Source of the DNA: Desmodus rotundus
Lineage: Eukaryota; Chordata; Mammalia; Chiroptera; Phyllostomidae
Length of the DNA: 64,000 nucleotides
Reading direction: 5' to 3'
Assembly (NCBI RefSeq): GCF_022682495.2
Contig: NC_071389.1
Coordinates: 175,212,056-175,276,055 of the forward strand
Part shown: in pieces, positions 1 to 64,000 of the stretch
Numbering within the stretch: position 1 is the first letter of the stretch
How the letters are laid out: each line of letters opens with the position of its first letter
Translations under genes and position numbers: made by a program
The notes under the pieces: generated by a model
Told to the model about the DNA's origin: nothing
What the model saw: only the letters and a program-made list of their open reading frames with translations
Databases searched by the model: none

Positions 1-469
1 ATGGAGAAGTTCGTTGATACCCAGAAAGGATAAATAAACACCTAGTAAAAAATTGCAAGTTGTAGAAATAGGACTAGAACCAGAAAACAAAAACCTCAGA
101 CCTTCTGGTATAAGCCTCTTTCTATTATTCCAAATACGCTGGCAGAGTTGAGCATGTCTTCCAGAGTGGATTTGCTGATCTTTAACGCATCTGGCCAAAA
201 TATAGAGGCAGTTGATTTAGAAAAAGAACACATGAGCTTTATAAAGTAGCTAGAAAATTTACTTGAGATTCCGAAGTGCCATTTGACTGCCAAAAGCAAA
301 TACACCAAGAACCGCCTGGTAAGGACACTGATTACTCAGTGCAGCATTCATCAAAAGTGCATCGTATTGAGTTGTACACTGGAAACATGCATGGCTTTAT
401 CAACCAATGTCACCAATAAATTCAACTTTTTAAAGAAGTGTACTGGATGAGTTGAAAACTTAGGTCCAC
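1..469. other. Unassigned sequence at left edge
   Basis: No exon, RNA gene or recognisable repeat is seen here. The final coding exon of PDE6H (minus strand) should lie to the left of the window. I looked for its expected C-terminal coding sequence on the minus strand from 1 to 1690 and did not find it. Confidence 0.4.
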
Positions 470-1128
470 ACAAAACCCGGCACAAACATGTTTAAACAGC
501 TTTATTCATCATTGCCAAAACTTGTAAGCAACCGGGATGTCCTTCAATAGGGTAAATAAACTATACTACAACCCTACAATGAAATATTATTCAGTGATAA
601 AAAGAAATGAGCTATCAAGTCGTGTAAAGACATGGAGAAACCTTAAATGAAAGAATACTGTTGACTGGAAGAAGTCTGGAAAAGCTATATTCTGTACGAT
701 TCTAACTATATGACAATCTGGAAAGTCAAAACTATAGACAGTATACAATTAACGGGTGTTAGGACCATCTGGGGGGATGGACAGAGAGCACAGGGGATTT
801 GGGAGACAGTGAAACTATTCTATGTGAGCCTGGAAAGGTGGACACACATGACCTTGTGCATTTTTCGAAAGCCCTAGAACTGGACAACGACCCAGAGAAT
901 GAACCCTAATATAAGCTATGGACTTTAGTGAATAGTGACATATGGCTATTGATTCGTTAATTGTAACACATATACCACACAAATGCAAGTTATTAATAAT
1001 AAGGGAGACTTTGTACAGGGGGAGGAAGGTGGCAGATAGGTATATAGGAACTCTGTACCTTTCTACTTAATTTTTCTGTAAACCTAAAACTGTTCTAAAA
1101 AATAAATCCAATTAATTTTTTTAAAGGA
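470..1128 (+). repeat. LINE-1 3' end fragment (old L1M type)
   Basis: The stretch follows the order of an old mammalian L1 3' end: a degraded ORF2 tail (remnants of the phrases for a TTTATTCAT..TTGCCAAAACTT block near 500-530 and an AATATTATTCAGTGATAAAAAG-like block near 580), then a 3' untranslated region with a run near 900-920 and a terminal CTAAAACTGTTCTAAAAAATAAA-like end near 1084-1108. Many indels and substitutions make it non-coding. It lies in PDE6H intron 3 or its flank, in the opposite orientation to that gene. Confidence 0.8.
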
Positions 1129-1691
1129 ATATGCAGTAATTTGCACTCATTATGCAAAGAACAAAAATTCTAAGCAATGAAAAAATGTTGTATTACATGC
1201 ATTCAGTGTGCAGGGCCCTGTTCTGGGCGCCAGCGTGCGGGTGAAAAGAGGAAGTGAGGGAGGGTGTGGTTGGCCTGGTGGAGTGAAAAGGCTCTCCGGG
1301 CCCCGCCCTGTTTCCAGTACCTCACTCCTGGCCTCAGATTGTCTCTTAATTCCCCTATGTCTCGGAGTTCTCTTCTGAAAAATAAAGAAGTTGGTCTAGA
1401 CTAACTGAGAACCTTTCCACCATGGAAGTCTGCAGTTCTCAAGAGTTGTTCAGTTAACAAAACAAGAGGATTCGTTAAACATTGTGCCTTCTGGTTTTGT
1501 CCAGTGTTTGCCTCTCAGCACACACATGCTCACCAAGGAGGTCAAACTGAAACCCCATGTGTCTTAAGTCTTTAAAAGAACTGCTTGCCTTAGGTCTCTT
1601 CAGTAACTTTCAACTGCCCCTTAAGGCCTGAAGCGGATAAAAAGATAAAACTTCAAGGCCAGGTCCTCATGTAAGTCTTTGGGTGGCTCAC

Positions 1692-1732
1692 CTGTTCCTA
1701 GCCCTTCCATGCCTCAAATGTCATCTCCAAAC
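1692..1732 (-). pseudogene. PDE6H: PDE6H coding exon 3 with in-frame TGA
   Basis: The acceptor AG lies at 1734-1733 (minus strand) and the donor GT at 1691-1690. The frame is fixed by the split glycine codon shared with exon 2 (GG at 2739-2738 plus G at 1732). Codons read F G D D I stop G M E G L G T. The stop is 1716-1714. The residues after the stop match the human protein exactly, which rules out a frameshift or wrong exon boundary. Exon length is the 41 nt expected from the human protein. Confidence 0.93.
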
Positions 1733-2089
1733 CTATTGGAAAAAAAATAAATAAAAGAGAAATGAGCTGAGGTCAGGGCAAAGGGAACCTGGAATGACTC
1801 ACATGGAGAATTTCCTGACTCAAGAGGGAAGAAAAGGAGGTTTAAGCTTTTGTATTTGAGAAACTCCTTATGTTTGCATTGCGTTAAGGTAAAGCAAATG
1901 GACTCAGGCAGGTTTTAAACAGTGTGTCCCAGCGGAGAGATATTTTTCCCCTGTAAAAAGTTAACTGAAGACAACTGAGAGCCAGAAAGAATTATCAGTG
2001 GGGCAATTTAGTCAACTACACTTTGTAAAAATAAAACCTGGAATGAGAAAGCAACATGGAAGGCATTAAAGTGATTAATTCATTCGTTT

Positions 2090-2200
2090 GTTTATTAGGC
2101 ATCTACTACATGCCAGACACTGTGTTAGGTGCTGGGAGTTAAGGAAAAAAACAAATTTTCTCTGAGGGAGCTCAGTCTCAAGGAACACATAAAAATAAAT
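2090..2200. repeat. Ancient mammalian repeat (L2/MIR-like)
   Basis: The phrases TTTATTAGGCATCTACTACATG and CCAGACACTGTGTTAGGTGC (near 2092-2133) are diverged forms of a very common old mammalian motif seen in L2 or MIR-related repeats. It sits in PDE6H intron 2. Subfamily cannot be decided by eye. Confidence 0.5.
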
Positions 2201-2737
2201 AAATGTAATATAAAATAATACAAGTTATGATAACTGAATGTACAAAATGAGAACATGGAATTAATTAATGAGAGTCAGTAATGTCTTCAGAAAGAAATTA
2301 ACTTATTGAGCAAGTACTGAAAAATAAATAAGACGTTGCCAAGGAGAGAACGAGAAGAACAAAGAACTTAAGACGTAAGATTGAAGCCCTAAAAATAAAC
2401 TGTGAGTTCTGGAAATGGCCAGTGGTTCTGTGTTCCAGGCTAATGCACGGGGCACGTTGGTGAAAGGGAGTGGTCAAGAGAAGTCGGGAAGTTCAAGTGA
2501 AAGGTTACTGTGAAAGGCTCCCCTTGCCGTGCTGGATTTGGCCTTAGACCTGAGAGAGAAAGCATTCCAGAGCTAAAAACATGATGCAGCAAAGATTGTG
2601 GAACAGAGGAAAATAGAAGATGGAATGGAAATTTTTGTAAGTCTACTTAATCATGTGAGCATTAAATCTCAGAACTTAAAGAGTCTTGTGGGAGAAAAGA
2701 AACAATAGAAAAATCTTGTTTTTCATCTTGGTCTTAC

Positions 2738-2871
2738 CCTTTCACACCTTCTGCAGGAGGCTTGCTCTTGAATTGGCGAGTCTGCCTCTGCTTGAACTTG
2801 GGGGGCCCTTTGCGTGGAGTGGTGGGACCCTGGTTTGAAGCTGGGGGAACCAAAGTAGTATTGTCACTCAT
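2738..2871 (-). CDS. PDE6H: PDE6H coding exon 2 (start codon exon)
   Basis: The ATG is at 2871-2869. The exon encodes residues 1-44 and the first two bases of codon 45, then a GTAAGA donor at 2737. The proline-rich N terminus and the basic region that contacts the PDE6 catalytic subunits are recognisable. The likely acceptor of the exon is near 2900 (GGACAG before CCATCAG on the minus strand), giving about 28 nt of 5' untranslated sequence. Differences from human are Val-Pro for Pro-Ala at 8-9 and Ala-Glu for Lys-Lys at 40-41. The non-coding first exon and promoter, which should lie at higher coordinates, were not located. Confidence 0.95.
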
Positions 2872-2900
2872 TCTGATGGTCCTTGGGTGGCTGATGGCTG

Positions 2901-5080
2901 TCCTTCAGGCACCTTAGACAGCAACAGGAAACAAGCGCCTTCAGGGTAGGAGGACCATTGTTTTTATACCCTCACTGTAAACTGGGAAGAGAAAGCCCCT
3001 GATAAAGAAGCTGAAGTACTTCATGTTGATGCAATAGAAAAGAAGGTATCATCTTTTAAAGGGATTTTAAAGAAAATATGGTATAAATTGACCGGGACAC
3101 TCAGTAGAGTGGAGGACAAACTGACAACTGATAGATTTCAAAAATCTAGGTAGATTTGTTGTTCCAGGACCTCTGTCTCTAGCTTTCTAGGTGAAAGCCA
3201 GAAAGGTCCACTCCCCCTCTGTGATCCCCAGTTCCACTAAACGCAGTCTTTACAGCACTGCCGTGTTCTTTGAGCTTCACGTGTTCCTCCACCCGGCAGC
3301 ACAATAACCTGACTCCGAATGTTTGTTGACCATTTTTATGGTCTTTGTTCTTTATAGTCTTTATTTTACTTAATCCTCACATGATCCAGAGATTTCTGGC
3401 CTCGTTCTAGGGGGTGAAAATGTAGCTGCCTCGGCAGGGATAGCTCTGAATCAGCTACATCAACACCCAGGAAAGCATGCAACACACCCCAGTACACACC
3501 CACACAAATAGGAAACTCGACACAGGGTGATGGAGTACTAAACTTGGGATTTAACTTCACATCCAGACATGAAGTTCTTCAGTTACACATTTCTCAGAAA
3601 TCCTCAACATTTTTTCCTGTGCAAATCACGAACCTATCCACTGTGGTTTTCCCAGGCTTTCCTTGTAGCTGTGGAAACGCACCTGGTCACTCTGCAAGTA
3701 CAGGTCAGAGAACGGGACTGACAGAGGTATATTTAAAACACATGTTGCTAACCTGAAGAATTTTTTTCTTTCTCCTTTTCTATCAAAAACATTGATAACA
3801 TTTAACCTGGGAAGGGAGATTCTGAAAAGCTCCAAAGAACCTCCAAAGAAGCTTAATCTCTCACCTTGAGCCAACCCGTTACATAACCCACTGCCCGGGG
3901 GCTATGCTTTCATTGAGGTCTTCACTTCACTCACATACACTGATGCTAATATCCTTAGCTTCAACTATCCCTGACAATTTTGGCTTGTGCTAGCCTGTTT
4001 TCTTTCTTTCTGCCACATTGCCCATCCCTCAAATATATTGTATAACTTCACTGACTTTTTCTTATTACTCTTAAAATCATGTTAAATTATTATCCTTACC
4101 TCCAAGACATTCTTCCTTACCCAAAATGCTATTTTTATCCTCTCCTGCCAATTCTCAATTTGTTCAATAGAAACACATCGACTAATTTGTGAGCCGGAAC
4201 CAGGGATGGCGAACCTGGCCAGGCGCCTGGATCACCTGCTCATGCTAAGGATTTCATCTTAATCTCCCACTGGAATGTGCCCCACGAGGCTGCTTTCTCA
4301 GTTTTATTGATTTCTGTGGTCATGGAACCAGCAACAGAGCCTGGCACTTAGTAGGTATGCCATGTCAAATGAGTGAATCAATAAAAGAAAAATTGAACTA
4401 AGACCTTGAATGTGAGAGCTTGGCTCTGTGACCTTCTCCATCAAAATATAGGGAAGGCATCAGCGGTTCTTCACCTTACAAATCCCTCAGGGGCTCAGGA
4501 ATGCACCGCCAGGTCCCTTGCTCACTGAAGCCAGTTCTTGTGCCTTGGGCCCTCTCCTGCCCCAGTAAACAGGCAATGTTTGTGCCTCTCTGAAGGGCGT
4601 TTCAGACCATGGGAGGTGCTGGTGGGCATCCAAGAGGAGTATTTTTCTCAGAGCGTGCCACCAGTAACTGACACTTCCCAGTTCTGCCAAAGCCACAGAG
4701 AAACACTGGAGAATTTCTCTCGGATAAAGCGTTTTTGGATTTCCCAATTCTTTCAAAGTAGTGAGAAACCACAAACCTTCCTTTCTCTCATCTGGAAAGC
4801 CTATTAAGATTAGGATAGTCAGATTTAATAAGTAAAAATCCAGAACACCCAATTAAATTTGAATTAAGAACAAAGTTTTTTAAGTATAAGTGTATCCCAA
4901 ATATTTAATGGCACATACTTATACCAAAAAATAATTTGTTATTTATCTGAAATTTAAATGTAATTGGTCATCTTCTGTTTCATCGGGCAATACTAACTAG
5001 GATCCTACTCTGTTAGATCCAGATCTATAATGTGAGGGCCTGAGATAGCCTGAATGAATCAAAATTACCCTTGGGGGTGG
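2901..5080. other. PDE6H upstream/intron 1 region, no gene seen
   Basis: No coding exon is recognised. Around 4000-4380 there is diverged sequence that may be L2 (CCTGGCACTTAGTAGG near 4341 resembles the L2 3' end). The open frames near 4487-4852 overlap each other on both strands and show no family resemblance. The non-coding first exon of PDE6H may lie here or further right. Confidence 0.4.
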
Positions 5081-5084
5081 GGGA

Positions 5085-5290
5085 AACAGGCAATGCAGTG
5101 TAAAAAGTATGTGTTTTAGAATCAAATCCCTGCTCTACAAAACTGGCTATGTGACCTTAATTAAGTTGCATAACCTCTCTGGGCCTTATTCTATTCATAA
5201 AATGAATCAAATAATACCTTCTGTTTTAGGGTTATGGGAAAAATTAAAGAAGATAATGTGAATAGTGTTTGGTGAAAAGTGCCCCCAAAA
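5085..5290 (+). repeat. MIR SINE
   Basis: The order of motifs matches MIR: AGTGTAAAAAGTATG, then TGGCTATGTGACCTTAATTA, then AACCTCTCTGGGCC, then the ATAAAATGAATCAAATAATA block and a GTTATGGG-like core end. Sequence is well diverged, as expected for this ancient tRNA-derived SINE. Confidence 0.8.
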
Positions 5291-6989
5291 AGAGTAACTA
5301 GGTACTAGACCTGGGAACCAGGGAAGCCATGCAAACAAATCGACGGTTGTGACTCAGGTTCACCTGGACTCCCACATCCCTGTTCTTGGGCCACCTGCTG
5401 AAGAGCCCTTGTCATGCACCGAGAGGTGACTGTCATCTCACTGGGTGATCCTCTGCATCCTTCAAGTGCCCCAATGATGAACTTATTCCTGGTTCTGTTT
5501 TAGAAGGAATTCTGTCTTCCTTGGATTCTTCTGTACCCCCTCACATCAGTGCCAAAGAATTTAAAAACCACATTTGACTTCCATCTTCCCCTGATGACAC
5601 TTACTTTTTCTTGTATGTTTCTTTTGTATATTTACATAATTTTGAAGTTGCAACTCTAGACTTGGACAGAGCTCATGTCTAACTCTAAGTGCGGTGCATT
5701 ATTTAAAAGAATTCTGCTCCAAAAGAGTCACATCACAGCTGCCTACTTAATCCCTGGATCTTCAAGGCCCTTGGGATTTGCACTATGAATAATAATTGTT
5801 ATTATGTTTATTGTATGTCTCATGTACAATATTTGCTTAAGTACCTAGGACAGTCAAGATCTCTAGATGCCAGATGCCAGAGATCTGCCCTACAATTCTC
5901 CCTGGAGAACCTGTGGGAGCAGCAGACCCAATATGACCATTTTCTACCTGGGGAAGTCAGTCCTGTCTGCCAGAGATCACCAAGGACTAAACTTATCCTG
6001 GTCATGCATTCTTAGGAATTCAAGGGCATCCTTGGAGCTGAATAATCCTGAACAAGCATCAGATCTGATGTTAGCTATAAGAGGAGGTTTCACATTTTTG
6101 CCTCTAAAAGTGTCAAGCAATCCATTCCTTGGTGAGGCAGAATATTTCCCCGCTTTTTAAAGCAATGACAGTCCTTCCCCTTTTGAGATTACAAACTGCT
6201 CTCCTGCAGAAAGAAGTGAATGCAACAATGTAATATTTCAAGGCACAGTTTGGTAGGGAAGCAGCAGCATTAGTGTCCCCTTAGATCCAAAGTAACGGAA
6301 GCTGTAGGAAGCTACAGAGTGTGATCCTCTGTAAATTCCAGCTGAGTTCAGAAGGTTCCTGGGTCAGCCTTTCCGATGCTCCTGGTTTCACCATAGACTT
6401 CCAGTTTCCTCAGCAAAGGTATGGGCAGACAGACAATTTTATTGTTGATGGACTAGGAGAAGCAGGGGGGAAGCAAGAGGTACAAGAGTATTGTCTCCTC
6501 CAGTGGAGTTGGGCCCATAAATGTCACCCAGGGTCCTGTTGAGGCTGAGAAAGTCACATAATTTAGAAAACCAAGGAAAACCCAAATCGAAGCCATGAAA
6601 AAAAAAAACCCCAAAAGTCCAGCAAGTACCTTGCTTCACATTGGAACAAACAAACACTTTCACCTCAGAAGGAGTGGGCTCAGTCACCCCCCCTACACTG
6701 TGGTCAGTCATTCCCACCATGACTCTGGCTGTGGTTCTCCATATCCCCACACTCTCCTGTGGGCCCCCTGGGGCCTGAGTCAAGTTTTGCAGCACATCCT
6801 GGGAGTAAAGACCTGTTTGCTGTGTAATCTTTCAGTGCTCCAGATCACTCCTTTCTCAGAAAACAGTGCTCTGTGGAGGCCCCCACCCCCCAAAAAGAAG
6901 GATTCGTTTTGGATTCTGATGGGGGACTCAAATGTTGGAAAAATTTTAGTTTCAGGTGATAGCTAATAGCTAGTAATCAATGCATGTAA

Positions 6990-7400
6990 AAGCTATTGTT
7001 CCAGGAACTGAAGGTGTGACCCACCCTGACTCCAGGAAACCATAAGCAGTTCCACCTGTGTGCCTCAGGAAGACTCAAGCAATTCAAGATGGTATCTGAG
7101 CCATTGTACTCCAGGGTGAGAGGACCACCACCCGGGACACAGCAAAAGACCACCGCCCAGGGATAGAATGCTGAAGTTGGGGGTTTTTAATCCAATTAAC
7201 TTTTCCCTGAATTCCAAACCCCTTACCTATACTTTTCTTCTCCTTATAAAAATGGTCAATTTAAAATGGAATTTAAGACAGTCTGTTAGGGTACAAACCC
7301 ACTGTCTTCTCAGGTCACCGACCATCTGAATAAAGTGCTCACAAAGATTCAATCCTTGTCTCTGCTTATTGGGTCTGGTAGTGACAGGCAGCACAAATGG
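6990..7400 (+). repeat. Probable endogenous retroviral solitary LTR (ERV1-like)
   Basis: The stretch has an LTR-like layout: a TGTGACCCACCCTG start near 7015, a TATAAAA-like box at about 7245, then AATAAA near 7330 followed by a T- and GT-rich tail (TCCTTGTCTCTGCTTATTGG, near 7350-7372). No gag, pol or env remnant flanks it, so it looks like a lone LTR left by recombination. Exact ends and family were not determined, and no target duplication was verified. Confidence 0.5.
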
Positions 7401-8099
7401 CAGCCTATCCGGTTTCAGTTCTTTCTAAATAAATTTAGTAACCAAGGTTTGCAGAGACCTTGTAATAATCAAGTTTCACTTCTTAGCTTTTCCCATGGCA
7501 CTCTAAGGAACTTTGGGGTATTTCTCTCATGTTTTCTTCCTGACACCAGTCCAGGCACACATGTTCAACATATTCTCTCCCTCCATGTCTTTGTTTTAGA
7601 GCCATATCGAGTTCACCCCACCCAACCCCACCCCAAAGCCCTACGATTATATGTCACACTTAAACTTACCAGAAGTTAAGAAATAATCACAGAGCTGAAT
7701 GTGGCTCCTGCAAGCTGCCCAGTTGCCTTCTTCACAGTAGATGAATAAAGGATCTTTGCATCCTGATGTATCTCTCTGTAACACTCTCATGCTACCCAAT
7801 CCCATCATCATCAGATTAGAGCCCCAGCCCAGGTGCAAAGTGGTCAAAAGAATATGGGGTGAGACTGGGTTAGGCTTAAGAGTTCTCTGATCACTCAATA
7901 CTCTTACATAACTGACTTCGGCTCTCTTTCTCTCCTGTCAATAAATAAGTATCAACTTCACAAGCACACACACACACAGTGTTACATCCAAGAGTTGATC
8001 TGCAGTTTGTGATTCAGCGCCTTCTGTCCGTCTCCCCTCCCACCTTCAGTCTTGTTGCCTCCCGTGCCTTCCCTCTCCCGACACACACTCAGCCACGTT

Positions 8100-8226
8100 C
8101 AGGGTGGGACAAAAGTAGGTTTGCAGTTGTTTGTATGGAAAATGATATAATAATTAATAAATAAGAATATAAGAATAAACTGTGTTTCACATACTCACAA
8201 CTGTAAATCTACTTTTGCCCACCCTG
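8100..8226. mobile_element. Mariner-type miniature inverted-repeat element
   Basis: A 127-bp element has terminal inverted repeats of about 30 bp: CAGGGTGGGACAAAAGTAGG... on the left, and its reverse complement with one indel and two mismatches on the right (TTTTGCCCACCCTG at 8213-8226). The AT-rich interior has no coding capacity. The right side is followed by TATA, compatible with a TA target site, while the left flank reads TT. The GGGTGGG(C)AAAAGTAGGTTTACAG terminus is a family I know from mammalian, including bat, genomes. It must have been mobilised by a transposase encoded elsewhere. Confidence 0.8.
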
Positions 8227-8235
8227 TATATAATC

Positions 8236-8275
8236 TCTCTCTCTCACACACACATACACACACAGACACACACCA
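8236..8275. repeat. CT/CA microsatellite
   Basis: A short (CT)n tract runs into imperfect (CA)n directly after the mariner-type element. A smaller (CA)n tract lies at 7964-7978. Confidence 0.9.
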
Positions 8276-9284
8276 TAACATACTTTTTGTGAGACTTTAG
8301 ATAACTAAAAAGAGCAGAACACAGTGGCCCCTGCTGCAGTGGGCATGCTGATCATGTGAGCAGTGACCATGAGAAATATGCGACATCCTTCCCTAGTTGG
8401 TATTGTATACATCTTCTCAGAGAGTCAGGACCACAAAGCAGAAACGACAAAAATCAGTGATACTTAACAGAGAAAGAGTCCAAGCAGTAGCTGGAACTCC
8501 TCCTGCAGACGTATATTTGAGAATTGGTGGTTGGATCTTCCACTCTCAAAGGCTTCAGAGTGTAGGGCTCAGGTTACAATCTAATTCAGTGGGGACTTGG
8601 CTTCCATCCTCCACTTGCATTAAGCCGCTGATATTAATTTCTGCACACTTTATAGAGTTTTAAGTGGACTTAGCCCATATGCTGGAATCATTAAGCTCTG
8701 AAAAATTTGTCATAGGGAAATTGATTTATTCAAGACTGCATATCAAGTTAGCAGTAGAGCAGAAGCAAGGCCCAAGTCTGGGAACAGCTTTGTGCTATAC
8801 ACAGGAAGGTGGACATGGACCGAGAAGCACGTGTTGCTGGTCAGTCTCACGCCTTTCCACTGAAGTGCAGGGTACCTTCTGTAAATTGTTACTTATTAGA
8901 GAATTGCACTCTGTAACAGTATAGAACAAGAAGGTCAATTTATCCTTCCTAAGCAGGGGAAGCTTCTTAACCTGCAGCCCCAAGCAGATTACATGGGCAG
9001 TTAATCAATTTAAGAGTTTTCAATAAGCCTTCCAGGTTGTCCTCATCAAAATTGCAGTGTTGAAGGCAGAGCCAAATGTTTTCTCTGGATGGGTCTTTCC
9101 ATGTTCTCCTCTGTGTCTCCATGACCATTTCTATCCTCCTGTACTCCTTCCTATGCACTAGGCATATGGATATCTAGATGCTTACCTGTCAAATCCTCGC
9201 ACATTCTTCATTGTTTTTGAGAATGAAGGCCACAGACTGCAGTGCATAAAGGCAGTGGAAAGAGCAGTAAAGTTGCTAGAATGT

Positions 9285-9455
9285 TGCTAAACATAGTGTA
9301 ACAGCATCAGCAGCACCTGGGCACTTGCTGGAAACGCAGGCTCTCAGACCCTTCTCCAGACTTAACTGCATCAGACTCTGCATTTTAATAAGGTGCCAAG
9401 GTGATTTATTTGCCCATTAATGTTTGAGAAGTGCTATTCTAGACCCTTGTGTAGG
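9285..9455. mobile_element. MER5A-type hAT-Charlie remnant
   Basis: The motifs CAGCATCAGCAGCACCTGGG, GGAAACGCAGGCTCTCAGAC, GCATCAGACTCTGCATTTTA and TTTGAGAAGTGCTATTCTAG occur in the order and spacing of MER5A, a non-autonomous hAT DNA transposon. Divergence is high, as expected for an ancient fossil. It has no coding potential. Confidence 0.8.
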
Positions 9456-10143
9456 CTTGGTTTTACCACGTCTCTGCTGTGTTTCCTCACATGTAAAATG
9501 AACGATTTAGTATGTCAGCATTCTCAATGGGTTTTTTTGACCCCAACACTGCTGAGAGAGATAAACCACATTTATTCATAACGGGACATGTAGTGCAGTG
9601 ATTCTCAGTAGGGCAGTGAGGGTACGCTTGCTACAACTCTTATCCCTCCAAGGCAGATCCAGGAGAGTGGAGCGTGAGGGATGATGGGGTATGAAAAGTC
9701 CAAGTATTTCATTTGAAAAACTCTCTTAAAGTGAGTGATAAAGGAAGCTCTTGTAACAGAAAAGAAATGGTAACAGAAGGAATTTTGGAATATCTGGAAG
9801 CAAAGAACAGTGAAAAGAGCAAAATTATGGGGTACAAGGGGCAGTATGAAAGCAGGAACTCAACCACCTGCAGCAAGGCAGTGTGGAGAATGGAACATTG
9901 CTGAAACCACTGTGACGTTCTAAAGATCGGGTCACCTGGTACCTTCAGGGAAAGCTCCTGTTGCTCCCTCTTCCACGTGGCTGCTCATCCTGACTGTATG
10001 TGAAGGATGTGAGTAGGCTGGCCATCAGCAGCCACTATACACTCCCTCTGTTAGACAGAGCTCTTGGACCAAGTCATTTCACTGTTTACTGGTTGGCCTA
10101 GTAGATGGCTGACTTTTGGTCAGTTACCTATCTCTGATCTCAT

Positions 10144-10319
10144 CAACCAGCGAATAGGGTCACATTGCTGTAAACCAGGTGAGGAATCAGCAAGGAATTT
10201 CTCTGGTAAAACTTTGGGTGTGCTGGGCACTAAGATTTCGCAGACCCAAAGTTTTACCAGAGAAATTCCTTGCTGATTCCTCACCTGGTTTACAGCAATG
10301 TGACCCTATTCGCTGGTTG
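10144..10319. repeat. Perfect 76-bp inverted repeat (long hairpin)
   Basis: The left arm 10144-10219 and the right arm 10244-10319 are exact reverse complements over all 76 bases, with a 24-base spacer at 10220-10243. The arms start with CAACCAGCGAATAGGG and end toward the spacer with AAACTTTGGGT. Pairing stops abruptly at both ends. The arms are not a repeat family I recognise and are not A/T simple sequence. A 13-base poly(A) and a GAAA-rich tract follow at about 10338. Perfect identity implies a recent event, such as a template switch or fold-back duplication, or an assembly artefact. Confidence 0.97.
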
Positions 10320-10336
10320 GGCAAAATTTATTGGGC

Positions 10337-10372
10337 AAAAAAAAAAAAAGAAAGAAAGAAAGAAGAAAAAGA
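10337..10372 (+). repeat. A-rich / GAAA tract
   Basis: A run of about 13 A is followed by (GAAA)n-like sequence between the long inverted repeat and an L1 3' end. Confidence 0.9.
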
Positions 10373-10374
10373 AA

Positions 10375-10695
10375 TCGATAGATGTAATGACATAGATGAA
10401 TATTAAGCACATTTTATTAAGTGAAAGAAGCTGGAGTCAAAAGTTCCTATATTGTCATCTTTCATTTATGACATTCTGGAAAAGGCGAAAGTACAGGGTT
10501 GGAGAACAGATCGGTGGCGGCCAGGGGTTGACTATAAAGGGAAAATACAAGGGATCTTTGAAGGATGATGGAACTATTTGGCATCTTGATAGTAGTGGTG
10601 TATATATAACTAACTCTGCATTTGCCAAAACTCATAGAATGGTACACCACAAAGAGTGAGTTTTACTGCATGTTTTTAAAACTAAATATAAAATG
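10375..10695 (+). repeat. LINE-1 3' end fragment (L1ME/L1MC type)
   Basis: The order of motifs matches an old L1 3' end: ATAGATGAATATTAAGCACA, AAGTGAAAGAAGCTGGAGTC, CATTCTGGAAAAGGCGAAAG, GGCCAGGGGTTGACTATAAA, GGCATCTTGATAGTAGTGGT, and AATGGTACACCACAAAGAGT before an A-rich end. It is non-coding. Confidence 0.8.
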
Positions 10696-11207
10696 CTTTT
10701 TTAAAAAAGAAATCCATCTTCCATAGCTCTATAATCCTTGGTTCTTGATCCCCTTTGGCAGATGGGAAAGTATTATTAATTACATTCAAGGAAGAGTTAA
10801 AGGGCAGGTACTAAGTAATTAGAAAGTGATTAAAATTTTAGCTGTCCTATAAGCTGCTTACCCAAGTGCTAGTCTCAATCTTTCTTTGGTATTTCTTAAA
10901 ATACCAGTGAGTGAAGCGATCCACATCCAAGTCACATTTCCTCCACATTTGAAATCTCCTAGCCTGAGCTTCCACCTCTGACTAATGCACGCTGGACTCC
11001 AGAGGGGAACATCATAATGTGAAGAAAGAATTATAAGGCTGGTTCCTCTTTCCCTTAATATGCTACTGTAATTATGTATCTTTCAGAACAACATTGTTAA
11101 TCTTGAAGAAAATAACATTAATTAAAAATACAATATTATCTTTGAGGACATAGAGAGGAGGGAGCACTTCCTAACATTTCATGAGGCCAATTTTCTCAAC
11201 ATGAAAA

Positions 11208-11625
11208 GGTTTTTTTTTTTCAATTTTTAAATTATTTTATCGTTGTTCAATTACAGTTGTCTGTATTTTCTCCCCACCTCTCTACCCCACCCCAACCAAA
11301 CCCACCTCCTTCCCCTGCTTCCACCCTCCCTCTTGGTTTTGTCCATGTGTTCTTTATAGTAGTTCCTGAAAACCCTTCTCCTCACTGTGCCTTCCCCCTC
11401 TCCTCTGGCTATTGTTAGATTGTTCTTAACTTCAATGTCTCTGGTTATATTTTGTTTGCTTTTTTCTTCTGTTGATTTTGTTCCAGTTAAAGGTGAGATC
11501 ATATGGTATTTGTTGCACACCACCTGGCTTATTTCACTTAGCATAATGCTCTCCAGTTCCATCCATGCTGTTGCAAAGGGTATAAGCTCCTTCTTTCTCT
11601 CTGCTGCATAGAATTCTGTTGAAAG
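11208..11625 (-). mobile_element. LINE-1 3' untranslated fragment, bat-type
   Basis: On the plus strand it reads as an antisense L1 3' end: a T-run, then ATTTTATCGTTGTTCAATTA, CAGTTGTCTGTATTTTC, GGTTTTGTCCATGTGTTC, TTTATAGTAGTTCCTGAAAA and ATTTCACTTAGCATAATGCT. I recall near-identical phrases as common in bat genomes. It is less diverged than the L1 pieces around it, so it is a younger insertion. The 177-codon open frame that spans it on the minus strand is incidental. Confidence 0.75.
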
Positions 11626-11880
11626 TTTTGACACAAAAACCAGATGAAAACTGTAATAAAACTGCACAGTATTACATATTTCAAAGTTGCTATGAGGGTA
11701 GATCTTAAAAGTTCTCACCACAAGATAAAAACTTTGTAAGTATGTATGATGACAGATGTTAACTAGACTTACTGTGGTGATCATTTTGCAATATATACAA
11801 ATATTGAATCATTATGTTGTATACCTGAAATTAATGTTATATGTCAATTATACCTCAATTTTTTTTAAAAGAAAGAAAAA
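11626..11880 (+). repeat. LINE-1 3' end fragment
   Basis: Motifs typical of an L1 3' terminus are present: GTGGTGATCATTTTGCAATA, AATCATTATGTTGTATACCT, GAAATTAATGTTATATGTCA and ATTATACCTCAA, followed by a T/A-rich tail. The 5' boundary adjoins the antisense L1 piece. Confidence 0.7.
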
Positions 11881-11989
11881 GATGACTGAAATAGGCAAAT
11901 AGCCTGTAGATATGATAAATTTGAAGGAGAAACATTCATTCTCATGTGTAAATAAATTTAATATTTGTGTTTACAATTTTAAAATAATA

Positions 11990-12689
11990 ATAAAAGTACT
12001 GTCATTTATAATTGCTCTCAAGAAAATAAAATAATTAGGTGTAAATCTAGAAAAGATGTAAATTTTTCTTAAATTGATCTATGCTTAATGTAGTTCCCAT
12101 AAGAGTTCCAGAGTAGTTTTCTGTAGATATAGATAAGTTTATTCTAAAATTCATATAGAAACAGAGACTGTACAAGCCAAAACAATTTTTAGAAAGTAGA
12201 AAATAAGGTGGGAAGGAATTACTCTTCCTTCCTGTAAGGCTTACTATACAAATACATTGTTCAGGACAGTATGATATTGATAGAGGAATAGACTCACAAT
12301 CAATGAAACCGAATAGAGAACCTAGGTATAGACCCACATGAATTTGTCCAATTAATTTTTAACAAAGGTGTAAAAGAAATTGACTGGACAAATGAGATCT
12401 TGTTCAACAACTGGTGCTGGAGAATGAACATCTAAACCTCATACCTTATGCTCCTAAAACTTCCCACTTAAATCTCATACTCTCTAAAACAAACAAACAA
12501 ACAAAAAAACTAGTTTAAAGTGTGTTAGACCTATATGTAAAATGTGAAACTGTAAACTTTTAGGAAAAAAATAGGAGAAAATGTTCAGGGCTTTGGACTA
12601 AGTAAAGAGGTCTTAGACTTGCCAGTGAAAGTACAATTTGTAACAGGAAAAAACAAATATATTTGACTTCACCAAAATTAAAATTTTTT
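11990..12689 (+). pseudogene. LINE-1 ORF2 remnant, part 1 (interrupted by HAL1)
   Basis: Degraded L1 ORF2 sequence from the region between the reverse transcriptase and the C terminus: AATAATTAGGTGTAAATCTA, ATAGAAACAGAGACTGTACA, AATTGACTGGACAAATGAGA, GTTCAACAACTGGTGCTGGA and TAGGAGAAAATGTTCAGGGC. Stops and indels are many. The sequence breaks off at ATTTGACTTCACCAAAATTAA and resumes at about 15211, which shows that the intervening HAL1 inserted into it. Confidence 0.75.
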
Positions 12690-15210
12690 TTGGCTTCCAG
12701 TCAAGATGGCAGTGTAAGCACACATGGCTCACTTTTTCACACAACCACATCAAAATTACAAGTAAAATATAGAAAAACCATCAATCAGAACCATCAGAAA
12801 TCAAGTTGAATGGAAGTCTGACAACTATGGAATTAAAGAAACCACATCCATCCAAACTGGTAGGAGGGGTGCAGACATGGAACAGGTTGATATCTCACCC
12901 ATGTGTGGTGGACAAAAATTTGGGAGGGGTATCTTGGGAGTGAGGAGTCCCGGCCCCACACCAGGACCCACAGCCCACAGTTCCAGTGCCAGGAAGATAA
13001 GTCCCCACAACTTCTGGTTGCAAAAACCAGTGGGGATTGAGTCAGTGGAAGAAACTGCTGGAGCCCCAAGCAGTTCCTCTTAAAGAACCCACACACAGAC
13101 TCACCTACTCGACTTACTCCCTCTGAGTTCCAGCACCAGGGTGGCAGTTTGAAGGGCACCAGTGGCATACTGGGAGAGGCTGAAGTGACTGGCATCAAGG
13201 TGAGCAGTTACCATTATCCCTTTTCTGAACCCTCCCTCCATAGAGCCACAGAGACAGCAGGCTGATGCCATATTGGAGACTCCATCAATCTGGCTAACAC
13301 TGTTTGACCCACCTTGGAGATCCCCAGAGACTCTGCCCCACTCCCCAACTTATAGGCCCATCCAAGCTGCTTTTCCACATGAAAGGCTGGTATTGGCTTG
13401 TGCTTCACAACTTCCTAAATCCTATCAAACAAGCAACAGTGAGCTCCAGGCAGGCAGTAGCAACAGCCAGATTAGTGTCACAGTTTGGTTTTAGCTAGGA
13501 ATCTCCAAGCCCAGCACAAGTAGCAGCCATCTCAGATTGCTTTATAGTTCAGGAAGGGCAGCCCGAGGCAAAACACAGGTGGGGGCTGGCCATGGGCTGC
13601 ACCACCCAGGAAACCCCAGGGCCAACATACCCAGTGAACAGCTACAGACCACTGTGGAGCAGCACCACACTGCCCCTGCACAGCTGATCCTCCACGAAGG
13701 GTGGAGGTTGGTGATAGGTGGTCACAGCCAGTCCTTGCAGCTGACTAAATGCAGCTGGCCTGGGTAAATCCCTCCCACTGATCTGTCAACAGCAACCAAG
13801 GCTCAACTACAAAAGGAGGGTATATTCAGCCCACATGAAGGGCACATATGAAATAACCAGCTTGGGTGATAAGGGAGGCTGTGCCACTGGACCTTATTGG
13901 ACACTTACTACATGAAGCCACACTACCAAGACATGGAGTCAAAGCAGCTCTACCTAATACATAGAAATAAACACAGGGAGACTACCAAAACCAGGATACA
14001 AAGATACACAGCCCAAACGAAAGAACAGATCAAAACTCCAGAAAAAGAGCTAAATGAAATGGAGATAAGCAATCAATCAGATTCAGAGTTCAAAACACTG
14101 TTTATAAGGATGCTCAAGGAACTTAGTGAGGACCTCAACAGCATAAAAAAGATACAGTCAGAAACGAAGGATACACTAATTGAAATAAAGAAACAACAGT
14201 ACAGTGGATGAAGTCGAGAATCAAATCAATGATTTGGAATATTAGGAAGCAAAAAGCAATCAATCAGAACAACAAGAAGAAAAAAGTATCCAAAAAATGA
14301 GGGTAGTATAAGTAGCCTCTAGGACAACTTTAAGAGGTCAAACATTCGCATCATAGGGGTACCAGAAGGAGAAGAGAAAGAGCCAGAAATTGGATATCTA
14401 TTTGAAAAAATAATGAAAGAACACCCCCCTAATTTGGCAAATGAAGGAGACATGCAAGTCCAGGAAGCATAGAGAATCCCAATCAAGTTGGTCTCAAAGG
14501 AGACCACACCAAGACACATCATAATTAAAAAGCCAAGCAGCAAGAGAAAAGCAGAGAGTTACTTACAAAGGAGTTCCCATAAGACTGTCAGCTGATTTCT
14601 CAAAAGAAACTTTGCAGGCAAGAAGGGGCTGGAAAGAAGCATTCAAAGTGATGAAAAGTAAGGACATACAACCTAGATTATTCAGCAAAGCTATCATTTA
14701 GAATGGAAGGGCAGATGAAGTGCTTTCCAGATAAGGTAAAGCTAAAGGAGTTCATCATCACCAAGCCATTATTTCATAAAATGTTAAAGGGACTTACTTA
14801 AGAAAAGGAAGATCAAAACTATGAACATTAGAATGACAACAAACTCACAACTATCAACAACTGAATCTAAAAAATAAAAACAAAAACAAACTAAGCAAAC
14901 AACCAGAACAGGAACAGAATAATAGGTATGGGGATCATTTGGAGGGTTCTTAGCTGGGAGGGGGAAGGGGAAGAAGGGGGGAAATGGTGCAGGGGTCAAG
15001 AAGCATAATTGGTAGGAATAAAATAGACAGGGGGATGTCAAGAATAGTATAGGAAAGGGACTAGCCAAAGAACTTACCTTCACGACCCATGGACATAAAC
15101 TAAGGGCTGGAGGGAGATTGCTGGAGGGAAGGCGGGTACTGGGCAGAGGTGGGCAAAGGGGAACAATGGGATAACTGTAAAAGCATAATCAATAAAATAT
15201 ACTTTAAAAA
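12690..15210 (+). mobile_element. HAL1 (half-L1) retrotransposon, near full length
   Basis: An element of about 2.5 kb begins with GTCAAGATGGCAGTGTAAGC (12700-12719), carries a 5' untranslated region, an L1-type ORF1 remnant (from 13897), and then passes directly to a 3' region without any ORF2. The phrases AGACTGTCAGCTGATTTCTC, AGAAACTTTGCAGGCAAGAA and AAGCTAAAGGAGTTCATCA are characteristic of HAL1, the L1-derived family that encodes only ORF1. It ends in ATAAAATATACTTTAAAAA. It inserted into an older L1 ORF2, which resumes after it. Stops in ORF1 make it inactive. HAL1 would depend on L1 machinery for mobility. HAL1 activity in bats is established; the age of this copy is intermediate by eye. 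Confidence 0.82.
13897..14560 (+). pseudogene. HAL1 ORF1 remnant
   Basis: The longest open part (13897-14211, 104 codons) begins with MDTYYMKPHYQDMESKQLYL and contains a Lys/Glu-rich heptad-like stretch (from EKELNEMEIS to LIEIKKQQYS) that fits the L1 ORF1 coiled coil. The following sequence up to about 14560 encodes the RNA-binding part in a broken frame, with recognisable IIGVPEGEEKEPEIGYLFEK near 14350. At least two stops interrupt it. No function is expected. Confidence 0.7.
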
Positions 15211-15345
15211 GGTAAAACAAAAACTTTTCCTCTCTAGAAAACTCTGATAAGAGAATGAAAACACAACTTACTTACTGGAATAAAATATTCACAAGTCACA
15301 TACCCAATAAGGGATTTGTATTTGAAAATGAGCCTTTATGACAAG
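15211..15345 (+). pseudogene. LINE-1 ORF2 remnant, part 2 (after HAL1)
   Basis: Continues the ORF2 fragment that ends at 12689: AACTCTGATAAGAGAATGAA, CAACTTACTTACTGGAATAA, AATATTCACAAGTCACATAC and CCAATAAGGGATTTGTATTT match the ORF2 segment that normally follows the CATCAAA-like phrase before the HAL1. Confidence 0.7.
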
Positions 15346-15845
15346 GTTATGAAACCTTGAATAAGGTAATTTAATATGTCATATATATGAAAGTAAAGTT
15401 GGCGTCAGTAACCCCTGCAAACACATGACCATACTTCTTCTTCCCCAAAGCAACAGTATCATCAGAGGAAAAAGATGGAGGGGGAGGGGGAGAAGAAAGA
15501 ATGTAGGCATTTCTGTCTAATTTAGACAGACATACTTCTAAAGAATTTTACTCAAACTCTTGCACAATTCAGTCAAGGCACTGCAAGGAATACAAGGCAT
15601 GTAAGACACAGCCTTTTCCTCATGCATTTTATATTTGGGTCGAGACATAGGTCTAATAATAGCCACTTAATAATACAAGCCAGTGTTTACTAATGTACTA
15701 AATTATATTGTATAAACAATGCATACTGGAAGAGTTCAGAAAAAAAAAACCACTGGAATCAGTGGAAGAAAGCTTCAAAGGAAGAAGTGATGTTTGAGAT
15801 GTGTGCAAGGTGGTTGTGAGTACTTAGATAAAACAACTCTTCTTT

Positions 15846-16110
15846 TTGATTATTTATTTCTGTCTTTTAAAAATTAGATTTATTAGTGTGACATTGGTTA
15901 ATGAGATTACATAAGTTTGAACTGTACAGTATTATAATGTATCATCTGATTATTGCTCTGTGTACTCATCACCCAAACTTTAGTCTCTTTATCAACATGT
16001 GTTTGACCCCATTTACCCTCTTCGATCTCCCCCACCCCTCTTCCCCTCTGGTAACCACCATATTGCCGTCCATGTCAATGAGGGATTTTGTTTGTTTCAT
16101 TCATTCATTC
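15846..16110 (-). repeat. LINE-1 3' untranslated fragment (antisense)
   Basis: On the plus strand: TTTATTAGTGTGACATTGGT, TAATGAGATTACATAAGTTT, TCTGTGTACTCATCACCCAA, CTCCCCCACCCCTCTTCCCC and GGTAACCACCATATTGCC. This is an antisense L1 3' end of a type common in bats and related orders. A short (TTCA)n tract follows at about 16098. Confidence 0.75.
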
Positions 16111-16204
16111 ATTGCTTTCTGGAAAACAGCTCTTTTCTAGTTATGCTAACACTAGCTATGCAGTAGTGAGGACAAAAATGTGATAAGAAAATCATGAAAT
16201 AATG

Positions 16205-16445
16205 ATGATGGTGATGATTTTCTGAGCCTGGACCATTTGCTGGGCACTTACTCTGAGGTCAGAACTCTGGTAGATGCTGTCTCGTACATTATTTCCAACC
16301 CTTCCAGCAACGCGAAAGGTTGAACCATCCCTCCTTTACAGATGTGAAACAGGCTCAGAAAGGAAAGTCCAGCCCAAGGATACCCTGAGAGCAAAAGACA
16401 GAGCCAGAATACCTGCCTGAACCGCAGCTCTTCCCTCTAGCTCAG
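16205..16445 (-). repeat. MIR SINE (antisense)
   Basis: Plus-strand motifs are the reverse of MIR: CATTTGCTGGGCACTTACTC, CCCTCCTTTACAGATGTGAA, ACAGGCTCAGAAAGGAAAGT and AGAGCCAGAATACCTGCCTG. Confidence 0.75.
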
Positions 16446-18935
16446 GCTGCTGCTTGTGCCTCACGGATGCCTTTCAGAACGGACAGCTTTCAAGGCCGAA
16501 AGTCTTCTCTAAGAGTTTCTTGTCTGTACATGTCCCCTCCAAGGAATATATCTGTGCAGAAAGGGGAAGTCTCTACAGGCTGCAGGCAGGCGCCACTTTT
16601 TTTACTGTAGTCGTGGCAAATGTACCACCCCACAAAAGATTTCCCTAGAATTTATCTTTCAGTTGCATCCTTATAACAGCAAAGAAAAGCTGAAAAATAT
16701 AGCACTTCAAAGGCTTGATCATTTTTCTGGAAATTCGTGCTGAGGTTTCCAGGTTCTGTTGATTTGGTGTGGTATTACAGGGTGGGGGTCCTTACTCATT
16801 CTTCCCACTGTGACAGGCATGTTCTTCCACTTGCAGAGGCTTAGATGTGGGTAAGAGCCTGGGTGCGAAGTGCATCTTTGTCAGCACGGGCTGGAAGCGG
16901 GATGTCTGCCATTTTAATCTTCTTTAAGGAACCTCTTAATCTCAGTTTTCCCATCTGACAAGTACAAGTGAACAAGGAACGGCAACAGAAGAAAATGAGA
17001 AATGGCAGTTTCGAGTAGATCCCTGCCCTGAATGTGAGGCTGGACGACATTTTAGGAGAACATAGCAGTTGTCCTCCAGCACACTGAAACTCTACTGATA
17101 TATCAGGAACAGGCTCTAAATGAGTAGTTTTCCATCCTTTGGAGGTCGTGGGCCCCTCTGAGAATTTAGTGAAAGTCATGAATGTTCTCTTCACCCCTAT
17201 AAACACACACACACTGCACTCATACGTTCTGATTTTACAGGCATTAGGGGGGTTTCTATACCTTCTAGCATCTGTGCCGAAAGCACCGCATTAAAAGAAA
17301 TGGTGAGAGCACATCGGGCTTAGCAGAAAAAACTACCCTGTTGGACTAGCGAGGTCTTTTCCCTGACAGCATGAGAAATGGCACAAGAGGTTGCATATAG
17401 ACCACGAACCTACCATTCCAATTTGTAAATCTCTTTTGTCCCAAATAATTTATCCCAGCTGTGTTATTTTTTAATTGCCCATCTCCCTTAGGACATAAGT
17501 TCCACGAGCGCGCAGAGACTCTGTCTATTGTCTGCCGCTGTGTGGCGAACATCAGTGCCTGGGAGAAAGGAGGAGCTCCACCAATGCTGTTGAAAGAAGA
17601 AATGTGTCCCCTCTTGGGAGCATGAAGCCACGGAATGTACTGTCTTCTCTGTAATTAGTATTTGCTTTTATTTACAACACAGTAGTCACATACTTTCTTT
17701 CAAGGGCAATCTTGTACCTATATCATTTTGAAATTTAAAACTAAATCTGTATGTGGTTTTCAGTGCTTTTACTAATTTCACTTATGTGCTGTTTCCCTCT
17801 TCATATTTTTATAGATTAACCTCGTTTCTCCCACCACATGACCACCACCATCTCCTGGACTGTTTCGGTTCCATTGACTATGGAGGAGATGTATCTGGTG
17901 GCATCACTTACAAAACGAAGTGAACAAAATACCATCCACGTAAATGACAGCAAAATCAGTGTCAGTCTCTTGGCATATGTGTGCTTGATTCGTTAGCTCT
18001 AAACACGCGGGAACGGTGTAAGTGCTGAATATCCAGATACTACCATACATAAGAATTTATTAATGACAGCAGCTACGAAAATGTGTGGAGTAAATATATG
18101 TGCCTCGGGCGCTTGGAAACTGTTTCTTCCCTCAGATGTTTTAAATACGGCCTCTGCAACTTGTTCCCATTTCAATTAGCTCACAAACCATTTCCTCAAA
18201 TAGGGTACAGAGTGAATTTCCATACTTGTAAAATTCTCACAAGTTCTGAGTTCGAAAAGTATGAATTAATGAAGGGTTACTTTATTTTGTAAGCTGCATT
18301 CTTAGGTTTAATCAAGAGCTGTACTCTGGCTTCTTTTTATTTAAAAGAAAAAATAGTGAAAGCTACAACAAATAACATTTGGTTGTTAGTATTGAGATAC
18401 AAAGCTACGTCTTGAAATCATGACCGACAAAGCTTGAAAAATCTGTTTGAGGACACATTTTAGAATTTAGGGCCAAATCTATGCAGTTAACATTTATAAT
18501 TTCTTAGCACCCTACATTCGCTGCCAGCAGACTTTTACCATCTCTGGCGGGTAAAGAAGCTGGCAGAGACCCCAGAGGAACAGAAGTTAGTGGTATAAAG
18601 TAAAGCCTGTGGGAACTTATTGCTCCTGGTTTTAGACTAGGTGCCTCAGAAAGCTCGTGCACTGAAATGACTTGATTTTTAGATGTATTGCACAATTATT
18701 CATCGCACTCGTGGCTGCAGGCTCCACTCCCTGGCATGAACATTTATGCATATCCATGTTCACATGGGCGGTCATGCTCTCACATGTGCCATTAATTGAC
18801 AAGAATGCTGCTCAGAGCTGGCTGATCGGGAGATACGCAGTACAGAACAGGATTTGAGACAGCCCAGGGTTTCCTCTTCTAGTGGGTTTAAAACATTTTT
18901 TTTTTTGTCATTAACTTCCTTCCTGTTTTAACTGC
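16446..18935. other. Intergenic region upstream of ARHGDIB
   Basis: No gene is recognised. At 17490-17560 the phrase GACATAAGTTCCACGAGCGC with GACTCTGTCTATTG and CAGTGCCTGG resembles a diverged L2 3' end. The remainder is unique-looking sequence. A T-run of ten lies at 18897-18906. Confidence 0.4.
18915..18934 (+). promoter_or_regulatory. Candidate ETS and MYB sites at ARHGDIB promoter
   Basis: CTTCCTTCCTG (two inverted GGAA cores, 18915-18925) is followed by TAACTG (MYB consensus, 18929-18934), immediately before the presumed first exon. ARHGDIB is expressed mainly in blood cells, where ETS and MYB factors act. This is motif-level inference only. No TATA box was seen. Confidence 0.35.
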
Positions 18936-18998
18936 CAGCACTCAGAAGTCCGAGTTGAGAGACAGAGGCACCCCGAGCAGAGACGTGAACCGCTGAAT
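18936..18998 (+). other. ARHGDIB: Probable ARHGDIB 5' untranslated exon 1
   Basis: The stretch ends in GAAT followed by a consensus donor GTAAGTT (18999-19005). The distance to the start-codon exon, about 8.5 kb, fits the human gene, where a non-coding first exon lies roughly 10 kb upstream. The 5' limit is a guess. The exon has no ATG in a good context. There is no transcript evidence in the sequence itself. Confidence 0.5.
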
Positions 18999-21900
18999 GT
19001 AAGTTGAAATTCGTGGGGTGGGGAAGGCTGCAGGTGGGCACAGAAAAATGCATAGGAAATCTGTAAACTAGGCTACAGCCCTTTACAGTTTATTATTTTT
19101 TTAGAAGAGCAGTTCCTCTTTAAAACGAACTTCATGATAAGAAAGTACTAAGGAGACCGTGGAATAGTCCTGCATAGAAGGGGAAGTCATAGCTGGGGAT
19201 GGTAGCAATAACTCAGGGGAGACAGCTCAGCTCGGTGAGCCAGGAGAAGGAGCCTGCAGCCCAGGAGAGAAAATCCTGAATGTCCTGGAGAAGGGCTGTG
19301 AGCACAACCACTGGGGAGTGGCAGGTGGGGGGGCTTTCCTACCAGGTAGGAGCAGGCGTCTCGCCAGGCTCAGGAGCAAAACTATATAGATCCAAACTGA
19401 TGTAGAACTTGTCGGAGGATGGTGGGGTGGTGCCGGGGTGGAGATGTGTGGTTTCCTGTTTTTAAGTAGACTTAAAGAGACTGATTGAAAAGGAAAAAGA
19501 AAAAGGTTCAAAGCTGTCAAACATTAAATGGTCTTCCACTAAAGAGTTGTCTGATGATATAAGAGAAATGCATACGGGAAGACTCCCTTAGGGCACAGTG
19601 GGATTTAACTACCAGCAGGCACGTATGGTAGATGGCATGCACGGTTATTTACTCATCAGCCATACACGGGTAGAATTTCCACCACTAACAAAAACCCCAA
19701 GTTAAATTCCTGCAGTGAGATGGGCAGAAAGATAACTGCTGTTGTTGCAAAAGAATAGGTCTCTGCGTATGAGAGAAGCAGAAGCAAAGGCGGAAGTCAC
19801 TGACTTATTAAGAGATAGATTCTAGAAAAATGGACCCAGCTAGGACACCTGGTTCGTGGGCCTTCCAAATATCAAGGTCTGAGTTTGGCCTCCATTAGAA
19901 GTGCTTCAGGCATGACCTGAAATTCTCCTCTTTGAGGCTGCCCGGTCAGCATATTTTATTAAGTGAACACAGTCTGCACTCAAACTCTAGGTGCAGGGTA
20001 ACTTGAGGAGTGGGTCTGACAAAACCCTGAGCCGGTCTCTGTTCAAGGTGAGGGAAGGCAGACAGCTCTCCCATGGAGTTTCTGTAGTCACCCCTTCCAT
20101 AGAGACCAAGAGCCACTGAAACCAGGGTTAGTGTGTTGGATTCGCACTGCAGGGATGATCGAGCGAGGGAAATCAAGAAATCTGTACTGACCCGAGTGAG
20201 TCCAGGCACAGGCAGGTATCATTCGTGTTTGCCATTGCTTTGTTTTCATTAAATTTACAGGAGACTTCCCCTCCCGATTTAGATACGACACAAGCATAGT
20301 AACAAGAGCATCTTACCCTTTTGGGAGACGGGTGAAATTCTAAGTCTCCCTCTGAGCTACACAGACCCAGCACACGTGGAATAACTGCATGCAGCCAAAG
20401 AGAAACTGGCTGGCATCTTCCAGGCACTGAAATTTGGTTGTCCCTTGTTTGGGAGGGCATGACTTTGTCCCTAGGGGGTATGCTGTGAGCAACATCAAAG
20501 TTCTGTTTTCGGTGGCCACTCAGACCAGCAAAGTCAACACGACAGAAAAATGAGGGCCTGGGCCAATGTATGGGAGCACAGTAAAGTACAAACTTCAGCT
20601 AGTGGGGAGAGGGAAGCCTCAAGGAGAAAAAATAGGCACCTTGAGGAAGAGAGCCCACAGATGTGGAGTACCTTCAATGTGTTAGGCCTGGTGTGAGAAA
20701 CTTTTAAATTTGAATCCTGAGAGGACACAGGAAGGACAGTGAGTCAGCAATGTTAAGTGACTTCACTAATGTCACACACTGAGGGGTCAGGGAGGGGGGG
20801 AGTTAGCTACAGTGCCTCCGAAGGACGTTTTAGGAAATGTCCCATGGGAGAAATTTTCTTTAACCCACATTCTGAGCATCCTGTTCCTGGGTCAGTCCAC
20901 ACTAGCAAACCCCGAGATGGGTCTCATGTTGCTTCTAAAACTTCAACATGTATTCATTCAACAAGCACTCAACAGCTCTGGGTTGTGTTACACTCTGCTA
21001 TCCACAGTCAAAGCTGCTAAAATGTACTTGGGTTTTCTTAGAGGGACTGAGACTCTAAGCACAAGTGGTCATTAAAAAATGTCTTCACTTCTGTCTACTT
21101 TCTCATGTGTCATTTAAAACTGTAGTGAGTTGCTGCCGTATAGTCTTTTGCCTCATAACGACTTCCTTAATGCAGTTTTCTTTAAGGATTACTTAAAATA
21201 AGTATTTGTGAAGATGCCTAGCACTGTCACTTCACAGGCTAGATGCCCGGAAAAGTATAAGGGGAGTTGAGTTCCCCCTCCTTTAGCATATGAACTTGGG
21301 TCCAAAGAGTGTCTTACTACGTATGCACAGGCAAGAAATAATGTATACTTTCTCCCACCAAGGAAATGTTAAAGAATTCCGCTTCTAGTCATTTGTACCC
21401 TCCTCAGGATTTATTATAATATTTATTGCACCTAACCAGGCACTGTCCCCTCAGGCTCTGGGTGGGTTCCTTTCATGTAGCTGTACAGTTCTGAGTGTTC
21501 TTCACGGGGTGAGGTGGCAGAGAGCAGCCCTGAGGATCCCAGGACGCACCAGTCCCTCCATGTCACTAGGAAACACTAAAACACCAGGGAAGGCTCCAAA
21601 ACCCAGACAGCTCTGGTGGCCCAAGGGACCAACCTCGATGCCCCAAATAAGCCAAATCACTAAGCAGGCAGCAAAGCAGACCCAAATCCTCGACTAGCTC
21701 TGAAATATCGGCAGTCCTCCAGAGATGGCTGGACTCTCTATGACCTGCTCTAGAGCTGCAGCCCAGACGTGTGCAAAGTACGACTGAATCTGTGGAGTGG
21801 AGATGGCGGGGTGGCGGAGAATGCTGAAGCTTACTGCCATAAGTACTTCTCTGATGGAAATACCCCCTTCTGGTACTTCCACATTTCTCTCTCTCCCTCC

Positions 21901-22395
21901 CTCTTCTCTACCTCTTCAACGTCATATTCATGGCCTGTGCTTCTAGATGCATGATCGGGCACCTTGGGGACATGAGTCGAGTCTTCATGGGTTTTGCTCC
22001 AGACTCAAAGGGAATTCTCTCCCTTAGCTGTGCCTTTCTCATCATTCACAGAGTGACCTCTGGCTTCAATTATGACAGGGAGCAATAAATAGAATCTAAA
22101 ATTAAATTGTCCATGTGGAAATATTTTAGAGAAATAGAATAGTGAGAGACTCATTTTAAGGTTGATTCAGTTCATAAACAATCCTTGCAATTCCCAGAAC
22201 TTCCTGTGAAGAGACAAAGTGCTCCCCAAAGAAACAAAATCTATTTTTAAGGAGGAAGGAGTGGATATTGTCAACACTGCCGATCGAAGGGAAAGCGTGT
22301 GGAGCCTGGGCAGGCAGTCACCTCGTGTCGCTGAAGCTGTACAACAAAACAGTGTAAGAAAGGGGGAGAGGAAGGGATAGCTATTGAACATATGC

Positions 22396-22605
22396 CATTA
22401 GTCAGCATAGTCCTAGAGCTTTTCATACATTTTCTCCAGCTCTTCAGCCTCATAAGGAAAGATTAGCATTCCCACTTTACTGGTGGTAAAATTGGGGTTC
22501 AGTGAGGTTAATAACTTGTAGTAAGTCCTGTAATAAGCCGAGTGCAAACCACATTTTGAATCTCCAACCCATCAGGCTCAAAGTCCATGCCCCAGTAGAC
22601 ATGAA
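22396..22605 (-). repeat. MIR SINE (antisense)
   Basis: Plus-strand reverse-MIR motifs: CCTAGAGCTTTTCATACATT, CATTCCCACTTTACTGGTGG, TTCAGTGAGGTTAATAACTT, and CCATCAGGCTCAAAGTCCAT at the end. Confidence 0.65.
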
Positions 22606-23284
22606 ACTCACCTTTCTTTGAATTAACCAGGGAATTCGTTTCATATAAACTCAAGAGTTTCACCTTTTCTTGCCCTCAACTTATTTGGAACTGTATTAAT
22701 GAACCAGACAGTGTGCTCTGTCCTGAGATTAATGTACATTCGTAGGTGTATATCACTGTCGTTACCTTGGAAATTCCACTGAACGTGTGAGCAAAAACAT
22801 CAGTTGTGCTGTGTCATACTCATGCTGTGAGTAACCATCTGAATTCAATTAGGCATGCTCATTGAGCCGGGGAAGGCTACGTCTCTGCCTCAGCACATCT
22901 ACTCCTCGTCATTCTTTCACTGAACAGCAGGCATGGGCCATGAAGTTTCCACTGTGAAAATTCATCCGTGAATAGGCCCCTGGAATGTAGAAAATAGAGA
23001 TAACTGGAGCCGTGAGCACATGACTAAAAGCCACACGTGCTTTGGGACCTGACACAGTCCACGCTGACCTCGTTAAACGTATCATGTTGTTTTTCCTGTG
23101 TAAAGAACCAAAGTCAAAAACAACATGCACCGAAACAAACAAACAGACAGAACACCCATTCTTTGTGAAACGGTGGGCAAGCTGGAGGGTGGCCAAAGCC
23201 CAACCAGAACGTTCTGTGCTGATAGGCTAGGTGCTCCCCAGCTCCACCTGCACTTCCTCTTTACAGTAGGGAGCATTAGAATCA

Positions 23285-23425
23285 CTGGATGAAGAAGAGG
23301 CCTCAGAGGTCTTCTGATGCAATGGTTTCATTTTGCAGAGGCTGAGCCTGGAGCTCAGAGAGGTTCAGAGGCTTGCGCAAGGTGACACGGGGGCAGAGTT
23401 GCACTGAAACCCTCTTTATGTGACA
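23285..23425 (-). repeat. MIR/L2-type fragment (antisense)
   Basis: TTTCATTTTGCAGAGGCTGA, GCTCAGAGAGGTTCAGAGGC and TTGCGCAAGGTGACACGG correspond to the reverse-strand MIR core with its short flanks. Confidence 0.6.
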
Positions 23426-23569
23426 CTTCCCTGCTTTGCTAAAGCCATCCCTGCAGAGTGTTGCAAGGAAGCATTTACCTCTGCCCGTGCACCACTGGAT
23501 GCGTTCCCAAAGTGACTAACGTGCTTTATCATTTCATTGTTACTTCTGCATAAGCACAGCTGAAACACT

Positions 23570-23710
23570 GGAGCGTGGTAGTCCAAAGTCAGACAACCTG
23601 TGCTCTGCCCCTTACACAGTAAGTCACCTGAAACTCTGGAAGAGTTTCCTGAGCTGGAGTGAGGACTAAGGAGGGTAGTCCTCAGTAAAGCAGTTAGCCC
23701 AGCATGTAAT
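23570..23710 (+). repeat. MIR SINE
   Basis: GAGCGTGGTAGTCCAAAGTC, TCAGACAACCTGTGCTCTGC, AAACTCTGGAAGAGTTTCCT and AGCAGTTAGCCCAGCATG follow MIR order, well diverged. Confidence 0.6.
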
Positions 23711-26364
23711 TATTTTAATTATCATCAATAATAAAACCAGTTGTTCTTTAGATGATGAGGTTAGAAAATGTCCTCTAGAATTTCCACAAAATTTTGGTTT
23801 TCACTTTAGCAAGCGCCCAAAAGAAAACTGACATTTGTAGCTAAATATGCATAAATATATAGTTTGGGAAATCATTGTCAAACTATATAAACCATCTGTG
23901 TCTAGGACTTTGGGAGAATCTGAGGTTCCCCAGAGATAAATTGTGAAATTTGAAATGCAGCGCCTTTGGGGGATTCACATAAATCTGAAATACTAAAATG
24001 AACATATATGCACAGTGACAGAAATAAGGTAACTGAACAGCAACTTCGCCGAACCTGTCTTCAACTCAGGAGAAGCATGCAGATAGAGGCCTTAGAAAAA
24101 GAAAGCACCTACAGGAGGTCTGCTCTCGCTCCTCACCTCCCAGGATGAGGAAAGGAAGAACTTTAGTGGTTGAAACATCACTCGGGGGGTCAGCTAGTTG
24201 GTAGCAAAGCCAGAACCAAAACTCATGCATGGTGAGGCCTAATTCCATGAAGAAATAATCCAAAATCAAGGAGACTGACCACAGAACTCTTCTCCTACAG
24301 ACCTGCTCCCTGGTCACCTTGGCTCCACTGCCTGGCTTTGTGGTCACGTTCCCTCAGAGGCAGCTCTCACCTGATGTCTCCTGCTTCTATACACCCAACA
24401 TTTTGGGTGCATAAACCTGATCCTTACCTTGGGGTTGAGTTGTGTCACTGACCTGGCCGGGCCTAGAGAGAAGGAAATTTTCTCAACTCTTGTTTCATGT
24501 TTCCAAAAGTTACAGTTTCAAGGTCATGTTCTTAATCTTGGGCTTGTAAAGTTAATGAAGTGTTTCAGGGGTCCATGAACCCCCTGAACTGCACGCACAG
24601 TTTCATGGGTATATTGCTGTTTTTCTTTTATAAGAACCATGACCTTTACTATATGTTTATTAGAGACCTGTAATCTCCCCAAATCCATCACACCAGCTGG
24701 GCCTTTTCAGTATGACCAGACTGCTCACCCTCCAACGCCTCCTCCACTTTGGAGACTAACTTAAGCATCAGTGTGTTCTGAAGCACAGTGTCTTGTAAAC
24801 AGTAGGTGCTCACCAAATTTTTGTGACCTTAATTTTGCTTTAAAGGGGCTTTCCCTGAGAACTGTTTTTTCAGTCCATTATGCGCCATAGGATGGCATTT
24901 TCATCTTTTTCCTAATCAGCTTACCAGAACGAGCTATGTTGGATTGTCTAGCCTCACACTTCCTCTTTCCTAGGCTACACAATTAGACCAAATTATTGTA
25001 ATGTGGTCCTGACTGTCCTCCTTTGGAGCAACAAGTTCATACAGTAATCCCATATTGTCCTCTGCTCTTCAATGTCTTTAAATAAATTGGTGTCTCATTT
25101 TTATGAAGCAATTATTGTATCTGTTTTCAACAAATCAAGGAAATATAGAACTGATATAAGTTTCATGTTTACTAATGAGAAGATCAAGATCTGGAGGACA
25201 GATACATTGACTTGCCCATGATCACCACACTGTTAGGGGTTAGCAGATCCTGTCCTAGACCAGATCCTTCTTTGTCTCTCTCTCTCTCAGTCTCTTCTCT
25301 CTCTCTCATTCTCTTAGTCCCCTTTCAGAACTGAGATTTGAGGATGCAGAGTTACCATTCCCTGCAGGTTATTGAAATCACCTTGAGCAAATTCGTGGCT
25401 CAGTGTGAAGTCTAATAGTCAAGACTTTAAGCAGATGACTTGTTAGAACCAAGCAATATATTTTCAGAAAGGCCTGTCTGCGGGGGCCGAGATGCCGTCA
25501 TATGTAGATAGCCTTCCTGAGGCTCCATCCTCAGGTTTGTTACGTGACTTCCACCCTGGGTATCTGGCCAGGCTCCTGAATGTCAGCAGGAAGAACCTGT
25601 CTCATCTGGTTAGTCTCTTCTGGGTTACTCTTCATCTGCCCCCTCGTGATTGCCCTTAAACCACCCATGACCTGCAACATCCACCCACTGCCTCCTTCAC
25701 TGTTTTTCCAACGAGTCCATTCACTTTCCCTGAGTGTTGTTTGGAATATGAGCTGAATCAGTCACTACGTTTACTGTGCTGTTTAGAACTCATCTTTGAG
25801 TGGCGCTGGTTCTTCAGCTAAGACGAGTTACCATGGAAACAGCCCACATGTTTCCTTCCTACACAGGAAGAGGACCTGGGCATTGCAAGACTGTTTTCAG
25901 AGTTGACCCAGGCTCATCGTACTGGGCTTGTTCTTTTGCTGGAAGAGATTCAATGAGCCAAGAGATACCATTTTCTTGTTCTTTCCTTTTTTCTGTTAAA
26001 ATTACTTTTACTTGACTTCCAAAGTATTTTTCTTCCCGTTGCCAATGAGAGTGGCGTTGAAACTTCAAACCACAACTGATTTTGGCCAGAGATAGCTTCA
26101 CTCTCAGGGCACTTGACAGAAGTTCAGTCACTCAGGATGCGATGCAATAGATTTTTGACCTACAATTGTGCCACTTTAGAGCAATGGAGCCTTCAGGCAC
26201 AGGCAGAGAAGGAGTTACCCTCAGGGTAGAACTGACAGAAATCAAGAAATGATCTCCTTGCCCAAATACCTCCCTTGTTTCCCCAAGTAGCTCAAGCCAT
26301 GGGACCCGAAATTCTTCAGGTAGAGATTTTTTGTTCTTCTTTATTAGGACACTGCCTCTCATCT

Positions 26365-26470
26365 AGCTATGTGAACTTGGGCAATTCTCTTACCCTCTCG
26401 GTTTCAATTTTCTCAATGATTAAATGATGAGCTGGAATATGTCACCCCTAAAGTTTCTTTCAGCTCTGAA
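26365..26470 (+). repeat. MIR3-like fragment
   Basis: TATGTGAACTTGGGCAATTC, TTACCCTCTCGGTTTCAATT, TCTCAATGATTAAATGATGA and TTTCTTTCAGCTCTGAAA follow the order of MIR3-type repeats. Confidence 0.6.
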
Positions 26471-27517
26471 AAGCTCTGACTATACATTCCTTAAGAGGAA
26501 TAAATTTTAAACCTATTATTCTGTCATGAACACTTAAGTGTGAATAGTTTTATTAGATCTCCCCTCAATTTTTTTTAACACAAAATAAGTAAATGTAGAT
26601 GATGGTGGAAAAAGGCAGATTCCAGGGCATGCTCAGGTGAGGTGTTAGAGCGCAAGGTCACTGGAAATCTGGGGAGAGGTGGGAGGTACTAAAAGGGAAG
26701 TAGGTCCCCAAATGGGAGACAAAAGTTGTAGTTACAATTTCGTCTAGAAAAATTTGGAGTCCTTTGCTATTTTGTATCATTTCAGCAAAACAGAGTAAAC
26801 AGAAGAACCCAGTAAATCAATCAATGAATGTTTATAAAATACCTCAAGTATTTCGAGTGCTGTGGGAGATTCAAGAGAAACATAGAACCTAGTACTTGCC
26901 TCAAGTAATTATTAGCTGTGTTGAGTGGCAACCACTCAGACACCTCAGGCAGGTACCACGGGGGTCCTACAACTTCTCGTGAGTTACTTTTGACGTATTG
27001 CAGGAGTTCAGAGGAAGGGTCAATTAATGGGATGAAGCCAATTTTCTTTGGCAAGCACTCCACCTGTCTCTTGAAACCGTCACATCTGGATTGTACATTC
27101 TCAGAGCTTTGATGCTAGCAAGATTGGCTGGGTTTGGGGGCCTGTGGTAACTGTTATAACGAACCTGGCGCTAATTTGCTCATCAGCCAGGCCTGCTTGT
27201 GCTAAGTTGCTTCACTTGCAGCGTATCATTCGCAAATGAACTTTTTTTTTTTTTGTCAGTTTTACTCAGTGAATAGGTGGAACTCATTAAAGTACAAAAA
27301 ACTCAGGCATGGCAGAGAAAAGACTGGAATGCATTATATTCTTATTTCATGAAATATAATGAGGTGAAATTAGGGGAATATCTCCTGGAAAATCACTGAC
27401 AACTATGGAAGTCCATTAGGGCAAAGATAATGCCAACGGCACCCTTACAAACGTTGTTCATATCCACTGATTTTGGCTAATGGACCATCTTCCTCTCTGT
27501 CTCTGAAATAGATCAAA

Positions 27518-35375
<7,858 letters not shown>

Positions 35376-35639
35376 GAGACCCTCATTTGAACAAATATGG
35401 AAACTGGATGGTTCACATGTGAGTTTTCTCAGGGAGGGGGTGCAGGGCAGAGTAGAGGGGGCATTTACACCACTGAGAACAGTTTGGTTCCCCTGCTCCT
35501 GCAATGGGCAATGAACCTTCAAAATATGAATGGAAGAAAACCTCAATTTGTTTTATTTTATAGTATTATCATGCAGCAGTTATTCCCAATCTTAAGACCT
35601 GTGCATCCCACCGCCTGTGGGAGCCTCCTGGAGTTCCAC

Positions 35640-36175
35640 AGGGGCCCAGGGGGCCAAATCAGACACTGTTTCTCTCCTGCTTAAGATCTTTCAGTGACTT
35701 CTGATCACCTATCAAATAAAATTGAAGCTCCCATGTTTAGTTCATAAGCCCCGGCCCCAGCATGCCTTTCTGCCCGTATTTATCATTTCCCTCCCTTTAT
35801 AACACTCAATTACTAGTAATTCTCTCTCACACTACATTCGCATTTCTGGACTTTGGCTCATTACATGAAAACCCCTTTCCATTCCTGTTGACTAGCAAAG
35901 TTATTTACTCAGGACTCTGTTTGGCCATCCCCTACTGAGGGGGGAAAAAAACCAAACCTCCACTGAACCCCATCACTGTCCTAAGTGTCCTTACTCTGTT
36001 CGGGCTTCTTGTTTTTTCATTTTCCATTTTATATTTAAACGATCTGGTTTTTTTCCCATTTCGCACATTAACAATCTAAGCTGGGGGAGGCTGGATCAGA
36101 CTGAAGTCGTCTGTGTATACCTACTGCTTAGGGCAAGGCCTGGCATGGAATATTTTTTCTTATTTAAGTGAACTG
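35640..36175 (+). repeat. L2 LINE 3' fragment
   Basis: Follows L2 order: TTTCTCTCCTGCTTAAGATC, TTTCAGTGACTTCTGATCAC, CAAATAAAATTGAAGCTCCC, AGTTCATAAGCCCCGGCCCC, then the ending TAGGGCAAGGCCTGGCATGG. It fills most of the gap between ARHGDIB and ERP27. Confidence 0.75.
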
Positions 36176-36258
36176 ACTTTCCTTTGGGTTGGTTTGGCTC
36201 TGAGGCCCTGTCACTAAATTTGGTCTTTTATCTCAGAAGTTGAAGGTCCCCCTAGCGC

Positions 36259-36274
36259 CAGGTGCAAAGTTCCC
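36259..36274 (+). promoter_or_regulatory. Candidate E-box plus TTCCC element upstream of ERP27
   Basis: CAGGTG (36259-36264) and TTCCC (36270-36274) lie about 110 bp before the start codon. An E-box beside a TTTCCC-like box is the layout of PTF1 sites that drive pancreatic acinar genes, and ERP27 is a pancreas-rich protein. The spacing here is shorter than typical, so this is weak. Confidence 0.2.
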
Positions 36275-36374
36275 AAAGCTCTGGCGACACCACAGCCTAT
36301 CAACCGCAGAGTGGGCCGCCCTGAACCCGTGTCCCAAACACAAAGTCAGGGGTTGGATCAGGAGCAGAAGAGCA

Positions 36375-36465
36375 ATGGAAGCCACACCGCCCAGATGCCT
36401 GTTTCTATTATGTCTTTTCATGTCCAAGCTGTCCCCAGATGGTGCAGAAAGTCAAGAATCCTCAG
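36375..36465 (+). CDS. ERP27: ERP27 exon 1: signal peptide
   Basis: Residues 1-30 and the first base of codon 31. The donor is GTAAAAC at 36466. The 5' untranslated part probably begins between about 36200 and 36350, just after the L2 fragment. No TATA box is obvious. Confidence 0.92.
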
Positions 36466-39400
36466 GTAAAACAAGCAAACAAACTTGGGTGACTATAGGG
36501 TGAGAGTGTTGTTAAGAGAAGGGAAGGGCACAAGGTAGCACTCCGAATACTTTTCCTCCAGACCTAGATAATTTTCTGGGACATGCTGGATAAGCACCTG
36601 CGTTGCCTAGTGGAGAAGAGGGAAGTCCGGCATTATCCCTCTGACAGCAGCCATACGGTGGGATCACCTTCCGTATGTTGGCAAAACAAATAAATAAATA
36701 AAGCCTTGGAATAATAATAATTGCACCCCTAGAGCTCCTTGGCCTTCGAGTGAAGAGAAACAGGATGGAGCTGCGTCCTCCCTACTCAGTACCCTAATAC
36801 CTTCTGCTTTCCTCTCACTGTCTCTCTCTGTGTAGATGGTTCCCATGCTCTCCAGGAACCTGTGTGGCTCACAGATGTCCCAGAGGCCATGGAATTCATT
36901 GCTGCTGCTGAGGTGGCTCTCATAGGCTTCTTCCAGGTTTGTCCACATGCCCTGCTCTCATTATTCTCCCAAAGAACCAGAGCTTGGCCTCAAAGGAGCC
37001 GTGACAGTCTCCGTCTAGCCAGATGACACCACATTAGAAGCCAAGGGGCTCAGAGTTTGCTTTCAGCTTTTTCTGAAAACTCTCAGTTGTTTAGGCATTT
37101 CCTATCTCTCAATTATGTCTTTTTCAAAGGTTCTGAGGCCCCTGGATGGGCCTCCTCATCTACGGTTGCTTTGAAACTTAAGCCAGTATCCCATTGCTGG
37201 GTCAGTGGCCAGAGTAAGCCCAACGTCTGTCATCCAGGCGATGCATTACCAGACAGGTAGCCCTTTGTTCTTCTGTCTCTTGGTTCTGAAATGTTGAAAA
37301 ACAATGATGTTTCATATATGGAAGGTGTTAGCCTCCACCTTCCAGGGTGACTGTCTGGCTAATGAAAGCAGCCATAAATGAGCGAGCATCATTCTAGCAT
37401 CTTTATCTTTCTCTGGAGGTAACAGCTGGTGATTTCTCTCTCATTGCAGACCTTCTTGTCAGTTTCCATTCATTAATTCCAACTCATCATCACCCTGCCA
37501 TTCTGTGTACGCAGCTGGAAATAGCTGTGATGAGGTGTAAGTGGGGGAGGAAGAGAAGAGAGCACATTTTTCAGTGATGAGAGATCTGAGCTGTAGACAA
37601 AAACAGGCACCCTCAGAACGTCAGGGAAGGGCAAGAAGGTGGAAATGGAACAGTGTGCAATAACTTAAAACAGCCACCAGATGCCGTCATTTGATCTGTG
37701 AGCAATTCCATTTTAAGGAGCAGAATAAAAAAGGGGAAGCCTAGATTAACAATTAGCCTCCGGTGAACTCCATGCATATTTTCAGATGAGCAAGGTGCCA
37801 GGCCCCTCTGCTTGAGCCCGGATGCAAGGCTAGCCTTCTTCCTTTCTATTTGCACAGCCCCTTCAACCTGGAGAGGTGTCAGAGCAGAGTATGTTCACTC
37901 CTGATAATTACCTGGAGCTGCCGTGGGCAATGGTCCTACAACACCAGGGAAAATTATGTCAGCTTGCGATATAATAAAGACTCATCACTCAAAAGTGGCT
38001 TCCCTGCCCCCTGCCCCTCCAGAGTTGGGGCAAGTCATAAACGGTATCTTTCATGGGCAATGCCTCTGGCTTACACGCAGTAGAAGGAGGACTACTCTTT
38101 CCACATCCTCACGAACTGTTGTTAAAAAAACTAGTAAGTTTCCATTTTAATTTCTTTTTTTTTTTCTTTTGGCCCTTTTGATAACACTTTCTTATTTTGG
38201 CATTTCTTTTGCCTCCACAAATTGTTTCTAAAACATTTGCCTTCATGGGTATGTCATTGACCAAAACGCTGACCACTTTTGCAGGCCCTGTGGTTTTGAG
38301 GCCCCTCTCAGCTACTAACAAACTACAAGTTCTACGGTAAGGCCAGAGAGGAGTCCCAGGCTTAGACACAATCCTGTAGTTACCAATTAACCCACTCTGC
38401 CTGGAAATTACTTCACTGGACACTGAATCAAGTCTCTGATTTCTAGTATGAGTGAGCACATTTCAATTCCCTATCCTGATTCCATGTCCCCTTCAAAATA
38501 ACCTCTGTGGGGTTTTCTTTCCCCTTGTTTTTAGGACTTAGAAATACCAGCAGTGTCTCTATTCCATGATGTGGTGCAAAAATACCCAGGCGTGGCATTT
38601 GGAATCAGCACCGATTCCCAGGTTCTGGCCCACTACAACATCACGGGAAACACCATTTCCCTCTTTCGTCTGGTAAGTCGGGTGGGCAGCTCGAGCCTTC
38701 TCCTAGTTTTTATTTACTTTATGTTGTGAACTCATAAACTTGTGAGACTAGAAAAGGTCTATGTCTTTACCACTAACGATGATGCCAGAGTTAGGGACCA
38801 TGATAGTGAGCGTGATGGCTCAACTCAGGCTTCCCAAACAGATGCTGTCGTGAAATGGAGGGCAGTCTGGACTGAGAGTCGGGCAAGAGATTTGTTGCTG
38901 ACCAGTCATGTGACTTAGGCAGGTCACTTAACACTTCTTAGCTCCGATTTTTTCATCTATAAATAAAACAGTTTGACCATGGCATCTCTAAGATCCTTTT
39001 GAACTCTAAAGTGCATATTTTCATATCTTTGGGAGTTCACTTCCATTTAAACATATATTAAACAACTGCTACATGTCATATGCCAAATATTAATATTAAA
39101 ATGTGTTAAGCATATTCTCTTCTCTCATAGACCTTAAAGTATAGTAGAGATCATAAACATGATATACAAGTCTCTATAATACAAAGACATCACAATGGAT
39201 AAAGTGTTGTATGGGTTCAAAGGGTAAAAGCAGTGTACGTATTCTGACAAAAAAATTTACTTTAAAAAAGGCAACTGAACTTGGATTTAAAGGATAGATA
39301 AAATTTGGACAGGGTGGCAGAGAATTTTTGGCCAAGGTAGCAAAAAAATGTAACTTAGGAAACAGTGATCGGGACCAATTGACTGGATCTCATGGTACGG

Positions 39401-42400
39401 GTTTTGGGGAAATGAATGTAAGACAAAGAGCTTGACTGGAACCACACTGTGGAGAAACTTGAATTGCAGCTTAATAGGTTTTCACTTCATTTAGTTGGCA
39501 TATGAAAGGTCCTAAATCCTTTAGATCAGGGGAGTGAGGCAAACAGAAATGTGTTATTGCAACACTATTTTGGCAGATGGGTGAGATGGATAGCCAAGCA
39601 AAAGGACAAGAGTGGAGAGAATTTTTGTCAGGCTGGCAAAACAGATCATGTGCTAAGGGTTACAGTAGAGAGGTTACAAGAGAAAGTGAAGAAAAGGCAG
39701 CTCTTGCAAAGATTAGATATCAAAATGATGGAAAGGAGGCAAAGCTTAAAGTTAGGGTGTCTAGGACTGGGAGGAGCACATACAGAAACAGGGATGCTGT
39801 GGTGAGGACTTAAGTCTGTATTATTGGCGGAGAACCCGGGTAAAGATAGCCAGAGTCCACTGCAAATGAGAAACTGAGCCAAAGACAAAGTTTCAAGATT
39901 TCTGGTTTGAATGTCCTTCCCCTTCTAGCCTTCATCCTATCGCTCTGTTTCACCTGCTATCCAAACCTCTCCAACACGTATTTCGTACTCATATCTCCAA
40001 TTTTCTTTAAGCTCTAAGTACACTGCTACCTAGTTTGTACCCTGCACTCCATTAAAACTGCCTTCATCCATGTCGGCACGTTTCTGTATTTCCAAATCCA
40101 ACGGACACTCTTTAGGTCTCATTGCACTGACCATCTCTGCCATGTTTGACAGGTTGGCCACTTCTTTCCTCTTCAGTCTCTCCTTCCTTGACTTCTAGGA
40201 GCCTGCTTCTCCTGGTCCTCCTCTCTTTTCTTAGTCCCCTTGAGACTGTCTTTTCCTCCATCTGCTCGACCGCCTGACCCAATGCTCTTCCCATGTAGGT
40301 TATAGACTCCAGGCCCCGTGAAGGCAGAGGCTGTCTTGTTCACTACTTCAATCAGTGTCTGAAAACGTGCCTGCGATGTATCAGGTGCTCATTAAATGTT
40401 TAATTAATTAACTAACTAACTAATGAGTGAATGTGTGATCCTCAGGTAATATAATTCTATCTCCTGTTTGACTATTAAGTGTTTGCTGAGGATGTGGAAT
40501 GTTTTCCCTCTAGCCTGGACCTCTACCGTAATTCAAATGCTCGCTTGCTGGGCGAATACCCTCATAAGCACTGCGGTCTTAACATGTTCAAATCTGAGTT
40601 TACCATCAGCACCTGCTCAACCATGTTTTTCCCTCTAAAATGCTTTCTTATTGAATGGCCATGTTCCTCCAATCTCTAATTTTTTCTAATTGAACCTCCT
40701 ATCTTCCTGAACCTCTATTCTTTTTCCCTCTTTCCATTTCCTTCTTCTATTAGACTCTTAGCAGCACTGGCATCGACGACGATTCCATAGCTTCTTAGTT
40801 GGGCTCCCTGTATGACTTCACATGTAATTTTTAGATTACATGACGATGAATTTAGATTGGAACTTTGACGATGGCACTCCGTTCTTAAAACTTTTTAATG
40901 TTTCCCATTTCTTGTAAGATCGAAATAGGGATGTTTAAACATATAACCTCTTGTGGCCTGACCACTACCTGCTTCTCTATTCCCATTTTTGGCACATTCC
41001 CACCCTGAGACCTCCCCTGTCCATACCCAGGTACACGCAGCATGATGACTCCGTTCCACAGTCCCACACGGGCCGGTCCTCTGCCTAGAATACCACCGTC
41101 CTCAGGTTCCCCTTTCTCTCAGCGTCCCTGGGTCAGTCCTCCTCGCACTGCAGTGAGTCAGGTGGGCTCTTACCCTTCACAAAGTCTCCCTGGAATCTCC
41201 AAGTTGGCCTCATTATTCCTCCAGATCTGCACATCTTTCTCTTCATTTACCACTTCATAGTGCAGACCATGTACTTCTGTGTTGGTCCCACCTTATTCTG
41301 CACTATTCAGGGGCAGAATCCGTGACAGCCGTTTGTTGTACTCTAAAGGTCTATAATATGTCTCTAGTAGCCAGAAGACACTCAGAAAGTGTTTGAGAAA
41401 CTAACTCACCTCCAAAGGCAAGTCTGCGGGTGCACAAGTACCTTCAGCAGCCCTTTCCCCACCTGGACAGCAGTTGTAGGTTTGGCTTTCACTATGGTGA
41501 AAAGGGATGAAATCGAGCTCCTCTGGGAAGAGCTTTGGTAAGAAAGATATGGAAGGTCAGGTTAATGCCTTCCATATTACAGTTGAACCATTGGTAGCAA
41601 CACTTCAACACAAAATTTCTAATCAGCTACAGCTCCACAGGTACTTCCTTCCCGGTTTGTTGTCTATAGATCTTATGAAGGCCTGATTGTAAAGTTAGTG
41701 CTACTCAAGACTTTCCCGGGGAAGAAAAACAAGTGCTGTTGTTTCCAACCTCTCTACAGAGTTCTCAACCTCTAATGGGTGCATTAACTTGACTTACAAT
41801 TTATTATTTATAAAGTCCTGGTGGTGACTTCCCAGAGCTGTTCGCTCTTCTTTCACATCTGGTTTTTGTTTACCACTGGTGACAGACCTGCTCTTAATGA
41901 ACTCCTGGGACCTCTGTGGGCAGGATTATTTTGTGCCATACCCAAAACAAACACACTGGTTCTTGCCCTACTCCATTAGCTGGTCTGGGAGAGATTCGAC
42001 TTATGCCATGCCCGCTTTTAGATAAACATTTTTTTTCTCAGTTTACACTGTCAAAGTTGAATCCGTATTTTAGCAGAGTTGTTATTTCGGAGTTTGGGAT
42101 ACCTCTTTTTTTAAAGGTAGTATCAACTAAAACTATTCTTTACATTGGGAAACTTGAACTTGTTGCAATTTTCTGGTACTTACCTTCCTCTTAGATTTGG
42201 TTTGTTGTTTGTTTGTTTGTTTCATGCCTAATTTATAATAGGCACTACACTAGGTGTGTTCATTGTTCTACCATTTAATTCTCACAAGAATTTGATGAAA
42301 TAATTATTGTTAGCCCTGCCTTATCAATAAGAAAACTAAAGTTCCATGTGGTTGGTTCCATTGTCCAAAATCTCACAACTGTGACCTACCGACATCTGAC

Positions 42401-45400
42401 TCTTACCCTGTGTTGCTGACTCCACAGCGTACCTTTTCTGTGACCCTATAGTGACTTTCCAAAGCACTTATTCCTGAAGAAAACCTTTGTTTTTACTCCT
42501 AGATTCCATCTACTCTCATGCCCCTCATTCTAAAGCCACCTTTTTTAAACTACTTTCTCCTAAACCATTTCCCTCTCCCACTGTCTCTATTTATCCAATC
42601 ATAGGGTTACTTCTCAAGATTTAATCTAGACATTACATATTTTGTCAATAAAATTGCAGAATTTAAACAGGTAGAACTTTCACCTTTAAGGACATATCTA
42701 GAGATAAAGTAAAATAATGACACATGAGAACATAATAAGACTATAAGGGTTAACATGACTAGATGCTTGAAATACTGCAGCATAAATATAAGAGACCAGC
42801 AAAAGCTGTATCCGTGGAACGCATCGCTTTACAGAAATGATGCAAGCGGGTTACATAGACATCATCAGGAAGAATGTTTGGAAAATGGAGCAATAGTAAA
42901 GTAGTGTGTGACTGCCTGTCTGGTTTGCACGGCAGTTTGTCTCTCTGTGTGTGACCTCAGGGAGACCCTCCACACCCACCAGCGGATCTCTTACTGTCGC
43001 CCCAACAGAGACATGGACCTGGGTTGAATAAGCATGAGCCTGTCCTAAATGGAATTTCAGACATTACTTGAACATTTACCCTGCTTCGGTTTCCTCAATC
43101 ACGTCTATTTTAAGAAACATATTAGCCTAACTTTGATCCATTGGGATAATAATGGAAATAGAGTAGAGGCAGTCTGTTATTCCCTTTACAGGTATTTGCT
43201 GGGTACTTATTTTAAGAAATGCACCTTGCCAAATAATCAGAAGAGACTAGTACATAAAAATAAAGTGATAATTAATGCAAGAATAAGATATGTCAAATTA
43301 TTAAATATTTTTCTAAAGTATATATTTACCCAATGGAATGTAAGCTAAGCAGCTTATTAAAAAATTTTTAAAAAGCCAGCAACAGGAGGACATTTGCTTA
43401 ACAAATGGCTTCTCAGTGCTATGCAAGTATTTAACACTATAACTGTGGTGTGAACTAGGATGACTTCAACACCTTTTATGAAAAGCTGGGTTAACTAAAA
43501 GAAATACATAGGAATTGAAAAAAATGTTGCTAAAATACTAATTAACAGAAGAAGAATGATTAAATCTGTTGGTATAATATAAGTAGTGTCTAAAACATAA
43601 AATAATTCATTTCAGACACTCTCAGGAACCTCAAAGTTATACTTTAAAGTGGAATTCCTCTGGTTTACCCTTTCTGTTTTCCATCTGACCCCTTTTTACT
43701 TGGAGAGAACAATAATATGCTATCTCCAGTAAAATTCTTTCCAAAAACTCGAAAAATACATAAAATTTTTCCCTCAAATCTTAGTTCTAGGGTCGTATTT
43801 TCTTTCCCTTGCATTATGCAAATAATTTCCATTACAGAACAGAGATTTCCCATTCCAATGCTGTTTACAGAAATGCTCCACGTGAATACTCCGAAGTGTG
43901 TTCGTTTAAGAAATAATGAAATAATCAGGCACGCTTCATTCAGTGAAGCATACATGCTAGATGGACTTCAGGAGGGTGCTTTTTAACAAAGCTCTTTGCT
44001 TCCTAGAGAATGTTATCACGGGACATCTTCACCTCCAGTGTACTGCATTCCTTAGGTCCAGAAACACCTACAGTAACTGGCGTTTCCTGTTTTCCCTGTT
44101 CTGGGAAAAGTGAGGGACTGCCTGGAAAATAGAGCTGGAGGGCTGGGCTCCTGCCCAGAGCACAGCTGTGTCAGCTGAGGTGCAGGCACCAGGCCTGCGA
44201 GTTTCTAGAAAAATAATCAGGAAGTGTTCAGACATACTAAGTATTAAAAAGGCCCTAATTGTGATTATAATAATAATGGTTTTGATGGTGGAAATTAGCG
44301 AACACGTAAGTATGAAAGACACATGCCAGCTGGCAATCTGAGCCTTATGCAGCAAAGATCTACGTGCTCATTTTGCTCCTCTCCCCACTCTTACCGACTT
44401 GGGGTGGGGAACTGTAGAGGGGTGGGCAAGGACTCCACCTCGGAAGGCCTTTTCTCTTGCATTTATATTTCTACATCAAGCTTTCTATTCAGAGCTTTTG
44501 GAATTTTAAAACAACTAAATGTACAAAGGGAGTTCACAGTTTAAATATCCTATGGTTTTGATGAATTTTTTCACAATTCCTTTTTGAAATACACACACTT
44601 TCTGTACGTCAGTACTTATTTGATAAATTTGAGTTGTGAAAACAGTTGTAAAATAAAGTGATAAAATTTTTATTTGAGTGAATGTCAGCATGTCTGACCC
44701 TCACATATAGAGAACACTCAACAAATCATTCACAAACCAATGAATGGATTATAAAAGAATGACTAGATATAGCAAGAATTAATAAAACTAACCACAAAGA
44801 GTCCACTGAGCTCCTTGGAGGTCCACATTGCTTCTCAATGTGGAACCCAGTGGAAGCCCACCCTGAACACATTAAACAATGGAGTCGGCGTAGTGGTGAC
44901 AATGAAGAACAATCTTGGACTAGATTCCTACTGACTTTTAGTGACTTTAAGTTACCTTTGCCTGAATTCCCTCATTCATAGACTAAAATGATACTTACCT
45001 TTGACTTTGCTGGGTAGACTGGAAGAAGGTTTCTTGGGGTAAAGGATAGTTCTGATCCATGGCAAGATCTGACTGGGTAGAACTGATATGAGATAATAGA
45101 TGTAAGGGAAAGAGGTTAAAGAGATGTAAAGGGTCGGTGGCCCAAGAATCTCAAAAGTGATCCAAGTGATAATAATGACATTTTAGGAAACAGACTTGTT
45201 CAGGGCTAGCCCTGATCATTTTTATTTGTAGACATGGTTGTTATGGGTAATGGAAGAATTACCTTGTGTCTTCATGGGCACAGGTGGACTGGGGAAGATG
45301 AATGAGAAAATCTGGGAACAATGGCCATATGAAAACCCATCTTTTAATATATCTGAGTATGGTGGAAAGGTAGTTCTAAAATATAATTCTTGGATAATAA

Positions 45401-48400
45401 ACCAGTTAACTAGACAATCCCTTCCACCAATAGCAAATTTTTTAAAAAGCTGGGCCAAAAATGAGGGCTTTAAAGAATTATCAAGGAGAGGAAATGGCTA
45501 GACTAAGATCTAGAAGATGGAAGAAACTCAAAAGATAAACTTTGTATGTATTAGAAGTGCTTTTCATCTGAGAGGCTTTTGTGAGTTCTAGCAGAAGCAG
45601 CCAAAAAGCTAAGAGTTTTATTAACATTTTCTAATAAATTAACATTTGTTAGAAAATGTTAATAAAGAGCCAGAGAAGTAAATGTTGAAGTCCAGAGCCC
45701 AGAAGAGGAAGTAGGAGGTAAATCTAGCAAAATACCTTTTGCACCACTTAAGACCCTAAAGAAAAATACCCTCAAAATAAGGATAAACCAAGGGCTGCAG
45801 CACAGACCTAAATCATCTCAATTCCTGAAATTTGATTAGGATTATCATATATGAATATAAAAATATATACACACGTACACTTGTAGACATATATAATTAA
45901 TTATATATATAACCATATATATAATCTACTCTTAGCCATATCACATCATACATAATAGCTGACCCTTCAAAGAAAAAAAATTTTGAATCAGAAAAAAGAA
46001 ATTACCCTCAAAAAGGTAATTTCTCAAAGAGGTAATATTACGTTTCACAGATGACTTTTCAATAGAAAAAGTGGAATGCAGAATTTAAAGAATCATATCT
46101 TGCAAAACTAAGAGATAATAACTGTCAACTTAGAATTCTACCCCAAACAAAAATAACCTTCAAAAGTAAAGGTGAAACAAAGATATCTGAAACAACCAAA
46201 CTGAGAGAATGTCACCCAGCACAACTAATTCATGCTAAAGGAAATACCAAAGGTTGTTCTGGGCAGACGGGAAAAATTCCAGATAGAAGGTCAAAAATAC
46301 AGAAAGAAATGAAAGCAAACAAAAATGTAAATATGGGCATAAACGTAAATCGTATGTTGACTCTATAACAAAGATAATAATCTCTTGTGAGATTTAGAAT
46401 TAAAACACACAACAGTAACCACCTGTACATCTTAAGTGTGAGCCAGGGAATGGACGTGAGAGGAGGTAAACTGTATTAGAATGTTCTAATGTCTACATTG
46501 CCCGGGAAGAAGTTAAAGTTACAATTCGTGTTAGATTCTGGTAGTAAAGAATGCATGTTGTATAATCCTTAAGAAAATAATTAAAACCTCTGCAACTTCT
46601 AAGTCCATAAAGGGAAAGAACAAATAATACAAAGTATTCAATCAATTCAAAATAGACTAGAAAAAACAATTTTTTAAAGGACTTTGGACCAGGCAGAGCC
46701 AATGGAAAATGCATATTTAATTAAATATTACTAAGTACATTACAAAAATACCAGATTAAAAAACAGATTACCAGACTGGATTTAAAAATATAACAATGCG
46801 CTTTTCCTAAGGGACACATTATTTTAAAACATAACAACACAGAGGTACAAGTAAAATACGAAGATAGGAGGACAGAGACAGACCATGCAGACACTTCCAA
46901 AAGAAAGCGGGCGTAAGTGCAATAACATTAGACAACGCAGTCTTGGAGGCAACAAGCGTCCTTAGAGATAGAGAATGACACTTCCTAATGATAAACTTCC
47001 AATTCGTCCAGAAGATTTAAGAATTCTAAATTTGCATTTATCTAATATATCACCTGAGATTATAGAGCCAGAACAATTGACAGAACTATAAGAAAAATGG
47101 TTGAATCTACAATCATCCTGGAATATTTTAACATTCCTCTCTTCATAGAATCAGCTGGTTTTAAAAGTCAGTAAGAATACAATAAAATTAACCATGTGAC
47201 CACAGGTGCACATCCAGAATACTTCATTCAAAAACTGTAAACTAGTTTTAAGGACACAAATAACATACATAGAAGTTGACAAAAGATATAAAATGTAAAA
47301 ATTAAGCTAGAAATTAATAACAAGAAAAGTTTAGAGAAGAGATAAGAACAGAAATTTAAAACACTTTGAACTGAATGATGAGGTAATCTACACATAAAAT
47401 TTATGGATGCGTTTTTAGCCTTCTAAGAGAGACGCCACTTTCTGAAAGCATTTCTGCTCTTCCTTAGATAACATTTGGGCCTGTGATGACACGTGCCACA
47501 TTCTGTCTGTTCAGTCAGGGTCATGTCTGTTCACTTCTCTGGGTCCCACAGGACAGTGTGTTCTTCAAGGGCAGGGACCATTTCCTATTTACCTTTCTGT
47601 GTTTGGAGTTCTAGTCGGTGCCTGACACATGGTAGATAGTTCAGAAACATTTCCCAATGAGCGAATAAAGACAGAACAGTGACAATTTCATTATTTTTAT
47701 GTTACTCAGGTGGATAACGAACAACTGGATTTACAGAGTGAAGCCATGGAAAACATTGATGCCAACAAATTAAGCCGTTTCATTGAGATCAACAGTCTCC
47801 ACTTGGTGACAGAGTACAATCCTGTGGTAAACAATAGCCCCTGCCTCCAGCCCCTAAAGTCCCCAGTCAGGGAGGATACTTGTCTTCAGAGCAGAGATCT
47901 TCTCCCCCAGGAGCTCTGATCCTTCAACCAATAATAAGAGCATCTGCAGTTGACTGAACACCTTAGTTGTTTACCTTGTCATCCTTGCTGCAACCTTTAA
48001 GGTTGATCGACTTGTCCCTATTCAAGAAAGAAACAGAATCAGAAAAGTTAAATGACCTATCACATGACTAATAAGAAAGAGCCATAATGCAACGTTAAGG
48101 GGACTGATTTGAAGACTCCTGAGTTTTGCTGCCTGACAGTGATCCAGGAGGACAGCCCCGATCCAAACCACGCTTCTCAAACAACAGTGCAATTGAGGCT
48201 GAAGGCCCGTTGTTTCCCTAAAGCGCCAGGAACCAATACTTTTTAAAAATGCAGTAAACTACATCAATAGACAAAAAAATTAAAAAAAAAAAGCCTATTG
48301 ATCACACACTTGGATGTCGCAGTTATGTAAAATTCCTATGAAAAATTTTAGGCACTTTTTCTCAGTGCCTCACAACTAACAATTCTAGGTCTGGCTCCAC

Positions 48401-51400
48401 CTGCACACACCTAGACCCTCCAGGTGAGTCAACTTTCTTTCCAGGTTTGTCTTCTTTTAGTGTTGCCTGCTGTATGCAGCCTGGGTAAGGCGTTGGTCTA
48501 CTTGCCCTGATGATCTTCTGGCCTTCTGACACTCCACAGCTTACAGAATTACCTTAGAGCCCACCTTTTATTTTTCCTGACAGAGGTCCCAGAGTGACGG
48601 GGTACTAATTTCTAGTGATCTACATCAGCTCAGAGTTGCTGTGCGTTCTCTAATAACAGTATTTTACTTACATGCATGTCATGATTTTGAGAAATGACAA
48701 CTCCCTTTCCTACCATGTTCTCATTGAACGCTTACATTGATTTTTTTGAGGTAGAAGTGAGGAAATTATTATGACCATTTTATGGAGAACATTCAAGATC
48801 CAGCTGACTTATTCAAGATCACACAGTTCATAGAAAAGGCGTAATCAAAGGCAGAAAATCTAACTAATCATGCATTAGTTCACATTGTCTGTTTCCACTT
48901 GACAGGACAGGAAATGGGAGTGCGGAAAAGCAAAGTAATTTCCTCAGAGCCAGATGACTGGGGATTTGAGCTGCAGAGATGGCGCTCTGCACTTGTCCTT
49001 CTTTTTTTCATGACTGGTCTGTCTGGCTGAATCCTGTGGTTTTCCCATTGCCCTACCAGCCTTCAATAGAAAACACCCCTTTTCCTGTTGACTAAATTCC
49101 TGTCCACCTCTCACACCATGTTTGTCTCCGTGGAGTGGTGACTCCATTTCCACTTTTGCCAAGATTTCAAACACATGCATCCTGGGGGTATTGGCAAAAA
49201 TCATTGAAGAGGCATTTTTTTTCTCCTAGACCATCGCCATTTTCATCATCGTGTCTATCGGGCATCCAGGAGTGCACGTGGAACCATAAAGACTGATTTT
49301 ATGGTCCTTGGGTTTATGGTCTCGGGGCCCTGGAATTTGTAGCCTAAGGCAGGGGCCAGAACTGGCCTGAGTTCTTATGCCTGGTCCATCCCTATTTTAG
49401 AGAACAATGACATTTTTTAAAAGTTTTATGTTAGTAGTGAAGGTAAATTACCTCAAAAAGAATTAAATGAGAATTTCTTTAGAGAAGCAAGTTCAACTTT
49501 TATTGTGACTTCATTTCCCCAAAGTAATACTTTTCCCATTCAGATACCTGCCCACACTAAAGAGCTATTTCTCAGATGCTCCAGCGACAGAGGTTTGCAC
49601 CAGTAGCAACTGGGCAGAAGCTCACAGGCGTGTATCGGCCTGCTGAGCACTTGTAATGCACGCACTCAAACCTTGGCTTCAAGGCAAAGAATCAGGCTGT
49701 GTCTATTAGGATTAAACTAACCATTTCTGATATGTCTAATCCCTTCTGTTAAAACAATGGTAACTTTTAATTTCTTAACTTTGGCTTCTTGACTCTTCTG
49801 AAGAATTATCCTCATGTCTACTTTAGGAGAGTAGATGCATGCTTTAAATTCAAGCAGAATCTAATCAAACAAGAGACAGTTATTTAACATCCAGCATTCT
49901 GAATTTAAAATCTAAGAACTAGTTTTAAACTATTGGGAGAAATCTGGGGAAAAGAACCCAGTGGGTCCCCTTGCCTACATGTTGGCCGAGAGAGCTAGAG
50001 AGTCTCCACAGAGCAATGTACACATCTCCATATGTGTACTGCATCAGATGGAGAGTACTTTGAAGGTGACCGAAGTTTAAACATGTAAGAATAAATACAC
50101 AATTTTTTATAAATCAATTCCAGATTTTTTGGGCCCCCCTTGTATTTGTTGTCTATTGATACATAATAGATTATCCCCAAATTTAGCAGCTTAAAACAGT
50201 AAAAATTGATTACACGCAGTTTCTGTGGATCAACAATTTGGGAGTGGCTAGGCTAGGTGCTTCTGACCTTGGCCTCTTGTGAGGTTACAGTCATTGGTCA
50301 GGGAGGAAATGTCATCTGCAGGTGTGACTGGGGCTGGAGAATCTGCTTCCAGGATGGCTCAATCACATGACTGGCCAAGTCAGTGCTGGCTGTTAATAGG
50401 AGGCCTTAGTCCTTTGCCATGTGCATCTTTCCAACATTGGGACTACCTTTCCCTGGAGTGAGTGACGTAAAAGAGAGCAAGGCAGAAACCACCATGTCTT
50501 TTATGACTGCGCCTTGGAAGTCACACTCTATCATTTCTGCCACATCTCACTGGTTACTCCTTTCGTCCCTACTCAGTGTGGGGGAAAGAGATCAACACAG
50601 CATGAGAACCGGAGGGTGAGCCTTACTGAAAGGACCTGAGAGGCCGGTTACCACCTGCGTTACTGAGGAACAGTTCTCATTTATGTTGCACTCTGTCTAG
50701 TCACTGGGTTACCACTAATGGGGGTTTTCTCCCTCTCTCTTTCACCCTGTTATGATCCATCTCAACTTGCCAGACTGTGATTGGCCTATTCAATAGTAAG
50801 ATTAAGATTCATCTTCTCCTGATGATGAACAAGGCCTCTCCAGAGTATGAAGAAAGCATGCGCAGCTACCAGAAGGCAGCTAAGCTCTTCCGAGGGAAGG
50901 TAAGTCTGGCTTGGGAGACACCCTTTTGAAAACTCAGTACCAGGACAGTAGAAAAAAAAATGGGGCTAAGGGAGTGAGATAGATAAGGAAAACTAATATG
51001 GTTAAGAGATAAAGCAAGAACTGGGACATACTAAATCACATTACTCTGATTTAAAATTAAAGCTATTGTATTTTGTACTATTCAAGGCCTGTATGTGTTG
51101 AGTAGTGCTAGTCGCTTGCTTTTTTCCTACATTGACAGGTGAAGACAAAACAGAGACTCAAAGATACTGAAAATAAAAATTACCTATTTATTACAATGTT
51201 TTTCTTCTTGCCCCAGACTCTTAAAGTTTTAGACCTCAGGGCTTATTTCTCATATCAGACACCTATCAGGTCGCTGGTGCCTAATGAATGTTCAGTACCT
51301 GGTGTCTGATGGCCACTAACTAACTAAATAAATGAACATCCCCTTCCTTGGGTAGCTCCACTGGTACACTGACCAGTAAAACTTCAACAACTTCAAGGTC

Positions 51401-52690
51401 ACTGCATGGAACTAAATCACCTGTTCAATGATAACTACCTGATGATAAAATAAGCTGACTTTCTGGTGGTTGTTTTCATAACACTGTAAGTTGTCAGTGT
51501 TACTGAATGTGGCTAATTCTCTAACCACAACACTACAAGAAGATTTCTACTTCAGGTACAAGGCTTGATTTAACGATATAGGATAGTTAAGATTTGCCCA
51601 GCATTTACTGTATGCCAGAAACTACTAGAAATACTAAATGCATTCTCTCATTTAATCTCACCCAACAAAAGCCCATTCTGCCCATGAGAACACTGAGTCT
51701 CAGAGAGGCTAAGTAATGTGCTCAGAGTCACACAGCTAAATAGCACCAGAAGCAAAATTTAAAATTTATTCTCTGCTTTTAACCATTAGGCCCTACTTAC
51801 TTAATCACTAAAGTTAACCACTAAAGTCTCTTCCAATTCCTTGTTCTTGAAATTAAATCAACCTAATTGAAGGGATAACCTACCTAAGCAATGCAAAGCA
51901 AGCCCAACAGAGATGTAAATTGTGTGGCACAAACCATAAATTCAGTCTGAGGAAACTGCCACAATTACGAGACGTCTCTTTCCCCCTGGGACCTCAGACA
52001 GATCTCTCTTTCAAACTCCTCCAACTGCAGGTTCTTTTCATTCTGGTGGACAGTGGTATAAAAGGAAATGGGAAGGTAATATCATTTTTCAAACTAAAGA
52101 CGTCTGAACTGCCCGCTCTGGCGATTTACCGGACTCTCGATGAGGAGTGGGATACACTGCCCAAAGCAGAAGTTTCATTGGAGCTTGTGCAAAACTTTTG
52201 TGACGGATTCCTAAAAGGGAAGTGGCCGGTAAGTACGAGACTGCAGGGAAGGCAAGTGGAGTTCTCTTCCTCTCTATGTCCCTGTTATTTCCTTTTGAAT
52301 AAAAATTATTTGGCTCCCCTGGATTTTATTAAGAGCAAAGGTATATGAGAACATGGTAGACAGAGCCTGGATGCTTGTTAAGATATAGTCATCGGAATAG
52401 AACTACAAAAGCATTTTTGAAAAGGTCTTGTTTATTCGAAGGAGCTGAATTTTGGAGTTCACCATACTGAGTACAGTATCCATGGGAAACAAATCACATT
52501 CCATAGAAAGAGTTCATGAGATAAAAATTGCAGGTAGATTTGGAACTTCCAGCGTTAACTAAATACCTCAGTTTTCTAATCTTAGAGCTCAGAAAACAAG
52601 AGTGGACTCCAAATCTAAATTCTATGTCATGATGTTTTTCAGAGAGAAAATGAGGAATCAGAAGAAAAGACTCAAAAGGTGGAACTCTGA
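36375..52690 (+). CDS. ERP27: ERP27, non-catalytic ER disulfide-isomerase-family protein, seven coding exons
   Basis: ERp27 is a lumenal ER chaperone-like protein with two thioredoxin-fold domains (b and b') and no redox motif. It binds unfolded protein and recruits ERp57. Coding exons are 36375-36465, 36836-36936, 38535-38672, 47710-47826, 50774-50899, 52031-52228 and 52643-52690, all GT/AG and in phase. They give 819 nt, or 272 residues plus stop; human has 273. Residues 1-about 23 are a signal peptide (MEATPPRCLFLLCLFMSKLS). The first domain spans about 35-140 (LTDVPEAMEFIAAAEVALIG, then IPAVSLFHDVVQKYPGVAFG) and has a glycosylation sequon at Asn99-Ile-Thr. The second spans about 150-257 (ILVDSGIKGNGKVISFFKLK). 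The mature protein has one cysteine (Cys248), so no CXXC is possible. The C terminus KVEL is the ER-retrieval signal. The ERp57-binding loop reads DEEWD (228-232). The start has a strong context (G at -3, G at +4). The frame is open 45 codons further upstream, but human starts at the chosen ATG. Confidence 0.97.
36836..36936 (+). CDS. ERP27: ERP27 exon 2
   Basis: 101 nt, residues 31-64, DGSHALQEPVWLTDVPEAME and on to IGFFQ. The acceptor is TGTGTAG and the donor GTTTGTC. Confidence 0.94.
38535..38672 (+). CDS. ERP27: ERP27 exon 3
   Basis: 138 nt, residues 65-110, from DLEIPAVSLFHDVVQKYPG to NTISLFRL. The acceptor is TTTTTAG and the donor GTAAGTC. The human protein has Cys in the ISLFR segment where this one has Ser. 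Confidence 0.95.
38867..39020 (+). repeat. MIR-type SINE
   Basis: CAGTCATGTGACTTAGGCAG, GTCACTTAACACTTCTTAGC and TTTTTCATCTATAAATAAAA, then GATCCTTTTGAACTCTAAAG, in MIR/MIR3 order. Confidence 0.65.
39040..39900 (+). repeat. Ancient L2-related repeat, diverged
   Basis: Motifs such as CATAGACCTTAAAGTATAGT, GGCAACTGAACTTGGATTTA, GTTTTCACTTCATTTAGTTG and AGAGTGGAGAGAATTTTTGT recall an old mammalian repeat usually associated with L2. Subfamily undecided. Overlapping open frames here (for example 39551-39805) are incidental. Confidence 0.45.
39910..40410 (+). repeat. L2 LINE 3' end
   Basis: CTCCAGGCCCCGTGAAGGCA, GAGGCTGTCTTGTTCACTAC and GCGATGTATCAGGTGCTCAT then TAAATGTTTAATTAATTAAC match the L2 3' terminal region. 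Confidence 0.7.
40480..41405 (+). repeat. L2 LINE fragment (ORF2 end and 3' region)
   Basis: Diverged L2 order is visible: CATGTTCAAATCTGAGTTTA, TCATAAGCACTG, AGTTGGGCTCCCTGTATGAC, CTTGTGGCCTGACCACTACC, TCTGCCTAGAATACC, then the 3' end AGGGGCAGAATCCGTGACAG and CACTCAGAAAGTGTTTG. Non-coding. Confidence 0.7.
41406..42227 (+). other. ERP27 intron 3, no feature seen
   Basis: Unique-looking intronic sequence with no recognised repeat or exon. The open frame at 41916-42194 shows no family resemblance. Confidence 0.4.
42228..42440 (-). repeat. MIR SINE (antisense)
   Basis: ATAGGCACTACACTAGGTGT, CATTTAATTCTCACAAGAAT, TAAGAAAACTAAAGTTCCAT and AAAATCTCACAACTG follow reversed MIR order. Confidence 0.65.
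42441..45600 (+). other. ERP27 intron 3, mostly unassigned
   Basis: No exon is recognised. A weak MIR-like stretch lies near 44920-45010. Reading frames in 43049-43348 and 43665-43986 occur on both strands and look incidental. Confidence 0.4.
45617..45666. repeat. 18-bp perfect AT-rich inverted repeat
   Basis: Arms TTTATTAACATTTTCTAA (45617-45634) and its exact reverse complement (45649-45666) with a 14-base spacer that itself holds another TTAACATTT. Intronic in ERP27. Confidence 0.92.
46080..46270 (+). repeat. LINE-1/HAL1-type fragment
   Basis: AACTGTCAACTTAGAATTCT, CCTTCAAAAGTAAAGGTGAA, ACCAAACTGAGAGAATGTCA and TAATTCATGCTAAAGGAAAT recall the 3' part of old L1 or HAL1 elements. Degraded. 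Confidence 0.6.
46740..47415 (+). pseudogene. LINE-1 ORF2 endonuclease-region remnant
   Basis: Diverged L1 ORF2 5' sequence: CAAAAGAAAGCGGGCGTAAG, TAGAGATAGAGAATGACACT, TCCTAATGATAAACTTCCAA, TGAATCTACAATCATCCTGG, AACACTTTGAACTGAATGAT and a final ATTTATGGATGCG. Frame is destroyed by stops and indels. Confidence 0.7.
47500..47680 (+). repeat. L2 LINE 3' end beside ERP27 exon 4
   Basis: ACAGTGTGTTCTTCAAGGGC, AGGGACCATTTCCTATTTAC, GTCGGTGCCTGACACATGGT and AGATAGTTCAGAAACATTT match the L2 3' end. It stops only about 30 bp before the exon 4 acceptor. Confidence 0.75.
47710..47826 (+). CDS. ERP27: ERP27 exon 4
   Basis: 117 nt, residues 111-149, from VDNEQLDLQSEAMENIDANK to LVTEYNPV. The acceptor is ACTCAG and the donor GTAAAC. 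It follows a 9-kb intron rich in L2 and L1 remnants. Confidence 0.95.
47940..48085 (-). repeat. MIR-like fragment (antisense)
   Basis: GCTGCAACCTTTAAGGTTGA, GAAACAGAATCAGAAAAGTT and AAATGACCTATCACATGACT follow the reversed MIR core. Confidence 0.55.
48086..50140 (+). other. ERP27 intron 4, mostly unassigned
   Basis: A weak antisense MIR-like stretch lies at 48760-48870 (TTCAAGATCACACAGTTC). No exon or other repeat is recognised. The minus-strand frame at 48944-49204 has no family resemblance. Confidence 0.4.
50141..50640. repeat. Ancient LTR-type repeat (MaLR-like), subfamily undecided
   Basis: TTGTTGTCTATTGATACATA, TTTAGCAGCTTAAAACAGTA, GCAGTTTCTGTGGATCAACA, GACTGGGGCTGGAGAATCTG, TTCCAGGATGGCTCAATCAC and TGTCTTTTATGACTGCGCCT recall a widespread old mammalian repeat I associate with LTR-type families. 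It sits just 130 bp before ERP27 exon 5. Confidence 0.55.
50774..50899 (+). CDS. ERP27: ERP27 exon 5
   Basis: 126 nt, residues 150-191, from TVIGLFNSKIKIHLLLMMNK to KAAKLFRGK. The acceptor is TTGCCAG and the donor GTAAGTC. It starts the second thioredoxin-fold domain. Confidence 0.95.
51590..51800 (-). repeat. MIR SINE (antisense)
   Basis: CAGCATTTACTGTATGCCAG, ATTCTCTCATTTAATCTCAC, CTGAGTCTCAGAGAGGCTAA and GTAATGTGCTCAGAGTCACA, ending in TTTTAACCATTAGGCCCTAC: a clear reversed MIR. Confidence 0.85.
52031..52228 (+). CDS. ERP27: ERP27 exon 6
   Basis: 198 nt, residues 192-257, from VLFILVDSGIKGNGKVISFF through LDEEWDTLPKAEV to NFCDGFLKGKWP. The acceptor is ACTGCAG and the donor GTAAGTA. Confidence 0.95.
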
Positions 52691-53335
52691 ATCCTCCCTG
52701 GTACTTCTGCATGCCATCAAGTACCCACTTTATGCTGAAAAAGAGGGGCAACTCAAACCTGAGACACTAAACAACAAAATCATCTGGCCCTGCACACACA
52801 CACACACACACAGCTCCATTTTGTTCCTTAAGATCTCATTTACTCTCCTTGTGCTTTCTTTTAATTTGCCTACATTCTCTCACTACCCATCCCATCTTCT
52901 CTTACACATTCATACCACGCAGGCCTGTACACTGCAGTACCACCGTGATGCCACTGGATGGAGGCTTTAAGAGAAGTACTACGATACCACTGTGAAAAGA
53001 GACATGCCGCAAGGGACATGTTCTGATTTATCATTTCACATTGTATTTGGACACTGCGTGTGACTTACACACAACATAGCTTCTTCTCTATTAGTGTTAC
53101 CTAAGGGTTGAAACTCTAGTTTCTTCATAAGCACGTCCTCCCTCTGATTCAGGGCCAAGATCAAAAGGATGGTTTTAAGCTCCTTTCTGGAATGGTCTTT
53201 TTGCCAGAAGTCAAATGATGTTCCCAAGGTTCTGAACTCAGCAGAAGCAGATCATGTAAAAACTCAACGCTTGTTTAGCGTTCCTAACTCCCCATGTACA
53301 TCAACAACTGCGCAATAAAAGGCAATAATGTTATA
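52643..53335 (+). CDS. ERP27: ERP27 exon 7: KVEL terminus and 3' untranslated region
   Basis: The coding part 52643-52690 reads RENEESEEKTQKVEL then TGA. The acceptor is TTTTTCAG. The 3' untranslated region of about 640 nt includes a (CA)n tract at 52792-52811 and ends after AATAAA at 53314-53319. The cleavage point is estimated. Confidence 0.9.
52792..52811. repeat. (CA)n microsatellite in ERP27 3' untranslated region
   Basis: Ten CA units about 100 nt after the ERP27 stop codon. Confidence 0.95.
53314..53319 (+). terminator. ERP27 polyadenylation signal
   Basis: AATAAA about 625 nt after the ERP27 stop, the first canonical signal in the 3' untranslated region. Confidence 0.7.
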
Positions 53336-55397
53336 GGAAAAGACTGGCATCTCTCTGCAAACCTTTTGTAAATAACCAGCTGCCCAACTAAGCAGTAGGG
53401 ACCTCACCCTTTGGTGCCCACTGTCAGGCTACCAGCCACTAATTTGTTATTGTTCACTCTGTGGGTGGGATGGGAGGTGTGTAGAGACCATCCTGCGTGG
53501 GGGTTAGTGTAAAGATGGCCAAATTGCTCAGAATCAAATCAGGTAACAGGTTAGGGAAGAGGTAGGAGGAAGGGAGCACTTGGCCGCAGGGCAGGCTACT
53601 GCTGACTCAGCCCAGATTATTGCAGGTGAGGTGTGCAATCCAGCCCTTTGTGGGAGGGAGGGTTTGGCCAAGTGTCTCTAGCTCATAGGCTGTTACTGTC
53701 AACACACAAATGCTACATTGTTCCCAGGAGGCCCTTGGCTCAGAAGGAAAGTGCCTAAGTGCTCAAGAGCTGAAAAACCACAGCGTACACCTAAGGACTG
53801 GCCCAAGTGAGGAACAGAGTGTGAAAGACTTAGTTGTTCCCTGTAGCCTCTGAGCTGGGAGTCAGCAGCTGGCAAGGACACTGAAAGCAGCTGTGTTCGG
53901 CACGCCCCTCAGCAACATGAGACGGGTGGATTCTGAGCAGGCCAGCCAGTCTATCCACGGGGCTGCAGAAAACCACCCAAACAGTCTCTTGCTTGAGGCT
54001 GAAAAATACTCAAGGATAGGCACATCCCAGAAGCCCCCCTTTGATCCTGTAAACCAGAGCTCTTGACATTTACAGTCAGGAAATTCTTCCTGATACCCAG
54101 CTGAGGACCCCGAGCCACACCAGTTTGCTTCTTCTCACCTGCACTCCGGGAAATTCTTTACAGCTGCTAATCACCATCTCCAGGCAGCAGCCTGGACACT
54201 TTGATTGGTTGCTCTCAAGCCCCCTTATCCAGTCTTCTTTTCTCCATACTCACAACCCAACTCTTTAACCAAGATATTTTTTATTTCCAAATTATTTGAT
54301 TTACTTTATTATGTTTTTCTCTTCCCTCTTTCTCAACTCTCCCTCCTTCTTGCTTAAAACAGTGAAATTCCAAACGTGTACCAATTTGGTAAATGCTAAT
54401 GACTAAATCTCGACAAGCTGTGTTTTGTTCAATATTGGGTTAATTTTTCCCTTATTGTACTTGAGGTGTTCTCCCCAATAACTATGGTCAACACTGACTA
54501 TATAGGTTTTAACATCTTAACCATGTATTTTGCTGTTTGGTGGCATTCGATAACAAGTTTATTACAGATTGTCTTTTGTATGCTTACTTTTCATCTTTAC
54601 AGTATTGAATTTAAGTATTCCTTCTCAGTTCGTGTTTTACCAAAACCGCGGGGTATTTTTTTCCTGTCTCCTTCACAGCCAGTCCTGTTCATTGTAGCTC
54701 TGGGGCCTCATGACCAAAGAAAGGAACTTCTTCAAGAAGAAAATTTGTGAAAGTTCTAGTTCATTCACTAAAGATCAGACTTAATATTATAAACTTCTGT
54801 CATTTATAGATTTTCTCTACCATTTGGTAATATCTTCTTAAAACTCCACATTCATTTCCCAAGGCTGTTTATTGTTGAAATCTCTAGATATATCTCAGCT
54901 ACATTATATTGTGGAATCATCTATTGGCCCTTGTTGGAAAAACTGCCATGCTTTTTCTCCCAAGTATGAAGGAAATGGAGATGCTATGCAAGAAAACTTT
55001 GCGAACGATTTCGGAAGGCTGGGAAGGCCGTGTGAAAGGAAGGAGCAGGAGCAGGCCATGAGTAGGAGGAGCGCCAGGAAAGCTTTTGTGTTGAGTCTCA
55101 CCTCTTCTGTGACCTTGAGAAAATCACTGTGTATCTTTGAACTTTAGTCATTCAGAATAATACAATAATTCATAGAGGGAGGGGTTTTTTTGAGATCCCA
55201 GGGTGATAATACATATTAAATAAAGACTGTCATTACATTTTTAAAATTTAATACTAAATGCCTTCTCCTAGTAAAAGGCATTTCTCCAATGATGAAAATT
55301 ATGGAAAGAGTCTTTCTTCAGGACCTTAAAAGAATTAGAGGGGAGACTTCACACTTCAGATTAGAGAAGTATTTGAGGTAACTGTTTTAAAGCATAG
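53336..55397. other. Intergenic region downstream of ERP27
   Basis: No gene is recognised. Near 54060-54260 the phrases GGAAATTCTTCCTGATACCC and TCCAGTCTTCTTTTCTCC resemble a very old CR1/L3-type LINE, not confirmed. MGP, the next gene expected by synteny, is absent. Confidence 0.4.
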
Positions 55398-55398
55398 G

Positions 55399-55431
<33 letters not shown>

Positions 55432-55435
55432 TATT
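55398..55435. repeat. (ATT)n microsatellite
   Basis: About twelve TTA/ATT units. Confidence 0.95.
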
Positions 55436-55985
55436 CAGGTGTGGTGAGGTCAACAGATCAGGAGGCAATTGCCATTAAAAAGATAGTTTGTTACACGTCC
55501 CAAGAGGAGGGAAGCTGTTATGCAATGCAGGGCCACATGAGGAAGCACCAGGGTTGGTCAGGAGGCAGAAAGAGCAAAGAGAAAATATGGAACTTTATTG
55601 TGGTTTCTGTAGAAAGAAGCAGGCAAGGCAGGGTAAGCAAGGTTGGCTGGTTTGAATAATTTCAGCAGGCTCTGAGGCGTAAGAGCCGTCCTGAGTTTTC
55701 TGGAACCCGGCCCTGGGGTGATTAGGGCACAGGGATGATGGCACAGGTGTGAGCCCTGTGAGAGTTTAGCAAAGGAGGTGGTTGGAATATGGGCTCTGGA
55801 TTGGTGGGTTTGCATATGAAAGACACTGGAGCAGGTGAGTTGTTGACTCTCTAGGAATTGGCTAACCCTGGGAGGAGCAATCTCTTCAGCCTCATAAGGC
55901 CCAGCGGTCAAAGCATCAGAAGTGCATAGTTAATAGAATATTCTAACAACGACCAGTCATGGGATTCCTCTCCCAATTCAGTGTG
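55436..55985 (-). repeat. LTR-like ancient repeat, unclassified
   Basis: The stretch CAATTGCCATTAAAAAGATA, TTGTTACACGTCCCAAGAGG, then GGAACTTTATTGTGG on the plus strand reads like an antisense LTR (the TTTATT would be an AATAAA on the minus strand). I cannot name the family. The 117-codon minus-strand frame (55558-55911) lies within it and is likely incidental. Confidence 0.35.
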
Positions 55986-56509
55986 GTCATGGTAGAAAGG
56001 AAGGTATGCTGTTTTTTATCAGGCCTCTGTTAATATACACACAGCTGGGGTAAGTGGGGGTAGGATGGGTGCTAAGCGGTGTATTGAGAGAGCAGTTTAT
56101 TTACTCATTCACTCATTCACTCATTTAAATATTTAGCAATCAGCTACATGTGTGCCAGGCCAAACTGCCTCCTAGGAGAGCAAAGCTGGCTTTGGCTGTG
56201 AGCTGTTACAGATCACGGAAGTTCCCGTTGTAGTGACAATAGGCAGCATGGGAACTATGAGACTGATTCTGGGTCATGGAGAGAAAACAGCAGAACAGGG
56301 AAAGCTGGATAAAGAAGAAGGACGCTGAAGAGAGGGGCAGACAGGAAGCTAGAAGTGGGCTGAGGAGGCCCCAGAGTTGAGGAAGAGAAACCACAAAGGG
56401 AAAGAGCTACCACAGAATGCTAGAGGCTCATCATAACAAACTTTGTTTCACAATTGAGTTTGGAACCCGCCCTATTTATTCCACCTTTCTGAAAGTTCGT
56501 GGAAGTCGG

Positions 56510-56620
56510 CGGCCTGGGTAAACACGGCTCACCTCCTCACACAGCCACGTCAAAACTGCAACCGCACTACACAACACCATCACTCAGAACCACCAGAAAT
56601 CGATCTTAAAGAATGTGATT
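56510..56620 (+). repeat. Short L1/HAL1 5' untranslated fragment
   Basis: GGTAAACACGGCTCACCTCC, TCACACAGCCACGTCAAAAC and CACTCAGAACCACCAGAAAT parallel the start of the HAL1 at 12710-12805 (CACATGGCTCACTTTTTCAC, AACCACATCAAAATTACAAG, AATCAGAACCATCAGAAATC). This copy keeps CpG sites that the other has lost. Confidence 0.6.
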
Positions 56621-57609
56621 TTCTCAACAGAGAGAAATAAAGTAGGAAGTGGGATGTATCAGGCTCATACTCCTAATTATGGTATTTTTACATAGAGAAA
56701 CCTAGCGAATAGAGAAAAGAGAAAGTTAAAAAACTTCTTTTGAGTTTCAAGCCTTTGAGTAAAAGGTACTCCAGAAATCAAAGAAATAAATTAATTTTAA
56801 AAATCATATCTCTGTAAATTCGAAGAAGCTTCACTCACTCCCCACCTCTCTACCATTTCTAAGAGAAGCCGGTGTGTCATTCTTCCCTTTCCATTCGGCT
56901 AGCAGAGGCCTTTGCTTCTGCGGGGTTAGCAATGAAATACCTGAGTCACACTAGGAGTGGGAGTAATGGAGAATGAAGTGTTAAGGAATTAAGCTACTTG
57001 TATAGCTTAATCCTTATAGCTTGTTATGAAAAGTTGTGTGGAATCCAGACTTTAATGTTTTAATATCCAAAAAATGTGCTAAGTCTTAATAGCAGGATTT
57101 AATTTCTACATTAGGCCCTGTGGTCTTAATATGGCAATGTGGTATTAGCTAAGTCTCAAGGAAGAAAAAAATAGATGCAATTTGACATCGTTCTAGCTGT
57201 AGTGAAGTAAGTGTTTTAAAATTAACAAACATGTTATGTGAGAAGTCATGTTGCTCAGGAAGAGAACTCTGAGACTGAGTTTCCTTGCAGGCAGCTTAAT
57301 GGGGAATACTCTTGGAACCTGTGGGGAAAGGAAGCAGCATGAAGCAGAAGGAAACGTTGGGTGGTGATGTAGTCACAACAAATGCTCAGATTTTTCCCAT
57401 GAGGATATTTGCTGCTCACATGTCCTTGCAGAGTTGTCCCAAACTGGAGCATGGCAGCCAGGGCTTTATAGCCCCGCACTGAACATTTGATGCAGGCTGC
57501 CCCCAGCAAAGGCATGTGGTCCCCTCAGCAAAGGGCGATCTCTGGGTTGGAGGTTGATGAGTGGGATTCAGCTAAGTGCTGTCCCCTGTGCACAAACCCC
57601 AAAGCAGTG

Positions 57610-57975
57610 GTGTGTGTGGTCTGAATATGTTTGTGTGTCTCCAAAATTCACCTGTTAAGTCCTAATGCCCAGTATAATGGTATTAGGAGGTAGGGCCTCT
57701 GGGAGGGGATTAGGTCCTGAGAGTGGTGTCCTCACGACTCAGGCATAGGATTAGTGCCTTTATAAAAGAAACCTCAGAGAGAGTCCTTCCCTTTCTACCA
57801 CGTGAGAACACAATTAGAAGTCTGTAACCCAGAAGATGCTTTCTCTCCTGACCATGCTGGTCACCTAATCTCGAACTTCCAACCTACATAACTGTGAGAA
57901 ATAAATTTCTGTTGTGTATAAGCCACTCAGTCTGTGGTATTTTTTTTTTTTTACAGCAGCCCAAACGTGTCTACT
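57610..57975 (+). repeat. MLT1 solitary LTR (ERVL-MaLR)
   Basis: Motif order is that of MLT1: GTCTGAATATGTTTGTGTGT, TGGTATTAGGAGGTAGGGCC, GGGGATTAGGTCCTGAG, GATTAGTGCCTTTATAAAAG, TACATAACTGTGAGAAATAA, GTATAAGCCACTCAGTCTGT and ACAGCAGCCC. An AATAAA is present at 57899. No internal retroviral sequence is attached. It is an old fossil with no coding capacity. Confidence 0.88.
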
Positions 57976-58139
57976 TTCAGGCTACCATAATCACTGTATC
58001 AGTTCTATGCAAAAGAATGAGGAAAGAATAAGTCCATTTTATCAAATGAAAACATGTAGCACCTTTATGGAATTGGGGTTAAAGGAGAAAATATGCCTAT
58101 GTTAGATTCACAGTAAGAATTAGAGTAGATTTCCATGGA

Positions 58140-58350
58140 CAGTACCAAGTACTCATTCTCAGGCATTCATTCCTTCAACCCTTCATCAAGCATTTATTGA
58201 GTACGTCTACAATGAGATCAAGATGTACCAGGAAACAGAGCTGACCCTTCCCATCCTCAGTCATCTGGTTCTCCAGTAAAGGAGAAAGACAAAATGTGAA
58301 CTTCACCCAGACTTTGAGGAATGACAGGCAAACTTGGGAGTTCCCTGGGC
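58140..58350 (+). repeat. Ancient L2/MIR-like fragment
   Basis: GGCATTCATTCCTTCAACCC and TCATCAAGCATTTATTGAGT, then GGAAACAGAGCTGACCCTTC, recall the same old repeat class as at 2090. Subfamily undecided. Confidence 0.45.
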
Positions 58351-58424
58351 AAGATATGAAATCAGCACCTATACACAGAGGGCAAGAAGAGACTAAAAAA
58401 GAGAGGCAGACCACTTCAGATTAG

Positions 58425-59150
58425 TAGGTGAAAGTTTTATTAAGCAAGGAAACTTATATATGATTTTTTTTATTCTGAGAGTATGTTTATTAAAGCTGGA
58501 GACAGTGAAACAAGGAAGGGCTTAGGATAGAAGCAACAAAAGAAGAGAGACCAGGGGCTGCTTTGGTTCTCTAAAAATGTAGGAAAGAAATGAGCCAAGG
58601 AGGGGCTGCTGTCCACTCACTGGAGAGTCACATAAAAGGGGGCCTTGGAGACAGTTTCGAGGTTTAGCCCAGGATGAGCTGCCACTGCCCATTGCTCCCC
58701 TGGTTGCAAGTGTCTGGGGTACCTTAGAGTTTAGGAAATGCACACCTGTGGGGGAAGAATGGGGGAAAGGGAAAGACATGGGTGTTCTCATGGAAGAGAG
58801 AGCATGTCCTGGGGACATTCATTTTGAGGGTTTTTTAAGGCTGGGAGTTTCAGGGAGGTTCCTTACCTTGGGTAGTCACAAGATGAGTAGATCTCTGCAT
58901 CCACCCACCACAATCTTAAAAGTTTATATAGAGGCCATCACTAAGTCCAATCATGTATTCATTCCAGATGGTCTCCACAATACCTTACTCTCTCAAGGCT
59001 CTGCCCTTGAAACAGCTACTACTACAGGAAATTGTGGGCAGCAAGTACATCCCAAGGACGGGGAAAAGAGTGAGGAGGCTTTAACTGCCCAGGCTCAGCT
59101 CATGGGTCATGTCCTCTCAATGAGCTCTTCCAACATTGTCTGAATTTCCA
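58425..59150. other. Possible antisense LTR-type repeat, unclassified
   Basis: GTTTATTAAAGCTGGAGACA (58485-58504) and GTGAAAGTTTTATTAAGCAA (58428-58447) are T-TTTATT motifs compatible with a reversed polyadenylation signal. The GA-rich continuation could be an old LTR. Not identified. The open frame 58748-59143 has no family resemblance. Confidence 0.25.
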
Positions 59151-59177
59151 ATATACTTTGTAGATATTCAAGTATTT

Positions 59178-59202
59178 TGATGATGATGATGATGACGATG
59201 TG
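59178..59202. repeat. (GAT)n microsatellite
   Basis: About eight GAT units with one GAC. Confidence 0.9.
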
Positions 59203-61665
59203 TAATGAATAAAGAGGAAGCAAAGACTTGAATAGTAATTTGTGAGTAAAAATTGATGTTAGATTTAACTCTAAATTATGATCATAATGCTTATTTATAC
59301 CAACTAAATTTCATGGGCCCTATCATATTTCTTATTAGATATCATTCCCATTTATAGCCAGAGTGAACGGTGCCTTTCCTTCCTGTCTCCACTGCCTGCT
59401 GTAGTTTTATTACTTTCCAACCAACTCATGGCCTTGGTCTCTACTTCTTTCTCCATCTTCACCTCTTCCGAGGATGTCACCCCAGGTCACTACTTGGGGC
59501 CGAGCTGAAGCAGGTTGAGTTATGGTATAAAGGCCGAGCACAGAGGGGTGTGGTCAGGGAAGGAAGTATCTGAAGGGAATTGACTACATCTTAAATAGTA
59601 TATTAAAAGTTCTGGTCCTGACCTGCATCCTCTACCTTTTACCCCCAAAAGGACACTCCACCACACTTTGGCAAACATGCCACAAAATAAAAGTGGGAAA
59701 AGCTTATTTGTGATTTAACTCAGACCTGCAGCCTCCCTTGGACTGACTCATCCTGCGCACTCCACGTGCTCTCTTCCCTTCACGCCACTAATGATATGCC
59801 AGGGCTGGAGAAGGGAAGGGGCTAAGTCAGTCAACAAGTGGAAATGCTAGGTGTTCGTGTGCAGACATGTGGTTTGTGGTAAGGTATTTACATGATTGTG
59901 AAATGCAAGAATGGTACATGCCAATAATGTGATGTTGATTTTCAAGGTGAGAGTTGAAGGACAGAGAATCATCGCTGTGCTGGGGCCAGCTGCTGTTTGG
60001 GAAAGAAGTGTAGCCAGTGAGTTTAAAGTTGAATATAGTTATGGAACCCTGAGCAACTGCTAAAATCCCAAGTTACTACGCACTACAGTTTTAGAACTGG
60101 CATCAGCTTATGACCCACTAGCTCTTCTTCTACCTCCTCATTTTCCAATTTGCTAAATTATAGAATATTCAAGTTTATCAGAGTTTCCTCAAGGAGAAAG
60201 TCACGATTTTCCAATTTGTGTGATTCTAATTACCTCTTAGTATCTTAGCATAGCCATTTCCAAAAAGCTCAAGTCACAACACACAATTTTCACATAGTTC
60301 CCAAAATGTCTAGTTTGAAGCACAATGTTTTCAAGTTCCAAGTAGAGAGAGAAACTTTAACAATAAACTTAAAAGGACTTTGTTGCTACATAACTAATGA
60401 AGGACCAAGGAAAGCTGTAATAACCATCAAGTAGAACCCTAAAAGAGATGCATCTGGAAGAGGACATATATTAGTTACAGTTCTTAGTCACCAAAAACAG
60501 ACTAGAACCTAAAGCACAGCAAATGCCTTTTTGTTTTTAGAGCTAACATTCATTTCTCATGCACCTCTACAAATTCTTGACCATGTTTTTGTAAGAGACA
60601 CACCCTTTGAATACACAAACACTCAAAACTCCCTCAAGATAAAAGTTGGGTTTTTTCCCCTGTGAAGAGATAAAGCTTCTAACATCTGATCAACGTGGTC
60701 ACAGTTGTATGAAGGGGAAAACTCCAAGGGACTAGGAAATCTCCTAAAAAAAGTCACTTCTCCAAGCAGCTCTCCCTTCCATTGGAGTTATTTCTCTGCT
60801 TAGCACATAAAAGCCTGCCATAAAGTTTCATTTATTTCAGAGATCTTGTCTTTTGTGCTATCGTAGTAAAATGATTGTCCACTGGAAGAGTCAGGCACGG
60901 AGTACTGTTCATCACAAAAAGGTCCTGAAAGGATATGTCTCTTTAGGCATGGAGAGTTCAATTTTAAACCAATGGGATCCAGAAAAGAATTAACTCTTAC
61001 AATTCCAAATTCCAAGCATCTCTTCAAACTTAACCGAAACAAATTAACTAGAAGCATCTTTTGTAACAATGAAGATAGGAGCATATGTACCTCCCAGTAT
61101 TCATTCATTGTACAACTTCTCTACTTCCTGTCAATAGAAGGGAGAGGTAGGAAAGTATGGGCTGTTGTTTGGAAAACAAACAAGAGAGAGGATCATCGGG
61201 TTCAGATCTGGTCTTTCCCATTACATTCATCATGTGATCTTGGGAACGTCGCTGTGTCTCACTTTCCCTCCACGTGAAATGGAGTTCATTTTAGCTTTCG
61301 CCTCACAAATACATAGTAGGGATAAAATAAGATGAAGAATGGAAAGCATTCTGCAATGTAAAAATACACATTGACTTTGGCCTAGATTCAGAAACCCCTG
61401 TGAACCAGCACTCCACAAACACGCACACCCCTTGTCTAGATGCGAAGCGCTGTAAAAGGCAGCCTAAAATGGCTAGGAGTGAAGTGGGAGAACACTGGAG
61501 AGCCCTCCAACACAGACTCTAGCCATTAAAAGAGTTGACTCTGTGAGTGTGTGTATGCTCAAGTGTACGGAAATGAAATTGTTCCTGCCTTATTTTTCCC
61601 AACCCAGAACAGCCAAAACAGAACCTCCCCTTTGGTAAGTACCATGGGGCAACTGAGTGATATTT
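59203..61665. other. Intergenic, no gene seen
   Basis: Apart from a weak MIR-like stretch at 61210-61300 (CATCATGTGATCTTGGGAAC) nothing is identified. Frames at 60800-61108 and 60972-61277 overlap on opposite strands and look incidental. Confidence 0.4.
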
Positions 61666-61674
61666 TGTTTACTC

Positions 61675-61800
61675 CGGTGCTGTGACTGGCAAAGGGGACC
61701 ATCTAACCTCTCCGAGTCTCAGTTCCCTCCACACAAAACGAGGTGATGGGGAAAATGACTGTAAGGGTTGTTTTCATTTGAAATTTTGAAAATTGTAGCA
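61675..61800 (+). repeat. MIR fragment
   Basis: TCTAACCTCTCCGAGTCTCA, GTTCCCTCCACACAAAACGA and GGTGATGGGGAAAATGACTG match the MIR core. Confidence 0.65.
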
Positions 61801-62744
61801 AAAGGAAGGCAGAACTGATGAACTGAGAAGTTCATGTCCTGGGCCCCAGGCCAAACATTTTGCCTCCCCATTGTCTTTTCATAATGAAAATAATTTTGGT
61901 TCAGTTAAGGCCAGTGCAGCCTTAATCTAACACTGGTTGGTAAATCAGCCACTAGACTCAACTCAAAAGCAGCTGATTCTATTTCTGTCTGACTTTCAAT
62001 GCCAAAACTCAACCCCCAGTTTGTTTGGATTTAATAAATTTATTCTGTTGTTGCGGACATTGTGTAAAATGGAAAAAAAACAAGTCTAGACTGGTTTGAG
62101 TTCAGGAAGTTAGGGCAGGGTCTCTTTATTAAAAATAAACATCCTCCTCCTTGCTTCCTTTCCACTCTTTTCTCACAAATCTGCTCCCAAAAGCCCTTGG
62201 AATCCAAGGCTCCCACATGTGATTATTGCCCCGGATCTGTGTTGCCCATCTGACCCCTTCGTGAATAATAAAGCCGAGAATACAGGAAGTTTTTAAAGGC
62301 AGCTAATAGCAATACAAGCTGAACATGACAAAAAATTAACTACCTGAACCCTCGTAGGTTCTTTCATTTTTCGTTTATAAAAATTGGCACATTAATCTTC
62401 GGGAATGAGACACATTTTTGTCTGAATCTGCATTCCACGTTTTTTGGCACTCACTGCCCTTGTAGATTAATTAAGGATGGTGGCCTGTATTGCTTCCTGT
62501 CCAGACAGGGTATTCAGATCTATGACTAACTCCAGCATTGAGTTTGTTATGAGCCCTCTCCCTTCTCCCCTTCAGGGTTTTCCTTTCTTATTAGGTCTGT
62601 CTCTTCCTCTTCTCCTCAGGGGATTCTGTGAAGTGCTGTTAAAATATAGGGGGTTATGATTTATGAAATACATAAGTGACCTAAAAAAGGAGCCCCTCCT
62701 ATTTCCTGAGCAAACACTGGAAAGAGGCTGACAGAAGGCAATGG

Positions 62745-62990
62745 GACGTGGTGGTAGGCACATGCGCACTGCAGTCAGACGGCCCGGGTCCACTGCTTGG
62801 TCACTGCGGTAACTCGCACTGGTTTCCTCATTTCTCTGTGCCTCCGTTTCTACAGCGAAAATGGAAATAATAACAGAACTAATCTGCTAGGTTTACTGTG
62901 AAGATTAAAAAGATAGCATAGGTTAAGGACTTGGAACAACACTTGGCACAAAGCAAGCATCAATTACACACTTGAAGAGTGCCCCGAAGT
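62745..62990 (+). repeat. MIR SINE
   Basis: GGTGGTAGGCACATGCGCAC, TGCAGTCAGACGGCCCGGGT, TGGTTTCCTCATTTCTCTGT, GAAAATGGAAATAATAACAG and AACACTTGGCACAAAGCAAG in MIR order over most of its length. Confidence 0.85.
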
Positions 62991-63245
62991 GGACAAGATG
63001 TCACACATTTACAAGCTTTCTTTGTTTTTCTTGTTCTCCCTGCTTTAAAGTATTAGCTGTTCATTCTACCTAGAATATCCACCCCACCTCCCCTAGTTGA
63101 CAGCCCCTCATCAAGCAGCAAGGGCCGCACTCCAGTGGGTCTCTCTGCGGCCTTCCTCGGGCCTCTGGGCTCCCCTAGCACGTGGTACAGGCCTCAAGTA
63201 ATATACAGCATTAATCATATCTTATTATCACTACTAATGTATTTA

Positions 63246-63263
63246 CACACACACACACACAAC
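63246..63263. repeat. (CA)n microsatellite
   Basis: Nine CA units. Confidence 0.9.
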
Positions 63264-64000
63264 TTTCTTTAAGAGTGTGTAACACACACTAAAGACTCAA
63301 TACATAGTTTAAATATCTCCAGGATACATCAAAAAAGGTGTTTTCAGTAGTTTCTTTCCTCCTGATGGTCTATGCTGATCTGAAATGGTGCGAACACATG
63401 ACAGTGAGCAGTCAGAGAAGGCTGACTGGTCCTTCTGAGCCACACACAGAGAAGGTTTTTAAGCACAGATTTGGAGGGAAGCACGTAGCGCCTTAAGCCG
63501 CAGGGTCAGAGCTAAACTGTTCAAGCAACTCCACAGAGTTTTTCTTAGCTTAAAAATCAGTTTGGTTGCCTGCAAGAATGAATTTGGTGAAGCCTATTGG
63601 TTTTCTCCTCTAAGACACTATATGTAATAACCCAACACCACCTCCCCGACTCCCGGACCCCCACCCCTGCTGAGGGCCACACAAGTTAGCTGATGCTGAT
63701 CAAATGAATTGTTTGGAATACAGCTAATTACTTAAAAAGCCTTTGGAAAATTATAAGTACAGATTACACCTGGCATTTATTGAGGGAAGACAGCATCGGG
63801 GAGGTGGGAGGAAGGATTGAAATATGATATAAAAAACCGCACTTTTAAATAAATGAGTGTTTATGAACAAGGAAACAAAGAATAGTGAAAGCAAAAGAGA
63901 AGATGAAGGCCGAAGAAGAAGAAAAACCTGGAGCTTTTTGCCTATAAAATTAGGAGGCATAAAATGTGCCCCTCCCCTTGGTTTCTGTGTTGACTGGCTC
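63264..64000. other. Right edge, no gene seen
   Basis: No exon or repeat is identified. A tract rich in AAG/GAA lies at about 63880-63925. Confidence 0.4.

Follow-up and report, generated by a model that had tools for sequence, protein, structure and literature searches.

Very probable pseudogenisation of PDE6H and decay of further cone genes in the common vampire bat

Structure of the PDE6H locus

The window, a stretch of 64,000 nucleotides of the Desmodus rotundus (common vampire bat) genome, carries exons of PDE6H, the cone phosphodiesterase gamma gene, on one strand and the neighbouring genes ARHGDIB and ERP27 on the other. Coordinates are collected in Table 1.

Table 1. Features of the PDE6H locus and its neighbours (window positions unless a contig is named)
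Feature	Coordinates	Strand	Remarks
TGA at codon 51 of PDE6H	1714..1716 (read 1716-1714)	minus	in-frame stop
PDE6H exon 3, 41 nt	1692..1732	minus	canonical splice sites: acceptor ...CCAATAG, donor GTGAGC
PDE6H exon 2, coding part, 134 nt	2738..2871	minus	donor GTAAGA; K40A and K41E relative to human
PDE6H exon 4	C3:175211451-175211375		beyond the window edge, same genome; open up to the normal stop
ARHGDIB	27518..34873	plus	five coding exons, 200-codon open frame; neighbour fixing orthology
ERP27	36375..52690	plus	exons open where matched (tblastn)

On the minus strand exon 3 of PDE6H was translated as F G D D I TGA G M E G L G T, in the reading frame set by exon 2 (2871-2738). The sequence-only reading had placed an in-frame stop at codon 51, and this was confirmed by the canonical splice sites and by the frame that exon 2 imposes. 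When exons 2-4 were joined, stops were found only at codons 51 and 84. The introns of 1005 and 2295 nt have canonical sites. With human PDE6H as the query, tblastn returned matches to exon 2 (E 1e-22) and exon 3 (E 0.002), so these exons are not a chance open reading frame. The human PDE6H and PDE6C reference sequences used throughout were not taken from a database. At most 50 of the 83 residues are translated before the TGA, which lies 22 nt from the last exon junction. Removal of exon 3, as by skipping, leaves exon 4 frameshifted and does not restore the frame. The lesion is known from one Desmodus rotundus assembly, and a single lesion over 83 codons is a low count.

Residue 51 was compared in the 58 proteins, of 102 matches, that carry the motif; 57 have Pro and one has Ser. 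The statement in the sequence-only reading that two base changes separate a CCN codon from TGA is correct, and it holds for any CCN codon.

Inverted repeats were also noted elsewhere in the window. A near-perfect one of 177 bases (10144-10319, halves 92.7% alike) is perhaps a small DNA transposon, and two shorter ones lie at 33506-33566 (82%) and 45617-45666 (88%). The stretch 8101-8225 has inverted ends CAGGGTGGG.CAAAAGTAG..., which we take to resemble those of a mariner-type element. The bat VES SINE, several copies of which are expected in 64 kb of this bat, gave no match at window positions 1-64000 with an approximate consensus.

Orthology and copy number

The order PDE6H-ARHGDIB-ERP27 is presumably the usual mammalian one. 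Intact ARHGDIB and ERP27 alongside identify the PDE6H studied here as the orthologue. ERP27 of the window was compared with the deposited Desmodus rotundus isoform X2; of the 210 8-mers of the deposited protein, 33 were absent from the reading frames of the window, all of them across exon junctions, and within exons the agreement is complete. The next bats among the matches listed for ERP27 were Phyllostomus discolor (83%) and Artibeus jamaicensis (81%); neither Diaemus nor Diphylla was among the matches listed. A megabat source, suggested by the missing SINE match, was rejected on this agreement with Desmodus. A retrocopy was ruled out by the two introns and by synteny with ARHGDIB and ERP27.

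The genome (one genome, 2.12 Gb, 574 contigs) was searched with PF04868. Five matches were obtained: two PDE6H exons, two PDE6G exons and one weak match (31 bits) containing stops. No second intact copy of PDE6H was present among these five, the best candidates being scored. The weak PDE6-gamma-like match (C4:75506451-75506639) has 5 TGA codons and ~35% identity to human PDE6H, and is perhaps an old copy or a chance resemblance.

Decay in the remainder of PDE6H

Relative to the human protein, PDE6H of Desmodus carries P8V, A9P, K40A, K41E, P51*, I63M, E67K, E73A and I83T. In PDE6G of this genome, F10I and A17T are the sole differences from human. In the core from residue 19 onwards, 7/65 positions of PDE6H are changed relative to human (stop counted) as against 0/65 in PDE6G (Fisher p 0.013), and by this comparison constraint on the remaining PDE6H is relaxed. 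The N-terminal half is nearly unchanged up to residue 39. In the basic region at residues 40-41, KK is found in 83 of 101 relatives and the Desmodus state, AE, in none.

Exon 4, past the left edge of the window, had been named as a place to inspect. It is open, yet it holds four replacements at conserved sites. In the relatives with a recognisable tail (68 of 102 proteins, the other 34 being dropped), E73 is present in 68/68, E67 in 67/68, I83 in 64/68 and I63 in 58/68, and the Desmodus letters at residues 63, 67, 73 and 83 occur in 0/68. When all 102 proteins, fragments and isoforms included, were aligned more loosely, K67 was seen once, A73 twice and T83 once. The replacements in exons 2 and 4, together with the other broken cone genes described below, bear out the earlier proposal that the protein is cut short at 50 residues, has probably lost its function and has been under relaxed constraint.

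PDE6H of Pteronotus (mustached bat) is of full length. Its exon 2 departs from that of most relatives at several otherwise conserved positions (PHKGPPKVK, KRQAPTKS), as if constraint were relaxed in this bat as well.

Broken cone genes

PDE6C (C4:27408370-27448010, minus strand) is disrupted by seven nonsense codons and by three or more frameshifts. The nonsense codons lie at about W145, Y233, C524, Y613, Q685, Q757 and Y819, numbered on the human protein and counted by hand from alignments. Frameshifts affect exon 1 and two or more of the other exons. Exon 1 of PDE6C also includes a long stretch of C, which is possibly an assembly artefact and was left out of the lesion count. The density of nonsense codons does not differ between PDE6H and PDE6C (p 0.52), one stop in 83 codons being a weak basis for the comparison. 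The two losses may be of similar age.

OPN1SW (C6:75077154-75080254, minus strand) is frameshifted once in exon 1 and more than once in exon 4. Loss of OPN1SW in Desmodus has been published, with four deletions and five premature stops given in an excerpt of PMC6085362, and an excerpt of PMC6333445 likewise describes its loss in vampire bats.

CNGB3 (C8:65333923-65389819, minus strand) was recovered as fragments only. Two of the three pieces read open; the third contains two frameshifts and one stop, of which the second frameshift and the stop fall in a poorly conserved part. CNGB3 residues 1-502 had no match among those listed for this interval.

Cone and rod genes open as far as read

Six exons of OPN1LW read open and have canonical splice sites. 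CNGA3 was read over ~603 codons without a stop, its last exon being 90% identical to human, and a further small exon is likewise open; its first 32 residues went unmatched. Stops seen in two small exons of CNGA3 fall outside the coding part. Every exon of GNAT2 that was read is open (~312 codons and a short exon 2), and part of one exon is N. A pseudogene call for GNAT2 was dropped, as the apparent stops sit in introns once the exons are read. PDE6A and PDE6B gave mostly open matches at the level of the match listing.

Nonsense codons number 0 in about 1269 codons of OPN1LW, CNGA3 and GNAT2, a count made before two further small open exons were added, and 7 in 857 codons of PDE6C (Fisher p 0.0017). 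Given the PDE6C density, zero stops in 1269 codons would have a chance of 3e-5, rising to 0.015 when the lower 95% bound of the density is used. For the single genes it is 0.055 (OPN1LW), 0.077 (GNAT2) and 0.007 (CNGA3), so that only CNGA3 is convincing when taken singly. These probabilities presuppose that time and mutability were equal, and the function kept could be other than vision.

Interpretation

In all probability the Desmodus PDE6H gene is a unitary pseudogene. The gene lies at the orthologous place, its introns are kept, it is inactivated by the TGA at codon 51, and no intact copy is found among the genome matches. What PDE6H has lost is its C-terminal part, which in PDE6 gamma closes the catalytic pocket and makes contact with transducin alpha. 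Judged from the sequence, the 50-residue cone gamma subunit is probably without function. Under the 50-nt rule a message whose stop lies near the last junction escapes nonsense-mediated decay. With the stop 22 nt before that junction the PDE6H transcript would probably escape, and would then yield a short, useless peptide of 50 residues.

An error of sequencing or assembly, with an ordinary codon 51 in the animal, is barely credible. A single assembly stands behind the call, but two substitutions would have to be wrong at once, other conserved sites have been replaced in exons 2 and 4, and three more cone genes of this genome (PDE6C, OPN1SW and CNGB3) are broken. We give only slightly more weight, and still very little, to a PDE6H that continues to work, either in shortened form as a gamma subunit of 50 residues or because the TGA is read through. 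The persistence of the message that the position of the stop may allow, and the near identity up to residue 39, would suit a short subunit. However, such a subunit would bear AE at residues 40-41, where no relative has it, a tail restored by read-through would be drifted, its terminal Ile included, and PDE6C, the cone catalytic partner, is dead.

The cone cascade of Desmodus rotundus is partly dismantled, and the loss of PDE6H is not isolated. Cone phototransduction as a whole is not lost at the level of its genes: OPN1SW, CNGB3 and both cone effector subunits are broken, yet OPN1LW (L-opsin), GNAT2 (cone G protein) and CNGA3 (a cone channel subunit) are intact over the parts read. PDE6C, OPN1SW and CNGB3 are broken too, and PDE6H probably decayed because cone phototransduction was largely given up. 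Two reasons had been offered in the sequence-only reading for why the loss is tolerated. Of these, reduced cone vision is the better fit. A takeover by PDE6G is possible, but as the sole reason it is too narrow and leaves the death of PDE6C unexplained, because this catalytic partner is itself a pseudogene though PDE6G is intact.

Two overall readings of the kept genes remain: cones may be silent, with the intact genes serving elsewhere, or L-cones may persist on rod PDE6. In the latter, OPN1LW, GNAT2 and CNGA3 would be kept under selection and would signal via rod PDE6A/PDE6B and PDE6G, or the L-opsin would have a non-visual role. We regard this as unlikely, if far less so than either an error or a working PDE6H. 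It is favoured by the intact PDE6G and by the absence of nonsense codons from the three kept genes at a length at which PDE6C has accumulated several. Against it stand the broken CNGB3, the other roles for which CNGA3 and GNAT2 may be kept, and the prediction, reportedly made by Blumer et al. 2022, of a complete lack of cone-based vision. An excerpt of PMC6333445 describes OPN1LW protein in each of the 56 bat species sampled, one of them Desmodus; cells with L-opsin therefore exist, which adds to the case for hybrid L-cones. The kept OPN1LW, GNAT2 and CNGA3 mean either that cones signal by rod parts or that these genes have other duties.

Comparison with known systems

The searched literature, a limited collection, yielded no paper on PDE6H together with the vampire bat, and no vampire bat paper was among the matches listed for the contrast with intact OPN1LW, CNGA3 and GNAT2. 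Blumer et al. 2022 (Science Advances eabm6494) reportedly described that Desmodus rotundus has lost both PDE6H and PDE6C, and the PDE6H loss would then be already published. The species and, by that account, the gene pair are the same as here. Beside the loss of PDE6H and PDE6C, the present analysis sets the intact OPN1LW, CNGA3 and GNAT2. A nonsense mutation of PDE6H is said by Kohl et al. 2012 to occur in human incomplete achromatopsia. The nonsense codon is thus a rare disease allele in human, whereas in Desmodus it is the reference state.

The OPN1SW loss of vampire bats, in the excerpts of PMC6085362 and PMC6333445, is likewise loss of a cone gene in Desmodus, and the gene is seen in broken form here too. 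OPN1SW is an opsin, whereas PDE6H is an effector. In blind moles, one species column of a table in an excerpt of PMC10671557 lists PDE6H as inactivated, and PDE6C and further cone genes with it. The lesions given there are of other kinds (splice site, deletion), and the animals are subterranean with degenerate eyes.
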